From Alistipes sp. dk3624 (GTDB lineage Bacteria; Bacteroidota; Bacteroidia; Bacteroidales; Rikenellaceae), in the NCBI RefSeq assembly GCF_009557455.1, contig NZ_CP045651.1, positions 1,550,001 through 1,614,000 of the forward strand: a stretch of 64,000 nt of DNA, in the 5' to 3' direction. The notes under the pieces are model-generated. The model had not been told where the DNA came from. It worked only from the letters and a program-made list of their open reading frames with translations, and did not search any database. Position 1 is the first letter of the stretch; the number at the start of each line of letters is the position of its first letter. Positions 1-64,000 of the stretch are shown here, in pieces. The translations under genes were made by a program, and so were the position numbers.

Positions 1-303
1 CTGAAAACCCGCGACCTGCTGAGAATCATCATCGAACAGAGCAACGTCCCGGTCGTCGTCGACGCCGGAATCGGCGCTCCGTCGCACGCCGCCGAAGCGA
101 TGGAGATGGGCGCGTCGGCCGTACTGGTCAACACCGCAATCGCCGTAGCGCAGGACCCGGTACAAATGGCCGTCGCTTTCAAAATGGCCGTCGAAGCCGG
201 ACGCATGGCATACGAGGCGCAGCTCGCGCCGCAAACGACCGCCGCATCGGCCACCAGCCCGTTAAACCCGTTTTTGGAAGGCATTAAAGGTTTGCAACAA
301 TGA
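1..303 (+). CDS. thiG: Thiazole synthase ThiG, C-terminal part
   Basis: This is the last 100 residues of ThiG, open from the first base, so the gene begins outside the window. ThiG forms the thiazole phosphate ring of thiamine in the cytoplasm from deoxyxylulose phosphate, dehydroglycine and the ThiS thiocarboxylate. Seen here are the conserved [20 protein letters not shown] block and the following VLVNTAIA segment, which form the phosphate-binding end of the TIM barrel. The stop overlaps the thiH start in an ATGA arrangement, so the two are translationally coupled. Dehydroglycine supplied by ThiH is the direct substrate of ThiG, which fits the order. Identification is secure although the protein is incomplete here. 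Confidence 0.95.
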
Positions 304-1433
304 GTTACTACGACATCATTCTCCAGTATGACTGGGAAACCACGCGGCGTAAGATCTACGCCTCGACCGAGGCCGACGTAGAACGCGCCCTGAGTCACGA
401 CCGCCCGTCGATGGACGACTTCGCGGCGCTCGTTTCCCCCGCGGCGGACAAGTACCTGAACGAAATGGCCGCCAAAAGCTACCGCATCACTCGCCGCCGT
501 TTCGGCAACACGATGCAACTGTACATCCCGCTCTACCTCGCGAATATTTGCCAGAACCACTGCGTTTACTGCGGTTTCAACTGCACGAACAAGATCCACC
601 GCGCGATCCTCACGCCGGACGAAATCCACGCCGAATGCCAGGCCATCAAAAAAGATCCGTTCGAACACATCTTGCTGGTGACGGGCGAAGCGCCGCGCTC
701 ATCGAGCGTACAATACATGGCCGATTCGATGGAGATCGTCAAACAGTATTTCCAGCAGATCTCGCTCGAAGTGCAGCCGCTCGAAACGGACGAATACCGG
801 ATGCTGATGGACCACGGCCTGCATTCGGTCTACGTCTATCAGGAGACCTACAACCGCGAACGCTATCCGGTCTACCACCTGCGCGGCCGCAAAGCCGACT
901 ACCGCTACCGGCTCGAAACGCCCGACCGGTTGTGCGAAGCCGGGGTGTACAAGGTCGGCGTCGGCAACCTGATCGGCCTCGAGGACTGGCGCACCGAAGC
1001 GTTCTTCACGGCATTGCACGTCCGTTACCTCGAAAACCGTTACTGGAGGCAGAAATACTCGATCGCCTTCCCGCGGCTGCGCCCTTATTTCGGCGAGGAC
1101 GGGTTCAATCCCGAACACCCGACCACCGAACGCAACCTGCTGCAACTGATCTGCGCCTACCGGTTGCTGAGCGAAGACGTCGAACTGTCGATCTCGACGC
1201 GCGAAAGCGCCGCCTGCCGCGACACGGTGCTGCCGTTCGGCGTGACGGTCATCAGCGCCGGTTCGAAAACCACGCCGGGCGGTTATGCGCACCCGACGCA
1301 GGAGCTCGAACAGTGGGCCATCAACGACGATCGCACGCCGACCGAAGTGTTCGACGCGGTCCGGGCCAAAGGGTTCGAGCCGGTCTGGAAAGACTGGTCG
1401 GGCTTTATGCAGGAAGCCAATATTCCCGCTTAA
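300..1433 (+). CDS. thiH: 2-iminoacetate synthase ThiH (tyrosine lyase, radical SAM)
   Basis: ThiH cleaves tyrosine to dehydroglycine and p-cresol, feeding glycine imine to ThiG in the anaerobic thiamine pathway. The radical SAM cluster motif CxxxCxxC is at Cys84, Cys88 and Cys91 within [12 protein letters not shown], followed by the ThiH/BATS-type C-terminal region. The length of 377 residues is normal for the family. The ATG overlaps the thiG stop by four bases. Use of ThiH rather than the oxygen-dependent ThiO suits an anaerobe. An inverted repeat with a T-rich tail after the gene closes the operon. Confidence 0.96.
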
Positions 1434-1455
1434 GACACGAAAACGTAAACCGCAG

Positions 1456-1508
1456 CCGGAAACAGGGAGCCTTCGACAAACCGGCCTATCTGTTTCCGGT
1501 TGTTTTTA
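1456..1508 (+). terminator. Terminator after thiH
   Basis: CCGGAAACAG at 1456-1465 pairs with CTGTTTCCGG at 1490-1499 and is followed by TTGTTTTT. The 24-base loop is long. It lies between thiH and dtd and probably ends the thiamine transcript. Confidence 0.6.
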
Positions 1509-1521
1509 ATAACGACAAATT

Positions 1522-1974
1522 ATGCGTATTCTGATCCAGCGAGTACGACGCGCCTCGGTAACGATCGGGGAACAAACCCATTGCGCTATCGGCAACGGGC
1601 TGCTCGTCCTGGTCGGCATCGAAGAGGCCGACAACGACGAAGATATCGCGTGGCTGACCGGAAAATTGACAAAACTTCGTATATTTGCCGACGAATCCGG
1701 CGCGATGAACCGGTCGGCAGAGGAAACCGGGGCCGACATACTGATCGTCAGCCAGTTTACGCTGTATGCACAGACCAAAAAAGGAAACCGGCCGTCGTAC
1801 ATACGGGCTGCACGTCCCGAAACGGCGATCCCGCTGTACGAACGGTTCGTCGAATCGGTCGAACGGGCGATGGGACACCGGATCGAAACGGGAGTCTTCG
1901 GCGCCGATATGCAGGTGGAACTGGTCAACGACGGTCCGGTAACCATCTGGATCGACTCCAAAAACCGGGAATAA
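1522..1974 (+). CDS. dtd: D-aminoacyl-tRNA deacylase
   Basis: This enzyme hydrolyses D-amino acids (and glycine from tRNA-Ala) off mischarged tRNA, acting as a proofreading factor in the cytoplasm. The two DTD signatures are present: SQFTLYA near residue 78 and NDGPVTIWID near the C-terminus. The whole length of 150 residues matches the usual 145-155. Start MRILIQRV is typical. It follows the thiH terminator and is followed 17 bases later by the MazG-like gene, so these two probably share a transcript of nucleotide and tRNA quality-control genes. Confidence 0.96.
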   Translation: MRILIQRVRRASVTIGEQTHCAIGNGLLVLVGIEEADNDEDIAWLTGKLTKLRIFADESGAMNRSAEETGADILIVSQFTLYAQTKKGNRPSYIRAARPETAIPLYERFVESVERAMGHRIETGVFGADMQVELVNDGPVTIWIDSKNRE

Positions 1975-1991
1975 GTTAATACGCGAAAACT

Positions 1992-2306
1992 ATGACTATC
2001 AAAGAGGCTCAGGAACTGATCGAAACCTGGACGGCGAAAAACAACGTCCGCAACAACGAACTGACCAACATGGCGCTGCTGACCGAAGAGATCGGCAAAC
2101 TGACCCGCGTGATGGTGCGCCGTTTCAACGATCACGCCAATGAGCCGAATTTCCGGTACGAGGTTTCGGACGAGATCGGCGATATCCTGTGGGCGTTGGT
2201 GAACGTCGCCAACCAGACGGGCGTCGACCTGACCGTATCGCTGATCAACGCCCTCGAACGTAAAAGCAACCAGCAGAGCCACCTGTCCTCTCCGAAGAAA
2301 AAATAA
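1992..2306 (+). CDS. MazG-like nucleotide pyrophosphohydrolase
   Basis: A 104-residue all-alpha protein of the MazG/dUTPase-like NTP pyrophosphohydrolase superfamily, expected to hydrolyse (d)NTPs to monophosphates. The metal-binding helices are visible as LLTEEIGKLTR around residue 29 and DEIGDILWALVNVANQTGVD around residue 60, with the paired acidic residues of the family. The short length is that of a stand-alone single MazG domain. It lies directly after dtd and is likely co-transcribed. The exact substrate cannot be told from sequence. Confidence 0.85.
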   Translation: MTIKEAQELIETWTAKNNVRNNELTNMALLTEEIGKLTRVMVRRFNDHANEPNFRYEVSDEIGDILWALVNVANQTGVDLTVSLINALERKSNQQSHLSSPKKK

Positions 2307-2550
2307 ATCCGTCGGTTACGCAACGGCGCGAAACTTCCTTTCTCAATTTTGAAACCGCCTGTTTTTCCGACAGTCTTTTATTAAATATCCGCCGCATATC
2401 CGGTCAAAACAGCATCATCCGTACACCGGCCGGCAAGCCCCGCGACAAACAATCACATTTCAACAATACACACCCTATTTTCAAAAAACGAACAGTCTTC
2501 GTATTAAAAACAATATTTTCTTAACTTTGAGAAGCGCACAGCCATGTACT

Positions 2551-2948
2551 TTGAAAATATTGATTACGAAAGCCTTTATACTATCGCTCGTCGCACTGGG
2601 CTGGACGGTCGCGCTGCAAGCACAGAACTTTCAGGTTCAAGCCGTTTCAGGAGAAAAGAAACTCAGCTATGCCTACATTTATCTCAACGGCAGGGTGTGC
2701 GGGATCGCCGATCAGGACGGCGCGTTCAATATTCCCCATAGCAAATTGCACATCGGCGATACGATTCCGGCAAGTTATGTCGGAGCCCGGCCCGCTTTCG
2801 CGGTCTACACAAAAGAATTGGCCGGCGAATCCGAATGTACGCTCGAATGCAGCCCGATTAGGCGTTGGACGCGGTCGAAGTAAGTTCCAAATTCAACATC
2901 TGGCGCTTTTTCAACAAAAACGTCCGGAAACGCATCCCGCCGGACTGA
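2551..2948 (+). pseudogene. Frameshifted remnant of a secreted carboxypeptidase-regulatory-like protein
   Basis: A TTG at 2551 opens a good Sec signal peptide (KILITKAFILSLVALGWTVA, then LQAQ) followed by a beta-sandwich segment with YAYIYLNGRVCGIADQDGAF, which is typical of CarboxypepD_reg-like domains of Bacteroidota. This frame stops at 2881-2883. The expected continuation, ALDAVEVSSKFNIWRFFNKN, lies in another frame at 2862-2948 and then hits a TGA. Family members are usually several hundred residues long. I therefore read this as a gene broken by a frameshift near 2860 and truncated. An alternative is a short functional secreted protein, which I think less likely. A sequencing error at the shift is possible. 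Confidence 0.6.
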
Positions 2949-3011
2949 TTGCCCCGGAGCGAACCGGCGGGCCGATGATTTTCGTATCTTTGCCGGTAAA
3001 ATCATGCGGAC

Positions 3012-4208
3012 ATGACGACAAATCTCAGACAACTGTTCCTCGAACACGTCGGACAGACATCCGATAACCCGATGATGCTCGAAGTGGAGCGCGCCGAAGG
3101 AATCTACCTGTACGGGCGAGACGGGAAACGGTGGATCGACCTGATCTCCGGCGTCTCGGTCAGCGCCGTAGGGCACGGCAACCGGCAGGTAATCGACGCG
3201 ATCTGCTCGCAGGCGCAGGACTACCTGCACCTGATGGTCTACGGCGAAGCGGTCGAATCGCCTCAGGTACGCTACGCACAGCGCATCGCATCGCTGCTGC
3301 CCGATCCGCTCGACACGGTTTATTTCGTCAATTCGGGCAGCGAAGCGGTCGAAGGGGCGTTGAAACTGGCCAAACGCTATACCGGACGAACCGAAATCAT
3401 CTATTACAAGAACGCTTACCACGGCAGTACGCACGGCTCGCTCAGCGTGATGGGCGGAGAGGAGTACCGCAACGCATACCGCCCGCTACTGCCGGACACC
3501 CGGCAAATCCGGTTCAACGAACCCGCAGACCTGCGATACGTCACTCCGCGCACGGCCTGCGTCATCATCGAACCGGTACAGGGCGAAGGCGGTATTTTCC
3601 CGGCCGACCGGGACTACCTGCAAGCGCTACGCGACCGGTGCGACCAGACCGGAACGCTACTGATCTACGACGAAATCCAGACCGGACTCGGACGTACCGG
3701 CACCCTCTACTTTTTCCAGCAGTACGGCATCGTCCCGGACATCTTGTGCACGGCGAAAGCTTTCGGCGGCGGTATGCCGCTGGGCGCGTTCATCGCGTCG
3801 AATCGAATCATGTCGGTGCTGAAAACCAACCCGGTACTGGGCCACATCACCACGTTCGGCGGACACCCGGTCTGCTGCGCCGCCGGGCTCGCCGCCCTGG
3901 AATACATCCTGTCCGAACGACTGACGGAACAGGCCGACGCAAAAGGAGCGTTGTACGAAAGCCTGCTCGCCGGACATCCGCTCGTCCGCGAAATCCGGCG
4001 GACGGGTCTGCTGCTGGGCGTCGAATTCGGCGACAGCGAACTGACCGCGCGGATCGTGCTGCGGGCGATCGACCGGGGGCTGATGACCGAATGGTTCCTG
4101 TTTCACGACACGGCAATGCGGATCGCCCCGCCGCTGACAATCACCGACGCGGAGATCCGCGAATCCTGCGAGATTCTGCTGGAAGTGCTGAACGGAGCTG
4201 CCGAATAG
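3012..4208 (+). CDS. Class III pyridoxal-phosphate aminotransferase
   Basis: A 398-residue fold-type I aminotransferase of the acetylornithine/ornithine/4-aminobutyrate group. Visible are the PLP-binding NSGSEAVEGALKLAKRYTGR, the DEIQTGLGRTG segment with the Asp that contacts the pyridine nitrogen, and the Schiff-base lysine in TAKAFGGGMPLGAF near residue 250. An acetylornithine (ArgD-like) role is possible, but no arginine biosynthesis gene lies next to it, and the divergence makes a substrate assignment unsafe. It is monocistronic between the decayed gene and etfB. Confidence 0.85.
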   Translation: MTTNLRQLFLEHVGQTSDNPMMLEVERAEGIYLYGRDGKRWIDLISGVSVSAVGHGNRQVIDAICSQAQDYLHLMVYGEAVESPQVRYAQRIASLLPDPLDTVYFVNSGSEAVEGALKLAKRYTGRTEIIYYKNAYHGSTHGSLSVMGGEEYRNAYRPLLPDTRQIRFNEPADLRYVTPRTACVIIEPVQGEGGIFPADRDYLQALRDRCDQTGTLLIYDEIQTGLGRTGTLYFFQQYGIVPDILCTAKAFGGGMPLGAFIASNRIMSVLKTNPVLGHITTFGGHPVCCAAGLAALEYILSERLTEQADAKGALYESLLAGHPLVREIRRTGLLLGVEFGDSELTARIVLRAIDRGLMTEWFLFHDTAMRIAPPLTITDAEIRESCEILLEVLNGAAE

Positions 4209-4293
4209 CCTTTCCCCGACGCTCCGTGCCGAAGCCGGGATATCCGTTGCAAACGGGCGGCGAACGCTCTCCGGCGGTTTTAAAACCGAATGG

Positions 4294-4323
4294 TTTGATA
4301 TTCGCAAAAAAGTCTTAATTTTG
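4294..4323 (+). promoter_or_regulatory. Bacteroidota promoter for the etf operon
   Basis: TTTG at 4294-4297 and TAATTTTG at 4316-4323 with an 18-base spacer match the primary sigma factor consensus of Bacteroidota. The etfB start lies 57 bases further on. Confidence 0.7.
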
Positions 4324-4380
4324 CAAGGCTATGACTGATTTTTCCGAGCAAAACTAATCACTAAATAAACAAACTCAACA

Positions 4381-5259
4381 ATGAAAAAAACGTTGAAAAT
4401 AGTTGTTCTGGCCAAACAGGTTCCCGACACCCGCAACGTCGGCAAAGACGCCATGAAAGCCGACGGAACGGTGAATCGCGCAGCCTTGCCGGCCATTTTC
4501 AACCCGGAAGACCTCAACGCGCTCGAACAGGCCCTCGTCCTGAAGGACATGTTTCCCGGCAGCCGCGTCGACATCCTGACGATGGGCCCCGGACGGGCGG
4601 CGGAAATTATCCGCGAAGGCATGTTCCGCGGAGCCGACGGCGGCGTACTGCTGACCGACCGCAAATTCGCCGGATCGGATACGCTGGCCACTTCCTACGC
4701 TCTGTCCCGCGCCGCAGCCAAAATGAACCCGGACATCATCATCGCCGGCCGCCAGGCCATCGACGGCGACACCGCCCAGGTAGGCCCGCAGGTCGCCGAG
4801 AAGATGAACCTGCCGCAGGTAACCTACGCCGAAGAGATCGTCGGCGTGGAAGGCGACGAACTGGTGATCCGTCGCCGGCTCGAACACGGCGTCGAAACGG
4901 TAGCCTGCCGTATGCCGCTGGTAATGACGGTCAACGGCTCGGCCGCTGAATGCCGTCCGCGCCACGCCAAACTGGTGATGAAATACAAATATGCGATTAC
5001 GCCGAGCGAATGCCAGCAGGACGAAGTGGGCTGCTACGCCGACCTGCGCGCACAGCGCCCGTACCTGAATATTACCGAATGGAACGTAGCCGACGTCGAT
5101 GCCGACGACCGGCAACTGGGCCTCTCCGGCTCTCCGACCAAGGTTAAAAAGATCGAGAACGTGGTGTTCGCCGCCAAGGAAGCCAAGAAGCTGACCGCTT
5201 CCGACCAGGACATCGACTCCCTGATGCAGGAACTGATCGCCAGTCATACCTTAGGATAA
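4381..5259 (+). CDS. etfB: Electron transfer flavoprotein subunit beta
   Basis: EtfB (FixA family), 292 residues. It forms a heterodimer with EtfA that carries electrons from acyl-CoA dehydrogenase. Supporting segments are the N-terminal KIVVLAKQVPDTRNV, the IIAGRQAIDGDTAQVGPQVAEKM motif around residue 120 typical of beta subunits, and the FAAKEAKKLTA region near the end. The order etfB-etfA-acyl-CoA dehydrogenase is the usual operon. The larger (~290) form of EtfB is common in anaerobes, where electron bifurcation is possible. Whether this complex bifurcates cannot be told here. Confidence 0.95.
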   Translation: MKKTLKIVVLAKQVPDTRNVGKDAMKADGTVNRAALPAIFNPEDLNALEQALVLKDMFPGSRVDILTMGPGRAAEIIREGMFRGADGGVLLTDRKFAGSDTLATSYALSRAAAKMNPDIIIAGRQAIDGDTAQVGPQVAEKMNLPQVTYAEEIVGVEGDELVIRRRLEHGVETVACRMPLVMTVNGSAAECRPRHAKLVMKYKYAITPSECQQDEVGCYADLRAQRPYLNITEWNVADVDADDRQLGLSGSPTKVKKIENVVFAAKEAKKLTASDQDIDSLMQELIASHTLG

Positions 5260-5290
5260 CCCGAATCGTAAACTGATAAAACGCATATTG

Positions 5291-6310
5291 ATGAACAACA
5301 TATTTGTATATTGCGAAATCGAGGACGGCAAGGTGGCCGACGTGTCGCTGGAACTACTGACCAAAGGCCGCGTGCTGGCCGACACGCTCGGGTGCGAACT
5401 CGAAGCGCTGGCGCTGGGACACAACCTCGCCGGAATTGAAAAAGAACTGGCCGAATACGGCGCCGACAGGGTACACGTTGCCGACTGCGAATGCCTCGCC
5501 CCGTACCGCACGCTGCCGCATGCGGCGGTCGTCTGCGGGATTTTCAAGGAAGAGCAACCGCAGATCGCGCTGTTCGGCGCCACGCCGGTCGGACGCGACC
5601 TCGGCCCGCGCGTATCGTCGACGCTGCACAGCGGCCTGACGGCCGACTGCACGAGCCTCGAAATCGGCTCGCACACCGACGTGAAAAGCGGCAAAGAGTA
5701 TAAAGACCTGCTTTACCAGATCCGTCCTGCATTCGGCGGCAACATCATCGCGACGATCATCAATCCGGATCATCGTCCGCAGATGGCCACCGTCCGCGAA
5801 GGCGTGATGAAGAAAGAAAAGGCCAAAACGCCGGGTAAAGGCATCGTTAAAAAAGTCGATCCGAAGAAATACGTGAACGACGCGGATTTCGTCGTACGGA
5901 TCATCGACCGGCAGATCGAAGAGCGCAAGATCAATATCAAGGGCGCTCCGGTGATCGTAGCCGGCGGTTACGGCATGGGATCGAAAGAGAATTTCGACTT
6001 GCTGTTCGAACTGGCCGACGTGCTGGGCGCCGAGGTAGGCGCTTCGCGCGCGGCGGTCGACGCGGGAATGGCCGAACACGGCCGGCAGGTCGGACAAACC
6101 GGCGTTACGGTGCGTCCGAAACTGTACATCGCCTGCGGTATCTCGGGCCAGATCCAGCATACGGCCGGTATGGATCAATCGTCGATGATCATCTCGATCA
6201 ATACCGATCCGGACGCGCCGATCAACAAAATCGCGGATTACGCGATCACGGGCGACGTGACGGAAGTGATCCCGAAAATGATCAAATACTACAAACAGAA
6301 CTCGAAATAA
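5291..6310 (+). CDS. etfA: Electron transfer flavoprotein subunit alpha
   Basis: EtfA (FixB family), 339 residues, partner of EtfB. The C-terminal FAD-binding domain is clear: the APVIVAGGYGMGSKENFDLL segment, then GASRAAVDAGMAEHGRQVGQ and LYIACGISGQIQHTAGM with INTDPDAPINKIADYAITGD. An ATG at 5291 directly follows a TTG at 5288; I prefer the ATG. It is 31 bases after etfB and 29 before the dehydrogenase, so all three are one operon. Confidence 0.96.
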   Translation: MNNIFVYCEIEDGKVADVSLELLTKGRVLADTLGCELEALALGHNLAGIEKELAEYGADRVHVADCECLAPYRTLPHAAVVCGIFKEEQPQIALFGATPVGRDLGPRVSSTLHSGLTADCTSLEIGSHTDVKSGKEYKDLLYQIRPAFGGNIIATIINPDHRPQMATVREGVMKKEKAKTPGKGIVKKVDPKKYVNDADFVVRIIDRQIEERKINIKGAPVIVAGGYGMGSKENFDLLFELADVLGAEVGASRAAVDAGMAEHGRQVGQTGVTVRPKLYIACGISGQIQHTAGMDQSSMIISINTDPDAPINKIADYAITGDVTEVIPKMIKYYKQNSK

Positions 6311-6339
6311 CGCACGACGTGCCTAATTCACAATAAACG

Positions 6340-8055
6340 ATGGCTAATTTCTTTTTAGACAATAAAGACCTCCAGTACCACATGAACCATCCGTTGATGA
6401 AGCGGATCGTGGAACTCAAGGAGAAAGGCTATGCCGACAAAGATTTATACGATTATGCGCCGACCGATTTCGAGGACGCGCAGGACAGCTACCGCCGCGT
6501 GATGGAGATCATCGGCGAGGTCTGCGGCGACGTGATCGCCCCGAATGCCGAAGGCGTCGACCACGACGGCCCGAAGGTGGTGGACGACCATGTGGTCTAT
6601 GCCCCGGGAACGGCCCGGAACATCGAGGCGCTGAACAAAGCCGGTCTGTTCGGCCTGACGCTGCCGCGCAAGTACGAAGGACTGAACTTTCCGCTGATCT
6701 ACTTCGTGATGGCGAACGAAATGGTAGCCCGCGCCGACGCCGGATTCGAAAACATCTGGGGTTTGCAGGACTGCGCCGAAACGCTGAACGAGTTTGCTTC
6801 GGAAGAGATCAAAGCGAAATACCTGCCGCGCGTATCGCGGGGCGAAACCTGCGCGATGGATCTGACCGAGCCCGACGCCGGCAGCGACCTGCAGGCCGTA
6901 ATGCTGAAGGCCCACTGGGACGAAGCGAAAGGGACTTGGTTGCTGAACGGCGTGAAACGGTTCATCACCAACGGCGACGGACACATCTCGCTGGTGCTGG
7001 CCCGTTCGGAAGAGGGAACGGCCGACGCGCGCGGACTGTCGATGTTCGTTTACGACCGCAACCACATGGCCGTAAAGGTGCGCCGCATCGAGAATAAACT
7101 CGGTATCAAAGGTTCGCCGACCTGCGAGTTGGTCTTCACGAACGCCCCGGCCGAACTGGTCGGCGACCGGAAGATGGGGCTGATCAAATACGTGATGTCG
7201 CTGATGAACGCAGCCCGTCTGGGCATCGGCGCGCAATCGACCGGCCTGTCGGAAGCCGCTTACCGCGAAGCGTTGAAATACGCCCGCGAACGCCAGCAGT
7301 TCGGCAAGGCGATCATCGAATTCCCGGCAATCCGCGAACTGCTGGCGAACATGAAGGCCAAACTGCAGGGATCGCGCGCGATGCTGTACGAGACGACCCG
7401 TTTCGTAGAGATCTACAAAGACCTCACCCACATCAGCCACGACCGCAAGCTCACGCCGGAAGAACGCGCCGAGATGAAAGCCTACACCCGGCTTGCGGAC
7501 GCCTTCACGCCGATGCTGAAGCTGATGAGCAGCGAATACTGCAACTCGCTGGCCTACGATGCGATCCAGATTTTCGGCGGCTCGGGCTACATGAAAGACT
7601 ACCCGATCGAGCGCATTTACCGCGACGCGCGTATCACGAACATTTACGAGGGCACTTCGCAGTTGCAGGTCGTTGCGGCGATCCGCCACGTCACCACGGG
7701 CACCTACCTCGCCCAGATCAAGGAATACGAGGCCCAGACCTACGAACAGAAACACCTGCACGAAAAGCTGGTCGCCCTGCGCGAACAGTACGAACAGAGC
7801 GTCCAAAAGGTCGTTTCGGCCGAGAACAACGAGTTTATCGACTTCCATGCCCGCCGCATGGTGGAGATGGCCGCGCACATCATCATCAGCTACCTGCTGA
7901 TGCGCCAGGCCGGCGAAGTGGAAGACTACCGCAACTCCGCGGAACTCTACGTGAAATACGCAGAGGCTCAGAACAGCGCGGCGGCACGCTACATCGAAAG
8001 TTCGACGCTGGCCGATCTGGATCTGATCTCCGCCGTCAAGGAAGAGGAGCTCTGA
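6340..8055 (+). CDS. Acyl-CoA dehydrogenase with C-terminal extension
   Basis: An FAD-dependent acyl-CoA dehydrogenase that would pass electrons to the EtfAB made by the two upstream genes. Seen are MDLTEPDAGSDLQAVML (substrate and FAD contacts), the KLGIKGSPTCELVF segment, the RERQQFGK C-terminal helical domain, and IQIFGGSGYMKDYPIERIYR with the DARITNIYEGTSQLQ stretch that carries the catalytic region. At 571 residues it is longer than the ~380 of short-chain enzymes. The extra ~120 residues at the end resemble the long form found beside etf genes in Bacteroidota. Butyryl-CoA-type activity is possible but not proven. Confidence 0.92.
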   Translation: MANFFLDNKDLQYHMNHPLMKRIVELKEKGYADKDLYDYAPTDFEDAQDSYRRVMEIIGEVCGDVIAPNAEGVDHDGPKVVDDHVVYAPGTARNIEALNKAGLFGLTLPRKYEGLNFPLIYFVMANEMVARADAGFENIWGLQDCAETLNEFASEEIKAKYLPRVSRGETCAMDLTEPDAGSDLQAVMLKAHWDEAKGTWLLNGVKRFITNGDGHISLVLARSEEGTADARGLSMFVYDRNHMAVKVRRIENKLGIKGSPTCELVFTNAPAELVGDRKMGLIKYVMSLMNAARLGIGAQSTGLSEAAYREALKYARERQQFGKAIIEFPAIRELLANMKAKLQGSRAMLYETTRFVEIYKDLTHISHDRKLTPEERAEMKAYTRLADAFTPMLKLMSSEYCNSLAYDAIQIFGGSGYMKDYPIERIYRDARITNIYEGTSQLQVVAAIRHVTTGTYLAQIKEYEAQTYEQKHLHEKLVALREQYEQSVQKVVSAENNEFIDFHARRMVEMAAHIIISYLLMRQAGEVEDYRNSAELYVKYAEAQNSAAARYIESSTLADLDLISAVKEEEL

Positions 8056-8076
8056 TTTCCATATCCCGTTTAACGG

Positions 8077-8118
8077 GCGGGGCCTCCGGGAATCGTGAAG
8101 ATTTCCCGGAGGCCCCGC
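8077..8118. terminator. Strong bidirectional terminator
   Basis: A perfect 16 bp stem, starting GCGGGGCCTCCGGGAA and ending with its complement, has a 10-base loop. It separates the plus-strand acyl-CoA dehydrogenase from the convergent minus-strand MNT-HEPN gene and can serve both. Confidence 0.8.
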
Positions 8119-8137
8119 TTCTATTCAAACTTCACGG

Positions 8138-9055
8138 TCAGCGGCGTTCATTGTAAAGCGCGAGACGCGCTTTACACAGCCGTTCGATCAGTTCCTTCAT
8201 TTTCTGCGTCCGTTCGACGTATCCGCCGATCTCGGCCCGGCACGGGCCGCACCGGAACAGGAAAAGCGCATCCCTGCGGTATACGTCCAGCCGGCTCAGC
8301 ATCCGGCTGTTGGAGGTCTGTTCGGGATCGAGCAGCAGGTACAACTCGGGCGAGATCGTCCGCATACGCAGCAGCAGCGTCGTCAGCGTGTGCAGGTCGG
8401 TATCTGCGGCGTAATAAACGCCGTAGAGCGCATGCAGCAGCATTTCGGCAGCGCAGGCGGTCAGGAACGCCGTCTGCCGGAAATCCCCGGCTGCAAGGCT
8501 CCGCCCGGCGGCCGCAAGGAATCCCCCGGCCTGCCCCGAAAACAACTCGTAACGGTCGAGCGCCGCGAAATAAAATTTCTCGTAATTGCAGGGATTCCGG
8601 ACGACCGTTTCCCGGCTGTACAGCACCTTCCCTTCGGACAACGCCATGCGGTAAAACCATTTCATTTTGCCGGCGGCCTCGGCTGCCGAATACAGGTGCA
8701 GGTTGATGAAAGAGATCGCCCGACTCCTGGTAGGATATTTAAATTTGAGGTAACCGTGCAGGTCGAGCCATTCCATCGTGGGATGCATCGGGGTAACGAC
8801 CAGCAGGTCGTAAGCCGCCATTTCGCTGAACGGCATCGCACCGGCCAGCGAGCCGAACAGAACGACCCGTTCGGGATCGACCGCCTGCCGGATCGTCCGG
8901 ACGATCCGGCCGAGCTCGCCGGGATCGTAACTCGCAGCGACCGCAGGTTGTCCGACCGCTTGTTCGGCGGATTGTTCGTCCGCATCCCGGAATAAATTTT
9001 CCTGCAAAAAATCCTGTTTCTGTAAAAAATTCGGTATCGTTTCCATTTTTATCAA
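8138..9055 (-). CDS. MNT-HEPN fusion protein
   Basis: A 305-residue protein with a minimal nucleotidyltransferase domain (about residues 45-140) and a C-terminal HEPN-type helical domain (about 160-290). The nucleotidyltransferase P-loop-like motif VVLFGSLAG is present. The usual DxD pair is only half kept (AAYDLLVV), so catalysis may be weakened. MNT and HEPN domains often form toxin-antitoxin pairs as separate proteins; a single-chain fusion is a known Bacteroidota arrangement of unclear role. ATG starts at 9055 and 9046 are both possible. The gene lies directly downstream, on the same strand, of the tandem RNA repeats, so read-through expression is plausible. Confidence 0.75.
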   Translation of the reverse strand: MIKMETIPNFLQKQDFLQENLFRDADEQSAEQAVGQPAVAASYDPGELGRIVRTIRQAVDPERVVLFGSLAGAMPFSEMAAYDLLVVTPMHPTMEWLDLHGYLKFKYPTRSRAISFINLHLYSAAEAAGKMKWFYRMALSEGKVLYSRETVVRNPCNYEKFYFAALDRYELFSGQAGGFLAAAGRSLAAGDFRQTAFLTACAAEMLLHALYGVYYAADTDLHTLTTLLLRMRTISPELYLLLDPEQTSNSRMLSRLDVYRRDALFLFRCGPCRAEIGGYVERTQKMKELIERLCKARLALYNERR

Positions 9056-9251
9056 TTTTAAAAGTTTAGGGAATAAAGGTTCCGGCCTTGCCGCGCACGG
9101 ACTGCGGCGAAGCGAATCAAGTATTGACCGACAGGCATTTGTCAGATCAACAGATAAAAACGGAAACGGGATAACCTGTCACGGGGCGGATGCCCGGAGT
9201 TGGCCTTGCGGCTGGTCGGTACCGGAGTACAGACGGATAATGTTGTTCGCA

Positions 9252-9418
9252 TAAATAAAAAATATGCGCAGCTGCGAACAACATTATCCCCATTTTCAGG
9301 TTCCAAAGTGTGCCATTCGCGGGTCGCTGAACCCCAACGGCTCTGCGCATACTTTGTTTAAGTATGTTGCACTCTGAAACCATTTCGTGAAAATGATTTT
9401 ATATAATGTTGTTCGCAA
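9252..9418 (-). ncRNA. Candidate structured RNA, chromosomal copy 1
   Basis: Read on the minus strand, arm A (9403-9418) begins three bases after the -7 box TACCTTTG (9422-9429). X is TATGCGCAG (9343-9351), arm B is 9273-9289, X-prime is CTGCGCATA (9263-9271), and the tail is TTTTTTATTT. B pairs with A over ~15 bases or with the downstream C arm (9235-9251) over 17 perfect bases, while X and X-prime are perfect complements. A:B with X:X-prime would be a pseudoknot. The same layout recurs in copy 2 and twice in the prophage. In this copy the ATG in C has become ATT. Confidence 0.55.
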
Positions 9419-9554
9419 GAGCAAAGGTACGAAATTTTAATTTCCGAGTATACAAACCGGCAGATAAAAACAGAATATGGGATAACCTGTCGCGGGGCGG
9501 ATGCCCAGAGTTGGCCTTGCGGCTGGTCGGTACCGGAGTACGGACGGGATACAT
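9399..9554 (-). CDS. Possible 51-residue peptide of the repeat unit
   Basis: An ATG inside the C arm of RNA copy 2 opens a 51-codon frame beginning MYPVRTPVPT and containing GHPPRDRLSHILFLSAGLYT. The partial third repeat carries a related 59-codon frame in the same place. The start is preceded directly by sequence complementary to arm B, as in the prophage cassettes. Because the DNA itself is repeated, shared sequence alone does not prove coding. No known domain is recognised. Confidence 0.25.
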   Translation of the reverse strand: MYPVRTPVPTSRKANSGHPPRDRLSHILFLSAGLYTRKLKFRTFALANNII

Positions 9555-9562
9555 GGTTCGCA

Positions 9563-9724
9563 TAAAATAAAAAATGCGCAGTTGCGAACCATATATCCCC
9601 TTGTTACAGGCTCAATAAAGTGCCATTCGCGGGTCGCTAAACCCCAACAGCTCTGCGCATACCTTTTTAAATTGGTTGCTTTATCGAGCACCATAGTAAC
9701 AATTAATAAATATATGATTCGCAA
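9563..9724 (-). ncRNA. Candidate structured RNA, chromosomal copy 2
   Basis: The architecture is that of copy 1. The -7 box is TATCTTTG (9728-9735), with A at 9710-9724, X at 9653-9661, B at 9583-9599, X-prime at 9574-9581, a TTTTTTATTTTA tail, and C at 9546-9562. The loop-proximal stem has changed from GTTGTTCGCA in copy 1 to CATGGTTCGCA, with matching changes in the partner arms. This is covariation within two neighbouring units. The -33-like TTTG is 23 bases from the -7 box, longer than usual. Confidence 0.55.
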
Positions 9725-9860
9725 GAGCAAAGATACAAAATTTTAATTCCCGAGTATACAAACCGGCAGATAAAAACAGAATATGGGATAACCTGTCGCG
9801 GGGCGGATGCCCGAAGTTGACCTTGCGGCCGGTCGGTACCGGAGTACGGACGGGACACAT
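9681..9860 (-). CDS. Possible 59-residue peptide of the partial third repeat
   Basis: The frame starts MCPVRTPVPTGRK and is related to the frame of copy 2, with a longer end that runs over the copy 2 promoter. A nearby upstream ATG at 9869 would add three residues. The C arm TGCGAACC just before the ATG is kept, but A, X and B are missing. Coding is unproven. Confidence 0.25.
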   Translation of the reverse strand: MCPVRTPVPTGRKVNFGHPPRDRLSHILFLSAGLYTRELKFCIFALANHIFINCYYGAR

Positions 9861-9998
9861 GGTTCGCATAAAATAGTAGGCAGAAGTTATGAAACTAATT
9901 CTATATATTTATAAACATATTCGGTTGATATACATATAAATATCTTTAAAAAGACGCAAAAATGCAATGTTTTACCTATGTTGTACCCGTTAAAAGAA

Positions 9999-10031
9999 TA
10001 AACGCTCAACTCGTTAAAAGTTAAGCGTTTA
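9999..10031 (-). terminator. Likely terminator of tRNA-Gln
   Basis: TAAACGCT (9999-10006) and AGCGTTTA (10024-10031) form an 8 bp stem. On the minus strand the tRNA lies upstream and a TTCTTTT stretch follows. Confidence 0.5.
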
Positions 10032-10044
10032 CGATGTAGTCTTG

Positions 10045-10115
10045 TTGACCCACCAGGATTCGAACCTGGAACGACAGAACCAAAATCTGCTGTGTTACCA
10101 TTACACCATGGGTCA
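10045..10115 (-). tRNA. tRNA-Gln(TTG)
   Basis: A complete cloverleaf on the minus strand: acceptor TGACCCA/TGGGTCA, anticodon loop TTTTGGT with anticodon TTG, and T loop TTCGAAT. The discriminator base is A and CCA is not encoded. It reads CAA (and by wobble CAG) glutamine codons. A second glutamine tRNA with anticodon CTG lies at 17.8 kb. Confidence 0.95.
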
Positions 10116-10164
10116 AACTTATTTCAGAACCGGATTTGAGCGACAAATATAGTGCAAGAAATTT

Positions 10165-11394
10165 TTATCTGCAAATTTCGTCCATGATCCGGGCGGTAGC
10201 TCCTTTGTGCTGCAATACATACTCCTTGCAAATCGTTCCGCTGCGTCCCGTGGCGTCCGGATCGTCGTGCAGGCCTGCGAACCATCGTTCCAGTTCTTCC
10301 GCCGAGGCGATACTCGCCGCACCGCGCAGCGTCACCAGATCGCGTGCCTCCCTGAATTTCCCGTAACGGGGTCCGAAAGCCAGCGGCAGTCCAAAGGTGG
10401 CCGCTTCCAGCGTATTGTGTATCCCGGCGCCGAAACCTCCGCCGATGTATCCCCAGCGGCCGTAGCGGTAGACGGACGACAGGATCCCGATCGTATCGAC
10501 GAACAGGACGCCCGCTGCGGCGAGGTCGCTTTGCGGAGTCAGCTGCGTGTAGCGCAGCGCCGGGCGGGAAATACGCTCGCAGAACTTTTCGATCCGTGCG
10601 GGATCGATTTCGTGCGGCGCGACGATGAATTTCACGTCCGGATACCGTTCGATCAATCCCACTAACAATTCTTCGTCGGGCGGCCATGTGCTGCCAGCGA
10701 TAAATACCGGAGCGTCTGCCGCGAACCGTTCGATTTCGGGTAGCCGTTTCGCTTGCTGCGCGATTTCGTATACCCGGTCGAAGCGGGTGTCGCCCGCCAC
10801 ACTGACCTGCTCGATGCCGATGCTTTTCAGCAAATTTCGCGAAGAGTCGTTTTGGACGAAGATATGCCGGAAAGCTCTCAGCGCGCTGCGGAAAAGTCCG
10901 CCGTAAGGACGGAAGAAAATCTGTCCGTCGCGGAATATCGACGAGATCAAGTAGAGTTTCGTGCCCGCCCGTTTCATCGCCAGCAGGTAGTTGACCCAGA
11001 ATTCGTATTTGACGAAAACGGCGATTTTAGGCCGCACGATCGCCATGAAACGGCGCACGTTGCGCGGGGTGTCGGGCGGCAGGTAAAAGATGTAGTCGGC
11101 TCCGGGGTAGTTTTTGCGGATCTCGTAGCCGGACGGAGAAAAGAAGGTGACCAGTATCTTGTAACCCGGACACGCTTTGCGGAACGCTTCGATCACCGGC
11201 CGTCCCTGTTCGAATTCGCCGAGCGAAGCGGCATGGAACCATGCGATGTCGGCTCCGGAGTCCACCGTCCGGGCCAGTTTGTCGAAAATGCCCTTCCGTC
11301 CCCGCACCCAGAGTCGCGCTTTGGGGTTGAACAGGGCGGCAAGCCGTATCGCGGCGTTTGTCAAATAGATGCCAGAGTTGTAGAGCAGCCGCAT
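10165..11394 (-). CDS. waaA: 3-deoxy-D-manno-octulosonic acid transferase
   Basis: WaaA (KdtA) transfers Kdo from CMP-Kdo to lipid A precursor at the inner face of the inner membrane. The 409-residue protein has an N-terminal membrane-associating helix (MRLLYNSGIYLTNAAIRLAA), the WFHAASLGEFEQGRPVIEAF segment with the conserved catalytic Glu region, and the C-terminal GT-B half with FIAGSTWPPDEELL and the GGGFGAGIHNTLEAATFGLP donor-site motif. It shows the host has a Gram-negative outer membrane. It follows the Crp-type regulator by six bases, so the two are probably one transcript. Confidence 0.95.
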   Translation of the reverse strand: MRLLYNSGIYLTNAAIRLAALFNPKARLWVRGRKGIFDKLARTVDSGADIAWFHAASLGEFEQGRPVIEAFRKACPGYKILVTFFSPSGYEIRKNYPGADYIFYLPPDTPRNVRRFMAIVRPKIAVFVKYEFWVNYLLAMKRAGTKLYLISSIFRDGQIFFRPYGGLFRSALRAFRHIFVQNDSSRNLLKSIGIEQVSVAGDTRFDRVYEIAQQAKRLPEIERFAADAPVFIAGSTWPPDEELLVGLIERYPDVKFIVAPHEIDPARIEKFCERISRPALRYTQLTPQSDLAAAGVLFVDTIGILSSVYRYGRWGYIGGGFGAGIHNTLEAATFGLPLAFGPRYGKFREARDLVTLRGAASIASAEELERWFAGLHDDPDATGRSGTICKEYVLQHKGATARIMDEICR

Positions 11395-11400
11395 CGGTCG

Positions 11401-12072
11401 TTATTTGAGAATATCCCGCAGCCCTTTGCGGTTCAGTACGGCAATCGACGACGCTTCGGATCGGATCAGGTGTTTCTTTTCCAGTTCCATGAGTACGGTT
11501 TGCAGCGCGCTGCGCGTGGCGTCGAAATATTCGGCGATTTCGCGGATGTCGGGCACCGGTACCGAGCCGGATTCTTCGGAAGTGTGTTCCAGCAGGTAAG
11601 TGGCGACTTTCTCTTTCAGCGACCGGAACGACAGGAAAAAGATTTTTTTCGACCAGACGTTGGCGCGGTTCGAAATGATGTCGATAAAGTTCGACATAAT
11701 CAGCACGTTGGCCTGCATCAATTCGAAAATATAGCCCCGGTGCAGCGTCATGATCGTTACGTCGCCGTCGGCGATCACGTCGATCGGCAGTTTGTTGTAA
11801 CCGCCGAACAGGAAAGCGGGGGCGATCAACTGCGGAGCCTCGATCGGGTCTACCACGATCGTTTTGCCGCCCGAAACCATCTCTCCGTGCACCCGTCCTT
11901 TCAGGATGATCATCAGGCCCGAATAGGCGGTATCCCGGTGGGCGATGCAGTCTTTATCCTTGTATTCGGTCAGGGAGAATTCGCCCCTTTCACCGATCGT
12001 TTCCCCGATCTGTTCCGCCGTCAGACCTCTGAACAGCGGGCACTGAGCCAATATCGCATACATATCCTTCAC
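11401..12072 (-). CDS. Crp/Fnr-family transcriptional regulator
   Basis: A 223-residue protein with an N-terminal cyclic-nucleotide-binding-like beta roll (about 1-120, e.g. LKGRVHGEMVSGGKT), a long dimer helix, and a C-terminal winged helix (about 150-215, with REIAEYFDATRSALQTVLME as recognition helix). No N-terminal cysteine cluster for an Fnr-type iron-sulphur centre is seen, so oxygen sensing of that kind is unlikely. The effector is unknown. It is followed closely by waaA. Confidence 0.88.
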   Translation of the reverse strand: MKDMYAILAQCPLFRGLTAEQIGETIGERGEFSLTEYKDKDCIAHRDTAYSGLMIILKGRVHGEMVSGGKTIVVDPIEAPQLIAPAFLFGGYNKLPIDVIADGDVTIMTLHRGYIFELMQANVLIMSNFIDIISNRANVWSKKIFFLSFRSLKEKVATYLLEHTSEESGSVPVPDIREIAEYFDATRSALQTVLMELEKKHLIRSEASSIAVLNRKGLRDILK

Positions 12073-12151
12073 AGATTTAAAAGGTTCTCTAATAATGCGT
12101 GAAGTTACTACTTTTTCTTCATTCCGCCAAGCGGTTTCGGCAGATCGGCGG

Positions 12152-12514
12152 TTACCAGCGCGGAACCATCGCGTTCGGAATGTAGCGCAGCCGGTGCGTG
12201 GAATCGGGCAGCAGGTCGACGGCGATTAAGTCGAACTGCGTATCCGCGTCGATCCGGTACAGGGCGACGTATTGCTGTGCGGCCCGGAACAGCGCGTTGA
12301 ATTTTTTCCGGGTCATGGCCTCTTCGGGCGCGGTCAGTCCGTCCGCCTTCCGGGATTTCACTTCCACGATGTGCAACACGCCCTCTTTACGGGCGACAAT
12401 GTCCAGCTCGTAACGGCCGCTGCGCCAGTTGCGGTGCAGCAGGTCGAAACCTTCCGAAAGGAGAAAGCGGGCGGCGATCTCCTCGCCGCGTTGTCCGATA
12501 CGTATCGACGACAT
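12152..12514 (-). CDS. YraN family protein (UPF0102)
   Basis: A 120-residue member of the YraN family with a restriction-endonuclease-like fold. The segments GEEIAARFLLSEGFDLLHRNWR and the core YELDIVARKEGVLHIVEVKSR keep the D...ExK nuclease-type residues. A role in DNA repair or processing is presumed for the family but not settled. It sits 9 bases after pepE and is probably co-transcribed. Confidence 0.9.
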   Translation of the reverse strand: MSSIRIGQRGEEIAARFLLSEGFDLLHRNWRSGRYELDIVARKEGVLHIVEVKSRKADGLTAPEEAMTRKKFNALFRAAQQYVALYRIDADTQFDLIAVDLLPDSTHRLRYIPNAMVPRW

Positions 12515-12523
12515 GCCGCGAAG

Positions 12524-13225
12524 TTACATCAGAAAACTCAGGTCTTCGTCCGGATGCACCTCGAACGGCTGCGTCCCGCAACGGAAGATCCGCATCGGGC
12601 GGTTGCCGATCAACGACAGCCGGTCGCCTTCGACCCGCAACATGCACCCTTCGCGCAGTCCGGCGACGTAAGTTTCCGGATTCGCAGCGATGTATTCCAG
12701 AATGCGCTGTTCGCGGGTTTCGCCGGCATGACCGTCGGGATGGGCGTCCGTATAATGCGGATTGATCTGGAATTTGACCAGTCCGGCGGCGATGAACGAC
12801 GCCGGTTCGACGATCGGCATGTCGTTCGTGGTGCAGATTGTCGGACAGGCCACGTTGCTGCCGGCGCTCCATCCGATATAGGGCATACCGTCGAAGGCCC
12901 GTTCGCGGATTGCCTGCACGAGGCCCTGTTGCTGCATGGCCCGGATCAGCGCGAACGTGTTACCGCCGCCGACGACGACCGCTTCGGCCGCACGCACGGC
13001 GCGGGCCGGGTTGCTTTCGCGGTGTACGGAACGCACCTCGACGCCCAGTTCCGAAAATCGTGCCTGTACTTTGCTCTGGTAGTCGTCGTAAGAGAACGTA
13101 ACGGCGGCGTAAGGGATGAACAGCACTTCCCGGACAGGGCCCAGGAACTCCCGGATCTGTCCGACCGGATATTCGAGAAACCCTTCGCCGGCATTGGTCG
13201 AATTACTGATAAGCAGTAGACGCAT
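12524..13225 (-). CDS. pepE: Dipeptidase E
   Basis: PepE, an aspartyl dipeptidase of peptidase family S51, 233 residues. The catalytic serine is in GWSAGSNVACPT and the conserved INPHYTDAHPDGH with the following Glu supports family membership. The frame is open further upstream into purN, but the ATG at 13225 with MRLLLISNSTNAG matches family starts. It lies 26 bases after purN. Confidence 0.93.
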   Translation of the reverse strand: MRLLLISNSTNAGEGFLEYPVGQIREFLGPVREVLFIPYAAVTFSYDDYQSKVQARFSELGVEVRSVHRESNPARAVRAAEAVVVGGGNTFALIRAMQQQGLVQAIRERAFDGMPYIGWSAGSNVACPTICTTNDMPIVEPASFIAAGLVKFQINPHYTDAHPDGHAGETREQRILEYIAANPETYVAGLREGCMLRVEGDRLSLIGNRPMRIFRCGTQPFEVHPDEDLSFLM

Positions 13226-13251
13226 GATATACTGTGTTTTACGAGACGCCT

Positions 13252-13821
13252 TTACAATCGGGCGATCTCTTTTTCTATTTCTGCCGGAAAGTGCTCGTAT
13301 TCCAGCGCGTGGACTTTGGCCGCTACCGTCTCCGGCGTATCGGTTTCGGTTACCGGCACGCGGTACTGAGCCAGGATGTCGCCGCTGTCGTAGCGCTCGT
13401 TGACGCGGTGGATCGTGATTCCTGTTTCCCGGTCTCCGGCCTCCACGACCGCGCGGTGCACCCGGTCTCCGTACATACCCTTGCCGCCGTGGCGCGGCAG
13501 CAGGGCCGGATGGATGTTCACGATCCGGTTCGGGTAAGCGGTCAGCAGGTTTTCGGGTACCAGCCACAAGAATCCGGCCAATACGACGTAATCGATCTGC
13601 CGCCGGCGCATCAGCACGACGATCCGGTCGCTATTATAGAAGGTGTCCCGGTCGAATACGACCGATTCGATCTGCAGTTTCTCGGCGCGGCGGAGCACTT
13701 TGGCATCCGGTCTGTTGGTCAATATCAGTTCGACGCGGGCCGTATTTCCGGCGGCGAAGTAGCCGGCGATGTTTTCCGCGTTGGAACCCGACCCGGATGC
13801 GAAAATGGCTATTTTCTTCAT
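13252..13821 (-). CDS. purN: Phosphoribosylglycinamide formyltransferase
   Basis: PurN transfers the formyl group of 10-formyl-tetrahydrofolate to GAR in purine synthesis. The 189-residue protein begins KIAIFASGSGSNAENI (phosphate loop) and keeps VLAGFLWLVP, the NIHPALLPRHGGKGMYG catalytic segment with Asn and His, and ETGITIHRVNERYDSGDIL with the catalytic Asp. It is divergent from acpP and may head a purN-pepE-yraN transcript. Confidence 0.96.
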   Translation of the reverse strand: MKKIAIFASGSGSNAENIAGYFAAGNTARVELILTNRPDAKVLRRAEKLQIESVVFDRDTFYNSDRIVVLMRRRQIDYVVLAGFLWLVPENLLTAYPNRIVNIHPALLPRHGGKGMYGDRVHRAVVEAGDRETGITIHRVNERYDSGDILAQYRVPVTETDTPETVAAKVHALEYEHFPAEIEKEIARL

Positions 13822-13900
13822 TTTTAGATTTTTATGCGATAGTTAACGTGTCGTATCCGTAAAAAAAAGAAAGAATTATCAAAAATAATCGAAAAAGTGT

Positions 13901-13908
13901 TACTTTTG
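13901..13908 (+). promoter_or_regulatory. -7 box upstream of acpP
   Basis: TACTTTTG fits TAnnTTTG. No clear -33 TTTG is at the standard distance. The leader to acpP is about 70 bases and AT-rich. Confidence 0.45.
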
Positions 13909-13980
13909 CAAAAATTTGGCTTTGAAATATAAAGTTATTTTTGGAATAAACACAATTGTTAAACTTAAACTAATTTGATT

Positions 13981-14214
13981 ATGTCAGACGTTTCATCAAA
14001 AGTGGTTGAGATCATCGTTGACAAGCTCGGCGTTGATGCTGCTGAAGTTGTTCCCGCCGCAAGCTTTACCAATGACCTGGGCGCGGATTCGCTGGACACC
14101 GTGGAATTGATCATGGAATTCGAAAAGGAATTCGAGATTTCGATTCCGGACGAAGATGCTGAAAAGATCACCACCGTAGGTGATGCTATTAACTACATTT
14201 CTGCCAAGAAATAA
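13981..14214 (+). CDS. acpP: Acyl carrier protein
   Basis: A 77-residue acidic carrier for fatty acid synthesis. The phosphopantetheine attachment serine is in [21 protein letters not shown] at 13981 gives [11 protein letters not shown]; an in-frame codon two positions upstream is not needed. It stands 49 bases before fabF, the usual acpP-fabF pairing, and is followed by rnc. Confidence 0.97.
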
Positions 14215-14263
14215 TTAAGAGCCTTTGAGACAGGGCGTTTGTCAAACGAATTTGTTGTATTTT

Positions 14264-15511
14264 ATGAAACAGAGAAGAGTTGTGATTACGGGGATAGGTA
14301 CCATTAACCCCTTAGGTAACAGCATTGAGGAGTACTTCACTAATCTTGAAAAAGGTGTAAGCGGAGCAGGACCTATTACTCATTTTGACCCTTCTAACTT
14401 CAAGACAAAATTTGCCTGCGAACTCAAAGGTTACGAACCGAATAACTTCTTCGATCGCAAGGAGGTGCGTAAATACGACCTCTATTCGCAGTATGCGTTG
14501 ATCGCCGCCGAACAGGCGGTGCAGGACTCGGGGATCGAGCCCGAAAAGCTCGACCTCGAACGCGTGGGAGTTATCTGGGGATCGGGTATAGGTGGATTGG
14601 AAACATTCTACCAAGAGGTAAAGAGCTATGTCGAGGGAGGTTTCATTCCGCGATATAGCCCTTTCTTCATACCTAAGATGATTGCGGATCTGGCTGCCGG
14701 CCACATTTCGATGAAATACGGTTTCCGGGGCCCGAACTATTGTACGGTTTCGGCCTGCGCTTCGTCGAACCATGCGATGATCGATTCGTTGAATTACATT
14801 CGCTGGGGCAAGGCGGACATGATTCTCACGGGAGGTTCCGAGGCCGCGATCAACCCTCCGGGAGTCGGAGGTTTCAATTCGATGCAGGCCCTCTCGACCC
14901 GCAACGACGACCCGCAGAAAGCTTCGCGGCCGTTCGATGCCGATCGCGACGGGTTCGTGATCGGAGAAGGCGCCGGAGCGTTGCTGCTCGAAGAGTACGA
15001 GCATGCCGTTGCCCGCGGGGCCAAAATCTATGCCGAGGTAGCCGGCGGCGGCATGAGCGCCGATGCTTACCACCTGACCGCTCCCGATCCGGAAGGGAAA
15101 GGCGCGAAAAAGTCCATGCTCGACGCCGTTGCGGATGCGGGGCTGAAAGTTGAGGACATCGATTACGTGAATGTGCACGGAACGTCCACTCCGGTAGGCG
15201 ACATAGCCGAGATCAAAGGATTGTTCGCCGCGTTCGGAGACCACATTTACAACCTGAACATCAGCTCCACGAAGTCGATGACCGGGCACCTGCTGGGCGC
15301 CGCCGGTTCGATCGAAGCGCTGGCTTGCGTGATGGCCCTGACCAAAGGGATCGTGCCTCCGACGATCAACAACGAAAACCTCGATCCGAATATCGATCCG
15401 AAGCTCAACCTGACGCTCAACGTCGCCCAGAAACGCGATGTGAAGTGCGCGCTGAGCAACACGTTCGGTTTCGGCGGACACAACTCGACGGTCGTACTCA
15501 AAAAGATGTAA
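14264..15511 (+). CDS. fabF: Beta-ketoacyl-ACP synthase II
   Basis: FabF condenses malonyl-ACP with acyl-ACP. The catalytic triad is visible: Cys in TVSACASSNHAM, His in NVHGTSTPVGD, and His in KSMTGHLLGAAGS. At 415 residues it has normal length. The ATG at 14264 giving MKQRRVVITGIGTINPLG is the family start, although the frame is open a little further upstream. Its stop overlaps the rnc start by one base (TAATG). Confidence 0.97.
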   Translation: MKQRRVVITGIGTINPLGNSIEEYFTNLEKGVSGAGPITHFDPSNFKTKFACELKGYEPNNFFDRKEVRKYDLYSQYALIAAEQAVQDSGIEPEKLDLERVGVIWGSGIGGLETFYQEVKSYVEGGFIPRYSPFFIPKMIADLAAGHISMKYGFRGPNYCTVSACASSNHAMIDSLNYIRWGKADMILTGGSEAAINPPGVGGFNSMQALSTRNDDPQKASRPFDADRDGFVIGEGAGALLLEEYEHAVARGAKIYAEVAGGGMSADAYHLTAPDPEGKGAKKSMLDAVADAGLKVEDIDYVNVHGTSTPVGDIAEIKGLFAAFGDHIYNLNISSTKSMTGHLLGAAGSIEALACVMALTKGIVPPTINNENLDPNIDPKLNLTLNVAQKRDVKCALSNTFGFGGHNSTVVLKKM

Positions 15512-16287
15512 TGTTTGGAACGATACAGTCTTATTTCAGGCTGCGTTACGGCAGGGATAAGGCATATTATCGAATGCTGAAAACTATTTTCGGGCTTCGT
15601 CCGAATAATATAGAACTCTATAAGCTGGCCTTGATTCACAGGTCAGCTTCCTTGTTTCTGGACGACGGGGCCCCGATCAATAACGAACGGCTTGAATTCC
15701 TCGGCGACGCGGTGATCGAGTCGATCGTATCGGATTTCCTGTTCATCGAGTTTCCCGAGGCGGACGAGGGATTTCTGTCTCGGTTGCGTTCGCGAATCGT
15801 CCGGCGTTCGTCGCTGAACCGGCTGGCGATCGAGATCGGGCTCGACCGGTACGTGATCGCCCAGGGCGGCAACGGCTTTGCCCAGAAACACCTGTACGGG
15901 GATACGCTCGAAGCAATGATGGGAGCGGTTTACCTCGACAAGGGATACGATTTTTCGAACCGGCTTTTTATCAACGGGATTCTGCGGAAATACGTCGATC
16001 TGGACGATATGTCCGAGCAGGAGACCGATTTTAAGAGCCGTTTGATCGAATGGAGTCAGAAAAACCGGAAACGCTTGCAGTTCGATTCGGCGCCCAGCGC
16101 GTCGTATACGGCCAAATCGCCTCATTTTCGGACGACCGTTTTGGTGGACGGCCGACCGTCCGGCGACGGGGAGGGAGACAGTAAAAAGGAGTCTGAACAG
16201 CGGGCGTGTCAGGAGGCGATCCGTCGGCTGGAACGGCTGGGGGAATCGGTGCTTTCCGAGGCAGCCGGAGGTTCGGACGGCGAATGA
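15511..16287 (+). CDS. rnc: Ribonuclease III
   Basis: RNase III cleaves double-stranded RNA in rRNA maturation and mRNA decay. The signature NNERLEFLGDAVIES near residue 56, the YGDTLEAMMGAVYLD metal-binding segment, and a C-terminal double-stranded RNA-binding domain (about 170-245) are all present. The 258-residue protein starts at the ATG overlapping the fabF stop. Such an enzyme could act on the paired RNAs proposed elsewhere in this window. Confidence 0.96.
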   Translation: MFGTIQSYFRLRYGRDKAYYRMLKTIFGLRPNNIELYKLALIHRSASLFLDDGAPINNERLEFLGDAVIESIVSDFLFIEFPEADEGFLSRLRSRIVRRSSLNRLAIEIGLDRYVIAQGGNGFAQKHLYGDTLEAMMGAVYLDKGYDFSNRLFINGILRKYVDLDDMSEQETDFKSRLIEWSQKNRKRLQFDSAPSASYTAKSPHFRTTVLVDGRPSGDGEGDSKKESEQRACQEAIRRLERLGESVLSEAAGGSDGE

Positions 16288-16300
16288 CGTTATAAACGGA

Positions 16301-16999
16301 ATGATGCGGGATATTTCATCGGTTACGGACAAACAGGTGCGCGAAAAACTGGTTGCGCAAGGACCGTCTGCGCTGTCGGATGCCGAATTGCTGAGCATTC
16401 TGCTTCGGGACGGCGATGCCGGGGATTCGGCCGTCGGGCTGGCGGAGCGATTGCTGGCGCACTTCGGCGGAAGCCTTGCCCGGATGGAACGTTGCGATTT
16501 GCCGGCCCTGCGCATGGTGGGAGGGCTCGGTATCCGCAGAGCCGCCACGGTTGCCGCCGCGCTGGAACTGGGGCGCAGGCTTCGGATCGAAGAGGGACAA
16601 CAGATCGATTCGGTGCGTACCGATCAGGATATCGTCGCGATGTTCCAGCCGCAGCTCGGCGCGTTGCCTTACGAAGAGTTCTGGGCGGTTTATCTCAATG
16701 CTTCGAACCGGGTGATCGACCGGATGCGGGTCAGCCAGGGGGGCGTTTCTGCTACCGTCGTGGATCACCGGCTGATCGTCAAGCGGGCCGTCGAAAAACT
16801 GGCGAATGCGCTGGTACTGGTGCACAATCATCCGTCGGGAAACGAACTGCCGAGCGACGAAGACAAAGCCCTGACCGGTCGGGTCGATCTGGCGGCTTCG
16901 CTGTTCGACATTACGCTGCTCGATCATATCATCGTTACGGCGGGGCCTTGTTACAGTTTCCGCAGTCACGGCTTTTTCGATAAACGGCCGAATCCGTAG
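16301..16999 (+). CDS. RadC family protein (JAB domain)
   Basis: A 232-residue RadC/YeeS-type protein. It has an N-terminal UPF0758 helix-hairpin-helix part (LSDAELLSILLRDG) and a C-terminal JAB/MPN metalloprotease-like domain with VHNHPSGNELPSDED, the HxHx(7)D zinc motif. Despite the historical name, a DNA repair role is not established. It follows rnc by 13 bases. Confidence 0.92.
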   Translation: MMRDISSVTDKQVREKLVAQGPSALSDAELLSILLRDGDAGDSAVGLAERLLAHFGGSLARMERCDLPALRMVGGLGIRRAATVAAALELGRRLRIEEGQQIDSVRTDQDIVAMFQPQLGALPYEEFWAVYLNASNRVIDRMRVSQGGVSATVVDHRLIVKRAVEKLANALVLVHNHPSGNELPSDEDKALTGRVDLAASLFDITLLDHIIVTAGPCYSFRSHGFFDKRPNP

Positions 17000-17091
17000 G
17001 AGTCCGGTGCGCAACGCATGTTTTTATTTACGGAAGAGCGGTGCGCTTTTGATCGAAATTCATTTACTTTGCATTTCCAAACGGCAGAAAA

Positions 17092-17805
17092 ATGGCACTT
17101 ATTTTATGTATAGAAGCGGGGACGGACGTAGGTTCGGTGGCGCTGGCCAAAAACGGCGAATTGCTTTCGCTGCTTGAGAATCTCGAAGGAAGACAGCATG
17201 CGCAGAACCTGGCCGTTTACGTGCAGGAAGTATTGCAGGAACATGACCTGGATGCGGGAGATCTGGATGCGGTGGCGGTCGGCAAGGGGCCGGGTTCGTA
17301 TACGGGGCTGCGGATCGCCGTCTCGCTGGCTAAGGGAATCTGTTACGGCGCCGGGATTCCGCTGATCGCCGTGAACAGCCTCGAGGCGCTGGTTCACGTT
17401 GCTCTGGAAGATTTCGATGCGGGGATTCTCGGCGTGGACGATATGCGGAACATGAAGTTGCTGCCGATGATCGACGCCCGCCGGATGGAGGTATACTGCC
17501 AGTTGTTCGATGCGGCGGCGAAGCCGCTCTCGGAAGTGACGGCGCATATCGTCACGCCCGAAAGTTTTCTGGAACAACGTACCGAAAAGGGCGGATTGCT
17601 GGTGTTCGGGAATGGCGCGGCGAAGAGCCGGGAGCTGTTTACCGAGCCGGGCGTACATTTTGCGGAGGTCACTCCTTCGGCTCGCGGACTGGTCAAACCG
17701 GCTTTCAAGGCCTTTGCGGCGAAGAAATTCGAAGATACGGCCTACTTCGAACCATTTTATCTGAAAAATTTTGTCGTAAATTGTTCGTCAAAAAAAATAT
17801 TTTGA
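17092..17805 (+). CDS. tsaB: tRNA threonylcarbamoyladenosine biosynthesis protein TsaB
   Basis: TsaB, an ASKHA-fold partner of TsaD in forming t6A at position 37 of ANN-decoding tRNAs. The 237-residue protein begins ILCIEAGTDVGSVAL and has the VGKGPGSYTGLRIAVSLAKG motif characteristic of TsaB. A near-consensus -7 box (TTACTTTG) lies just upstream. A tRNA-Gln gene follows 27 bases after its stop. Confidence 0.94.
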   Translation: MALILCIEAGTDVGSVALAKNGELLSLLENLEGRQHAQNLAVYVQEVLQEHDLDAGDLDAVAVGKGPGSYTGLRIAVSLAKGICYGAGIPLIAVNSLEALVHVALEDFDAGILGVDDMRNMKLLPMIDARRMEVYCQLFDAAAKPLSEVTAHIVTPESFLEQRTEKGGLLVFGNGAAKSRELFTEPGVHFAEVTPSARGLVKPAFKAFAAKKFEDTAYFEPFYLKNFVVNCSSKKIF

Positions 17806-17806
17806 T

Positions 17807-17814
17807 TACATTTG
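17807..17814 (+). promoter_or_regulatory. -7 box of tRNA-Gln(CTG)
   Basis: TACATTTG matches TAnnTTTG and lies 18 bases before the tRNA. Confidence 0.55.
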
Positions 17815-17832
17815 CACCGTAAAAATAATCAT

Positions 17833-17903
17833 TGACCCATGGTGTAATGGTAACACTGCAGATTCTGGTTCTGCCTTTCTTGGTTCGAATCCAGGTGGGT
17901 CAA
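17833..17903 (+). tRNA. tRNA-Gln(CTG)
   Basis: A complete cloverleaf with acceptor TGACCCA/TGGGTCA, anticodon stem GCAGA/TCTGC, loop TTCTGGT giving anticodon CTG, and a T arm with TTCGAAT. It reads CAG codons. Discriminator A; no encoded CCA. Confidence 0.95.
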
Positions 17904-17907
17904 CAGA

Positions 17908-17938
17908 AAGGAAGCTCTTTTCAGGGCTTCCTTTTTTT
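17908..17938 (+). terminator. Terminator of tRNA-Gln(CTG)
   Basis: AAGGAAGC pairs with GCTTCCTT and runs into a T tract. Confidence 0.75.
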
Positions 17939-17981
17939 GTACCTGGGTGGAATCAGGATTTTTCTCGTGTCCGTAAAAGGC

Positions 17982-18012
17982 CGCAGGGATCGCTGTAAAC
18001 GATCCCTGCGGT
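17982..18012. terminator. Inverted repeat downstream of the GH gene
   Basis: CCGCAGGGATCG and CGATCCCTGCGG form a perfect 12 bp stem with a 7-base loop. It is 40 bases past the stop of the minus-strand glycoside hydrolase and probably ends that transcript. Confidence 0.6.
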
Positions 18013-18052
18013 TCCCCGAAAAAGGTTAAGTTTGGGTTAAGTGAAGTTGGGT

Positions 18053-20251
18053 TTATTTCGTTTCGACCAGGAATACCGATTGCGAAGGCTCCACGCGGAG
18101 TCTTACCAGGCTGACCCGGTCTTTTCCTTTTTTGGCGTATTCCGGCTGTAAAGCGGTGACTTCGCCGGTATGCGGATTCCAGAGTTCGTAGCGTTTTTTG
18201 CCGCGCAGCGCGACGGCGGAATCGAACGCTTTCCCGTTGAGGTTCGCAAAATAATAAATGTCTTTTCCGGCGCGCTCTTTATGGATGTAGCGCATCGGTA
18301 CGATGCCTTCGGGAAATTCCACGTCGAACGTTTCCGACGGACGGGCCAGCGCGTTGCGCAATGCATCGGCACCGGGCTTGGCGAGGAAAACGACGCGGCC
18401 TCCCGCCGGATTCGTATGGGGCTCGCCGCTGCTGCGCAGCTTTTCCGGCAGCAGTTTGTCCATCAGGGCTACGACCTGCGCGTCTGCATTCGGCTCGGTC
18501 GACTTGACCGGCAATTGCGTTGTGAAGATCACCTGGCCGCCGGCTTCGAAGAAGGTCAATATTTTGGCTAGATTCGCGACGCTGATCGTCTTCGACGACG
18601 GAACGATCAGCGTGCGGAACGTGTTGTATTGTTTCGTGTTGGCCAGTGTCAGACCGTTCTTGTCGACTCGGCAGGCGTCCTGCAGCACTTCCGGGTGCAG
18701 AAACTGGAAATCGCGGCCGAGTTCGTTGGTCAGCCGCTGGCTGATCTGCACGTAATCCATGTCGGGGATCTTCACGCCTCCCGCGTAAGCTCCCAGCGGT
18801 CCGTCGAAGTAGTGCTCCCCCTGCATCGTTTCGATCGGATACAGCATCGCGACGTCGGTGACGAAGCGGTCGTCGTTGCGCAGCAGCATGTTCAGCCGCG
18901 CCAGGAAAGTGTTGAATTCGTACAGTCCCTGGTTGTACAGCCTGTTTCGGTGGGACAGCTCGGGCTCGAACGTAACGTCCCGGTCGTTGAACCATACCGC
19001 GTGCGGGATCAGCATGTTGATCCCCTTTGAGTATTGATCCATCGCTACGTTGTAGAGGGTGTCCCACGGGATGTTACCCATCGCTCCGTAGGTTTCCGAC
19101 ATGACCAGCGAATGATCCCAGTTGTAGGCCGCCGAGCTGACTATTTTGTAGAATTTCTCGGCCGGCCGGTCGCCTCCGATTTTGTCGATTCCCGGAACAT
19201 CCTGGTATTTGAAGCATTTCATCAGGTCGGCGGAAGTTCCGACCGGGTTTTCGATCTCTTCGTTATCCTGATGTCCGGTCGCAACGATGCCGTGCGCTTT
19301 GCTCCACTCGCTGACCGCTTTCGGATAAGCCGCTGCGTAAAGCTCGGCCCGCAGACCGAACAGGGCGTTCCGCGCGGCCTGCGTTTCCGGGCCGATGTCG
19401 TACCAGAGTGCCGGATAGTACAGCGCCGGGCTGGAGCCGTATTTTTTTATGTAGGTCTCGTTGAATGTCGGCGTCCAGCAACGGGCCTGCGCGCGGTACA
19501 GCGTCGGTTCGTCGAAAAAGGTCGAAGTGATCGTCTTTCCGAAATATTCGGGCATCCGTTTGTAGTAAGCCTCGTGCGTCATCGAAATGTAGGCTTTGGC
19601 CGCCTCTTCGCTCAGATAATCCATGTTCGGATCGTCGTCCGCGACGCAGACGAACTGCATGATTTTCCAGTTCCCTTCGGGTACTTTCCAGACGATGGTT
19701 TCCTCGGTGATGTTGCCTGACAGGTCGATCCGTTCTTTCGTGTCGGCGTTCATGGCCACGGCGGCCATCAGTTGACCCGTTTTACTGACCGGGCTGACGT
19801 AGGTGGCCCCGCCCCGGGTTTCTTCTTCGATTTTGTCGAGCCGCTTCATCGTGAGGTTCGGGAAGCGGTTCCGAAACCGGGGAACTCCGTCCGCGTTGAT
19901 CGCTCCGCCGCTGCCGCTCGGGAATCCGTATTCGTCGTACAGCGAGAGAGTCAGCCCCAGTTCGGCGGCCTTTTCGACGGCGTATTTATAACGTTCGAAA
20001 TACTCTTCGGTCAGGTACTTGGGCGTCAGATTGGGGCCGAACGGCAAAATCGCCAATCCTCCGTAGCCGCATTTTTCCAGAAAGCCGGGCATTTGGGCGT
20101 CGATACCTTCTTTGGTAATGTCGGTATTGTTCCAGAACCATAGCGGATCGGGACGGAATTTCGTAGGGGGAGTTTTGAATTCGGACGGCTCCTGCGCCAC
20201 GGCCGTAACGCAAAAAAACAGGCACAATAGGCTCAGACGAAAGGTTCTCAT
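18053..20251 (-). CDS. Secreted GH106-like glycoside hydrolase
   Basis: A 732-residue protein with a Sec signal peptide (RLSLLCLFFCVTAVAQ) and a TIM-barrel region containing RPDPLWFWNNTDITKEGIDAQ and LYDEYGFPSGSGG, segments typical of the GH106 (alpha-L-rhamnosidase) group in Bacteroidota. The C-terminal part has a ligand-fold segment with ELWNPHTGEVTAL and LRVEPSQSVFLVE. It is shorter than the ~1100 residues of characterised GH106 enzymes, so the accessory domains are fewer and the substrate is uncertain. It is transcribed away from the lipoprotein genes that follow; no SusC/SusD pair is nearby. Confidence 0.65.
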   Translation of the reverse strand: MRTFRLSLLCLFFCVTAVAQEPSEFKTPPTKFRPDPLWFWNNTDITKEGIDAQMPGFLEKCGYGGLAILPFGPNLTPKYLTEEYFERYKYAVEKAAELGLTLSLYDEYGFPSGSGGAINADGVPRFRNRFPNLTMKRLDKIEEETRGGATYVSPVSKTGQLMAAVAMNADTKERIDLSGNITEETIVWKVPEGNWKIMQFVCVADDDPNMDYLSEEAAKAYISMTHEAYYKRMPEYFGKTITSTFFDEPTLYRAQARCWTPTFNETYIKKYGSSPALYYPALWYDIGPETQAARNALFGLRAELYAAAYPKAVSEWSKAHGIVATGHQDNEEIENPVGTSADLMKCFKYQDVPGIDKIGGDRPAEKFYKIVSSAAYNWDHSLVMSETYGAMGNIPWDTLYNVAMDQYSKGINMLIPHAVWFNDRDVTFEPELSHRNRLYNQGLYEFNTFLARLNMLLRNDDRFVTDVAMLYPIETMQGEHYFDGPLGAYAGGVKIPDMDYVQISQRLTNELGRDFQFLHPEVLQDACRVDKNGLTLANTKQYNTFRTLIVPSSKTISVANLAKILTFFEAGGQVIFTTQLPVKSTEPNADAQVVALMDKLLPEKLRSSGEPHTNPAGGRVVFLAKPGADALRNALARPSETFDVEFPEGIVPMRYIHKERAGKDIYYFANLNGKAFDSAVALRGKKRYELWNPHTGEVTALQPEYAKKGKDRVSLVRLRVEPSQSVFLVETK

Positions 20252-20733
20252 AAGATCGTATTTTTAGGATAATGCAAAATAAACGGATAAAAACGGGTCG
20301 AAGGTGCTATTTTTGACATTATAAGTCGATTTTTTGTTTTCGAAAAAGCAAACTTTCAATCGCGCGCGGTGTCAAAACTATCGTTTTTTAACGGGACTGG
20401 TAAAATGGTCGTGAAAAATAATGTTTGAAATTGTAAAAATAAACTCGGAAAAAATTTTTTATTTATGACTGAATTATTATCTTTGTTACGTATCTACACG
20501 CGTTTTACAGCCAGTTATCTATAAATTAAGGTGTAGAGGACTGGAAAATAGGATGGGTGAAGTGCGTCTTCCGGTGAAGAAGAGGCGATGGAGAAAGCGG
20601 GGCGGAGACGAATATTTTCCTTGGCGATTTTGGAAACCCGTGGGATTACGTGTTGGCCGCGAGGGATATGCGGCATTTGGTGAACGGAACGGAATAACCG
20701 GAAAACTATTGACTTAACGATTAACGCGACTCT
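20252..20733. other. Divergent intergenic region, 482 bases
   Basis: AT-rich spacer between the minus-strand GH gene and the plus-strand lipoprotein. A good -7 box TATCTTTG lies at 20478-20485 on the plus strand, without a clear -33 TTTG, giving a leader of ~245 bases to the gene at 20734. The leader holds only weak short inverted repeats (CTACAC/GTGTAG). No open frame of note is seen. Confidence 0.5.
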
Positions 20734-22467
20734 ATGAATAAACCTCGACCTTGGCTGTATTGGGCGGTATTGTCGGTTTTGTGTCTGCTGGGCGTGTCCT
20801 GCTGTAAACAACAGCAAAAGGACCCGTTTCGGTACAAGGTCGCGATCATCGGCAATCCGTCGAATCCTGATATCCGGTACGACGAGTCCCAGATGCAGGC
20901 CATCAAGGATCTGGGGTATAATACGTTGCAGTTGAACATCGCCTGGGGAGCCCGTCCGGCCGACGAACCGCTGAATCTGGAGGATATCCTTTATGTCGAC
21001 GGAATCGGCAGCCGGGAAAAAGCCGATCAGCGTTTGCAGGCTATCAAAGAACGGGCTCGGATCGCCAAAAAATGGGGATTCCGGACGTTGTTCCATTTCG
21101 GCGCCCCGAGAGTCGATTCGCTGTATAAGATCCTGACGCCGGATCTGATCGACATCGCCACCGAAAAAAACAGCATTCAGAAAAAAGAGATCGTCGACAA
21201 ATACGTTTCGTTGTTGAAAAGGCTGAAGCAAGAGGTTCCCGAGCTGGACGATATCGAAGTTTATACGTTCGATCAAGACGCATGGGTCGCCAACGAGTTC
21301 GGAAACGGCCCGACCGACCGGGATATCCCGTTGCACGAACGTATTCCCGCCTTTCTACAAGCTTTGACCGGAGCCTGGGCCGAAGTGAGTCCGGACGGGA
21401 TGGTCTGGTGGGAACCGTGGGAAATTTCCGCGGGACAGATCTATGCCTGCATTCCGTCGCTTCCGACTCGGAACTTCGGGATGTTTCTGCATTCCAACAT
21501 AGCGGAAGTACAACTGAGCCGGCCGGTGGATGTCTGGTTTAAAAATACGGTGCAGCTTTGCGCCGAACGCGGCATTCCGGTAGTCGGTGAAATTTTTATG
21601 GCCAGCGCTAACGAGGAGTTGCAGCCGCTGACGCATATCGCCGCGCCGCGTCTGGTCGCCGAAGAGTTGGATGCCGTGGGAAATGTCCCGAATATCCAGG
21701 GCGTAAAAGAGTATTTCGGACTTACTCCCGACCGTTACGATCCGAATCAGTTGATGGCCGGGATCAAACTGCATGACCTGGCTGTGCCGAACGAACAGGC
21801 GTTGGCGGAGTTGGCCGAGCCGTTCGGAACGGCTGCCGCGGATGTGCTTTCCGCTTGGGAAGCCAGCGCGACGGGACTTGCCGTGTTCCCGTGGGACGCT
21901 ACATGGCGTTTCCGGTTGTTGACCGAGAATCCGGCCGGGATCGAAGTGTACCATCGCTGGGACGTCGCCCATATCGAAGGGGCCGTAGCTCCTTCTCCGA
22001 GTTGGAAATCGACGCGCCGGAGTTTGTTTATGACCACCGAGAGCGAATCGCTCGACCCGTGGTTCTTCGAAGATATCGAACTGCGCTGTGAGACGAGTTC
22101 CGAAAAATTGCTGGCGGCGGCCGATCTTTACCGGAAAGCGCAACAGCAGGTGAACGACGAACCTTACGCCGCTTATTTGGCGGAAAATATAAAGGATATC
22201 GAAGTGCTCGAACAGATGATTACCGCTATCCGGTGCTACTGCCGCGAAGCGAATCTGGCTCACTTGATGCGCAAGCATGTCGTCGAAGGGAATCCTATTC
22301 CGCAGGCTTTGATCGATCGTTTCGAGGCGATTATGCAGGTGGATATCGCCAATCAGGCGAAAGGGTTCGCCGAAAACCGGTCGGGCAATACGCCGGCCGC
22401 GGAAATGCTCAAGCTTTTCCGGAAAGATCCGGCCGGATGGGTTACGGCTTACTTACATTACCGATAA
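20734..22467 (+). CDS. Large lipoprotein, possibly TIM-barrel, unknown function
   Basis: A 577-residue lipoprotein with signal sequence ending LCLLGVSCCK, so it is probably surface or periplasmic. After residue 30 the pattern QMQAIKDLGYNTLQLNIAWG and KKWGFRTLFHFG looks like alternating beta and alpha elements of a TIM barrel, as in glycoside hydrolases. The Asp-Glu rich DDIEVYTFDQDAWVANEFG and WWEPWEISAG could hold acidic catalytic residues. I do not recognise the family. It is 52 bases upstream of the first propeller lipoprotein and probably co-transcribed, so a role on the same carbohydrate is inferred. Confidence 0.7.
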   Translation: MNKPRPWLYWAVLSVLCLLGVSCCKQQQKDPFRYKVAIIGNPSNPDIRYDESQMQAIKDLGYNTLQLNIAWGARPADEPLNLEDILYVDGIGSREKADQRLQAIKERARIAKKWGFRTLFHFGAPRVDSLYKILTPDLIDIATEKNSIQKKEIVDKYVSLLKRLKQEVPELDDIEVYTFDQDAWVANEFGNGPTDRDIPLHERIPAFLQALTGAWAEVSPDGMVWWEPWEISAGQIYACIPSLPTRNFGMFLHSNIAEVQLSRPVDVWFKNTVQLCAERGIPVVGEIFMASANEELQPLTHIAAPRLVAEELDAVGNVPNIQGVKEYFGLTPDRYDPNQLMAGIKLHDLAVPNEQALAELAEPFGTAAADVLSAWEASATGLAVFPWDATWRFRLLTENPAGIEVYHRWDVAHIEGAVAPSPSWKSTRRSLFMTTESESLDPWFFEDIELRCETSSEKLLAAADLYRKAQQQVNDEPYAAYLAENIKDIEVLEQMITAIRCYCREANLAHLMRKHVVEGNPIPQALIDRFEAIMQVDIANQAKGFAENRSGNTPAAEMLKLFRKDPAGWVTAYLHYR

Positions 22468-22519
22468 CGAAAACGAAAACGAATACTAAAATTTAAATGT
22501 TCATTAATCAGTTTTAATT

Positions 22520-24103
22520 ATGAAAAAGTTAACTTACATTGCACAGTTGTCGGCGGTTGCGCTGCTGCTGGTACAGATGAGTAGCTGTGATAGTATGCCC
22601 GATCCGAGTCCGATCTCGGATAAGTATGCCCGCCCGGAAGAGGTGGTCGAAACGGGGATACCTGTCATTACCGATGGCGGGGCGGTAATCTACTCTCCTA
22701 CGAACGACAATTTCCGTTATGCGGCTTCGATGATCGCAAATTCGGACGGTACGATGAGCGCATGGTATTCCACTCCGGGGGGACTGAACGGAAGTATGCC
22801 GGCGCGTACGAAACTGAACGGCAGCGGCGACGGCGGCGGCGCCAAGGGCTGGCATGGCGAAGGGGGCAACGGAGCGATTTACTATATGTTCGATCAATCG
22901 TTTTACGGTTGGGCGGTACACTGTCCGAACTGGGATAATCCGAATTCGTCGATGCGTTTCTCTCTTTACAACTGGGATACGAATTACCAGACGACCCTGA
23001 CCGGTACGCCGATCGCAACCTACGAATTCGTGCATTACGACCAGGCCGGCGAAGCCGGTTGGCTGGAACTCAACGCCGATAACGGAGGTTATACCGAAGC
23101 GACCGGAAGTCTTAAATTCCCGATGGGGGCTTATCTGCTGTATATGGAGAGAACCGAAGGTACTCCGGGCGCCTGGGGCGGAGCCACGGCTAATGGCATG
23201 ATCTGCTGGGTGAACGGAAGCGAAACATCCGGTATAACAGGGCACGAGAACTCCGTTCAATATACGGCTCCCGGCGACGTCGGATACTCGTCTCAGATTC
23301 GTTATTACAGCGCACCTACCGCTTCGATCAATGCCGTATGGTCTGAGGACGAAGTGATTGCGGTAGCTCCGACCAAGGATAAGGCGGATAAATATTATGC
23401 CAAGGATCCGTCGGTCGTGAAAGTCGGGGATTACTATTACATGGCCTATACCGGGTCGGCTACGCTGGACGAAAGCCTGGACAACAACGTGTTTGTTGCC
23501 CGGAGTGCGACGATCAACGGAAAAGACTGGGAAAAATGGAACGGTTCGTCGTGGGGAGGAGATCCGGCTCCTGCGGTCGATGCCGAGCTTTCGGCAACCG
23601 AAACGTTCTTCGGAGCCGGAGAACCGAGCCTGGTCGTGAAGGGAGATCAGATCTATCTGTACTACACGTACAGCGACAATGAACAGAAAATTTACAACGT
23701 TCGGCTGATGACGGCTGCCGCCAGCGATCCGAACTGGCCGGCATCTATGACCGATCAGGGCGAAGTAATCGACCGCACGGCCTTCAAAGGGCTGAACATC
23801 GATGGTTGCAGCGTAAGATATATCGAAGATCAGGATTGTTTTCAAGCCGTACACGGCGTGAATATCGCGGATGTGAACAGTTATTCGGTCGTATGGGTTT
23901 CGAAAGACGGCGTCTCGGGATGGGAACAGAAAGGCGTGCTTTCGAACAATATCCGCGTACGCGCCAAATATGCCCGTTTCATCTGCAACGAGCAGAGCCA
24001 TATTACGTCGACGACTCCCCGCCTGATGATTTATCAGAACGGCGGACAGTATTCCAAGACGGCATGGCCGACCAGGATGGTGCCTTATTCTTTCGTGGAA
24101 TAA
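22520..24103 (+). CDS. Lipoprotein with GH43-like beta-propeller
   Basis: A 527-residue lipoprotein (lipobox Cys23 in LLLVQMSSC). The C-terminal half carries propeller signatures: KDPSVVKVGDYYYMAYTGS, VARSATINGKDWEKWNGSSW, GAGEPSLVVKGDQIYLYYTY. These match the blade starts of the GH43/GH32 superfamily, including the DPS motif with a possible catalytic Asp. The N-terminal half has a WYSTPGG/MFDQSFYGWAVHCPNW segment shared with the next two genes. It lacks BACON domains. It may bind or cleave a glycan; no activity can be assigned. A strong terminator follows. Confidence 0.75.
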   Translation: MKKLTYIAQLSAVALLLVQMSSCDSMPDPSPISDKYARPEEVVETGIPVITDGGAVIYSPTNDNFRYAASMIANSDGTMSAWYSTPGGLNGSMPARTKLNGSGDGGGAKGWHGEGGNGAIYYMFDQSFYGWAVHCPNWDNPNSSMRFSLYNWDTNYQTTLTGTPIATYEFVHYDQAGEAGWLELNADNGGYTEATGSLKFPMGAYLLYMERTEGTPGAWGGATANGMICWVNGSETSGITGHENSVQYTAPGDVGYSSQIRYYSAPTASINAVWSEDEVIAVAPTKDKADKYYAKDPSVVKVGDYYYMAYTGSATLDESLDNNVFVARSATINGKDWEKWNGSSWGGDPAPAVDAELSATETFFGAGEPSLVVKGDQIYLYYTYSDNEQKIYNVRLMTAAASDPNWPASMTDQGEVIDRTAFKGLNIDGCSVRYIEDQDCFQAVHGVNIADVNSYSVVWVSKDGVSGWEQKGVLSNNIRVRAKYARFICNEQSHITSTTPRLMIYQNGGQYSKTAWPTRMVPYSFVE

Positions 24104-24120
24104 AACCTGACGGTATTATA

Positions 24121-24163
24121 GCGGGGAGCAATTAATGGAGTGCACCGGTTGCTCCCCGCTTTT
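24121..24163 (+). terminator. Terminator after first propeller lipoprotein
   Basis: GCGGGGAGCAA (24121-24131) pairs perfectly with TTGCTCCCCGC (24149-24159), followed by TTTTC. Confidence 0.8.
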
Positions 24164-24218
24164 CAAAGGAAATTTGAATTTTTAACAAATAACTGTTTTA
24201 TTATAATACCTAAAAACT

Positions 24219-26108
24219 ATGAGAAAATTGTTCTATTTGATAGCTTGTCTATCACTTACCGGTCTCTTGGGTGCATGCAACGATGACAAGGAGAATGGTG
24301 ACGACGGCGAGCTTTCTTTCAAGTTTCCTCTGACTGAGTACGAATCAGCGAAAATCGGAGGGAAGAAAGTAATCGGTTTTTCGACCGTGGGAGATTGGAC
24401 TGCTGAAGTGAAATACAAAGTGGCTCCTGCAACCGTGGACGACGAATGGCTGGAGATTTCTCCGAAAAGCGGGAATGCGGGCCATTGGTTCCTGACGCTC
24501 AACCTTGACGAGAATACGGATTACGACGACCGCGAAGCCGAGGTAGTTATCACTTCGGGAGGAGAAACCAAAACGTTGAAAGTTACCCAGTTTTCTACGT
24601 CGGCGATGTTCTTGCCGCAAACCACTTATAATGTGGGCGAAAGCGGCGGACCGGTGGCTCTTACCGTACAAACAAACCGCCCGTTCAGCGTTGAGGCGGA
24701 CGACGCTTGCAAGGATTGGATCATTGTGCCGGATTCCAAGGCGGTGATGAAAGATTCGGTCTTTAACGTAACTGTTCTGTCCAATCCTGCGTTGGATGCC
24801 CGTACGGGTTATGTTTATGTGACGGAAATCGTTGCCGATGAGAAGGAAGAGACCCTAACTCGCCGGATCGAAATCGTGCAGAGAGGCGATTTCGGTTATT
24901 TCATTATGCGTGGATCGAGCTCGGATCTGACGGCTCCGAGTGTCGTGCAGACGGGCGAAAATGCATTCAATGCATTCTACCTGTTTAAGCAATACAGCGC
25001 TAACAGGGAAGAAATGCATGTGTGGAACGGAGATGCTCAAGGCCCTATTGATTTGTCTGCAAATGGAGAATTCGGGGTACGTTTCGTAGCTGCCGGACCA
25101 TTTACCGACATGCAGGTGTCTTGTTGTACTTGGTCGCAACAGCATGGAGACGGAGTAATGACCGCTTCTTTGTATGTTTGGGATACGGATTATGCTACTA
25201 CTGTTAAACGCAACCCCGTGAATCAGAAAAAAGATCTTTCATACGGGGATAATAGTTGGCCTAATTTGTTGAATGCGGATCAAGGTAATACTTATCCTGC
25301 AGGAGAATATCTGGTTGTAATGCAATCGACGAAGCAAAGTTCGGGAGTTTGGTCTGCTTCCGCAGGAGCTAAAGACGGTTTCCAGGGATTCTTGGCAGGC
25401 CAAGCCGTATCGTCCAATTGCCCGAAGGTACGCATCTATTATGTCAGCGGCAGTAAGACAGGTGCGGCTTACCGTGAAACTAAGGATGGCGGTGTTACCT
25501 GGAGAGATCAGAGTTATGTGTTCTCTTTGAATGAAAGTTGGCTCGAAAAATGTTCTCCGACGGATTTGCGTGTGGTAAAATGTGACGGTTACTATTATGC
25601 GGCTTTTGCGGATGGTGGCAACGTTAAGTTAGCACGTACTGCGAATATTAAAGACTCTTGGGCTAAATGGGACGGCTCTGCTTGGGGAGATGGAGATTAC
25701 GCTTCCGTGGTTGCGAGCGAGGTTCCTGTATCTGTGGTTGAGAATAACGGTCAGATTTATTTGTATACCATGAAGGGGAATAAGTTGGTCGTTCGTACGG
25801 CTGCCTCCGAAGACAACTGGCCCGCTGCGTTGAGCGCAAGCGCCGATGCCTGGACATTCGACAGCAATACGGATGTGGACGTGAAGTTTGTCAATGGGCA
25901 GTTCACGGCAACCTATGTCAAGAGCAATCAAACCTGTGTACTGCTGTCGGACGACGGTACGACCTTTACCGATGGCGGAGTAGCTTATGCAAGAATGTTC
26001 GACGGTAGTAAATCCGCACGCTACGCATCGGGTGTTACCGGCGAGACGCAGTACATGTCTTATGTATGTACTCAGGGATGGTACTTTAAGATTATCAGCA
26101 ATGATTAA
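24219..26108 (+). CDS. BACON-domain lipoprotein with propeller C-terminus
   Basis: A 629-residue lipoprotein (Cys20 in LLGAC). Two BACON-type Ig domains span roughly residues 35-125 and 125-220, with WLEISPKSGNAGHWFLTLNL and EAEVVITSGGETKTLKVTQ. The rest is homologous to the neighbours (MQVSCCTWSQQHGDGVMTASLYVWDTDYATT; LRVVKCDGYYYAAFADGG), but the propeller DPS motif is replaced by PTD, so hydrolase activity is unlikely. From about 24.9 to 25.8 kb base composition is more AT-rich than in the flanking paralogs, suggesting a different history for this segment. It has its own terminator. Confidence 0.75.
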   Translation: MRKLFYLIACLSLTGLLGACNDDKENGDDGELSFKFPLTEYESAKIGGKKVIGFSTVGDWTAEVKYKVAPATVDDEWLEISPKSGNAGHWFLTLNLDENTDYDDREAEVVITSGGETKTLKVTQFSTSAMFLPQTTYNVGESGGPVALTVQTNRPFSVEADDACKDWIIVPDSKAVMKDSVFNVTVLSNPALDARTGYVYVTEIVADEKEETLTRRIEIVQRGDFGYFIMRGSSSDLTAPSVVQTGENAFNAFYLFKQYSANREEMHVWNGDAQGPIDLSANGEFGVRFVAAGPFTDMQVSCCTWSQQHGDGVMTASLYVWDTDYATTVKRNPVNQKKDLSYGDNSWPNLLNADQGNTYPAGEYLVVMQSTKQSSGVWSASAGAKDGFQGFLAGQAVSSNCPKVRIYYVSGSKTGAAYRETKDGGVTWRDQSYVFSLNESWLEKCSPTDLRVVKCDGYYYAAFADGGNVKLARTANIKDSWAKWDGSAWGDGDYASVVASEVPVSVVENNGQIYLYTMKGNKLVVRTAASEDNWPAALSASADAWTFDSNTDVDVKFVNGQFTATYVKSNQTCVLLSDDGTTFTDGGVAYARMFDGSKSARYASGVTGETQYMSYVCTQGWYFKIISND

Positions 26109-26140
26109 TCGAAAAGTCATTTAGGTTAGTAGTTTTTTGG

Positions 26141-26175
26141 CGAAGCCGGATCAAATGATCCGGCTTCGCTTTTTT
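26141..26175 (+). terminator. Terminator after second lipoprotein
   Basis: CGAAGCCGGATC and GATCCGGCTTCG form a 12 bp stem with loop AAAT, followed by CTTTTTT. Confidence 0.85.
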
Positions 26176-26316
26176 ATTACGGTATTTTACGGTCGGTTCC
26201 GGATTTTTCGAAAGGAGCGTCAGGGATGGATCGGAATCGTTTCATCCTGTCGGATTCGGATAATCGAGGTAAAACTCCGAAAATATTTGTTATTTTTGTA
26301 ATATAAATTTAATAAA

Positions 26317-28332
26317 ATGAAAAAAAATTTAATTGCTTTTTTGATCGTGTTCGTTTCCGTCGCCTGTTGGCAATGCGGCGACAAAGGAGAAGACGATCCT
26401 GCGCCGGATCCGAAAATCGAAATTACCGGTTCCCCGGAGGTGAATTTACCGGCGGCCGGAGGGAACGGGGTTATCTCTTTTACCACCAATGTGGCATGGA
26501 GCGCGAAAGTAAACGACACGAAAGCTTCCTCCTGGTGCAGTATATCGCCCGAGTCGGGGAAAGCAGGCGATGTGAAAATAACCGTTACGGCAAAAAAAGA
26601 TTATGAATTGTACGACGACTTTTCAGCGGAAGTCGTCATTACGGCGGGAACCGCGAGCGAGACCGTTACGGTGACGCGCGGACAGAAAGATGCGCTGATT
26701 CTGACGCAGGATTTTTATACGGTTCCGTCTGCCGGCGAAACGATCGACGTGGAACTTCAACAGAACGTCGATTACGAAGTGCAGATCCCCGATACCGTTC
26801 AATGGATCACCCAGGTCGGATCGAAAGGCCTGTCGACCGACGTGCTGCATCTGAAAGTCGATCCTTTCGACAAGACCGACGCCATTCGGTACGCTTTCGT
26901 CCTCGTCAAAGACAAAAATAGCGATCTGAGCGCGAAAATTACCGTAAAGCAAGGAGCGAAATATATTCCCACCATTTCCGACGGATGGGATATTTATAAG
27001 GCCGGCACTTACCGTTACGGGCCGTCGATCATGATTCATGACGACGGTTCGATCGATGCGTGGTTTGCCGCATCCGGCGGTCAGTACGGCGATTGGAATT
27101 ACCTGTTCAATCAGAGCGGAACGCATGAGGCGCAAGGTATTACCGGCAATAATACGGTCGGACAGAAGTTTACCGCAAAAACTCCGTTCTGGAGTATCAG
27201 CGTAACCAGCCCGAATTGGAACGGGCAGCCCTGCGGTTTTACTTTTAATTTGTACAAGTGGGACGATGCGAGCATGAGTTACAGCCAGGTCGTTCAACAG
27301 ACGCCGGTAGCGACTGCGACGTTCAAAGATTATAAAGACGGGGAAAAGATCGGGGTGACCAACGACGATAAGTTTCCGGCCGGGACTTATTTGTGGGAGC
27401 TGTCCAAAGGGCTGACCGAGCAATCGGGCGTTTGGCTGGCTACCGGAAGCGTTTCGGGCGTTACCAGTTACAAAAACGGGCAGGTCGTGAGCGGCCGGAA
27501 CTGGCAGGCGCAGTACAGCGTGGACAAAACGAGCGGTTATAATTTTTGGGATCAGGCTTCTTACCAGCATTCGGACGACGGAGGCAAGACATGGACGAAG
27601 GAAGAGATGGTACTGTTGCCGACCGAATTTTCGTCCGATCATTTTTCCGTATGCGATCCGGGAGTTGCACGGTGGGGCGGTTATTACTATATCGGATATA
27701 CCTCCACCGAAAATGAAGCGATGGTCGAAAACCATGTTTACGTAGCCCGCTCCAAATTCCCGAACGGGCCGTGGGAGAAATGGAACGGTTCCGGCTGGAC
27801 AACCGGAACGGACGTACAACCGGTAATCCGTTACGACGGCAATCCCGTGAATTTCGGAGCCGGAGAACCGTCGATAGTCGTTCTCGACAATACGGTTTAT
27901 TTCTATTATTCGTGGGACGACCAGAGCGTTACCACGCGTGTAGCGACTGCGTCGGCCGACGATCCGAACTGGCCCGGTCACCTCGTGTTCCATGGAACGG
28001 CGATGGATAAAGGCGCTATCGGCGGGGCGGATCACAGCGATGTAAAATACCGGGAGGATATCGGGAAATTCCAGGCCGTGCATACGGCGGCCCGAATGTC
28101 TGCCAATAGTTACATCGTGCTGTGGCAGTCCGACGACGGGATCAAGTTTGAGAAGATCGCCGAAATCAGGGAAGGATTGCAGCCGGGCGCGCATAACTGC
28201 GGTTGGAGCGGAGACGAGCAGGGGCACATAAAACTCGGTGTTCAGCAATATATCAGTTATGCCTATACGCTCGATTTTGGTCCGGAGTCATGGGGTAAAT
28301 GGAATACCCGCTGGGCGAAACTGAACTGGTAA
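26317..28332 (+). CDS. BACON-domain lipoprotein with GH43-like propeller
   Basis: A 671-residue lipoprotein (lipobox Cys at residue 17 or 20). Two BACON domains fill about residues 38-215 (SSWCSISPESGKAGDVKITV; EVVITAGTASETVTVTRGQK), followed by the shared module with WYFAASGG-like and SVTSPNWNGQPCGFTFNLY segments and a propeller with CDPGVARWGGYYYIGYTST, VARSKFPNGPWEKWNGSGW and GAGEPSIVVLDNTVYFYYSW. It is a paralog of the two genes upstream. A -7 box TATTTTTG at 26291-26298 lies 18 bases before the ATG, so it is likely transcribed alone, and a strong terminator follows. Confidence 0.78.
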   Translation: MKKNLIAFLIVFVSVACWQCGDKGEDDPAPDPKIEITGSPEVNLPAAGGNGVISFTTNVAWSAKVNDTKASSWCSISPESGKAGDVKITVTAKKDYELYDDFSAEVVITAGTASETVTVTRGQKDALILTQDFYTVPSAGETIDVELQQNVDYEVQIPDTVQWITQVGSKGLSTDVLHLKVDPFDKTDAIRYAFVLVKDKNSDLSAKITVKQGAKYIPTISDGWDIYKAGTYRYGPSIMIHDDGSIDAWFAASGGQYGDWNYLFNQSGTHEAQGITGNNTVGQKFTAKTPFWSISVTSPNWNGQPCGFTFNLYKWDDASMSYSQVVQQTPVATATFKDYKDGEKIGVTNDDKFPAGTYLWELSKGLTEQSGVWLATGSVSGVTSYKNGQVVSGRNWQAQYSVDKTSGYNFWDQASYQHSDDGGKTWTKEEMVLLPTEFSSDHFSVCDPGVARWGGYYYIGYTSTENEAMVENHVYVARSKFPNGPWEKWNGSGWTTGTDVQPVIRYDGNPVNFGAGEPSIVVLDNTVYFYYSWDDQSVTTRVATASADDPNWPGHLVFHGTAMDKGAIGGADHSDVKYREDIGKFQAVHTAARMSANSYIVLWQSDDGIKFEKIAEIREGLQPGAHNCGWSGDEQGHIKLGVQQYISYAYTLDFGPESWGKWNTRWAKLNW

Positions 28333-28358
28333 GCCGTAGGAGAGAATCGTATCCGTTT

Positions 28359-28395
28359 GTCCGGAGACTTCGTTTGGGAGTCTCCGGACTTTTTA
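28359..28395 (+). terminator. Terminator after third lipoprotein
   Basis: GTCCGGAGAC and GTCTCCGGAC form a perfect 10 bp stem, followed by TTTTT. Confidence 0.85.
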
Positions 28396-28416
28396 TGTAA
28401 AAATGCATTTCGTTTT

Positions 28417-28446
28417 TTTGCAAAAATATTTTTTTAGTTATCTTTG
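28417..28446 (+). promoter_or_regulatory. Promoter of tRNA-Glu
   Basis: TTTG at 28417-28420 and TATCTTTG at 28439-28446 with an 18-base spacer form a canonical Bacteroidota promoter; the tRNA starts 12 bases later. Confidence 0.75.
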
Positions 28447-28457
28447 CATCGAATAAT

Positions 28458-28529
28458 GCTGTATTCGTCTAACGGTTAGGACGGTAGATTCTCAGTCTAC
28501 AAATAAGGGTTCGATTCCCTTATACAGTA
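28458..28529 (+). tRNA. tRNA-Glu(CTC), at the left prophage boundary
   Basis: A full cloverleaf: acceptor GCTGTAT/ATACAGT, D arm GTCTAACGGTTAGGAC, anticodon stem GTAGA/TCTAC with loop TTCTCAG (anticodon CTC), T arm AAGGG/CCCTT with TTCGATT. It reads GAG. The pair 1-72 is a G-T wobble. Prophage genes begin within 80 bases, so its 3-prime end is the likely attachment site. The matching right site is not in the window. Confidence 0.9.
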
Positions 28530-28607
28530 CGAATTGCATTGATTATCAGCGCTGTTCTTGTTTGTGGGTATCAAATGCAGTACCTTTTGATTCAAAAAGG
28601 GTATTTT

Positions 28608-29102
28608 TTAACGATTCCGTATCTTCCTTGTTAATCCCCAAATTTTCCATCCCACCCATGTGATTAATACCAATAAAGCAAGCCGTCCGGCCCATATCGA
28701 AAATTTTTGCCATTTCGTCAAATCTGCCGGGACGGGAATCTCTTTGTACCGGTCACGATAAACGATACTATCCCGAATTATTGTTTTCTCGGCATCTTTG
28801 ACGGGAACGGCAACGGGATATGTGTGCGGCTTGTTCCGTAGGTCATGGTACAATATTCCATCTGTACCGATCCGTGCGTTCGATTCTGCGAAGTCCGTTT
28901 CCAAGTGTGATGAACTATCGCGGGTCTGTGTCTGCGCCGACTGTGCGGGGACAGGAACCCTTACCGTATCGATCCGTATCTTCTCCGCGTATTCGGTCTT
29001 GTACTCGACGCGAACGCTGTCTTTCGACTCCGAGCGGATCGGCATTGCCTGGCGGCAGCACGATACGGCAAGCACTCCCAATATAACTACCAGTTTTTTC
29101 AT
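28608..29102 (-). CDS. Candidate unimolecular spanin
   Basis: A 164-residue protein with a lipoprotein-type signal ([14 protein letters not shown], Cys15/16) and a single C-terminal membrane helix at about 137-156 ([20 protein letters not shown]). The stretch between is rich in charged residues and beta-forming [10 protein letters not shown]. An outer-membrane lipid anchor plus an inner-membrane C-terminal helix is the topology of unimolecular spanins such as T1 gp11, which fuse the two membranes in the last lysis step. It is the last gene of the holin-lysozyme-spanin cassette and overlaps the lysozyme stop by four bases. The function is inferred from topology and position. Confidence 0.6.
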
Positions 29103-29623
29103 GGCTCGAACTTGATTTCGTTAATGCGGTATTTCCATCCGTTGATAAACCGCTTCTGAGACGGTTTCTTTCGAACGATATTGTCCACGAAATTTAACCG
29201 GGCCTGTTTGATCTGAGCGAACAGTTCGCGGGGGTCGCGGGCGTTCAGTGCGGCAATGGTTTTAGGGCCTACGATACCGTCCACTGCAACGCCGAGTATC
29301 TGTTGCGGAATCTTGATGCCGTTGGCTCCCGATGCCCAGACCCAATCGACCAGGATGTTAGCCAGCGATTGATTGCGGATCTCGTCGGCTTTCCACCGAT
29401 CCCAATAGTGCGGTTTCAATACACGGGAGACGACTTCGTCCCATGTAAGCATTTTAAGGTCGTCTACATCGATATCTCCGTCGCCATCCTTGTCATAACC
29501 TATCTGTCGCCATGTAGCGATTGTCACACCCATATTTGTCGCGCCTCCCTGATCGTAAGGGTCGTCCACGAAGCCGCCTTCCCATTTCCGGATAAAGGGA
29601 GCCAATTTGCTGATATTTGCCAT
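29099..29623 (-). CDS. GH108 N-acetylmuramidase endolysin
   Basis: A 174-residue lysozyme of family GH108. The catalytic Glu15 is in [20 protein letters not shown], the family signature, and a C-terminal PG-binding-3-like domain includes [17 protein letters not shown]. Between them, residues 44-55 ([12 protein letters not shown]) form an EF-hand-like calcium loop with Asp at positions 1, 3, 5, 7, 9 and 12. No signal peptide is present, so export depends on the holin upstream. It starts 17 bases after the holin gene. Confidence 0.92.
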
Positions 29624-29640
29624 AATTTTTATTGTTAAAT

Positions 29641-30108
29641 TTATTGTCGATTTTTATCCTCGTCTATAGCCTTTGTTACATCTTCGTCAAATTCATGTAC
29701 TTTATTAATTGTGTAGCGTTTTATTATCCGGAATATCTTGGCTTCGGAAATATCTCCGGCGTTTTCCAGAAAACTCCAAAATTCAACACCGCAGATAAAA
29801 CCAGTGCATAGATTCGGCAATAATTCCGATTTGGGAATGAATCCTATTACATGCCTTGACAGCACGAAAGCCAGCATGACCGTACCCAGGGAGAAGAATA
29901 GTTTCTCCACCGTCCGCCATGCAGCATAAGAGCTGAAGTACCATTCTCTATGCTGTCTCTTGGATCGTCTGTAACTCGCCCAGCAGCCCGTCACGAAATC
30001 AATAGCTATGAAAACAAGAATACACAGCAATAAAGGTCCTATGGGGGTAAAATACCCTACGATACTAAGCATCAATCCACACACTCTGCGTCCAGCATCT
30101 AATTTCAT
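29641..30108 (-). CDS. Phage holin family protein
   Basis: A 155-residue membrane protein with hydrophobic helices at about 8-42 ([30 protein letters not shown]) and about 72-90 ([15 protein letters not shown]), followed by [29 protein letters not shown]. The D-FVTG-WASYRR segment and the late SFLEN motif resemble the phage_holin_4 family of Bacteroidota phages. It precedes the endolysin, the normal position for the pore former that lets it cross the inner membrane. Confidence 0.82.
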
Positions 30109-30119
30109 CGTTTACGGTT

Positions 30120-30380
30120 TTAGGTTAATTGCTCCATGATCGCATCATATACGGCGGGAGTGCAAGCCTCGGCCACCTTTTGGAGGAGTTCAGCCTCTCT
30201 ATCCGAAAGCTGAATTGGCCCTTTGTTATCGTAAATTTTATGTACTAATGCGTGATATTCCATGCCGGGACACCCCGTATAGATTGCGTCGGCAATAGAT
30301 ACCCGGTAATCCCTGACTTCGGATTTCGTCCTGGCAAAATCCAAATAAACCCGCAGATTCGTTAAATCGATGTTCTTCAT
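30120..30380 (-). CDS. Small phage protein, unknown
   Basis: An 86-residue protein starting MKNIDLTNLRVYLDFARTK. The frame is open further upstream, but those codons overlap the end of the tail gene, and the ATG at 30380 comes just after that stop. It is predicted mostly helical and without membrane segments. Its place between the tail tip gene and the holin suggests a small virion or lysis accessory. I do not recognise a family. Confidence 0.6.
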   Translation of the reverse strand: MKNIDLTNLRVYLDFARTKSEVRDYRVSIADAIYTGCPGMEYHALVHKIYDNKGPIQLSDREAELLQKVAEACTPAVYDAIMEQLT

Positions 30381-30384
30381 AATT

Positions 30385-33300
30385 TTAGTTATTGTAGTTT
30401 GCGTAATTCCAAAATTTTGTAGAGTTGATAAATGTAAACTTACATTCGCTATTCCAATTGATCGTAACATCCTTCACGGGGCCTGATCCCATTCGGATAT
30501 AATGGGTGGCATTATAAGCGTGAACTATTACGTTACCAGAGCCCGATTTTTTAATCCAAATTACTTTACCATCGTTGTTAGTCGAAGGCAGATAAATGTG
30601 AGTTGTTCCCGACCCGTTGTATTCTATATAATCGTCCTCTCTTGTTAGATATGTGCTGCCTGCGGAAAAAAGATATTTGGTCGATGTTGCTATCCCTCGT
30701 ATTTTAGCGTCGGCATTGAGGCGAAAGTCTCCATTCCATATATCTATGGCAATATTATCAGTACCGCCCCATGCGCCTACACTTATAGCCCGGACAAGCC
30801 CGGACGACGCTTTCGCACTGATAGTCAAATTGCCATAATTATTATTATACGAACTTTCATTCCCAAGTTGAACATAGGATTCCCCATAGGTAAACTTAAT
30901 ATTGCCGCTATTCTTTGTATTAAGAAGGTTTCCGCTGTCGATAACGAAATCGCCTACTTTCCCGGAACTCGCCGTTATGGTGCCTGTAAATTCTCCTGCT
31001 GAAGCATGAACTATCCCCGTGAATTCGCCTGAAGTTGCTACCACTTTCCCTGTGAACTCTCCGCCCGAAGCGTACACTTTGCCCCGAAATTCCCCGGAGC
31101 TCGCATATATAGCCCCTCTGACAGTAAGAGAAGAATTTGCAGGCTCGAATACCAGCCGGTCGCCTCCTAATGCAAAATACCCATCCGAATAAAACCGAAA
31201 CTTAGCTTCGTTGGCCGCTTTTGCAGAAGTGGCGCCGCCGAACAGTATCGGGTATCGGGATAGATCGGAATACGGGTTAATACCCGATAATCCCGCAACG
31301 ATATTCGATGCGGAATCGCGGACGCCGACAAACCCTGTAAGCAACAAACCGTCCGATATCTCCGTAGTCATATCCGAAAATGCCGATTTCAGAAATTCCA
31401 ATTCCGCAACTCTTGCGGCTGCGGCATCGGCAGCATCCTGGGCGGCATCGGAATAGGATTTCAATTCGTTCTGAATAGCCTGATTTGCATCTTCTATGGC
31501 TCTCGTGAAATCTTTGTATGCAGCATTGAATTCCGTGTATTGTGCATTCACGTTCCTTACTTCGGCTTCTGATGCTTTGCCGTCCGCAATTGCCGCTGAA
31601 ATGGCATTCAGAAGACTTACTTTAGCTGCGTCAAACGCACTCTTCTTTGTGGCAAGATCCGTTTTCGCCGAACCTCCCAGATAGGGATTGTTATACAGCT
31701 TGCCATAGGCGGCATCGGCTGCGGAGCCCGTTTCGTTGACCGTATTGGTATACTTTTCGATGGATGCCGCTTCCGCGCGATCCACAATCCCGTCGGCAAA
31801 GGCTTCGTCGGTGAAGTCTTTCATGCTGGCGACGGTGGTGTTCAACGATGCCGCCGCATCTTTAGCCTCTTGGGCTGTTTTTTGCGCTGCATCGAGATTC
31901 ACGACCGGCGTTTCTATCGACGTCCGGGTGGGAAGATCGCCGGACGAACTTCCGGAAGTCCAATGATAACCGGAAGGATGCAATTCAATGAAAGGGACGC
32001 CGGAGGTACGCACCGTGTACCTGCCGCCGCCGCGAACGTATATGTATTCCATCGATATCTCTATCACCTGTCCGATGCTGCCGACGGGCGTACTCTCTGC
32101 AAAGCTGTAAGCAAAGGAATGGATATACCTTTTGACGGGTAGCGTGCCCCAACGGTTCCCGTTCGACTCCCAGGCGCAATTGCATGAGAATCCCTGCGCA
32201 TGAGTGGCCCAGGGAGGCTTCCCGCTCGTGCCTAATACGGTTCCGATATTAAAAGTCGCTTTATAATCTGTAGCATTGTATAAAGTGAATGTTACCGGAT
32301 AATAAGTATCCGGATCGAGCGCCGTAGCGTCGATCGTAGTGATCAGGAACTGCCCGGACGAATAGTACTGAATATTTTTCAGCAACGTCGTCTTCGCATC
32401 GTAGTACGTTTTGAATCTCGCATTGAAAACCGACCCGGTGATCGTCGAGGTCGTCGTCATATCCGCCAGCAGCGGCGTAATGTATGCGCTCAGGGCATTG
32501 TAGACGTTCAGATAATCGGCGGTGCTCAGTTGGATCGTATCGGCCTGGGCTGTGAGGATCGGTTTCTCGCCCTGGATGATCTCCCATTCCCGTTTGGCGT
32601 CCTGTTTCTCATTAGGGGTCAGCTTGTCGTCGCTGGCGATATCGGCCAAGGCGTCCAGGGCTTTGTCCGAGTACTCCTTCTGGTCATTGTCGGATATGGA
32701 GTACGCCGTAGCCTTATTGCCCTGCTCCAGCTTGGCTCCACACAAATACACTTCATTGTTTCCTGAATGAACTCTAAATAACACTCTGTTATCTCCGCTC
32801 GGACTGACAGTTCCCAAAGTTAGGAATGTTACGAAAAAACGCTTCCATTCCGAAGTCAGAACATACCTCATACGAGTATCGACAGCGGAACCGACGGAGG
32901 CATCTCCGTTGGTAGCTATAATTCTTTGACTAATTACAGGATGGCAGTAGGTGTGGACATAGCCCTCCCCTTTGGCCCAAAAACTAAGAGTATATTCTTC
33001 CGATGGCGTGAACGGTACATTCACCTGCTGGCGAACTTCTGCATAATCGGCGGAAGTCGGAACTTTACAGTATACGACGTTTAGACCTAAATATTGTTCA
33101 GACAGAATTTGCCCTTCTCCGCTCCAATGATCGGAAAAATTTTTTGTGCCGTTCAGAATATTCACTCCGCCGATCTGTACGGCATCCACCGCGGCGTCAG
33201 CCGCATTTTTTGCCATTGCATCCGCGATGAGATTGGCGAACCGGCTCACTTCCGCGTCATAGTTAGCGAAATAAGTATTGTAACTTGACCGTTGCGCATC

Positions 33301-36300
33301 GGTCAGGGTCGTATCGGAATCTATATTGACCGCAACCGTCCCGGACAGGAAGTTTTTCAAGGCATTATAGGCGGCGGATAAATCGGCAATCGATACGCTG
33401 TATGTCGTCGCATCGTCCTGGTAGGATGCGTATTCTTTATCGATCTGGGCGACCTTATTACGTAGCGTGGCCTTTTCTTCTTTGGATATTACGCTATCCG
33501 AGGCCATCTGACGCAGCCTGAGTTGGGCGTCATTCACACTTTGCCAGTCGGATTCGGAAGCGGTAGAACCATCGGCTTTATTAGCGTTACTGACATAGAT
33601 GACTCCCGATGTTTTAATCCATATATCATTTACGCTATACGGAACGGCGGGGGTGCTGTCTCCATAAAACAGCTTAGCTTTCGTTCCGGCCAGTCCCAAT
33701 GCTTCGCGGGCTTCTGATAGAGCTTGCGCCGCACCGCTATCGGCAACTCGTAGCCATTGGTATGTATTGTTTTGATATGAAAATTTATACCGCTCCGTAA
33801 CATTTTCCCCGTCAATGACTACAAATCTGTCGTAATAATCCCCGATATGGCGATTCTTTTCTTCGGTGCTCGTCCATTCGTTTGCAGGGGCATTGTTGAG
33901 CGTAGGCATTTCCGTCCCTTCGTAAGACGTAATCGATCCGTCGATCTGGCTTTGCAAATCCGGGATGATCGTATCGTTAAGCACGTTTACCGCCGTTTGC
34001 AATTCCTGCGACAGTTGATACGCCCCCTGTGCAGTAGTGTTGATTGCCGTCTGGATGTATTTATTCGCTTCTTCTAATCGGGTGTTAAATGTGCCGTAAG
34101 CCGTGTTGAAGATGTCGTATTTAGAATCCACGTCAGATTTCTCCGTGGGAGTGGCTACGCCGTCCGCCGATGCTGATTGGATCGATGTCAATAGGTTTGC
34201 GACAGCCGTGTCGAAAGCGGTTTTCGCCGCGGCAAGATTCGTCTTGGCCGTGCCGGTCAGCAGCGTATTATTATATACGGTGCTGTATGACGTATCGACG
34301 CTTTCTTTGGTTTCGTTGACCGTATTGGTATACTTTTCGATGGATGCCGCTTCCGCGCGATCCACAATCCCGTCGGCAAAGGCTTCGTCGGTGAAGTCTT
34401 TCATGCTGGCAACGGTGGTGTTCAGCGCTGCTGCCGCATCTTTAGCGTCTTGGGCTGTATCTTTTGCCGTATCGATATCCTGTTTCACCTCCGGCCACTC
34501 CGAAAGATTCTTCAGTCCCGAACTGTTTTTACCGATTATTACGTCGGTATTCATTCTCATTCTCGGTTTGGTATCGCCGGGGGCCTGCTGGAAGGTGATG
34601 TAAGTCGCTTCGGGATCATCCAGGTTTCTATCCCCGCAGAACATATCCCCGTATACATACTGATACGCGCGGCCCGTTACGGGATTTACCCCGATCCCGA
34701 TATAGTTTTTATCCGTCAGGTCGAAAGAGTCTATTTTAGCCAATACCTGTATGGAGCCGCCGTCCCTTGCATCTATTACGATTGCCGATTGGCGGGCGAC
34801 GTCGGTTCTGTTACCGAACTGCACGATATTGTCCCCTTCTGCGGGAATGCCGCTGCCGTCTTTATCTGTTTTGGAGATATCCACATAATCGTCTCCCACG
34901 CCGGTAACGAGCGCCCAAAAATATTTAATGATGCTTTTGTTATCGGCGGAGTAACGTTGGCATCTTGCCTGATCGCCTACGACAATACCGCTATATCTCG
35001 TACCGTTCTTGTTGTCATAATAACAGCGATAATAAGTGCTTTCCTCTTGTGCGGACGTGCATTCGAAGCCTCCGTTCGAATGTACCGTTTCTCCGAGCCT
35101 GAAAGACATCTGATTTATGATAAGCTCGTTGAATACCGCTTCTTTGCGAATGATTAGCTTGTCCGCTTCCACGACACTGCTGCCCGTGCTATCCTGATAT
35201 ACGCCCGCACCGGCTCCGCTGATATTTCCCTTGCGGAAATTGGCCGTAGCGAACTTGCCTTTCGCAATAACATCCGCGTCAGATTCGACGTTGCCTTGCG
35301 CCGTAACGCTTCCTTTCGCATCTACGTTTCCCCCAGCGGATATATCTCCCCCTGATTCAATATTTCCTCCTACTTGCGCATCCCCGCCAGCGGTCATATC
35401 CTGGGCGGCATTTATGTTGCCCGCATTGAAATCAAGGGATTTCCTGCCACCTTTGGGGTGGAAGTCCTCCATACTCCGAAGCGCAGAAAAAACGTTGTAA
35501 TCGGTGGGGGCCGTGTTGTCGTATCTACTGATAACATAGATGCCTACGCCGGATACAACACCGATTCTTTCCGCATACTGGTTTTCCTTTATGTTGGTTT
35601 CGATGCTGCCCAAGCGGGAATAAACCGTATTATCGCCGACGGTGTAGGTGGCGATATACTCATTGTACAGCTTCTTTTCAAATCCCTGAATCCGCGACTG
35701 ACGACCATCAACACCAAAATTGCTGCCTACAAGAAGCACCTTTTGTCCGGCTTCGTAGTTTTTATCGTTTAGCTGGCAATACACGGGATTAGTAGGACAA
35801 TCATACACGTTGGTATCGCTGCTATTTTTTATCGCCCAAGATTTACCCACTTTCAAAAGATCCTGTTCGGCTTCAGCAATTCTTTCTTTGGGTAATTCTA
35901 TTCCGGTTAATACCATTGTGTCGCCCACCTCCGGATGCAAGTCTTTGTTGGGAATAATCAAGACATTCCCATCCCCGGAGTTTTCTGTCTTGGCGATGAC
36001 TTCAAATTTTTTGTTAAATCCGTCTTCAGGTTTCCATTTTTCAGGGTCTATGACGTTATTATCGTTGTCGATAAGGGCTATTTCAAATTCTTGGTCTTTA
36101 AGGCTTCCGCTTGTAAATACGCAACGCAGGGTTTCGCCTACGATGGTGTCGGATGGTAAAAACGGCGTATTAGCGCATGTCATTACGTAAGCGTCGAAAG
36201 TATCGCTGCTTTCCGATCCTTCCAACTTTCTCTTAATGGTAGTAATATCGGTAATCGTATCGGTGTTTTTAGGATACACATCCTCGAAATACACCACTTT

Positions 36301-37131
36301 CTCCACAACATCGCCAGAGGCTATATTCTCCCATGCATCAATGTACTGCATCCCATTCGGAAGATGCAGCCGTTTTTCTGAAACGTGATTAGTTACCCCT
36401 CCCTGCTGAGTATTACCATAGTCGTTAGGTATGTTTCGAGTCGATCCGAAAACAAAAAACCGAGTTCCGTAATTCGAATCATCCCCTTTTTTGGCCGGGA
36501 TGGAAGAAACGACTTCTCCGCGCTCGAATCGTTCAGGAGAACCTAATTCCAACTTCCCGAAATAGATCCAAACTTCCGCGCCGTTTTCAATCGTCCACCA
36601 TTCGACTTCGAAAACTTTAGCGATATTTGCGAGCCCATCCCAGCACGAATCGCCTGCGAATGACACAAGTTTGGTCATTTTATCAAGATCGGCGGGTACG
36701 GCTCCCACTTTCCAGTTCGTCCCGCCGAGAAACCGGTTCATATTGTCGGCGATCAGATTCCCAAAGGACGCGAGATCGGTCGTATCGCTAAATGTCGTTT
36801 CCGAAACTTCTCCGGCCAACCACTGAACACAACAACGTTTCATGTGATTTTGCTGCGCCCAGAAATTAAGCGTGTATTTATACCCACCCGTATTATTGTC
36901 AAATTCGGGTGTCACGTTCGACATGATTTCGAACTTGCGGCCCTTATAGATTATGTATGAACCGCGAGGAAAACTCGTTTGATTTTTTAATGAAAAGGGA
37001 AGTTGAATGTAATAATCGCCCATTAGGACGAATTTTATGTTCGCGTTCTTACTGACGCGAACATCTATAATTTTTATTCCGGAAGGATTATATATAGTCA
37101 TTTCGTCGTAAAACTTCGTAGCCTGCATCAT
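30385..37131 (-). CDS. Giant tail tip / receptor-binding protein
   Basis: A ~2248-residue protein. The N-terminal ~400 residues (tail-hub-like, e.g. YYIQLPFSLKNQTSFPRGSY and RKFEIMSNVTPEF) should attach to the tail tip. A middle part has repeated NxxAxGNVxAxGxVxA turns (GDAQVGGNIESGGDISAGGN), then long helical stretches, then glycine/serine beta repeats near the end (FRGKVYASGGEFTGKVVATS), typical of fibre shafts. Two helical blocks are near-identical: one at 34.3-34.5 kb and another at 31.7-31.9 kb. ATGs at 37131 and 37128 follow a GTG at 37140; I prefer an ATG. It is the first gene after promoter motif copy 1. Confidence 0.8.
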   Translation of the reverse strand: MMQATKFYDEMTIYNPSGIKIIDVRVSKNANIKFVLMGDYYIQLPFSLKNQTSFPRGSYIIYKGRKFEIMSNVTPEFDNNTGGYKYTLNFWAQQNHMKRCCVQWLAGEVSETTFSDTTDLASFGNLIADNMNRFLGGTNWKVGAVPADLDKMTKLVSFAGDSCWDGLANIAKVFEVEWWTIENGAEVWIYFGKLELGSPERFERGEVVSSIPAKKGDDSNYGTRFFVFGSTRNIPNDYGNTQQGGVTNHVSEKRLHLPNGMQYIDAWENIASGDVVEKVVYFEDVYPKNTDTITDITTIKRKLEGSESSDTFDAYVMTCANTPFLPSDTIVGETLRCVFTSGSLKDQEFEIALIDNDNNVIDPEKWKPEDGFNKKFEVIAKTENSGDGNVLIIPNKDLHPEVGDTMVLTGIELPKERIAEAEQDLLKVGKSWAIKNSSDTNVYDCPTNPVYCQLNDKNYEAGQKVLLVGSNFGVDGRQSRIQGFEKKLYNEYIATYTVGDNTVYSRLGSIETNIKENQYAERIGVVSGVGIYVISRYDNTAPTDYNVFSALRSMEDFHPKGGRKSLDFNAGNINAAQDMTAGGDAQVGGNIESGGDISAGGNVDAKGSVTAQGNVESDADVIAKGKFATANFRKGNISGAGAGVYQDSTGSSVVEADKLIIRKEAVFNELIINQMSFRLGETVHSNGGFECTSAQEESTYYRCYYDNKNGTRYSGIVVGDQARCQRYSADNKSIIKYFWALVTGVGDDYVDISKTDKDGSGIPAEGDNIVQFGNRTDVARQSAIVIDARDGGSIQVLAKIDSFDLTDKNYIGIGVNPVTGRAYQYVYGDMFCGDRNLDDPEATYITFQQAPGDTKPRMRMNTDVIIGKNSSGLKNLSEWPEVKQDIDTAKDTAQDAKDAAAALNTTVASMKDFTDEAFADGIVDRAEAASIEKYTNTVNETKESVDTSYSTVYNNTLLTGTAKTNLAAAKTAFDTAVANLLTSIQSASADGVATPTEKSDVDSKYDIFNTAYGTFNTRLEEANKYIQTAINTTAQGAYQLSQELQTAVNVLNDTIIPDLQSQIDGSITSYEGTEMPTLNNAPANEWTSTEEKNRHIGDYYDRFVVIDGENVTERYKFSYQNNTYQWLRVADSGAAQALSEAREALGLAGTKAKLFYGDSTPAVPYSVNDIWIKTSGVIYVSNANKADGSTASESDWQSVNDAQLRLRQMASDSVISKEEKATLRNKVAQIDKEYASYQDDATTYSVSIADLSAAYNALKNFLSGTVAVNIDSDTTLTDAQRSSYNTYFANYDAEVSRFANLIADAMAKNAADAAVDAVQIGGVNILNGTKNFSDHWSGEGQILSEQYLGLNVVYCKVPTSADYAEVRQQVNVPFTPSEEYTLSFWAKGEGYVHTYCHPVISQRIIATNGDASVGSAVDTRMRYVLTSEWKRFFVTFLTLGTVSPSGDNRVLFRVHSGNNEVYLCGAKLEQGNKATAYSISDNDQKEYSDKALDALADIASDDKLTPNEKQDAKREWEIIQGEKPILTAQADTIQLSTADYLNVYNALSAYITPLLADMTTTSTITGSVFNARFKTYYDAKTTLLKNIQYYSSGQFLITTIDATALDPDTYYPVTFTLYNATDYKATFNIGTVLGTSGKPPWATHAQGFSCNCAWESNGNRWGTLPVKRYIHSFAYSFAESTPVGSIGQVIEISMEYIYVRGGGRYTVRTSGVPFIELHPSGYHWTSGSSSGDLPTRTSIETPVVNLDAAQKTAQEAKDAAASLNTTVASMKDFTDEAFADGIVDRAEAASIEKYTNTVNETGSAADAAYGKLYNNPYLGGSAKTDLATKKSAFDAAKVSLLNAISAAIADGKASEAEVRNVNAQYTEFNAAYKDFTRAIEDANQAIQNELKSYSDAAQDAADAAAARVAELEFLKSAFSDMTTEISDGLLLTGFVGVRDSASNIVAGLSGINPYSDLSRYPILFGGATSAKAANEAKFRFYSDGYFALGGDRLVFEPANSSLTVRGAIYASSGEFRGKVYASGGEFTGKVVATSGEFTGIVHASAGEFTGTITASSGKVGDFVIDSGNLLNTKNSGNIKFTYGESYVQLGNESSYNNNYGNLTISAKASSGLVRAISVGAWGGTDNIAIDIWNGDFRLNADAKIRGIATSTKYLFSAGSTYLTREDDYIEYNGSGTTHIYLPSTNNDGKVIWIKKSGSGNVIVHAYNATHYIRMGSGPVKDVTINWNSECKFTFINSTKFWNYANYNN
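31731..31880 (-). repeat. Internal direct repeat of the tail tip gene, copy 2
   Basis: About 150 bases nearly identical to 34311-34460, offset by exactly 2580 bases (860 codons) and in frame. It encodes VASMKDFTDEAFADGIVDRA and neighbours. Confidence 0.9.
34311..34460 (-). repeat. Internal direct repeat of the tail tip gene, copy 1
   Basis: Partner of the repeat at 31731-31880. Differences are a few third-position or conservative changes near the ends. Confidence 0.9.
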
Positions 37132-37144
37132 CACAAGCACACAA

Positions 37145-37175
37145 CAAAGATCAATACGTTCGGCACATTATGCAA
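37145..37175 (-). promoter_or_regulatory. 31 bp phage promoter-like motif, copy 1
   Basis: On the minus strand: TTGCATAATG-N12-TGATCTTTG. The end resembles the -7 element (TTTG), while the usual -33 TTTG is replaced by the conserved TTGCATAATG. The tail tip ATG is 14 bases downstream. Three more copies are at 48300, 57468 and 63780, each just ahead of a minus-strand phage operon. Confidence 0.7.
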
Positions 37176-37191
37176 GAAACTTTAAATAACA

Positions 37192-37223
37192 TTTGTGGGT
37201 AATAAAAATATTACCTATTTTTG
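37192..37223 (+). promoter_or_regulatory. Promoter of the DUF4160 pair
   Basis: TTTG (37192-37195), 20-base spacer, TATTTTTG (37216-37223): a canonical Bacteroidota promoter for the plus-strand cargo genes. It implies expression independent of late phage transcription. Confidence 0.75.
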
Positions 37224-37243
37224 CATTATAAATGAAAATAGAT

Positions 37244-37483
37244 ATGCCGACGATATTTATTATGTTTGGGTTTCGTTTTTTGTTTTACTCAAATGACCAT
37301 GATCCGATACATATCCATGTAGTCAAGGATAACATTAGTGCAAAGTTCAATATATTTCCGGTAGCTTTAGTGGAGAATAATGGGCTGAAACCCGCCGAAT
37401 TAAAGATGGTAGAAGCTATTATCGAGGAGAACCAGGAAGTAATAGCCGAACATTGGAATAAGTTCTTTAATAAAAGTAGGTAG
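37244..37483 (+). CDS. DUF4160 family protein
   Basis: A 79-residue protein with MPTIFIMFGFRFLFYSNDH and DPIHIHVVKDNISAKF, the core of DUF4160. DUF4160 genes are commonly paired with DUF2442 genes, as here, in an arrangement like toxin-antitoxin modules, but no activity is established. ATG codons at 37232 and 37244 are possible; the second leaves room for a transcript leader after the -7 box at 37216. It is on the strand opposite to the late genes. Confidence 0.8.
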   Translation: MPTIFIMFGFRFLFYSNDHDPIHIHVVKDNISAKFNIFPVALVENNGLKPAELKMVEAIIEENQEVIAEHWNKFFNKSR

Positions 37484-37485
37484 TT

Positions 37486-37887
37486 ATGATAAAGGTCGAA
37501 AAAATATGGATTACGAATAGCGCCGTATGGATTCGCACGGATGATGGAAGGGAAGCATCTGAGCGATTCGTCGAGTATCCGCGTTTGAAGTGTGCAACAA
37601 AGGAGCAGCGCGAAAACTATAAGGCTAATGCGTTCGGAATTTATTGGCCAGATATTGACGAAGATTTAAGTTATGAGGGATTTTTCAGAAAAAACAATAA
37701 AACCCCATTGTTTGAGCTGTTTATGTCGCATCCCGAATTAAATGCTTCTGCCGTAGCCCGCCGGATGGGAATAGCCCAAAGTCTTTTGGCGCAATACATA
37801 AGCGGAAATAAGTGTCCGTCGCCGGATCGAATGGAAATGATAAAAGAGGAAATACGTCGCATAGGCGCAGAACTTCAGCAAGTGTAG
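37486..37887 (+). CDS. DUF2442 protein fused to a helix-turn-helix
   Basis: A 133-residue protein. The first ~75 residues (VEKIWITNSAVWIRTDDG to FGIYWPDIDEDLSYEGF) are DUF2442. The C-terminal part (about 82-128, HPELNASAVARRMGIAQSLLAQYISG) is an XRE-type helix-turn-helix. It begins two bases after the DUF4160 stop. A DNA-binding second gene is typical of an antitoxin or autoregulator, so the pair may be a self-regulated module carried as prophage cargo. This is inference. Confidence 0.78.
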   Translation: MIKVEKIWITNSAVWIRTDDGREASERFVEYPRLKCATKEQRENYKANAFGIYWPDIDEDLSYEGFFRKNNKTPLFELFMSHPELNASAVARRMGIAQSLLAQYISGNKCPSPDRMEMIKEEIRRIGAELQQV

Positions 37888-38015
37888 GTTGCATGATTAC
37901 TATTCAGAATATCGATCCCCAAATAATTGCAAATAACCTTGAACCCGCCTATCCGACTCATCCATGCGAAAATTTGAAGCCGCATTATAGTTTCATATTT
38001 TGTATTGGATTTAAC

Positions 38016-38432
38016 TTATTCTGCCGTCCTTCTTGTCGGATCTGGCTCACGAAATTTAATCGCTAATTTACAGGCGCGAAGGTAGTAATTCTCAAATTGC
38101 GTGGCATTCCTATAAATTAGGTGGTAATATTCTCCAAGATCGGGAATATACAATACTACCATTCCTTTGTGAAGCTCAGACTTGAATCCATTAAGATTCG
38201 ACAAGAAGGATGCTTTATCGGCCCCGGCAACCAGGAAGGTAAGCGTTAAATCCCGTTCGTCCGAAACAGGGTCTTCAACAATAACCTCTACGCCCGGTTT
38301 TAAAGGATCATCGTTTTCAACAAAATCTTTCAGCGGTTCAAACGTAAGAAATTCTTTGTAGCTTCCCGCAACCAATGTTACCCCCAATGATGAAAGGGTA
38401 ATTCCATTTATCGTGATATCCGAAGTTGCCAT
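38016..38432 (-). CDS. Distal tail-type phage protein
   Basis: A 138-residue protein (MATSDITINGITLSSLGVTL) located between the tape measure and the tail tip gene, the position of distal tail proteins. The pattern of beta strands (RDLTLTFLVAGAD, MVVLYIPDLGEYYHLIYRN, ACKLAIKFREP) fits the tail-tube-like fold of such proteins. Its start is one base before the tape measure stop region, so the genes are tightly packed. Function is inferred from place and fold pattern. Confidence 0.65.
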   Translation of the reverse strand: MATSDITINGITLSSLGVTLVAGSYKEFLTFEPLKDFVENDDPLKPGVEVIVEDPVSDERDLTLTFLVAGADKASFLSNLNGFKSELHKGMVVLYIPDLGEYYHLIYRNATQFENYYLRACKLAIKFREPDPTRRTAE

Positions 38433-38433
38433 A

Positions 38434-41400
38434 TTACAAATTGTCGAGTTTTCTGTTCATGGACGTTAGTGTTTCGTTCATAGTCGGCAACACCCTTGTA
38501 TAAGACCTGATGTCTGCGACATTGCCGTTAAGCTGAATCATAATATCCCTGATGTCGGTGGTTCTGTTTAGCTGTTCTGCGCTCAGACTTTTCACAAATT
38601 CGACCGCAGCAAGGATATTGCCGGTTTTAGCCTGAACGTCCGATAATCTGCCATTCATTTCTTCTCCCTCGTCCTGGGACATGACCTGATATCCTCTTGT
38701 TGATGCGGTCTGGGCGGATAGACTCGAAGACTCCCCGATAACATCGCGAATACCTTCCGTTTGCTCCTTGCTCCAATCGATGATATCCTTCCATTCCTCT
38801 CTTAACTTGCTTATTTCGTCAGCAGTAAGGTCAAGTTTGTTATCCTGATCCGTATCCGCATACTGAGCGTATTTTTTATAAAATTCTTGCAACCGAGGCC
38901 GCAACTGTTCTATTTTGAATGATTCCAAAAGAGCGTCCCGCATTGCGTCTTCGAGATATTCGCTTGCTTCATCCGATCCGTCTTTTACGTTTTTAAGCCA
39001 GGAAATAACGGCGTCCTCCATATCGGAAGTCGTGGTCTGAAAAAGGTCTTTATTGATGTCTTCCTGTGTTTTCTTTAGCTGATCGTCATAATCGATCAAT
39101 TTATTAATCAGATCCTGCATCCATTTAGGTAATAATTTAAAAAGGTCCTCATTATCTTTTAACGCGATAATAGCATCTTTATCACCTGATTGAAGTACCT
39201 CATATACCTGCTTCAATGTCTCGTAATCCTCTTTGCTGACTCCTAACAAGGATGTATTTATATCTCTCCCGCCTGCAAAAGAAATAACCTTGAGTATGCC
39301 AGTGATTTTATCTACCTCCCCTGTGGGAAAATCAGTCAGTGACTTGATCGTCAGGTCAATGCCTTTTTGTATAGAGCTTAAAGCTTTCTCCGCATTTTCG
39401 AAATATTCCGATCCTCCGGCTGTTTCCAATAAGTCGATGTATCTTTCAACCTGATAGTTGATAGAATCCCACGTCCCCTCAAGTTGCCGATTTTTCTCTG
39501 CCTGGATTTCCGCCTGTCGTGCGCTATCATCAAATAATCCGATAATCGTGGTAATAATACCTGTAACCCCTGAAAGCCCTTTAATAATATCTTCAGTAGA
39601 TTTTTTCCCTTTTTTGCCAAATCCCTCGAAGGCATTCATTGCATTACCAACAATAGAGTCTATTTTATTAAATCCATCTACGACATCAGAGTCAAGTGCC
39701 CCCCCCAGATCAGAAACAATTTCTATCATTTCTGAAAAGGTTTTTTTTACGCGCTGGGTAGCCGTTTGAACGTCGGCCCACGCTGATGCAATATCATCTT
39801 TGTTTCCTGACTTCACAGCTTTGCGATACCGGTCGTAAGCATCTTTTAAAGCTTTGAACGGATTTCGCGTCGTTAATTTCTTATAGGCATTCTCAATAGA
39901 CCCCAGTAAAGCCTGTGTATCCTGAATGCTAAGATTTGTCGAATTAGCAATTAATTGCCGGGCCTGGTTGATCGCTTCTTGCAATTGGTCTGTCGTCATT
40001 CTGTCGAGATCGCCCAATAACTGCTTCCATAGGTCGCTTTGTTCAATAACGGACGCTTCGATGGCGGATATCTGGTCTTTTTCCCATTGTGTTATCTTGG
40101 TAATAAGATCAGAACGTCCGCTTTCCGTAGCTACCTGTCGCGCCTTTTCCGCTTTCTCGTGTATTTCTGTTATTTTATCTTCCGCAGTACCATATTCATC
40201 TACGACGGCTTTTAAAGCTTCTGTTGTCTCCGCCTGATTTATCTTTATTTCAAGCCCCTCTGCCTGGTCAGATGTAATGTTGCCTCCCGCCTTAGCGGTT
40301 TCGACCCACTTACGAAACTCTGCGTATTTATCTTTAATACCCTGGTATTTACGCTCTTCTTCCGATAAGGCGCTATCCGTAATCTGTTTCGATATTTTGT
40401 TGTACTCTTTAGCATATTTCAGATTAATCGCCGCCTTTGCGTCTACAAGTTTCTGTTCGATATTTATTTGGCGTTCTTTGAATTTTATATCCTCAGAATA
40501 ATAGGCTTCTTGTAGCTGATGGAGTATTTCCCCAGCAGACCCATCTGAAGAGACACCTGTGGCGATAACGATCTTTTTCGTGTCGGACTTGAGAATATCC
40601 GAAGCTCCTTGCAGTTGTCGATAAATATAATCCTCCAATTCCTGAGGCGACAATACGTCACCATTAGGAAGTATAGGTGTAACAAGTAGTTCTATCTCTT
40701 TGCCTTCGGCATCTAATATGCCATACTGAGAGCTAAACACGGTTGCGATACCGTCCCCTGCGTCTTCCCATCCCTTTTTAACAAGTTCCGCAGCATCAAT
40801 GAGCGGACGTGCCAGGAGGCCTGCATTTCCTTTGAATTCGGATGTCATTCGTTGTGCTGCCTCGTTTCGTGCGGAAGATGGGTCTTTATCATATGCTTCG
40901 TTCAATAGCTTTCTTTCTTTTTCAATAACTTGCAGTTTTTCCGTAATTTGCATGTCGAGCTCTGCCAATTCTTTTTCTCGACCATCCTTCATAATATCGA
41001 GGCGCGACTGCTCAAGAGCGCGGTCGTTTGCGAAGATCAGCTCTGCAAGTTTTTTTTGAGCATCAGAAACGGATTTTACAGTTTTATCAGATGTATTGAA
41101 TTGCTTTATTTTAGCATCGTATTCAACAATTTGAGCTTCAAGTTTTTTCCATTCTGCGGTACCTTTGAGCGATATATCCATCGCATCGATAGCTCCTTGT
41201 GCTTCTTTTTTTAGATTTTCCCAATAAGCTTTATTATGGACGGCGGCCACTTTATTTTGTACTTCGTTTTTAGGGGATTCATTCTCGTTTTGTTTTTGAG
41301 GCGTATTTATTCCGAATCGTCTGCGTGCCTGCGCATCCGTTTCATCCGCGAGCTTTTGTGCTTCCCGGATATTTTTAATCCAAGAATCAATGCGGGAATC

Positions 41401-42963
41401 TGCGATAATAGTACCTTTATTTTGAATACGATCCAAAACCGCAATTATATCGTCATCAAGTTCCTGACCGCTAATAATAGAATCTCGTATTTTTGCATAT
41501 AGCTCCGCACCTTTCTCGTCCCCCACTTCTTTAAGAAGACGATTATACAACTTATCAAGGTTCTTAGTTATCGTTTCTTCTAATTGTTTCGATTGCGATG
41601 CAGAAAATTGTTCATATTGACGAGCATTATACGAATCCATAATAGCCTGACTCAAGCTACTGTATTTCTCAGTTAGTGTTTGCACCGATAATGCCTCTTG
41701 CTTCAACGAGGAATCGTATTGCCCGAATTTGTCAATGATTTTCTTTTTGGTTTCTTCATATTCTTTTGTCCCCTCCGTACACCCCTCCAGCTCTCCTTTT
41801 AGCCGGGCAAGCTCTCGCTGTTCTGCGATAGCACCGGCAGACGCATTGGCAATTGATTCGTTCAAATCTTTTTGCGCTTTAGCAGCATTATATCCCCCAT
41901 CGGAAAACTGATATATAAGCGTAACAAGACCTACGAGTGCACTTGCGGCTAATACATACGGATTTGCTTTTACGGCCTTATTAAATAATATCTGTGCCTG
42001 CGTTGCTCTGGTGAGCATCTTCGTTTGTTCAAGAATTGCCTTTGTCGCCGTAATGGTAGCCTGTACTTTTTCGATAGCAGCGGTCGCTATCAAAGCCGCC
42101 CTGTACGTCCCATAAGTAGCAACTAACGGGACAAGGATGTCGAGTACTTTCTGATAATTCTCAACGAGCGAAATAGTGCCTTGCAACACACCGGCAATAA
42201 CTCCTTCCTGCGACTTTCCGATATCATTAAACATGGTATCAAGAGCATCGCCGAGGTTGGAAATAAGTCCTGTAATTGTTTTGGATTGTTCTTGCATGAG
42301 GTTGTAAAACTGTCCGCCTTCATTGGTCATTCCTTCAATGACCTTCTTTACATCCTCAAAACCGATCTTTCCGGCAGAAACCATTTCGTTAATTTCTTCG
42401 GTGGTTTTGCCGTACATTTTAGCCATTTCTTGAAGGACGGGAATACCCGAGCTTGTGAATTGAAGCATATCACGAGCATACAAGCGTCCTTGTACCGCGG
42501 TCGTACCGTATAAATAGGTTAATCGCTCCAGCGGCAATCCTAAGCCGGCCGCTACATTACCTAATCGCGTCAACGTTCCGGTGATATCTTCGGCGGCGAA
42601 CCCATACGCGAGTAATTGACGAGCGCCATCGGCCACTCCTTTCAGGTCAAAGGGTGTTTTTGCCGCCAAATCGACCATTTCGGCCATAAGCGCATCGGCC
42701 TTCTCTTTGTTTTGAAGTAATGTTGTAAAGGCAACTTCTAATTGCTGAAATTCACCGCGAGTAGTAGCTATTTGCCTAACCAACCCGGCAAGTGAAACGC
42801 CTACCCCGATCTTTCCAAGTGTAGCGGCAAAACGCTGCATCGCATAGTCCATGCGGTCTGCATCTGTTACAACGCTTGTCGTTGCGTTTCTCGCTATATT
42901 CCGAAGTTCTCTGAATTTACGAATCGCTTCTTCATTGTCGATGACTGCTGTCAGGTCTATCAT
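38434..42963 (-). CDS. Tail tape measure protein
   Basis: A 1509-residue protein, the length of which would set tail length. It opens with a conserved TMP N-terminal region (LVRQIATTRGEFQQLEVAFTTLLQ and AAKTPFDLKGVADGARQLLAYG), has hydrophobic helices near 285-345 (VPLVATYGTYRAALIATAAIE; NPYVLAASALVGLVTLIYQF), and is otherwise long coiled coil. It follows the tail assembly chaperone pair and precedes the distal tail gene, the standard siphovirus order. Confidence 0.93.
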   Translation of the reverse strand: MIDLTAVIDNEEAIRKFRELRNIARNATTSVVTDADRMDYAMQRFAATLGKIGVGVSLAGLVRQIATTRGEFQQLEVAFTTLLQNKEKADALMAEMVDLAAKTPFDLKGVADGARQLLAYGFAAEDITGTLTRLGNVAAGLGLPLERLTYLYGTTAVQGRLYARDMLQFTSSGIPVLQEMAKMYGKTTEEINEMVSAGKIGFEDVKKVIEGMTNEGGQFYNLMQEQSKTITGLISNLGDALDTMFNDIGKSQEGVIAGVLQGTISLVENYQKVLDILVPLVATYGTYRAALIATAAIEKVQATITATKAILEQTKMLTRATQAQILFNKAVKANPYVLAASALVGLVTLIYQFSDGGYNAAKAQKDLNESIANASAGAIAEQRELARLKGELEGCTEGTKEYEETKKKIIDKFGQYDSSLKQEALSVQTLTEKYSSLSQAIMDSYNARQYEQFSASQSKQLEETITKNLDKLYNRLLKEVGDEKGAELYAKIRDSIISGQELDDDIIAVLDRIQNKGTIIADSRIDSWIKNIREAQKLADETDAQARRRFGINTPQKQNENESPKNEVQNKVAAVHNKAYWENLKKEAQGAIDAMDISLKGTAEWKKLEAQIVEYDAKIKQFNTSDKTVKSVSDAQKKLAELIFANDRALEQSRLDIMKDGREKELAELDMQITEKLQVIEKERKLLNEAYDKDPSSARNEAAQRMTSEFKGNAGLLARPLIDAAELVKKGWEDAGDGIATVFSSQYGILDAEGKEIELLVTPILPNGDVLSPQELEDYIYRQLQGASDILKSDTKKIVIATGVSSDGSAGEILHQLQEAYYSEDIKFKERQINIEQKLVDAKAAINLKYAKEYNKISKQITDSALSEEERKYQGIKDKYAEFRKWVETAKAGGNITSDQAEGLEIKINQAETTEALKAVVDEYGTAEDKITEIHEKAEKARQVATESGRSDLITKITQWEKDQISAIEASVIEQSDLWKQLLGDLDRMTTDQLQEAINQARQLIANSTNLSIQDTQALLGSIENAYKKLTTRNPFKALKDAYDRYRKAVKSGNKDDIASAWADVQTATQRVKKTFSEMIEIVSDLGGALDSDVVDGFNKIDSIVGNAMNAFEGFGKKGKKSTEDIIKGLSGVTGIITTIIGLFDDSARQAEIQAEKNRQLEGTWDSINYQVERYIDLLETAGGSEYFENAEKALSSIQKGIDLTIKSLTDFPTGEVDKITGILKVISFAGGRDINTSLLGVSKEDYETLKQVYEVLQSGDKDAIIALKDNEDLFKLLPKWMQDLINKLIDYDDQLKKTQEDINKDLFQTTTSDMEDAVISWLKNVKDGSDEASEYLEDAMRDALLESFKIEQLRPRLQEFYKKYAQYADTDQDNKLDLTADEISKLREEWKDIIDWSKEQTEGIRDVIGESSSLSAQTASTRGYQVMSQDEGEEMNGRLSDVQAKTGNILAAVEFVKSLSAEQLNRTTDIRDIMIQLNGNVADIRSYTRVLPTMNETLTSMNRKLDNL

Positions 42964-42980
42964 AGTATTTCCGTTCTATT

Positions 42981-43214
42981 TTATTTGCCTCCGGCCATCC
43001 GAAGGAATAAATTCATTGATTGCGGGTCGTTTACATCTATCACATCAGGGATGGATGAATTATTATTTTGACCAGGATTATCCGTCTTGCTTTTATAATC
43101 CGTTTTAAGGGAATCCTTCATCATCAATTGGGCATTAGCCCAAGATATTTCCCATAAAATGTAGTCGAACGTCCATCCGTATCGGCTTGCGAGTGCGTCT
43201 ATTTGTCCCCAGAT
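42981..43214 (-). CDS. Tail assembly chaperone second frame (G/GT-type), no ATG
   Basis: In the -1 frame relative to the upstream chaperone there is an open stretch to 42981 coding for SRYGWTFDYILWEISWANAQ, LMMKDSLKTDYKSKTDN and ending LFLRMAGGK. It opens after a TGA at 43311-43313 and has no ATG, GTG or TTG. It overlaps the end of the chaperone by up to ~110 bases. The position, before the tape measure, is that of the T part of the lambda G/GT pair made by -1 frameshifting. A GGAGGG lies seven bases before an ATC at 43214-43212, which could be a rare start or a frameshift stimulator. I give the ATC as the left limit; the true junction is unknown. Confidence 0.55.
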   Translation of the reverse strand: MWGQIDALASRYGWTFDYILWEISWANAQLMMKDSLKTDYKSKTDNPGQNNNSSIPDVIDVNDPQSMNLFLRMAGGK

Positions 43215-43708
43215 ACTTTGCCCTCCGTAGTGGCTATCCGCTTCGCTGCCGTATTCTGGGAAATCGTTACCCGCAGCGTTCTTACCAAGCGAATAGCGTC
43301 CGTAAAATCCTCATAATAGGACATGAAAACAATTGCGTAAAGAAGATTGACGCAAGCCTGTGATGTCATAGTAGGAGAATCGAGCAATAGTTGTGTGCGG
43401 GCCTCAAACTGCTCGTCGATTTCTTTTCGGGTTCGAAGCGTTGCGATAGCGATGATCTCGGCGACTTCTCGCGGTCTTTCGGCGCACAGCTTCCACATTT
43501 GCTCGACCGGATCTTCGGCGTTATCGTCCAATAGAATATCAAGGTCGAGAAGACGACGAGTAATCATAGCCAATCGCCCAAGTTGGAGCGGGAATAGACA
43601 AAGCGTCACTTCGTTCCCATCCATATCCTCGATACCGAAGGACTCGTTATTACTTGTCAGAACGTTAATCGCTCGCTTATCCGTTACTGATTCTTTAATG
43701 TCTGTCAT
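43199..43708 (-). CDS. Tail assembly chaperone
   Basis: A 169-residue helical protein starting MTDIKESVTDKRAINVLTSN, located between the major tail protein and the tape measure, as for lambda gpG. The frame is open further upstream to 43789, but that part overlaps the major tail protein gene and is low-complexity, so I chose the ATG at 43708. Its end overlaps an open -1 frame that has no normal start codon. Function is inferred from position and helical content. Confidence 0.7.
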   Translation of the reverse strand: MTDIKESVTDKRAINVLTSNNESFGIEDMDGNEVTLCLFPLQLGRLAMITRRLLDLDILLDDNAEDPVEQMWKLCAERPREVAEIIAIATLRTRKEIDEQFEARTQLLLDSPTMTSQACVNLLYAIVFMSYYEDFTDAIRLVRTLRVTISQNTAAKRIATTEGKVSGDK

Positions 43709-43781
43709 TTCGATAAAGATTTGATCCCGCCCCGGTCTCGCTCCGTGATGCAAGTCGTTAACTTTCCAGCGGGAAAAAGGA

Positions 43782-44303
43782 TTAGACACCCGGAGTTGTC
43801 GTATATTCCGGGATCGGGATGGGCCACCATGCCACGCCGCCCTGTTCGGGGGCGAGCACTTCGGCCGATACGGCGATCTGCAAAGGATCGCTCACATTCA
43901 ACCCACCCGTAAGGGATGCCGTGTATTTAAGGCGGGCAAAAGCTATTGAATATCCCGCCTTTGTGTCGAAAACAAACCCCTTTTCTCCTTCGTACAGTTC
44001 GCCCTTTGCAGGCTCATCCGTGCCAAAGTAGAACTCCAGAGTATCGTCGTCGAAATCGACGATATTCCATGTGAGTTCTTGCGTCCCTGACGACGGGTCC
44101 CTTATCACAAAGAAAGGGCTTGACTGTCCTTCCCTGTAAAACTTATTACTCGTGGGAACCGAAAAGTTTGTACTAACACCGCCATTGTATGGCTGCGTAA
44201 TAAGTGTATAAGCTTTAATGAGGTTGGTGGCTCCTTCATCTTGCACGCCTTTCGGAAGCGGGGCTCCCGAATGAACTGATGCCAGTCCTACTAATTGACT
44301 CAT
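43782..44303 (-). CDS. Major tail protein
   Basis: A 173-residue protein starting MSQLVGLASVHSGAPLPKGV. The beta-rich pattern (SSPFFVIRDPSSGTQELTWN; LEFYFGTDEPAKGELYEGEK; YSIAFARLKYTASLTGGL) fits a tail tube subunit, and the gene lies directly before the tail chaperones. The open frame continues upstream, but the ATG at 44303 is four bases after the preceding stop region. Confidence 0.75.
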   Translation of the reverse strand: MSQLVGLASVHSGAPLPKGVQDEGATNLIKAYTLITQPYNGGVSTNFSVPTSNKFYREGQSSPFFVIRDPSSGTQELTWNIVDFDDDTLEFYFGTDEPAKGELYEGEKGFVFDTKAGYSIAFARLKYTASLTGGLNVSDPLQIAVSAEVLAPEQGGVAWWPIPIPEYTTTPGV

Positions 44304-44307
44304 AATT

Positions 44308-44712
44308 TTAGTATTTTTTAAATTGAACTTTAATGCTTGAAAAAGTGTAGGAGACATTCTCCTCACTGATGATAGATTCGTCGCTCACATCAAAGAACCA
44401 GCGTTTATCAAAGGGATAATTACCTATGGATTCAAAGGCAATCCGCGTTAGTTCATCCAGACGATTGCGATTCGGGAAGCGCTGTTCTTCACGGTTAATT
44501 GTGGGAGTGTCGTCAGGAACGTAAATATTTACGATTACCGTCGCCACTTGGGAATCGCCGATAACGTTCGTCAACGAAGTCATTACCACAAATTCACCGG
44601 AAGGATTATTAGGGTAATGATCGGCGTACATCGTTGGAATGGCTTTCCCTAACGACGAGTCACGAATGCGATCCCAAACGAGTTTGAATATTTCCGTAGA
44701 AGTCAGATTCAT
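44308..44712 (-). CDS. Tail completion-type protein
   Basis: A 134-residue protein starting MNLTSTEIFKLVWDRIRDSS. It lies between the gp10-like gene and the tail tube gene and starts at the last codons of the former, an overlap that implies coupling. The pattern VVMTSLTNVIGDSQVATVIV NIYVPDD with a following helix fits DUF3168-like tail terminator proteins. Weak family evidence; assignment rests on position. Confidence 0.6.
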   Translation of the reverse strand: MNLTSTEIFKLVWDRIRDSSLGKAIPTMYADHYPNNPSGEFVVMTSLTNVIGDSQVATVIVNIYVPDDTPTINREEQRFPNRNRLDELTRIAFESIGNYPFDKRWFFDVSDESIISEENVSYTFSSIKVQFKKY

Positions 44713-45164
44713 TACCTTTTTGATTTTAAGAATCGTGCGAACTCCGCTTTGAGCTTTTCTGCGGTGGCCTCCACCCAATCCCCGGAACCTTGCAATACAT
44801 CGAAACCTTTTGCTTCTACATACCTGGCGTATTCCATACCGGCAACCCATACGAGATAGGTTTTGTTGGCAGGAAGTTCGCGCGCGACTTGAAGAGCATA
44901 AGAACGGGCTTTCTGCTGGGCTTCGGCATAACCGTTACCATTGCTAAAATCATCCATTACGACATTACCGTACTGAACTATTACATAGCCAATAGAGTGG
45001 CGTAGGTTGGATGTCCGATCGGTATAGCTACCGTGTTCGATGGCGTATTTTACCACTCGTTCGCCGAGTGCTGAAAGCCACTCGACCGCTTTCCGGTCAT
45101 ACTCTTTCTTAGCTCGGACAAATTCAAGTTCTACCTCGCGCCAATTGGTACACTTTATAGCCAT
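44712..45164 (-). CDS. HK97 gp10-like protein
   Basis: A 150-residue protein with an N-terminal helix (REVELEFVRAKKEYDRKAVE), the GSYTDRTSNLRHSIGYVIV segment and YLVWVAGMEYARYVEAKGFDVLQ, a pattern typical of the HK97 gp10-like head-tail family. The last residues (KLKAEFARFLKSKR) form a basic helix. It overlaps its neighbours on both sides by a few bases. Confidence 0.8.
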   Translation of the reverse strand: MAIKCTNWREVELEFVRAKKEYDRKAVEWLSALGERVVKYAIEHGSYTDRTSNLRHSIGYVIVQYGNVVMDDFSNGNGYAEAQQKARSYALQVARELPANKTYLVWVAGMEYARYVEAKGFDVLQGSGDWVEATAEKLKAEFARFLKSKR

Positions 45165-45526
45165 AATCTCGTGTCTTCGTAACGTTGTCCGCTTTTGTAA
45201 AACCCCTGCACCGGATACGACTTTCCCTTACCGTCCTCGGTTCTGTGTGCATGATCGAAAATGTTGATTCCTCGACTGTCGAAAATGCACACCTGCGTTC
45301 CGAGTTTGATGGGCGGCGTATTTGCCGGCATCGTAACCTCGAATGAGTATAGGAAGGCCTGTCCGTTTTCGCCTCGTACTTCGCGGGCCTGTCCGTTTTG
45401 GCGGGCATTGCAACGTCCGAGAACTCGCCATTCTCCTTTCCCTTCGATCCATCCAGGCGAACCGTCAGGATTAGGTACAGCGTCTTCCTCGTACCATATT
45501 TCGAGTGTGTAGGGATATCGGATCAT
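45155..45526 (-). CDS. Head closure / head-tail adaptor protein
   Basis: A 123-residue small beta protein (RYPYTLEIWYEEDAVPNPDG; LGTQVCIFDSRG; YPVQGFYKSGQRYEDTRLWL), with the size and position of a head closure protein between the DUF6706-type connector and the gp10-like gene. It overlaps the next gene by ten bases and its start abuts the stop of the preceding one. Confidence 0.65.
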   Translation of the reverse strand: MIRYPYTLEIWYEEDAVPNPDGSPGWIEGKGEWRVLGRCNARQNGQAREVRGENGQAFLYSFEVTMPANTPPIKLGTQVCIFDSRGINIFDHAHRTEDGKGKSYPVQGFYKSGQRYEDTRLWL

Positions 45527-45846
45527 CAGTATGGTAAAAACTCGATTGTTGGAGTTGCATTGAACTCGTCCGCAATATCGGTTAGGCCATTATCCTTTGC
45601 TATGTCGTGGATTCGACGGCGTAATTCATCGGTATCATAACCGAGCGAATAGCCGCCATTACTTTCAGAAGAAAGGACGATAAGCTGTTTCAGAACATCA
45701 ATCGATGCTTTTGCGACAGACACCTTATTGCCGGTTGCATATTCATCTTCTGTCTTCAGTTCTGCGTCTAAACATGCGACAGCGATCAGGTTATCGTCCA
45801 CGTTGTAAGGATAGAGCCTTGCCGATATTGCTTCGAAGTTCGTCAT
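45526..45846 (-). CDS. Head-tail connector protein (DUF6706-like)
   Basis: A 106-residue mainly helical protein (MTNFEAISARLYPYNVDDNL, then AELKTEDEYATGNKVSVAKA). It follows the capsid gene and resembles the small gp6-like connector proteins of Bacteroidota phages annotated as DUF6706. It would sit on the portal ring. Family name from memory of the pattern, so moderate confidence. Confidence 0.65.
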   Translation of the reverse strand: MTNFEAISARLYPYNVDDNLIAVACLDAELKTEDEYATGNKVSVAKASIDVLKQLIVLSSESNGGYSLGYDTDELRRRIHDIAKDNGLTDIADEFNATPTIEFLPY

Positions 45847-45857
45847 CGTCGGATTGT

Positions 45858-46946
45858 TTAACCGTTCATCGTAGAGAGATCGAAAATGGCGATCTTGTTA
45901 GGCGCTGTGAAATTCGGAATCCATTCGGCCCCGTATTCCATGAAGCGCCCTTCGTCGGTGCGCCAGTTCGAAGTCCACATACCGCCTTCAAGTCGCGTAT
46001 ACGTCTTATTCGGCACTGGATCGGAGATTTCGTAAGGCTCGTGCCACATCATTTTGCCGATCTTATCCTGCGGAAGCAGCGTAATACGGTCGTCTTTGAA
46101 CGTCAGCATGTCAGTCCCGTCAGGCATCGCTACCGTATCGTCGATGATACGAATATTTGGCAACCCGATGCCCGAAAAAACCTGGTTCGCCATCGCTTCA
46201 GTGATGAGTCCGCCAGCCATAGCCATTTGCGCGCCGCTCATAATCATTTTATAAGTATTGGCAAACTCTTTGGCTCCGACAATGTTTTTGTTGAACGTCG
46301 AGCGGGTCATTTCCATCACAGAGAACCGTCCCATAGTCGGACGCATTGCTTCGATCTGGGTTTTCAGGTAGGTGATGAAATTGTCCTTATCTCCGGCAGC
46401 GGGGGTGATCTTCTTGACCGGCAGCTCTATGTCGAGCAAAGTGATTCCCTGCGGATTGTCTGCGAGCGTCACGGATGCTTTGCCATCAGAACGGAGATCT
46501 CCGACTACGATATCCATACGCTTATGCGGGGCAAGCCGGATCTGGCGTACATCATCAACGATATAGTCGATAATCGCATTCATGGCGGCCACCTGATCCG
46601 CGGGCTTCGCTGCATTGAATTTGTCGATAAGCGACTTAATCATATCCAGACGGTCGTTATCCATCTGATAACGGTCGCCCAGATAAGCCACTTCCCCATA
46701 ACCGCTACCCAGCGATTTGCGTTCGCGCAGAGGCTTGTTGGAATTGCGGTCGATTATCGATCCGGCTGTTACGCCCGTAACTGTACCGAGATAGGTTTTG
46801 AATACTCGGGATTTGGTTTCTTCGAAATCGAGATAACGCTTCCAGAAGATTTCATCCTGTTGTGTCGCCATTGTGCGGTCAATAACCGCTTTGACGACAT
46901 CGGCATTATTGAAAAGAATTTCAAGTGTCAGTTTCATTGTCGTCAT
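45858..46946 (-). CDS. Major capsid protein
   Basis: A 362-residue protein preceded by decoration and scaffold genes and followed by connectors. Segments such as FWKRYLDFEETKSRVFKTYL, RERKSLGSGYGEVAYLGDRY and the late MMWHEPYEISDPVPNKTYTR fit HK97-fold major capsid proteins of the E type found in Bacteroidota phages. It starts at ATG 46946 (MTTMKLTLEIL), a few bases after the decoration gene. Confidence 0.85.
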   Translation of the reverse strand: MTTMKLTLEILFNNADVVKAVIDRTMATQQDEIFWKRYLDFEETKSRVFKTYLGTVTGVTAGSIIDRNSNKPLRERKSLGSGYGEVAYLGDRYQMDNDRLDMIKSLIDKFNAAKPADQVAAMNAIIDYIVDDVRQIRLAPHKRMDIVVGDLRSDGKASVTLADNPQGITLLDIELPVKKITPAAGDKDNFITYLKTQIEAMRPTMGRFSVMEMTRSTFNKNIVGAKEFANTYKMIMSGAQMAMAGGLITEAMANQVFSGIGLPNIRIIDDTVAMPDGTDMLTFKDDRITLLPQDKIGKMMWHEPYEISDPVPNKTYTRLEGGMWTSNWRTDEGRFMEYGAEWIPNFTAPNKIAIFDLSTMNG

Positions 46947-46949
46947 GGT

Positions 46950-47528
46950 TTAGATGGTGAAAAGGAATCGAGACGTAAGGGTCTCTTTGTCTTTGTCGGA
47001 GATCGGGACGTATAACTTCGACTCCCGCACCTCATAGGCCTGTCCGATGGCCGTAACCGTTGCGCCGGGTTCCACCTTCGTTACGGCATAATTGAGGAAA
47101 TTGGCGGTGGCTTTCGGGGCTGTGCCGTCTGCGGTCGCTGCCTCGAAAAGAACCGTACCTGCTTCTGCGGCGAGAGCCGCGCTCATCGTCAGTTCATCGT
47201 AGTTCGCGTTGGTAGTACTGATACTTGAAACGGTTGCGCCGTTCGTCCCATCGCCGAGATGCATACCCTTGTAAGCAAGGGAGCCCTTTGCGATTTTTAT
47301 TTTCGTACCCGTAGTCACCTTCTCGACCACTTTGACATTTTTTACCGCGGAAGCCTTGCGCGTCGTTAGGTTGACGTACAAAGGGGTCAGCGGCATTAGC
47401 AGTGTCCCTTCGGGAATATTCGCATCCTCGAAGTTGAAACCGCCCGAAAGACGATAAACTGTATCGAACCGACACAATTCCTTCAGCACGTCTCCCGGGG
47501 TTAAATCATACTTAAATCCTGCTGGCAT
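46950..47528 (-). CDS. Head decoration or head fibre protein
   Basis: A 192-residue protein with an N-terminal PAGFKYDLTPGDVLKELCRF and small beta repeats (VNLTTRKASAVKNVKVVEKV; GDGTNGATVSSISTTNANYD). It lies between scaffold and capsid genes, three bases after the former, where capsid decoration proteins are normally encoded. The fold is not recognised beyond this. Confidence 0.65.
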   Translation of the reverse strand: MPAGFKYDLTPGDVLKELCRFDTVYRLSGGFNFEDANIPEGTLLMPLTPLYVNLTTRKASAVKNVKVVEKVTTGTKIKIAKGSLAYKGMHLGDGTNGATVSSISTTNANYDELTMSAALAAEAGTVLFEAATADGTAPKATANFLNYAVTKVEPGATVTAIGQAYEVRESKLYVPISDKDKETLTSRFLFTI

Positions 47529-47531
47529 TTT

Positions 47532-48155
47532 TTACTTGTTTTGAGATTTAACAATTTGCTCTGTGCCCGTGTTAATCAGTTTGGCGATGTCATTCCCGTT
47601 ATCGGTCATGCCTCCACCCTGCGCGGGCGGCTCGGAAAACTCGAAACCTGCGTCGACCATGTCCTGCTTTACATCTTTGAAATACTCGTCGAGATTTGCA
47701 TCCTGAGCGATGTTCAGTTTTGCGGCGAATTTTTCGGGGATTCCGAATTCTTTTGCTTTCGTTGCAATCATGGCGCTTCTCTGCGCTGCCAACTGAGCCT
47801 GTTGCAGTGCAGTGCGAGTTTCCTCCCTGAGCTTTTCCAAGAGTTCATCTCTGAGCGCCTCGATATCGAAAGGCTGATTGATGGGTTCGGTTTTGGCCTG
47901 TTCGCCCCCGGTAACAGGTGCCGCCTTTTTCAATTCCTCTAACTGCAATTGCAGCGCGGATTTCTCCGTGCGAACTTTGTCGATGTCAGATTGGAATGCT
48001 TTCAGCAGCGGTTCGACCCCGCTAATAGCGGTTTCTATTTGTGCTTCGTCGGTGATGGTTTTTTCCAGATAAAGGGCAACCCCGTCAAAAGCCCTTTGCC
48101 CGAAGCCCAAGTTGGAATACTTGTTCTTCAAGTTTTCGAGAATCTTCTCTTTCAT
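47532..48155 (-). CDS. Capsid scaffolding protein
   Basis: A 207-residue acidic coiled-coil protein (LKAFQSDIDKVRTEKSALQL; LREETRTALQQAQLAAQRSA) with a C-terminal basic-acidic tail, the standard look of a phage scaffold that directs capsid assembly and is then removed. It is the first gene after promoter motif copy 2 and a leader containing an intrinsic terminator. Confidence 0.78.
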   Translation of the reverse strand: MKEKILENLKNKYSNLGFGQRAFDGVALYLEKTITDEAQIETAISGVEPLLKAFQSDIDKVRTEKSALQLQLEELKKAAPVTGGEQAKTEPINQPFDIEALRDELLEKLREETRTALQQAQLAAQRSAMIATKAKEFGIPEKFAAKLNIAQDANLDEYFKDVKQDMVDAGFEFSEPPAQGGGMTDNGNDIAKLINTGTEQIVKSQNK

Positions 48156-48201
48156 GTTCTTCCGTTCTATATGGTTTAGGATAAATCATCATATCCGCAA
48201 C

Positions 48202-48237
48202 AAAAAAAATGGGCCGCCGACTTTCGCCAGCAGGCCC
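48202..48237 (-). terminator. Intrinsic terminator inside the late leader
   Basis: On the minus strand GGGCC and GGCCC close a long stem with a bulged T and a GAAA tetraloop, followed by ATTTTTTTT. It lies between the phage motif (48300-48330) and the scaffold start (48155), so late transcription must read through it or end there. Confidence 0.7.
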
Positions 48238-48299
48238 AATTCCCACACGTAAATAAGTCCTTCCGTTAGTGCCTGTGGCTTATATCATCATAAGCACTT

Positions 48300-48330
48300 C
48301 AAAGGTCTGCACGTTCGGCACATTATCCAA
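48300..48330 (-). promoter_or_regulatory. 31 bp phage promoter-like motif, copy 2
   Basis: On the minus strand: TTGGATAATG-N12-AGACCTTTG. It lies 145 bases upstream of the scaffold gene, a longer leader than at the other three copies (14-20 bases), and has one change in the left box. Confidence 0.65.
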
Positions 48331-48414
48331 TAGGTAGAGCGAAAAAAGATAAAAAAAATCATCTCATAAGCAAAACTTATGGCTATATAATTATTATAAT
48401 ATTTATTAATTTGC

Positions 48415-48432
48415 GGGGGGGGGGGGGGGGGA
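48415..48432 (+). repeat. Homopolymer of 18 G
   Basis: An uninterrupted G18 sits 53 bases before the lipoprotein ATG, immediately after an imperfect -7 box. Such tracts change length by slipped-strand replication, so the number given by one assembly may not be fixed. Confidence 0.9.
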
Positions 48433-48485
48433 TTTTTATCATTATATTTGTATTTCAATTTCTTAAACCTATTAAAATTTACGTT

Positions 48486-49235
48486 ATGAAAAAGATGTTA
48501 CTTTTATTTGCGGCAGGTTGTACACTGTTATTCACCGGATGTTCTAAAGATGATAAGGATGGTGGGGCTAACTTATCATTAAATGAGACTAACATATCTT
48601 TACATCACGAGCAAACAAAACAATTAAAAGCTTCTGAAGCAGTTACATGGAGTTCAGAAAGCAATTTTGTTGCTACCGTGAATGCAAGCGGTCTTGTTGA
48701 AGGGAATCACGTTGGCAAAACCCATATCGTTGCCACAAAAAATTCGGATAATGTAAAATGCGTGGTAGAGGTAACGCCGATGTACAGCACTTTCACCGAA
48801 CCCCTTTTCGATTTTGGAGCAAGTGTAGACCAAATAAAATCAAAAGAAAAGAGATCATTCCAATATGCAAAAGATAACGGTATTTTGTTCAAAGGCGGCA
48901 AGAGTTCTGAAGTTGCTGTAATGTACTTATTTGAAAACAGTAAGATGGTTTGTTCGGCAATATCAATATCGTATTTATATGCAGAGGAAGCCATAAAATT
49001 TATAGCAGAGAGATATCAGCCTATTGTGAAAGAGGGATATGATTATTATTTTGTCAATAATGATCTGGATAAAAGTACTATGCTTATTGCAATAAGCTTG
49101 GATAGCTTGGATGATTCCATGCTTATCATGTACACAGAAGCGTCTGCAAAAGGCAAGGCGCTATCGGATGGGGGCGAAATGCAGTATGAAAATTACTTTA
49201 GAGAGATAATGAATAGTCAAATGTCGGATAATTAA
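48486..49235 (+). CDS. Lipoprotein with bacterial Ig-like (BIG2) domain
   Basis: A 249-residue lipoprotein (lipobox LLFTGC, Cys near residue 20). Residues ~30-95 form a BIG2-type domain (LNETNISLHHEQTKQLKASE; VTWSSESNFVATVNASG; GKTHIVATKNSDNVKCVVEV). The rest is not recognised. It is the first of a run of small AT-rich plus-strand genes inside the late region and probably changes the lysogen's surface or envelope (inference). A G18 tract lies in its leader. The ATG at 48486 starts a standard MKKMLLLFAAGC signal. Confidence 0.75.
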   Translation: MKKMLLLFAAGCTLLFTGCSKDDKDGGANLSLNETNISLHHEQTKQLKASEAVTWSSESNFVATVNASGLVEGNHVGKTHIVATKNSDNVKCVVEVTPMYSTFTEPLFDFGASVDQIKSKEKRSFQYAKDNGILFKGGKSSEVAVMYLFENSKMVCSAISISYLYAEEAIKFIAERYQPIVKEGYDYYFVNNDLDKSTMLIAISLDSLDDSMLIMYTEASAKGKALSDGGEMQYENYFREIMNSQMSDN

Positions 49236-49238
49236 TAA

Positions 49239-49775
49239 ATGAAAAAACTTTTACTTTTGACGATTATTTCAGTTGTCAATTCATTATCGGCCCAGAGAAT
49301 AGCAGTCAACGAAATTGATAAATTTACAGGTGCCAAAATTGTTGAAACCAGCACTTTATTAACCAAAGCTCCAGATGTGACGTTTAAATTGCGGAGAGTT
49401 AACGATTCGCTGTCAATGCGCATCTTTATTGAAAAGATTAAAAGAGTTGAAATAAAGGATTCGTCTGCATCTATAATATTGCTTGTAAAAGACGGGGATA
49501 AGATCGGCTTACAGGGTAAGATCGAATACTTATCTTCCAAAGAACGCAATCATTCTATTCATTGGGGAGCAGGCATTTCAACAGGAGGGGCTATAAAGGT
49601 ATCAAGTGTGACAATTGATGTTTATATACCTGATGATGTATTCGCAACATTATGCGACAATGACCTTACAGACATACGGATAACGGTCAACGGGGCAAAC
49701 ATTGACCGTTCATTAGTATCATATTCATATTCGAAGAAGCTTCGAAAGATGTTTAATCTTATGAATTACAACTAA
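49239..49775 (+). CDS. Secreted protein of unknown function
   Basis: A 178-residue protein with a Sec signal peptide (KKLLLLTIISVVNSLSAQ, cleavage after SAQ). The mature part is beta-rich (MRIFIEKIKRVEIKDSSASI; KVSSVTIDVYIPDDVFATLC) and hydrophilic. It is three bases after the lipoprotein stop. No family is recognised. Periplasmic location is inferred. Confidence 0.6.
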   Translation: MKKLLLLTIISVVNSLSAQRIAVNEIDKFTGAKIVETSTLLTKAPDVTFKLRRVNDSLSMRIFIEKIKRVEIKDSSASIILLVKDGDKIGLQGKIEYLSSKERNHSIHWGAGISTGGAIKVSSVTIDVYIPDDVFATLCDNDLTDIRITVNGANIDRSLVSYSYSKKLRKMFNLMNYN

Positions 49776-49783
49776 ATTCATTT

Positions 49784-50146
49784 ATGAAAAAGATTTTACT
49801 ATTTATTGTTGTTTTAGTTGGGGTATGGGCATGTTCCAACACTCAATCTCTCAATGGGACTAAATGGCTTTCAATTGACACAATGGGGGAAGACACAATA
49901 ATGGGGAAAGAGGTGGAATTTGGGATTGAAACATATGTATTAACGATTATTAACTATGCTTCTTTGAGTTCGGATATAGACACAACTTATGTGACAGGGA
50001 AATACGTATATAATCCGCCTGATGTGATATTTTATTATGATAGCATTTCTGGCCGTCATGACAGGGCGGTCGTAAATGATAGTTTGTTGCTTTTGTCTGG
50101 GGAAGTTGATACTAAGAATGAAGCTTTGATCTTCAAAAAGAAATAA
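49784..50146 (+). CDS. Small lipoprotein of unknown function
   Basis: A 120-residue lipoprotein with signal KKILLFIVVLVGVWAC (Cys17) and a lipocalin-like beginning NTQSLNGTKWLSID, followed by beta strands. It is eight bases after the previous gene. The third member of the AT-rich island; function unknown. Confidence 0.6.
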   Translation: MKKILLFIVVLVGVWACSNTQSLNGTKWLSIDTMGEDTIMGKEVEFGIETYVLTIINYASLSSDIDTTYVTGKYVYNPPDVIFYYDSISGRHDRAVVNDSLLLLSGEVDTKNEALIFKKK

Positions 50147-50252
50147 CCATTGCTTTACACACATCATATGCTGATGACCAAATGCGGGATGAGTCTCTCG
50201 TAAGCGGACGGCATCGTTAAACAAAGTAAAACTAAACTCGAATAACAAATAT

Positions 50253-50589
50253 TGAATTTTACTCCTGATAGCATTTGTGGCTATTTTTGTCAGTTGTTCA
50301 AATACAAATAAATTACCAGCTATAGGAGAAAAGGTTGATTTGACAAAAGAATGTTTATCTGCAATTTCGGAATCTTATTATGACAAATTGAATGAGGTTT
50401 GTAATAACAAAGATGAAGATGCGCTTACTTCAATGATTTCTGCGCAAACAGTGTATGTACTAAACCCATATATCAATTCCTATACAATGAAAGAGAAAAA
50501 ATTCGGCAAATTGTAAGATCGAAGTTAATACAGGGGATGGAAAATTTGAAGTTTGGGTTGCATCTAAGTTTATTGAACCTGTAAAATAG
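50253..50589 (+). pseudogene. Decayed lipoprotein gene
   Basis: A lipoprotein signal (ILLLIAFVAIFVSCSN) is readable from 50256, but the start is lost: the sequence reads TTGAATTTTAC where ATGAAA-ATTTTAC would be expected, with a TGA in frame. The frame stops at 50514-50516 after KEKKFGKL, while coding sequence continues in another frame (CKIEVNTGDGKFEVWVASKF, then IEPVK and a stop at 50589). Two lesions suggest a broken gene. A GTG at 50277 could still give a 79-residue product. Confidence 0.6.
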
Positions 50590-50600
50590 GCACTTTTTAT

Positions 50601-50628
50601 AGCCCCGAAAATTTCGGGGCTTTTTTTT
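50601..50628 (+). terminator. Terminator of the lipoprotein island
   Basis: AGCCCCGAAA and TTTCGGGGCT form a 10 bp stem with an A loop and a following T8 run. The T run overlaps the -33 box of the next promoter. Confidence 0.85.
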
Positions 50629-50656
50629 GTTTTTTCAAAAATTTTTACTATGTTTG
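50626..50656 (+). promoter_or_regulatory. Promoter of antirepressor cassette A
   Basis: TTTG (50626-50629), 19-base spacer, TATGTTTG (50649-50656): a consensus promoter. Arm A of the structured leader starts three bases after the -7 box. Confidence 0.8.
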
Positions 50657-50659
50657 CAA

Positions 50660-50835
50660 TGCTAACAGTTCGATGTGCTTAATCATCTCGCAGGGCAAGC
50701 GGTCAGATTGCTCAATATGTTGGGCTTTTTTTATGCCCATATAGAAACGGCGGTTGCCTTTACGTAAGTTATTGAATGCTCTTCGGGGTGGTTCATCGAC
50801 TGTTAGCAGCGTAAACGGCAGCCGCTTTTTATTTT
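50660..50835 (+). ncRNA. c4-like structured leader RNA of cassette A
   Basis: Arm A is TGCTAACAGTTCGATG (50660-50675), X is GCGGTTGCC (50750-50758), and arm B is CATCGACTGTTAGCA (50794-50808). X-prime is GGCAGCCGC (50817-50825), followed by TTTTTATTTT. A and B pair over 14 bp with one bulged T; X and X-prime pair over 9 bp with one G-U. B is also perfectly complementary over 11 bases to C, TGCTAACAGTC (50859-50869), which abuts the ATG of the next gene. The RNA can thus hide or expose the start site, or act in trans on it. The layout matches the leader of cassette B and the repeats at 9.2-9.7 kb. Confidence 0.7.
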
Positions 50836-50869
50836 GCCTATATTTTTTAACTTTTAAATGCTAACAGTC

Positions 50870-51151
50870 ATGTCTAACAACACAACCTACACCAGCCGTC
50901 ACACGGACTGCGGCTTCGCGATGGAGGTCATTTCCGACTCCTTATCTATCTACAAAGTCTCTAAGCGAGGCAATGAATCCCTTCTCTGTATCAAGAACAG
51001 TCATGACGAAATCACCGTTACCCTTCGCCATGCAAAATTACTTCTCGAATCCCTTTCCCGTCTCATCGAAGACCGCACTATCACCGGCCCGCAACCGGTC
51101 TACAACTTCAAAGAATGCGTTAACGCTGGTAGAATCGTTAAAAGGGGATAG
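50870..51151 (+). CDS. Conserved 93-residue protein of the antirepressor cassette
   Basis: Starts MSNNTTYTSRHTDCGFAMEV directly after site C of the leader RNA. It has a paralog of exactly 93 residues at 62353-62634 in cassette B; the last ~30 codons are almost identical at the DNA level. The middle (VTLRHAKLLLESLSRLIEDR) is helical. An upstream in-frame TTA/ATG extension is not needed. Function unknown. By analogy with icd of P1, a leading reading frame before an antirepressor could couple translation, but this is inference. Confidence 0.7.
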   Translation: MSNNTTYTSRHTDCGFAMEVISDSLSIYKVSKRGNESLLCIKNSHDEITVTLRHAKLLLESLSRLIEDRTITGPQPVYNFKECVNAGRIVKRG

Positions 51152-51153
51152 CC

Positions 51154-51474
51154 ATGAAAACATCTGATTTGCGGGACATTATGCGTATAGCTTGGCAACT
51201 TGTACGTAAAAATGGCTTCACAATGTCCGAAGCCCTGAAAACTGCTTGGCTTAATTTCAAGCTCAAAATGAAAATGAGATACGGAATCGTCAAGTTCTAC
51301 TACCAGAAAATATCCGGTGAGATTCGTGAGGCATACGGCACTTTGCGCGCCGATCTTATGCCTCAGACAAAAGGCGCGGATCGCAAGTCCAATCCTACTG
51401 TTCAGGTCTATTATGATTCGGAATGCGAGGGATACCGATGTTTCAAGATTGCCAACCTTGTAAAAATCGCGTAG
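51154..51474 (+). CDS. DUF2693-like phage protein
   Basis: A 106-residue protein. The N-terminal half is helical (MKTSDLRDIMRIAWQLVRKN), the C-terminal half beta (VKFYYQKISGEIREAYGTLR; VQVYYDSECEGYRCFKIANL), a pattern found in DUF2693 SH3-like proteins of Bacteroidota phages. It starts two bases after the 93-residue gene and ends two bases before the antirepressor ATG. It has no counterpart in cassette B. Confidence 0.65.
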   Translation: MKTSDLRDIMRIAWQLVRKNGFTMSEALKTAWLNFKLKMKMRYGIVKFYYQKISGEIREAYGTLRADLMPQTKGADRKSNPTVQVYYDSECEGYRCFKIANLVKIA

Positions 51475-51476
51475 CC

Positions 51477-52253
51477 ATGAACACACAGATATTTCAGTAT
51501 AACAATAATCCAGTGACCTTCCGGATGGATAACGGCCTTACCTATGTATCGGCCACTGAAATGGCAAAACCATTCGGCAAGCAACCTTATGAGTATTTAC
51601 GCTTACCATCTACAAATGAATTAGTTAAGGCCGTTACGGGAAAATCCCGTATCGTTGAGAATCAGGTTGTTATAAAAGAGCGCGGCGGACTTGGGGGCGG
51701 AGGAACCACCTGGCTCCACGAAGACGTAGCCCTTGATTTTGCACAATGGTTGAGTGTAGATTTTCGTCTTTGGTGTCTTGACAGGCTCAAAGAACTGCTG
51801 AAGTACGGCATCACAGCCACACAGCCGACCATAGAGACTATTATTGACGATCCGGATAATGCGATCAAGCTGCTTACGGCGTTGAAGCAAGAGCGGGCCG
51901 AGCGTCAACGCCTGGCCGAGCAGAACGAACTACATAGACAACAGCTTGAAATGGCGGCTCCTAAAGTTCAGTATTACGATACCGTCCTGATGAGTGAAAG
52001 CACGTACAACACTAATAATATTGCGAAGGAGTTCGGCATGTCCGCAAGGACTCTGAATAGCATATTGCAGTCGAAAGGCGTGCAATACCGACAGGGCGGT
52101 CAGTGGTTGTTGTATCACAAGTACCAGAACCGAGGATTCACTAAGACGCATACGTATGCTTTTACCCGCCTGGACGGATCTACCGGGACATCCATTCAGA
52201 CAGTGTGGACTGAGGCTGGGCGAAAGTTCATTCACGAACTGTTAGGGAGTTAA
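51477..52253 (+). CDS. KilA-N / KilAC phage antirepressor
   Basis: A 258-residue protein with an N-terminal KilA-N-type DNA-binding domain (about 15-110, LTYVSATEMAKPFGKQPYEY; TTWLHEDVALDFAQWLSVDF), a central coiled coil (QERAERQRLAEQNELHRQQL), and a C-terminal KilAC domain (about 165-255, STYNTNNIAKEFGMSARTLN; WTEAGRKFIHELL). Such proteins antagonise phage repressors or act as alternative regulators. ATG 51477 was chosen over an upstream frame that overlaps the previous gene. It is the main gene of cassette A. Confidence 0.85.
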   Translation: MNTQIFQYNNNPVTFRMDNGLTYVSATEMAKPFGKQPYEYLRLPSTNELVKAVTGKSRIVENQVVIKERGGLGGGGTTWLHEDVALDFAQWLSVDFRLWCLDRLKELLKYGITATQPTIETIIDDPDNAIKLLTALKQERAERQRLAEQNELHRQQLEMAAPKVQYYDTVLMSESTYNTNNIAKEFGMSARTLNSILQSKGVQYRQGGQWLLYHKYQNRGFTKTHTYAFTRLDGSTGTSIQTVWTEAGRKFIHELLGS

Positions 52254-52257
52254 CAAG

Positions 52258-52392
52258 ATGGGGGATTATAACTTCACTGTCGCCGACGTGCTTAAAAGGC
52301 TGTCGGAAGATCAACAGTTCAGGGAGCAATTTCTATTGCTGATCGACGAATTGATAAGACTATTGAGGCTACCCGCAGATAATGCGAATTGA
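52258..52392 (+). CDS. 44-residue protein ending cassette A
   Basis: A short gene starting MGDYNFTVADVLKRLSEDQQ, five bases after the antirepressor. A paralog of exactly 44 residues ends cassette B (61456-61590), with the shared pattern DVxKRxxEDxxFRxxxLLLIxELLxxL. Conservation of length and hydrophobic spacing in two cassettes indicates it is translated. Predicted helical; function unknown, possibly a partner of the antirepressor. Confidence 0.65.
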   Translation: MGDYNFTVADVLKRLSEDQQFREQFLLLIDELIRLLRLPADNAN

Positions 52393-52410
52393 ATAATGAC
52401 AGGGAGGAAT

Positions 52411-53499
52411 TTAGCCTCCCTGTTTTTGTAAAACATTCACATATTTTTTGTTCTCTTTTATCCAATACGGAAGTTTACCCCGTTTTGCCGCATCAAGAAT
52501 ACGATCCTCATTTTCATTAAGCCAATCATTGTAACCTGATGGCGTATCTTTGACCTCGTTTTCGGGCTTCTCCCACCAATCTTTATTTGTCCCCTCGTTA
52601 GCAAGGATGGGTACGGCATAACAACGGCAGTTCGGATGCCATCCGATGAACTTAAATGTTTTCGGATACCTTCCTTCCATCCGGTCGCAAATCTCCAAAG
52701 GCGCACGTCCTTTTTTAAAGCGCGGATACCAGTATTTTGCCAACCATGTGGCATGTGATTTGGATGTTTTAATATCAATGCCTACGACAAAATCAAACTG
52801 CTGCCACCGGATGTAATCGGATTCCCTGTATGCCGTATTTATGACCGTGCGGGTCATTCTAATTGCGTTCTGGTACGACGACCGGTAAACCCCTTGCCCG
52901 GGATGATACGCCTTCGCATTTTTCGACAATACGAGATTCCCGAATTTATCGCGCACCCGGCGAAACAGTCGATCTGGTTCGTTCAAATATTGGCGAACGT
53001 CTTGACTCATACGTGCCGCGCTACGGCCTTCGCTCAAACCTACCGACAGAGTTAGTTCGATCTGCTCTTTGAATTGAGTTGTGTATTTCCAGACCCTATC
53101 CGACAAGGTGTGCCCGTAAAACTTTTGCCTTCTGAAAGCCGCTAAAGCCTGTTGGTTGTGCTGGAGATAAGCCTTTTTAGGGGAGTCTGTAAGAGATAGA
53201 ACCCATTCGTCATTCTTGGTGTTTGCGAACGCCCATTCGGAAGCAATGCCCCCTGTGATGATTCCGTACAACTGCGATTTAAAGTTCGTCAGAATAGCAT
53301 TCGCATTTTTGCTCGACTGTTTTGACGACGAGAAGGAGAATAATTTCCCTTGTTCCGGATTGTAATCGTATTTTGCGCCTAATTGCAATAATTCGACCGC
53401 CGCAATACCATAGAGAGCGTCGATATTGCCAACATATTCAGCAATATGATCCTTGTGCTCTTTTTCCCACTTTTGATGGTCGAATTTATCGCGTGTCAA
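52411..53499 (-). CDS. Phage minor head protein (SPP1 gp7 / Mu F type)
   Basis: A 362-residue protein with a helical body (LSVGLSEGRSAARMSQDVRQ; MTRTVINTAYRESDYIRWQQ) and the C-terminal GWHPNCRCYAVPI motif typical of Mu F-like and SPP1 gp7-like head morphogenesis proteins. It follows the portal gene. The only start available before an in-frame stop is TTG at 53499 (TTGACACGCG). It converges on cassette A. Confidence 0.88.
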   Translation of the reverse strand: MTRDKFDHQKWEKEHKDHIAEYVGNIDALYGIAAVELLQLGAKYDYNPEQGKLFSFSSSKQSSKNANAILTNFKSQLYGIITGGIASEWAFANTKNDEWVLSLTDSPKKAYLQHNQQALAAFRRQKFYGHTLSDRVWKYTTQFKEQIELTLSVGLSEGRSAARMSQDVRQYLNEPDRLFRRVRDKFGNLVLSKNAKAYHPGQGVYRSSYQNAIRMTRTVINTAYRESDYIRWQQFDFVVGIDIKTSKSHATWLAKYWYPRFKKGRAPLEICDRMEGRYPKTFKFIGWHPNCRCYAVPILANEGTNKDWWEKPENEVKDTPSGYNDWLNENEDRILDAAKRGKLPYWIKENKKYVNVLQKQGG

Positions 53500-53509
53500 A
53501 TCTTAAAGT

Positions 53510-54982
53510 TTAAAATGATGGCTCTATAATGTTGTTCATGGATTTAGCCGCCCGTTCTTCCTCTATCTGCCTTACTTCATCGTCAACATTGTCAACAAGC
53601 CCCACCAACGCAACCCCCGTTTTAAGTGATGCGACAGGCATCCCACAGGCATCGGTCGCATTCTTGATTTTCTCAGCCATGTCATCAATAGTGAAAGGCT
53701 GTATCTCTGTTTCGATGTCAATAGTCTGTGAGGCTTGCATATATTCCGCATTGAGCGAGCCGATAGCGGATACAAGGAAGTTGTATCGCCGCTGGATATG
53801 CTCGCCGATAACCTCTGCGTGATTGTCAATTGCAAGGTTTGTACCCATAAAAAGAAACTGGAAAGCACGGCCGGACGGGACATCACCCAGCCCCTTTAAG
53901 GCTTCAAGGGAAAGTTGCGGCGTGTTAGTAAGTTGATAGGCCTTATTCCATAAACCGTCCAGTTCCAGGCGCACAGCGTCGCTTGCTTGATCCCAGTTCA
54001 AATAATACACTTTACCCCCATTGGTGATTTTTATGAGACGATTTTTGCCTGACTGTTGCGGAGTGCCATGTATTTCGCCTTCGAGTATTAAATATGGGAA
54101 AAAACAACGATCAATGCAGTCCGCGAAGTTCGACATAAGTCGTTCTAATCGTTCCCGAATGGGCTTAATGTTATGACAAAGCGGTTTTGAACGCCACGAG
54201 TAAATTGTAGGATTTTTATCGAACCCATGTCTAAATTCACTAACCTTTACCCAATCTGCATCCATGCGCCATTTATACACTTTATCATCGGTTACGGTCA
54301 TAAAAAACAGGGTTTCCGTGCCGTCAATATCTTTCACCGAGTATTCACGGCTCAATGCAAGATAGTCGCCGGTGTCATCGAAAAACGGGTATAATTTATC
54401 TCCTTTGAATGGCGACCATATGGTACATCTAAGTTTGAATTTGGGAATTACGGTTCCTCCGAAGGTCTTTTTGACTTGTTCGAGTATTTTCCGCCAAAAT
54501 CCTTCGTCCTTGACCACATACCAATATTCCACAGCCTCAGTCTCGGAAAACCATGAACGGACAAGACGCTTGTTTACATAGCGCATTTTATTCTTCCGGG
54601 TGACGCTGTTTACAATAGATAAAAGAGCCTTTTCTTGGTCGTTGTTCGGCTTACAGTTAATTTTAGGATCATTGCCTACGAGCCAAGCCGTATGGATGTT
54701 CGTAATATCCTGCTCCAACGGTAGCGTGATGCGGTTTGTGGGGTTAATGTCGTCTTTTTTGTAAGTAGGGGGGATTGTTTTACCCGTTTTAGGATCTTGT
54801 CGTGATTCTTCTACGATTACCTTGTTGTCGGGACGAATGTTTTCGTCCATGACTTCATGTTTGTCAGGGTCCCAATCATTATAAAGAGCCTGCACATCAG
54901 GCAAAGGCGTGCGGCGATACTTGAGATAATTAATTTTTTCAGCCTCCGAAGGGAGGGCGAGTATTTCCTCCAATGTTTTCAT
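53510..54982 (-). CDS. Phage portal protein
   Basis: A 490-residue SPP1 gp6-like portal. Seen are the N-terminal helical region (LEEILALPSEAEKINYLKYR), the repeated NRITLPLEQDITNIHTAWLV, the stem and wing parts, and the clip-region segment GLGDVPSGRAFQFLFMGTNL that recurs in portals. Twelve copies would form the ring for DNA entry and exit. It is placed between the large terminase and the minor head gene. Confidence 0.9.
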   Translation of the reverse strand: MKTLEEILALPSEAEKINYLKYRRTPLPDVQALYNDWDPDKHEVMDENIRPDNKVIVEESRQDPKTGKTIPPTYKKDDINPTNRITLPLEQDITNIHTAWLVGNDPKINCKPNNDQEKALLSIVNSVTRKNKMRYVNKRLVRSWFSETEAVEYWYVVKDEGFWRKILEQVKKTFGGTVIPKFKLRCTIWSPFKGDKLYPFFDDTGDYLALSREYSVKDIDGTETLFFMTVTDDKVYKWRMDADWVKVSEFRHGFDKNPTIYSWRSKPLCHNIKPIRERLERLMSNFADCIDRCFFPYLILEGEIHGTPQQSGKNRLIKITNGGKVYYLNWDQASDAVRLELDGLWNKAYQLTNTPQLSLEALKGLGDVPSGRAFQFLFMGTNLAIDNHAEVIGEHIQRRYNFLVSAIGSLNAEYMQASQTIDIETEIQPFTIDDMAEKIKNATDACGMPVASLKTGVALVGLVDNVDDEVRQIEEERAAKSMNNIIEPSF

Positions 54983-55031
54983 GTCGTTTCGTCGGTTTTG
55001 GGGTCCTGCATCTACGCAGGATTATCAGTAA

Positions 55032-56450
55032 TTAAAAATATCCTTCGTAACTTTTGGGAGCCTTATAATTTTCCCTGAATTCCGCAGTGCCGGTCAGCGC
55101 ATCCGGCGCATCGTCGTGAGCATTCTTCCCTTCTTTCGTGTATCCTGTTATGGCTCGATAAAATTCCGGCCACCTTCGATCCCATCCGGAGGGGAAATAG
55201 GTGATATTATTCACATCAGCCGACTTCGTGAATATCCGTACTTGTTTATTCTCAGTCTGAGCGAACCACGAAATACGGGTCTTACTATTCCCCATCAGGC
55301 GACATTGTCTTTCTACATTCCGGGCAAAGCCACGTCCCCCGTTATTACTTTCAATATTAGCTACTTCTATCCGATGTTTAGAAAGCATTTCGGCGGTCGC
55401 GGGTTCCGTGTACTCCATAGGTTTTTTTGTATAAAGCACGTCGATCACATAGTTCCCTTCAGGCTGCTCTACATAACAAATGGCACACAGGTAATCGTCG
55501 CCGGTATCTGCTGTATCCACATAGGCTTTACGCATAGAGTCACTCGCATAAGGTATTATTTCATATGTTTTGAACTCCCGATACATCAGACCTTCGGCTG
55601 GCTTGGGGTCTTGCATGTATTGCGTGTTGAAAGTAAATTCATCCGCATCCCGATATACCTTCAATTCTTTTAAGGGGAAGCGGGATTCCCATAACGCGTG
55701 TTCAGTAGGCAATCCCTCGTCTACGATGGCCGAGAATCTCACAACATCCCATACTCCCCCTTCTTCGATTGTTCCCTCTGTATCCAACAGATATCCGCAG
55801 AAGTCGTCCGGAGCAAGCCTCTGTGCTGTCACGATAACCGGCGTACGTGTATCGTTAAGGCGATTCTTGAACGTAGATGTCCACAGCCCTCCAATACGGG
55901 ACTTAATCGTGGTCGAAAAGGCATCTTGAGCCTTCATAGGATCATCTATATTCATCGAACCGCTAAACACCTCCGCTCCGAGCTTACCGCATCCAAACCC
56001 CGTAATTTGACCCATAAAAGGCGCTGCATAGAACACTCCGCCAGCAGAAGTGGATATACTCCCTTTTGCGTTATTCGATAGATCTACATGGGGGAAAAAA
56101 GCCCGATAGTTGGGATTTTCCATGATTCTGCGAATATTCGTCGCGTTGCGGGTCGTAAGCTCATCGCTACTGGACAGGTGCATGAATTCTGAATGTGGAT
56201 TGATAGCGAACCCCATCGCAGTGAAGGATACCACAGCTAACTCCGTTTTTGAGTGGCGCGGCGGGATATTCAATATTAGTCGATTAGTGGGATGTTCACC
56301 CCGGAGTATTTGATCCAGTTTCCGACAGATTTCCCGATGATGCTGAGATATCAGAAAGGGACTCCTGTTCACCGCCTCAAACATTGCAGCGGCGAATGTT
56401 AGAGATCCCTCTTTGAGCAGCAGGTCGCCCACCTTCGAATAATCATCCAT
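55032..56450 (-). CDS. Terminase large subunit
   Basis: The ATPase-nuclease motor for DNA packaging, 472 residues. The Walker A-like NIPPRHSKTELAVVSF is near residue 65, and the RNase H-like nuclease begins with VDTADTGDDYLCAICYVEQP near residue 310, with IESNNGGRGFARNVERQCRL and a late DAPDALTG motif. It overlaps the small terminase by eight bases. Head-to-tail use with pac or cos packaging cannot be told. Confidence 0.95.
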   Translation of the reverse strand: MDDYSKVGDLLLKEGSLTFAAAMFEAVNRSPFLISQHHREICRKLDQILRGEHPTNRLILNIPPRHSKTELAVVSFTAMGFAINPHSEFMHLSSSDELTTRNATNIRRIMENPNYRAFFPHVDLSNNAKGSISTSAGGVFYAAPFMGQITGFGCGKLGAEVFSGSMNIDDPMKAQDAFSTTIKSRIGGLWTSTFKNRLNDTRTPVIVTAQRLAPDDFCGYLLDTEGTIEEGGVWDVVRFSAIVDEGLPTEHALWESRFPLKELKVYRDADEFTFNTQYMQDPKPAEGLMYREFKTYEIIPYASDSMRKAYVDTADTGDDYLCAICYVEQPEGNYVIDVLYTKKPMEYTEPATAEMLSKHRIEVANIESNNGGRGFARNVERQCRLMGNSKTRISWFAQTENKQVRIFTKSADVNNITYFPSGWDRRWPEFYRAITGYTKEGKNAHDDAPDALTGTAEFRENYKAPKSYEGYF

Positions 56451-57018
56451 CCGTCTTTCCTTCTTTTATCAACTGGAGCAATCTGTCTGTACTTAACGTA
56501 GGTTGCGGAATGTCGTTCCCTTTGCTGTCCGTATTAGCTATTTTTGAAGGTGCATTATAACCAAGCATATTCACGATACTATCGAGCGATTTCTGTTTGT
56601 CATAACAAACGATTTTTACTTGTTCGTCAATAATGATCTCCCCCTCATCAGTAACCCGCTTGGTTTGTTTAGTCTCAACCGACTTGATACACGCTTTTTC
56701 ATCTTCCGTAAGGACTTCAAACTCCTTGAGCGACATCCATCCACTTCGAATACGGGTAGCATCGGAGAATGCGATCTTTTGGTGTTCGCGAACAATCTGG
56801 AGAGCTGAAATGCCGGCGGCCTCGGCAAGGTGGCTCTTGAGATAATCTATCCGCCCCGTTACTGCCCCGTTATGAAGTAATTCTCCTGACCTTTTCCAAA
56901 TCGTTTCTTCGCTCATGTTCGAGCAGTCATAGGCAAAGCGATACGCCTCGGACGCGTTACCGCATTCGAGGTATTTGTTACAGAACTTCTCCTGTTTTAT
57001 CGTCAATCCCTTCGCCAT
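56443..57018 (-). CDS. Terminase small subunit
   Basis: A 191-residue DNA-binding subunit that recognises the phage packaging site. It starts MAKGLTIKQEKFCNKYLECG and continues NASEAYRFAYDCSN, a family signature (terminase_2-like), with a helix-turn-helix in the first 60 residues. Its start abuts the preceding stop and its end overlaps the large subunit. Confidence 0.9.
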   Translation of the reverse strand: MAKGLTIKQEKFCNKYLECGNASEAYRFAYDCSNMSEETIWKRSGELLHNGAVTGRIDYLKSHLAEAAGISALQIVREHQKIAFSDATRIRSGWMSLKEFEVLTEDEKACIKSVETKQTKRVTDEGEIIIDEQVKIVCYDKQKSLDSIVNMLGYNAPSKIANTDSKGNDIPQPTLSTDRLLQLIKEGKTDG

Positions 57019-57447
57019 TTAACTATCCGTTTTTATCCTATCGTTATGCCACTCCATGAGCCGAATAAATACCGACTCCACCTGTTTGCGGAAATGCCGA
57101 TATTGAGAATACCAGAATGCCGCACTTGCCCCGATATTGCTGATCGCTGTAGGGGATTTGTATCGAAATAACTTCTGAAGTTCATTACGAACACCTGTAC
57201 GTATTTTACCGCCGGCAAGCGTTGCAGGAGAGTACAGGTATAGGATAATGAATACGAATTGTTTCTTCAGGCGACCGGACTGTTTAGACTGACTTTTATC
57301 ATCGGCGACAATTCGCCTGAACTCGTCATAAAGTAGGGGTATCAACGACATATCCGAAAATTTAGGCTTGCTCAACAGAGCCTCTTTTTCGATGGCGTCC
57401 CGCTTTACGAACTTCACGTATTTAAGTTCCGATATCTCCTGAAACAT
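57019..57447 (-). CDS. Phage protein upstream of terminase, unknown
   Basis: A 142-residue protein starting MFQEISELKYVKFVKRDAIE, with hydrophobic FVFIILYLYSPATLAG and helical ends. It is the first gene after promoter motif copy 3 (20 bases) and ends exactly where the small terminase begins. A role in packaging or host DNA handling is plausible from place only. Confidence 0.6.
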   Translation of the reverse strand: MFQEISELKYVKFVKRDAIEKEALLSKPKFSDMSLIPLLYDEFRRIVADDKSQSKQSGRLKKQFVFIILYLYSPATLAGGKIRTGVRNELQKLFRYKSPTAISNIGASAAFWYSQYRHFRKQVESVFIRLMEWHNDRIKTDS

Positions 57448-57467
57448 AGGTGTAAAACCTTATATTG

Positions 57468-57498
57468 CAAAGGTCAGTACGTCCGGCGCATTATGCAA
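57468..57498 (-). promoter_or_regulatory. 31 bp phage promoter-like motif, copy 3
   Basis: On the minus strand: TTGCATAATG-N12-TGACCTTTG, ending 20 bases before the gene upstream of the terminase. It would start the packaging and head transcript. Confidence 0.7.
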
Positions 57499-57649
57499 TA
57501 GTTTCGAAAAAAAATAGCACCTTTAGGGAAAGAATAACACGGGGAAAGTATGCGCTTAATTTAGCTCTTTCATCCTATTGCAAATGCCATACAATCGATG
57601 GCAGAGAAAACGCGCATCTCCGAACTTATCACACATTTGGAGAGAAGGG

Positions 57650-57674
57650 TTGCGGGGGTATTTTACCCCCGCAA
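57650..57674 (-). terminator. GC-rich hairpin after the small phage genes
   Basis: TTGCGGGGGTA and TACCCCCGCAA form an 11 bp stem with loop TTT, directly at the stop of the small gene at 57675. No T run follows on the minus strand, so termination may be weak or the hairpin may stabilise the RNA end. Confidence 0.5.
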
Positions 57675-57821
57675 TTACCCCTCTAAAACCTGAAGCAGTT
57701 CCTCTTTTATCTGTTCGAATTTAGGCTGGGATAATTCTGATTCCAAGTCTTTGAGTAACTCTTTTATTTTACTGTCCCGATCCTGCGCTTCATAAGCGCA
57801 AATATCTCCTTCGTTGTTCAT
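57675..57821 (-). CDS. 48-residue phage protein
   Basis: A short frame starting MNNEGDICAYEAQDRDSKIK and ending FEQIKEELLQVLEG, all acidic and helical. It begins two bases before the end of the zincin-motif gene, in the packed manner of its neighbours, and is closed by a hairpin. Likely real but function unknown. Confidence 0.5.
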   Translation of the reverse strand: MNNEGDICAYEAQDRDSKIKELLKDLESELSQPKFEQIKEELLQVLEG

Positions 57822-57822
57822 A

Positions 57823-58227
57823 TCAATAGTCTTTACATTTACAACAAACAAAAGGGTGTATATATTCCCATAGCAGGGAATTTAGATTGCCGGTCAGGTA
57901 AGCAACATCTTCGCCGCCTATCTCAAGCCCTTCGGCAGCGGCGATGTGATCGGTCAAATGCCTTAATTCGTGCTCGAACGAGTTTAAGAATTGCGCCGGC
58001 GACGAACTCCGGGCTACGACCATAACCGACCGGTGCGAATTTGAATAAGTCAACCCCGTATCCAGTGCACATTGGGTCATATTGTTGTAGGCCCTGTTCA
58101 TAATATCGGGCGGGCATCCGATCCGGGATAGGGAGTCCATAATCTCGTCCGTATAGTAGCAAGTAACGGCAAGATATATTCTTATCTTCCAATCGTATTT
58201 GCGTATGCGTACCTCTGCGGTAATCAT
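57823..58227 (-). CDS. Phage protein with HELRH zincin-like motif
   Basis: A 134-residue protein with HELRH at residues 86-90, followed by a helix (LTDHIAAAEGLEIGGEDVAY). HExxH with a downstream Glu or Asp is the zinc site of metallopeptidases, and the surrounding pattern fits the small phage or SprT-like zincin group. There is no signal peptide, so it would act in the cytoplasm. It may be inactive or structural. Start ATG at 58227 overlaps the previous stop (ATGA). Confidence 0.6.
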   Translation of the reverse strand: MITAEVRIRKYDWKIRIYLAVTCYYTDEIMDSLSRIGCPPDIMNRAYNNMTQCALDTGLTYSNSHRSVMVVARSSSPAQFLNSFEHELRHLTDHIAAAEGLEIGGEDVAYLTGNLNSLLWEYIHPFVCCKCKDY

Positions 58228-58400
58228 TCTTCGATATATTTTTTTATACGCTTACACATCTTCCGACGTACGAACCTGGGTAGGAAAGTAGCTTCCTTGT
58301 CGACATACTCCAATAACCGCTGATGATCGCTGGGGGACATGCTGCCGATGACCGACCGGAGGCTTTCACCGGCTAATAATCTTTGGGCATACTCGTTCAT
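58224..58400 (-). CDS. 58-residue phage protein
   Basis: A short basic protein starting MNEYAQRLLAGESLRSVIGS and ending KMCKRIKKYIEE. It overlaps both neighbours by four bases, a sign of tight coupling. Helical by pattern; unknown function. Confidence 0.55.
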   Translation of the reverse strand: MNEYAQRLLAGESLRSVIGSMSPSDHQRLLEYVDKEATFLPRFVRRKMCKRIKKYIEE

Positions 58401-58633
58401 TTCTTCGTCTTTTTAGGTTGTTCGTCTTCCTGATCGTCCTTGCCCAAAAGGACATCGACGTTCAGGTACAAAATCAGCCAAAGCCACTGCACGAGCGTAC
58501 AATTTTTGCACTTATCTTCTTTCCCTTCAATGAAGTCGGACACACGTCCGGCTATTTCAAGCACATCGTCATCGCCTTTAGCTATGGATTTGGAATAATC
58601 CAGGATATACTGTTTCAATTCTACTTCTTCCAT
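58397..58633 (-). CDS. 78-residue phage protein
   Basis: Starts MEEVELKQYILDYSKSIAKG and has a hydrophobic stretch LVQWLWLILYLNVDVLL preceded by CKNC. The C-terminus is very acidic then basic. Possibly membrane-associated. The frame is open to 58678, but the ATG at 58633 comes after the hairpin that separates it from the gene before. Confidence 0.5.
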   Translation of the reverse strand: MEEVELKQYILDYSKSIAKGDDDVLEIAGRVSDFIEGKEDKCKNCTLVQWLWLILYLNVDVLLGKDDQEDEQPKKTKK

Positions 58634-58662
58634 GATCTTTATATTTAATTTGAATAAAATAA

Positions 58663-58690
58663 GGGCACTCCGAATCATGTCGGAGTGCCC
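58663..58690 (-). terminator. Intrinsic terminator or attenuator in the small-gene operon
   Basis: GGGCACTCCGA and TCGGAGTGCCC form a perfect 11 bp stem, followed on the minus strand by TTATTTTATT. It lies between the genes at 58697 and 58633 and would limit expression of the distal four. Confidence 0.7.
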
Positions 58691-58696
58691 CGCCGG

Positions 58697-59101
58697 TTAC
58701 AGAAATTCTTCCCAGGCAAGAGGTTCCCCCTTTCCTATGCAATCCGCATAGTACCGGGTGAGTGCGATGCCGTCATAGCCGTCCGGATCATCGATGTAAG
58801 CCTTCACATACTGCAAAATGGCAGCTTCCGAGGCTAAAGGTTTCGGATAAAAGTCCGAATAGGCCATATTAGCGACGTACATACAGTCGTATCCCTTCGC
58901 TTTCTCAATTGTAATTCCATTACGTTCGAGGGCCTGTTTTACCTGCTCGTGATCCCAATGATGACTTGTGCCGTCGGCATTCTTCATCCTCTGGGGGTTG
59001 GTTGCATACTCGGCCAGCTTTTTACTGAAATGCCAGCCGTGATTGGAGAGGTATTCTCTCATACCTTCCGGCAATGCTTCGTAAACATCAAGCCGTCCCA
59101 T
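58697..59101 (-). CDS. Phage protein, unknown
   Basis: A 134-residue protein starting MGRLDVYEALPEGMREYLSN, then HGWHFSKKLAEYATNPQRMK and a C-terminal GIALTRYYADCIGKGEPLAW. Rich in Tyr, Trp and His. It is a type common between the virion accessory genes and the terminase in Bacteroidota prophages, but no function is known to me. A terminator follows. Confidence 0.6.
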   Translation of the reverse strand: MGRLDVYEALPEGMREYLSNHGWHFSKKLAEYATNPQRMKNADGTSHHWDHEQVKQALERNGITIEKAKGYDCMYVANMAYSDFYPKPLASEAAILQYVKAYIDDPDGYDGIALTRYYADCIGKGEPLAWEEFL

Positions 59102-59104
59102 AAC

Positions 59105-59374
59105 CTAATACCTTCTACGCCTGTATTCACCGGCATACGGCCCGGTACCCTTGACTCCGCGGCGATCTCCGTAGCCCTCCCCATCCATGCGGCGCATTTC
59201 ATAGTCCCCGCGCGGATAGTCTGAACGATCTCCATATCTACCGCCGTCCATCATTTCTCGACGCATATCCTCGCGGCCTTTTTCATAGGCCTCATCGAGC
59301 ATATAATCCACGTCTTCTCGTTCGCTGCCTCCGTGAGCGCGTCCGATTACCATACCATTCCAACTCATAATCAT
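59105..59374 (-). CDS. Arg/Gly/Tyr-rich phage protein
   Basis: An 89-residue protein. The first third is helical (VDYMLDEAYEKGREDMRREM), the rest disordered, with repeated arginine, glycine and tyrosine (GGRYGDRSDYPRGDYEMRRM; YRRRRY end). Such RG/Y-rich tails bind nucleic acid or phase separate in other proteins. The ATG overlaps the previous stop (ATGA). Confidence 0.55.
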   Translation of the reverse strand: MIMSWNGMVIGRAHGGSEREDVDYMLDEAYEKGREDMRREMMDGGRYGDRSDYPRGDYEMRRMDGEGYGDRRGVKGTGPYAGEYRRRRY

Positions 59375-59883
59375 TTAGCTGTTTTTGGTGTTCCTTGTTT
59401 GTCGAAAAGGCCCTTTATATCCTCCAGGCTCGGAACCGAACGAATGATACTCTTTATTTCGCTCAATTCGTTATTCAGACGCTTGATCTCTTCGTCCTGA
59501 GCCTTCGCTTTCGCATAGGAAGGATCGAGATCCTTTAAAATCTGATCGTAGGCTGCCAGGTTCGCTTTGTGACGTTCGAACGAATTGATGATATCCGAAC
59601 TCTCTTTCTGCGCCGCCGTGATAGCTGGCATCAGACCTTCGCGCGTCATGGAGACGGTAAGCCCATCCTTCGATACGACATCCAGATTAACCGGCACTCC
59701 CCAGGGTTCGTTGTTCTCAATAGTGATATTGATGTACTGCTGCTGGAAGGGCGTTAGTTGTCCGGGCGTCGGCTGCGGATAGTACGGCACGCCGACCTCC
59801 TTGACTGCCGCCGTATAGAATTTCGGAGTTTCCCGTGTGTCGAGCACATAAACAGATGATCCTTTTCTCAAATTTTGGAACAT
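59371..59883 (-). CDS. Coiled-coil phage protein
   Basis: A 170-residue protein. The N-terminal half is beta (KGSSVYVLDTRETPKFYTAA; YINITIENNEPWGVPVNLDV), the C-terminal half a coiled coil (KAKAQDEEIKRLNNELSEIK). It precedes the RGY-rich gene and is co-transcribed with it. Its neighbours suggest a virion-associated complex, unproven. Confidence 0.6.
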   Translation of the reverse strand: MFQNLRKGSSVYVLDTRETPKFYTAAVKEVGVPYYPQPTPGQLTPFQQQYINITIENNEPWGVPVNLDVVSKDGLTVSMTREGLMPAITAAQKESSDIINSFERHKANLAAYDQILKDLDPSYAKAKAQDEEIKRLNNELSEIKSIIRSVPSLEDIKGLFDKQGTPKTAK

Positions 59884-59939
59884 GATTTTTAATTTTTAGG
59901 AAAGCCCAGGGGGATTGCCCTCCCTGCGCTTTCGTTTTT

Positions 59940-60410
59940 TTACTTTGAATTTTTACTTGCTGCAGGTTCAGCGGATGCAGTCGGCGCGGGGGCCGCACTT
60001 GCCGTAAATTCCAGAAAACGGATTATGCCGTTTCGCTTATCGATATAGGCAAGGCGTTCGGTGCTCCCCGTAACATCGGCTCCCGTGACATTACTGTTCT
60101 TGCTATCTACTACCGGAATTTTCGTTGTTCCCGTGGTAGTGTCGGCACTGGAAACCGTAGACTGGCCGTTGTTCGGCACTGCGATTGTTACCGGAAGGGA
60201 CTCGCCTCCCGCCGGCGCATCTGCATGTACACTGAGCAAGACCACGCTTTTGCATGGCAAAGCATTGTAACAGATAGGGGAAATCCCGTAGTCCACCGAA
60301 GCATCGGTAATCTGTACTGCGTTAGTCCGGAGTTCATAAATCCCGCCTACATCCACTCTGGGGATAAACGATCCCGGAAAAACAACTCTAAAGTCTGCTC
60401 TTGGATACAT
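59940..60410 (-). CDS. Beta-rich phage protein with strong ribosome binding site
   Basis: A 156-residue protein starting MYPRADFRVVFPGSFIPRVD, with a Pro/Ala/Ser-rich C-terminus (FTASAAPAPTASAEPAASKN). The start is fixed by AAAGGAGGTGATT directly before the ATG, a full Shine-Dalgarno that is rare in Bacteroidota and implies high expression. Beta pattern and low-complexity tail fit a structural or decoration role. The frame upstream of 60410 is non-coding overlap. Confidence 0.65.
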   Translation of the reverse strand: MYPRADFRVVFPGSFIPRVDVGGIYELRTNAVQITDASVDYGISPICYNALPCKSVVLLSVHADAPAGGESLPVTIAVPNNGQSTVSSADTTTGTTKIPVVDSKNSNVTGADVTGSTERLAYIDKRNGIIRFLEFTASAAPAPTASAEPAASKNSK

Positions 60411-60427
60411 AATCACCTCCTTTTTGC

Positions 60428-61306
60428 TTAGATTACGGCATTTGCAGCGCATCCGCAAAACGGAGACGAAGCAACGGCCACCGTAGGCGTGTAGCAACAA
60501 TTCGGATTCTGAACCATGTAAGCCGGAACCGGCGCCGGGGCTTTGAGTTGGCTGACGATATTCGCAGTCTGGTACTGCAAGCTGGCTGCCGTAGCAAGCT
60601 GTGAGTTCTCGCGGCTGAGTTCGTCGATACGATCCTGCAAACGGGCTTTTTCCAGCCAGCAGAACTTGTCGTTGATGATCTGCGTCTGTGCGTCGATCTT
60701 CGCTCCGATGATGTTGAACTGCGTGTTGGCCGTAGATTGCAGCGCATTGGTCTGGTTAATCGTCGCGAGCTGATTCTCGTAGCCCATTTTCACGATGTCC
60801 TGGCGGACGTTGCAGCAACATTCGGCAATCTGGTTGCCGATCTGACAGCCCATAGACTGAATGGAGTTGATAATCTGCTGTCCGCTCATTCCGATCTGAC
60901 CGCCGATTTTATCCACCGATCCCTGAAGGCTGCAAATCGCGCCCTGAAGCTGCGTTGTCGAACAGTTCAGCGAGGCGGCCAGTTGGTTGATCGCTGCGCC
61001 GTTGCCCTGAATTGCATTCATCAGCAATTCACGACCCGCATCGTTGTTAAGCTGTGCCGGAAGACCGTTAGCGCCATTGTTGCCAAAACCGTTGCCGCCG
61101 AAGCCGCCCCAGCAGAAGAACAGCAGGATAATCCAGATCCACCAGCATCCGTCCCCGCCGAAACCATTCCGGTTGTTGTTACCGTTCATCAGGGCCGCAA
61201 CGAGGTTCGGGTCCATACCCTTGTTCTGCATCAGCGCCGGAATCATCGCCATGATGTCAGATCCCTTAGACCCGCCGTCGCCGAACATAAAAATATCTTT
61301 GTCCAT
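60428..61306 (-). CDS. Asn/Gly- and Cys-rich phage protein with hydrophobic stretch
   Basis: A 292-residue protein. After a short acidic start it has NGNNNRNGFGGDG, then WWIWIILLFFCWGGFGGNGF, then Gln-rich helices (GAAINQLAASLNCSTTQLQG; MGCQIGNQIAECCCNVRQDI) and a C-terminal tail rich in Cys (NPNCCYTPTVAV; FCGCAANAVI). Proteins of this pattern occur in many Bacteroidota and Firmicutes phages near structural genes, without known function. First gene of its operon. Confidence 0.65.
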   Translation of the reverse strand: MDKDIFMFGDGGSKGSDIMAMIPALMQNKGMDPNLVAALMNGNNNRNGFGGDGCWWIWIILLFFCWGGFGGNGFGNNGANGLPAQLNNDAGRELLMNAIQGNGAAINQLAASLNCSTTQLQGAICSLQGSVDKIGGQIGMSGQQIINSIQSMGCQIGNQIAECCCNVRQDIVKMGYENQLATINQTNALQSTANTQFNIIGAKIDAQTQIINDKFCWLEKARLQDRIDELSRENSQLATAASLQYQTANIVSQLKAPAPVPAYMVQNPNCCYTPTVAVASSPFCGCAANAVI

Positions 61307-61381
61307 AGTTATTGATTGATTATTAATTTTCGGCCCGCTTACGTGGGGCCGTTACCGATAGCGCTATGGAACAAAAATAGA

Positions 61382-61410
61382 AAGGGGCGGCACAGCGCAC
61401 CACCCCTTTG
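61382..61410 (-). terminator. Terminator of cassette B
   Basis: AAAGGGG and CCCCTTT close a hairpin with a partly paired 15-base top, followed on the minus strand by CTATTTTTG. It is 46 bases past the last gene of cassette B. Confidence 0.6.
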
Positions 61411-61455
61411 CAAAATAGTATAAAATGCCTGGGTTACAGTTGTATAAATGTAAAA

Positions 61456-61590
61456 TTAATTCGATTTTTCACATGCGTTTTTCAACATGCAAAGCAGCTC
61501 GTTTATCAGCAGCAACAATTCCCGGCGGAATACTTCGTCTTCGCCCATACGTTTGATTACGTCCAGGGCCGTATATTCATACTCGGTCAT
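61456..61590 (-). CDS. 44-residue protein ending cassette B
   Basis: Starts MTEYEYTALDVIKRMGEDEV and overlaps the antirepressor end by 14 bases. Paralog of the 44-residue protein at 52258-52392, same length and same last position in the cassette. Helical; unknown function. Confidence 0.65.
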   Translation of the reverse strand: MTEYEYTALDVIKRMGEDEVFRRELLLLINELLCMLKNACEKSN

Positions 61591-62350
61591 CGTGAAACAG
61601 GTTGTAGATGAATTCGCGGCCCTTTTCCGTCCAGTATAGATGCTGTTTGGTAAACTGTTGGCCGGTCGTGCTGCTGATGTAAGTATGCGTTCTATAACCT
61701 TCGTATCCCTGGCCCCGGTATTTCGCATACAGTACGTAGGTGTCGCTTTGCCGGTATATAATACCGCGCTTCACCAGCATGTCGTTTAGCCGCCTTGCGC
61801 TAACGCCTAATTGATCGGCTATCACGTTTGTCGTAATCAAGCTGTCCGATTGCAATACTTTATTGTAATATTGCACCATCGGCGCGGCCTTTTCGATTTG
61901 CTCGTTTGCCAGTCTGTTTTCTTCGGCAAGGCGCTCCTTCTCGGCCCGCTCTTGCTTCAACTGCGTTGCGAGCTTTATGATCGTATCCGGATCGGATAAC
62001 ACTTCCTCTACTTTCCGGTCGGTTAGGTAGGCCCCGTGTTTGCGAACGGATGGCAGAACTTCGGTCGTCACCCACCGTTTGAACTGTTTTGCGGTAGGTA
62101 ACTTAGACCCGAAAACAAGGGAGTAGACTCCGGATTCGTTGATAGCTGTCATTTCTCTATTTTGGCTGCCGTCGTGAATCACGACACCAGTTTTATCCTC
62201 ACTGTCAACGTGCCTATTAATAGCGTCTCTTGGATTAGAATATCCGAGAGCGCAACATACGTCATTAGCTACAAAATATGGCACTGTTTTAACATCGACA
62301 ACCCGAACACGTCCGAATTGCTGATTATTGAAAATTTGCATGGTGTTCAT
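61577..62350 (-). CDS. BRO-N / KilAC phage antirepressor
   Basis: A 257-residue protein with an N-terminal BRO domain (about 5-115: VVDVKTVPYFVANDVCCALG; NESGVYSLVFGSKLPTAKQF; WVTTEVLPSVRKHGAYL), a linker coil (LKQERAEKERLAEENRLANE), and a C-terminal KilAC domain (about 165-255) related to that of cassette A. So the two antirepressors share the C-terminal part but have different DNA-binding N-terminal domains. It begins two bases after the 93-residue gene. Confidence 0.88.
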   Translation of the reverse strand: MNTMQIFNNQQFGRVRVVDVKTVPYFVANDVCCALGYSNPRDAINRHVDSEDKTGVVIHDGSQNREMTAINESGVYSLVFGSKLPTAKQFKRWVTTEVLPSVRKHGAYLTDRKVEEVLSDPDTIIKLATQLKQERAEKERLAEENRLANEQIEKAAPMVQYYNKVLQSDSLITTNVIADQLGVSARRLNDMLVKRGIIYRQSDTYVLYAKYRGQGYEGYRTHTYISSTTGQQFTKQHLYWTEKGREFIYNLFHDDRV

Positions 62351-62352
62351 GT

Positions 62353-62634
62353 CTACCCCCTTTTAACGATTCTACCAGCGTTAACGCATTCTCTGAAGTT
62401 GTAGACCGGTTGCGGGCCGGTGATAGTGCGGTCTTCGATGAGGCGGGATAGGGATTCGAGAAGTAATTTTGCATGGCGAAGGGTAACTACAATCTGATCG
62501 TTGCCCTGCTGAATGTTGAAAAGGGATTCGTTGCCCTCTTTAGAAACCTTGTAGACGGTTAGCGATCCCGTCGGTCTTTCGATAACGCAGCCGCATGAAG
62601 CATAGCGGGCCGCGTAGGTTGTGTTGTTGGACAT
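62353..62634 (-). CDS. Conserved 93-residue protein of antirepressor cassette B
   Basis: Starts MSNNTTYAARYASCGCVIER immediately after site C of the leader RNA. Paralog of 50870-51151; the last third is nearly identical at the DNA level, which argues for a recent duplication. Helical core VTLRHAKLLLESLSRLIEDR. Function unknown. Confidence 0.7.
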   Translation of the reverse strand: MSNNTTYAARYASCGCVIERPTGSLTVYKVSKEGNESLFNIQQGNDQIVVTLRHAKLLLESLSRLIEDRTITGPQPVYNFRECVNAGRIVKRG

Positions 62635-62660
62635 GGTGTTTAAGCATTTTGTTTAGGCAC

Positions 62661-62829
62661 AATAAAACGGTCGTGCCTTTCCCGCTGCTTAAACACCTAT
62701 TAGGGCGAATCGCTAAGGCATTACACCTTTCGCACGGGGGTACACGACCGAAGTCTTATTTAATATCAAAACAGGCAATAAAAAACCACCTGCTAAGGTG
62801 GGCGCACAGCCCTAATAAATGTTTAAGCA
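62661..62829 (-). ncRNA. c4-like structured leader RNA of cassette B
   Basis: On the minus strand: arm A (62809-62829, starting TGCTTAAACATT), X CGGTCGTG (62743-62750), arm B (62686-62706), X-prime CACGACCG (62668-62675), then TTTTATT. A and B pair over 21 positions with two G-U pairs; X and X-prime pair over 8. B also pairs perfectly over 12 bases with C, TGCTTAAACACC (62635-62646), which abuts the ATG of the 93-residue gene. An internal CCACC/GGTGG hairpin with a T6 run (62780-62795 region) could be an early terminator. Sequence differs from cassette A, but order and spacing are the same. Confidence 0.7.
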
Positions 62830-62832
62830 TTA

Positions 62833-62863
62833 CAAATATAGTCACAATTTTTAAATTGTCAAA
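62833..62863 (-). promoter_or_regulatory. Promoter of antirepressor cassette B
   Basis: On the minus strand TTTG (62860-62863), 19-base spacer, TATATTTG (62833-62840): an exact consensus. Arm A begins three bases after the -7 box, as in cassette A. Confidence 0.82.
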
Positions 62864-62877
62864 TAAACCCACACAAA

Positions 62878-62926
62878 TTTGCATTGCTCAATAAAAGGCA
62901 CTATATTTGTACAATAAAACGTACAA
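62878..62926 (+). promoter_or_regulatory. Promoter and operator of the toxin-antitoxin pair
   Basis: TTTG (62878-62881), 20-base spacer, TATATTTG (62902-62909), then the inverted repeat TTGTAC-N8-GTACAA (62907-62926) and a further GTACAA before the ATG. The palindrome overlaps the -7 box, as expected of an autoregulated antitoxin operator. Confidence 0.7.
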
Positions 62927-62938
62927 AAGTGCGTACAA

Positions 62939-63235
62939 ATGAAAAAGATTATGGATGCAATTACTATTAGCCCTTCGGAGTTTCGGAACAATCAAAAAAA
63001 ATACTTTGACATGGCCGAACATACTCGCGTATTTGTGAAGCGCGGGCGTAAACTTATTGAATTAGTGGTTAGCGACGGTATCAGTCTTAATCCATCCCCT
63101 TCAGGCGATCCCTGGTTCGACGATCCGCGAAATATCGCCGAACTATCCCGCCGTATCAAGGAATATGAAGCAGGCAAAGCCGGAGAAGGAATTATTTATG
63201 ATCCAAGCAAGTCACTATGGGACAATATAAAATAA
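62939..63235 (+). CDS. Phd/YefM-family antitoxin
   Basis: A 98-residue protein. The N-terminal half (AITISPSEFRNNQKKYFDMA; VFVKRGRKLIELVV) is the Phd/YefM DNA-binding fold; the C-terminal half is acidic and flexible and would wrap the toxin. It overlaps the toxin start by 19 bases, typical of coupled translation. The ATG at 62939 or 62951 may be used. It would repress its own promoter through the GTAC palindrome. Confidence 0.88.
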   Translation: MKKIMDAITISPSEFRNNQKKYFDMAEHTRVFVKRGRKLIELVVSDGISLNPSPSGDPWFDDPRNIAELSRRIKEYEAGKAGEGIIYDPSKSLWDNIK

Positions 63236-63492
63236 TCGTAAAAGATAAGGCCCGCAAAGATCTGCAAAAGCATCATAAGAGCGGCAATAGAGCGATTACC
63301 AGGCGTATCGAACAAATATTTATCGAACTTGAAGATCATCCCCAAACGGGAATAGGCAACCCTGAACAACTCAAACATGAATATAGCGGCTTTTGGTCTC
63401 GGCGGCTAAGTTCGGAACACAGGTTGATATATCGGATAAACGAGGAAACGGTTGAAGTGCTTGTCGTATCCGCTCTGGGGCACTACCAATAG
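63217..63492 (+). CDS. YoeB-family toxin (ribosome-dependent mRNA interferase)
   Basis: A 91-residue RelE/YoeB-fold toxin. YKIIVKDKARKDLQKHHKSG, RRIEQIFIELEDHPQTGIGN, PEQLKHEYSGFWSRRLSSEH and RLIYRI..VVSALGHY match the Txe/YoeB family, with the conserved Glu, Arg, His and C-terminal HY residues. It would cleave mRNA in the ribosomal A site when free of antitoxin. Carried by the prophage, it could stabilise it or guard against other phages. Confidence 0.9.
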   Translation: MGQYKIIVKDKARKDLQKHHKSGNRAITRRIEQIFIELEDHPQTGIGNPEQLKHEYSGFWSRRLSSEHRLIYRINEETVEVLVVSALGHYQ

Positions 63493-63762
63493 TCAAACCT
63501 CTTTATTTTTAATCTTAACCATATCGCTGTACCTGTACAACCGCTCCTTGCAAACCGGTATTCCGGATCGTGATATTTTAGCGTTGAAAGCCGAATCGGA
63601 CTTGCCGGTGATTCGTTTCGCCTGCTCATAATCAACTTTGACATCCCGAAATGCCATAATCACCCTTTTCGCCCTGTCGAGATCATCCTCGGTTATGTTT
63701 TTGAAGAATCCCGCATCGAGCATGTCGGCGATCTCCCGTAGTAAATCAGACGTTCCAGCCAT
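63493..63762 (-). CDS. Small helical phage protein, likely HTH
   Basis: An 89-residue protein starting MAGTSDLLREIADMLDAGFF. The part KVDYEQAKRITGKSDSAFNA to ISRSGIPVCKERLYRYSDM looks like a winged or simple helix-turn-helix. It is the first gene after promoter motif copy 4 and is convergent with the toxin gene (adjacent stops). The frame extends to 63810, but the motif lies in that part, so the ATG at 63762 is chosen. Confidence 0.6.
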   Translation of the reverse strand: MAGTSDLLREIADMLDAGFFKNITEDDLDRAKRVIMAFRDVKVDYEQAKRITGKSDSAFNAKISRSGIPVCKERLYRYSDMVKIKNKEV

Positions 63763-63779
63763 AGAATAATCTGTTTTCG

Positions 63780-63810
63780 CAAAGGTCAATAGGACCGGGA
63801 CATTATGCAA
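63780..63810 (-). promoter_or_regulatory. 31 bp phage promoter-like motif, copy 4
   Basis: On the minus strand: TTGCATAATG-N12-TGACCTTTG, 18 bases before the ATG at 63762. The central 12 bases differ most here (TCCCGGTCCTAT), showing that the two outer boxes are what is conserved. Confidence 0.7.
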
Positions 63811-64000
63811 GTTTATTGGTAATATAAAATAGCAAAAACCTGTTTGTGATAAAGATTTACTTCCCCGTAATTCCCGTCAAATATCAAGATGAATACAATC
63901 CACTTTCAGAAATAAACAATAGCGTTCCACCGCGCTCTAACGATTCGTTATACCGCTCGTCATTATCAATTTACAAAATTACTTTTCATTCCTGCGTTCT

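Follow-up and report, generated by a model that had tools for sequence, protein, structure and literature searches.

A leader with the anatomy of a c4-like antisense switch before a prophage antirepressor operon in Bacteroidales

We analysed a 64,000-nt stretch of DNA (the window), in which a prophage leader and its operon, cassette A, span 50626-52392 on the + strand. The first gene of the operon (50870..51151, +) encodes a 93-aa protein that had no family match in the Pfam scan and no relative in the genome contigs; a family search with its alignment recovered its own genome alone (1/250). The second gene (51154..51474, +) encodes a 106-aa protein matching WYL_2 (PF10902; 77.9 bits), a family that we take to be the former DUF2693. 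The third (51477..52253, +) encodes a 258-aa KilA-N/KilAC antirepressor (KilA-N, 60.9 bits; ANT/KilAC, 106.7 bits). These Pfam matches agree with an earlier note on this DNA, which had called the two products DUF2693-like and a KilA-N/KilAC antirepressor. The fourth ORF (44 aa; 52258..52392, +) resembles by eye the terminal part of the last ORF in cassette B, a second copy described below; neither the 44-aa nor the 93-aa protein matched Pfam at E 0.01. A terminator (CAGGGAGG-AATTTAG-CCTCCCTG-TTTTT; 52400..52427, +) lies at the operon end.

Upstream of the cassette is an intrinsic terminator (AGCCCCGAAAATTTCGGGGCTTTTTTTT; 50601..50628, +) whose U-run shares bases with the -33 element of the cassette A promoter. 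This promoter (50626..50656, +) was found by a scan for what we take to be the Bacteroidota-type consensus and reads TTTG-N19-TATGTTTG, with TTTG at 50626-50629, a 19-nt spacer and TATGTTTG at 50649-50656. The whole window holds eight perfect TTTG-N18-21-TANNTTTG sites, both strands together. Three nucleotides separate the promoter end from arm A (TGCTAACAGT(T)CGATG; 50660..50675, +), at the predicted RNA 5′ end. Downstream, within the leader (50626-50872), we observed arm X (50750..50764, +), arm B (CATCGACTGTTAGCA; 50794..50808, +), arm X′ (50810..50825, +), a U-tract (TTTTTATTTT; 50826..50835, +) and site C (TGCTAACAGTC; 50859..50869, +), in that order. Arm B is the antisense segment, one continuous stretch complementary to both A and C, and the U-tract is the predicted 3′ end of a ~176-nt RNA. 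The fold and motif coordinates also place a helix P3, with approximate sides at 50680..50696 and 50778..50793 (+). Site C, the target of B, adjoins the ATG at 50870 and overlaps an in-frame ATG at 50858, so the first ORF encodes 93 or 97 aa.

The earlier note had described this promoter, the A-X-B-X′ order, the U-tail and a site C abutting the ATG, and all were located. Its perfect 11-bp B:C helix was found as claimed (50794-50808 with 50859-50869). Its other two pairings stood with corrected lengths: A:B has 15 bp with one bulged U, where 14 bp and one bulge had been given, and X:X′ (50750-50764 with 50810-50825) has ~15 bp and one bulge, not 9 bp. The segment that starts at A and runs just beyond the U-tract folded better than its shuffles (z −3.64; 0/200), and a longer piece including C folded less distinctively (z −1.90; 6/200). 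For an intrinsic terminator, X:X′ has a long loop.

Cassette B lies on the opposite strand, with its leader at 62632..62840 (−; box from 62840) and its operon at 61577..62634 (−), encoding a 93-aa protein and a KilAC protein without the WYL_2 gene. Its arms are A (62809-62829), X (62735-62750), B (62686-62706) and X′ (62668-62685), with C and the ATG at 62632-62646. Two tandem leaders belong to a second, chromosomal-type family. The first (9546..9735, −) has A at 9710-9723, B at 9583-9599 and C at 9546-9563; the second (9234..9429, −) has A within 9395-9417, B at 9273-9287 and C at 9234-9252. They are followed by a gene for a 302-aa NTase-HEPN-like protein (8138..9046, −; HEPN 14.2 bits, cut-off 22). 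The earlier note spoke of four copies of the cassette A leader and gave no places for them; we took cassettes A and B and the tandem pair (9.23-9.74 kb) as these four, and the count held, but the tandem pair does not precede an antirepressor. Past the window end, ORFs of 64 and 67 aa follow two further leaders, at ~1628 and ~1630 kb of the genome.

The class of own and sister prophage leaders comprises six members: cassette A, cassette B, L013, L003, L022 and L017. L013 and L022 were found by protein similarity, and L003 and L017, from the own genome, were recognised by their A-B-C triads. In all six the box stands 10-11 nt upstream of A; it is perfect in five, and L017 has one mismatch. Contig L022, from a sister prophage, matched its sister operon at 1000/1000 nt once past the first ORF. 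Within the final 105 nt of this ORF identity was 99%, and the two leaders were 62% identical. Arms A, B and C of L022 all differ together from those of the sister operon. The 300 nt upstream of the two leaders were 48% identical, and because this DNA differs too, a restriction of the exchange to the leader is not established. That identical genes follow different alleles in the sister prophages is consistent with repression in trans and with heteroimmunity.

The chromosomal-type copies at 9.2-9.7 kb belong to another leader family, followed by a small ORF and then an NTase-HEPN-like gene. Its members were collected by DNA similarity to positions 9412-9880 of the window and then chosen for their promoter and their X and X′ motifs (14 by pattern, two by hand). 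Of 20 places, 16 leaders were kept; L066, L067, L068 and L074 were dropped (matches of 22-44 nt). We observed a common core of X, hairpin H1, X′ and U-tract with covariation: 97.1% of cells were paired, against 31-47% in slid controls, and 7/17 pairs were altered on both sides. The downstream ORF encodes 28-54 aa (36 and 54 in the window; 37 in 7/16), one 24-aa ORF being cut by a contig end. Ten proteins from farther downstream were aligned and read as NTase-HEPN fusions. In a Pfam scan of seven of the downstream proteins, that of L063 alone passed the HEPN cut-off (30.8 bits), and all NTase matches were below cut-off.

A covariance model of this core, which contains neither arm A nor the A:B and B:C pairings, found 19/268 genomes of the same bacterial family and 2/393 genomes sampled across the order, with 27.6 bits for the second of these two. 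At 12 further, remote loci found with the model, A:B was present in 12/12 (at most 2/300 shuffles were as good), and B:C was strong in four, partial in two and absent in six. A:B is therefore constant in the chromosomal-type family, and C is not obligatory. Model R1 missed the prophage leaders, scoring at most 14.9 bits (at 50600), and a search of plasmids with the 9.4 kb leader gave no match.

Relatives of the cassette A core were found outside the sister prophages. A search of 50,697 phage records with the leader-region DNA matched three, namely two Porphyromonas phages (two places each) and one faecal phage record, at 74-77% identity over 140-153 query nt that include B, with A and C outside. 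Among 393 genomes of the order, 50 matched at E ≤ 0.01, nearly all over 20-40 nt; these short matches were taken as chance unread, and G633 (72% over query 15-203) and G556 alone were examined. G556 (L123) has a 16-nt B:C-like pairing and was left out of the homologue count. A pattern scan of IMG/VR for X gave 20 stretches, eight with X′; the 12 without X′ by the pattern were set aside as chance. L164 is the own prophage contig, and L169 has the arms of faecal record MT836165. This gave 11 homologous loci (P023_1, P023_2, P024_1, MT836165/L169, G633, L155, L158, L159, L160, L165 and L168), with the second P024 place, which spans a sequencing gap, and copies of the own prophage or L013 left out.

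Across these 11 loci, B:C was kept in ten (not L155) and A:B in nine (not G633 or L165). The first gene, directly after the leader, was antirepressor-type in 6/11: Rha or Rha-KilAC in MT836165, L158, L160 and L165, KilA-N/KilAC in L168 and AntA in G633 (a 77-aa ORF). The first-gene proteins of P023_1, P023_2, L159 and L155 had no Pfam match at E 0.05; the P024_1 protein, interrupted by a sequencing gap, stood outside this test. P024_1 and L155 share an identical B over 17 nt. The arms of P024_1 and MT836165 are related and cross-pair, and specificity is therefore not absolute. In six aligned leaders of this type, X:X′ and the hairpin were paired in 99.1% of cells (slid controls, 31-51%), with 2/19 pairs altered on both sides.

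Three other searches were unproductive. No convincing triad was found at the WYL_2-protein loci (L024-L043, copies of one sequence counted once) beyond those of the own prophage or L013, nor at the LoVEphage and PV4-TP1 antirepressor loci. Among 11 viral contigs with a relative of the cassette B antirepressor, the triad was present only in L107 and L108 (own prophage and L013 contig).

We compared pairing within and between leaders in a sample of 16 chromosomal-type and six own or sister prophage leaders. Both the chromosomal-type and the cassette-A-type relatives had been found by DNA or pattern similarity, not by complementarity. In the prophage class, B formed a stronger predicted duplex with its own C than with others (−19.2 vs −8.7 kcal/mol; own best in 6/6), as it did with its own A (−29.4 vs −9.1; 6/6). 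The chromosomal-type values were −28.7 vs −15.9 kcal/mol for B:C (own best in 15/16, ties between identical arms counted) and −21.8 vs −13.2 for A:B (12/16). X paired best with its own X′ in 6/6 own and sister prophage cassettes. Position by position, 19 distinct B alleles (identical B arms merged) over 11 positions gave 209/209 paired A:B cells and 208/209 paired C:B cells, counts that are not independent events because the alleles share ancestry. When whole arms were dealt among alleles in 2000 shuffles each, the maxima were 181 (A:B) and 179 (C:B). Loss of complementarity in homologous cassettes had been named beforehand as a result that would speak against the antisense reading; complementarity was conserved, with A, B and C changing together.

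Several known RNAs invite comparison. Phage c4 carries a 5′ duplicate of its target (a1b1) and two separate complementary segments (a′ and b′), and its precursor is reportedly processed by RNase P, according to a 1995 paper. The sar RNA of phage P22 has its own promoter on the other strand and no A arm, and we know of no A-B-C duplication in IsrK of prophage Gifsy-1. Arm A of our leader corresponds to a1b1 (G633 and L165 are exceptions), one continuous antisense segment is seen and, unlike in c4, a U-tract would end the predicted RNA. The P1 operon c4-icd-ant is described as controlled by C4 RNA (PMC8198154, PMC8201110), and c4 as pairing around the ant mRNA ribosome binding site, the basis of P1/P7 heteroimmunity (PMC12197685). 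As in P1/P7 (RF01695), a same-strand leader precedes an operon that opens with a small gene and also encodes an antirepressor (PMC8198154). Here the KilA-N/KilAC gene (51477-52253) is on the leader's strand and presumably co-transcribed, and the 11-bp B:C pairing, antisense to the translation start of the first gene at ATG 50870, is conserved. The predicted RNA is longer (~176 nt vs 77 nt in c4; PMC12197685), and the host belongs to Bacteroidales, whereas a 2010 table gives Proteobacteria and phages as c4 taxa (PMC2864571). PMC12197685 also describes sar as an antisense RNA blocking antirepressor translation, as proposed for our leader, and IsrK as, likewise, a prophage RNA; IsrK is a dual sRNA/mRNA linked to antQ and, unlike the cassette A leader, works on transcription termination via antQ (PMC12197685).

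The Rfam C4 model, which the earlier note had proposed to run, gave no match at cassettes A and B or at 11 fetched loci, and we therefore liken the leader to c4 by anatomy and do not file it as a member. C4 (RF01695) was absent among 14 Rfam matches to E 5 at 50500-51000; none of these was C4 or DUF2693-FD, most lay over the upstream terminator, and because all were below gathering scores they were rejected. At 62580-62950 there was no C4 match to E 3. At the gathering threshold, tRNAs were the only matches in the window and in eight loci, and three more loci had none. The DUF2693-FD motif (RF02926; a 49-position model), whose name presumably comes from the family of the second cassette A protein, had no match at the leader to E 5. 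A sub-threshold DUF2693-FD match lies at 43.7 kb. This motif is treated in PMC9756865. Among the matches listed in the open literature, as far as their text was accessible, there was no Bacteroidota c4-like RNA.

Together, these data make it fairly likely that the cassette A leader is a c4-like antisense switch. The conserved complementarity of B and the antirepressor-type genes after 6/11 homologous cores support c4-type logic in a Bacteroidota prophage, as the earlier note had proposed. The proposed kind of control is one known from phage P1, here built from unrelated sequence, with relatives in phages and bacterial genomes. From the observed promoter consensus, arms, U-tract and B complementarity, we infer the following mechanism. 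Transcription would start at or within arm A, and most transcripts would stop at the X:X′ hairpin and U-tract, yielding an RNA of ~170-176 nt that contains A and B and lacks C. In read-through transcripts, B would bind C at the first-gene start codon and block translation; a block of initiation would be expected because C is on or adjoins the start codon. The block would extend to the antirepressor by coupling or polarity. Arm A would be a second target copy that holds B, and repression would hinge on the release of B by processing or co-transcriptional timing. On failure of control, antirepressor would be made and the prophage would exit lysogeny. As the three segments A, B and C vary in concert, each allele would mainly govern its own operon, giving immunity specificity.

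If the switch works in this way, c4-type control of antirepressors by RNA extends to Bacteroidales phages, and prophage immunity control is tied to a similar device that elsewhere stands upstream of small ORFs and of NTase-HEPN-like genes. The naturally swapped alleles are direct material for pairing rules, and heteroimmunity is testable with simple reporters.

The predicted strength of A:B is a difficulty for this mechanism. Among the own and sister prophage leaders, the predicted A:B helix (−29.4) was stronger than B:C (−19.2), although these energies are rough because helices that cross, as A:B and X:X′ do, are beyond this kind of folding. When RNAs with intact A were modelled against 22 targets, the own target ranked 18/22 for cassette A, 1 for cassette B, 6 for L013, 2 for L003, 19 for L022 and 8 for L017, and thus fell outside the top two in 4/6 prophage copies, cassette A included. 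With the first 22 nt removed, the ranks were 1 for cassette A and 3, 1, 5, 2 and 2 for the others in the same order. In the chromosomal-type class, the own target ranked first in 11/16. The stronger A:B and the poor rank of the own target with intact RNA suggest that B may need freeing. The obstacle would disappear if the RNA were processed, as the c4 precursor reportedly is, or if pairing took place while transcription is under way. A consensus scan found no second promoter inside the six prophage leaders, so an RNA lacking A would need processing.

The same prediction suits a possible but clearly less probable account, in which the leader acts in cis without a trans RNA. B would pair within the transcript either with A, leaving the start free, or with C, blocking it, and a ligand, a protein or the speed of transcription would pick the state. 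A:B is indeed the predicted fold of the intact leader, the three segments share one leader and one strand, and the structured core (H1 and X:X′) is conserved. However, the U-tract lies after X′ and before C in the cassettes read, which would yield an RNA without C. The alleles also diversify in specificity and co-resident copies differ, features that suit action in trans and would be unneeded in cis.

An unlikely, more elaborate idea is that the antisense RNA propagates its own state. B of a terminated RNA would invade A of the next nascent transcript, free the new B and favour the X:X′ terminator, making the OFF state self-maintaining. On this idea A and C would be alike since B has two targets, in transcription and in translation, with B also blocking C. 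Lysogeny would hold a memory made of RNA, and outside phages operons with NTase-HEPN-like genes would be run by the same device.

It is improbable that the leader RNA is the antitoxin of a small first ORF, as in type I toxin-antitoxin systems, with the antirepressor genes as passengers. Several leaders are indeed followed by small first ORFs, of 93, 111 or 64-70 aa and in many cases 37 aa. Among seven alleles of the 37-aa ORF, 113/204 single-base codon differences were synonymous (0.55; expected 0.25-0.34), and this excess suggests that the 37-aa ORF is probably translated. Yet in 6/11 cassette-A homologues the first ORF is itself antirepressor-type.

We consider it very unlikely that A, B and C are DNA operators of a repressor protein. 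Arm A sits at the promoter and phage operators are often repeated, but the sequences vary between cassettes and their complementarity is kept. Over the first 12 nt, in the prophage and chromosomal-type set (22 rows, 21 after one duplicate was dropped), 26/27 departures of A from an exact complement of B kept a wobble (G-U) pair, as RNA pairing predicts; 23 of the 26 were U opposite G, and C differed at nine. In the wider phage set (17 loci, with A missing for L165 and C for L155; 13 distinct B 10-mers) this bias was weak, at 5/12 differences in the first 10 nt. The wobble bias and the pairing kept over 19 alleles led us to disfavour operators.

Complementarity by chance can practically be dismissed: nothing was found in its favour, pairing holds across alleles and in homologues, and triads exceeded those in 60 dinucleotide shuffles, with three loci in the window for exact 10-nt triads (0 in shuffles), three for 9-nt triads (mean 0.07, maximum 1) and six for 8-nt triads (mean 0.73, maximum 4).

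Downstream of arm A, the cassette B leader carries a terminator-like hairpin with a U-run (3' of the arm; window 62780-62801, minus strand). Judged from the sequence, this hairpin could bring transcription to an early end and so give rise to an A-only RNA. A similar hairpin was seen by eye in L013, one of the own and sister prophage copies. Two small ORFs of 98 and 91 aa (window 62939-63492, plus strand) adjoin cassette B, and L013 carries this pair as well. By eye, the pair looks like a toxin-antitoxin system.

The antirepressor of L013 (L013:3608-4390) was, by eye, cassette A-like in its N-terminal part and cassette B-like in its C-terminal part, and thus looks mosaic. In L122, a cassette-A-type homologue from a genome of the same order (G633), arm A of cassette A was nearly matched, yet arm B and site C were of another specificity, as if arm A had been swapped. 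A tRNA match of 32.1 bits was found in three of the own and sister prophage loci (L017:15344-15465, minus strand; L022:1318-1439; L003:2306-2427, minus strand). On reading the sequence, we placed it between a 179-aa ORF and the KilAC gene in all three.

Among the remote relatives of the chromosomal-type leaders, A:B pairing was present and site C was not found in L094, L095, L096, L097, L104 and L105. The targets of these six leaders, if any, must be located elsewhere. Site C was partial in the chromosomal-type leaders L092 and L093. The DNA 5' of the L092 leader resembles a mobilisation (relaxase) gene by eye.

The genome also encodes a second WYL_2 (PF10902) gene (G000:C1:2512959-2513156; 67.4 bits). 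We looked for arms A and B and site C near this gene (locus L002) and saw no convincing triad.

On the minus strand at window 43724-43775 (G000:C1:1593724-1593775), the DUF2693-FD RNA motif (RF02926) scored 36.1 bits, which is below its gathering score of 44.5. A 36-nt element was present in four copies (window 37140-37175, 48295-48330, 57463-57498 and 63775-63810) with 72-100% identity to the reference copy. These copies are possibly shared promoters or operators.
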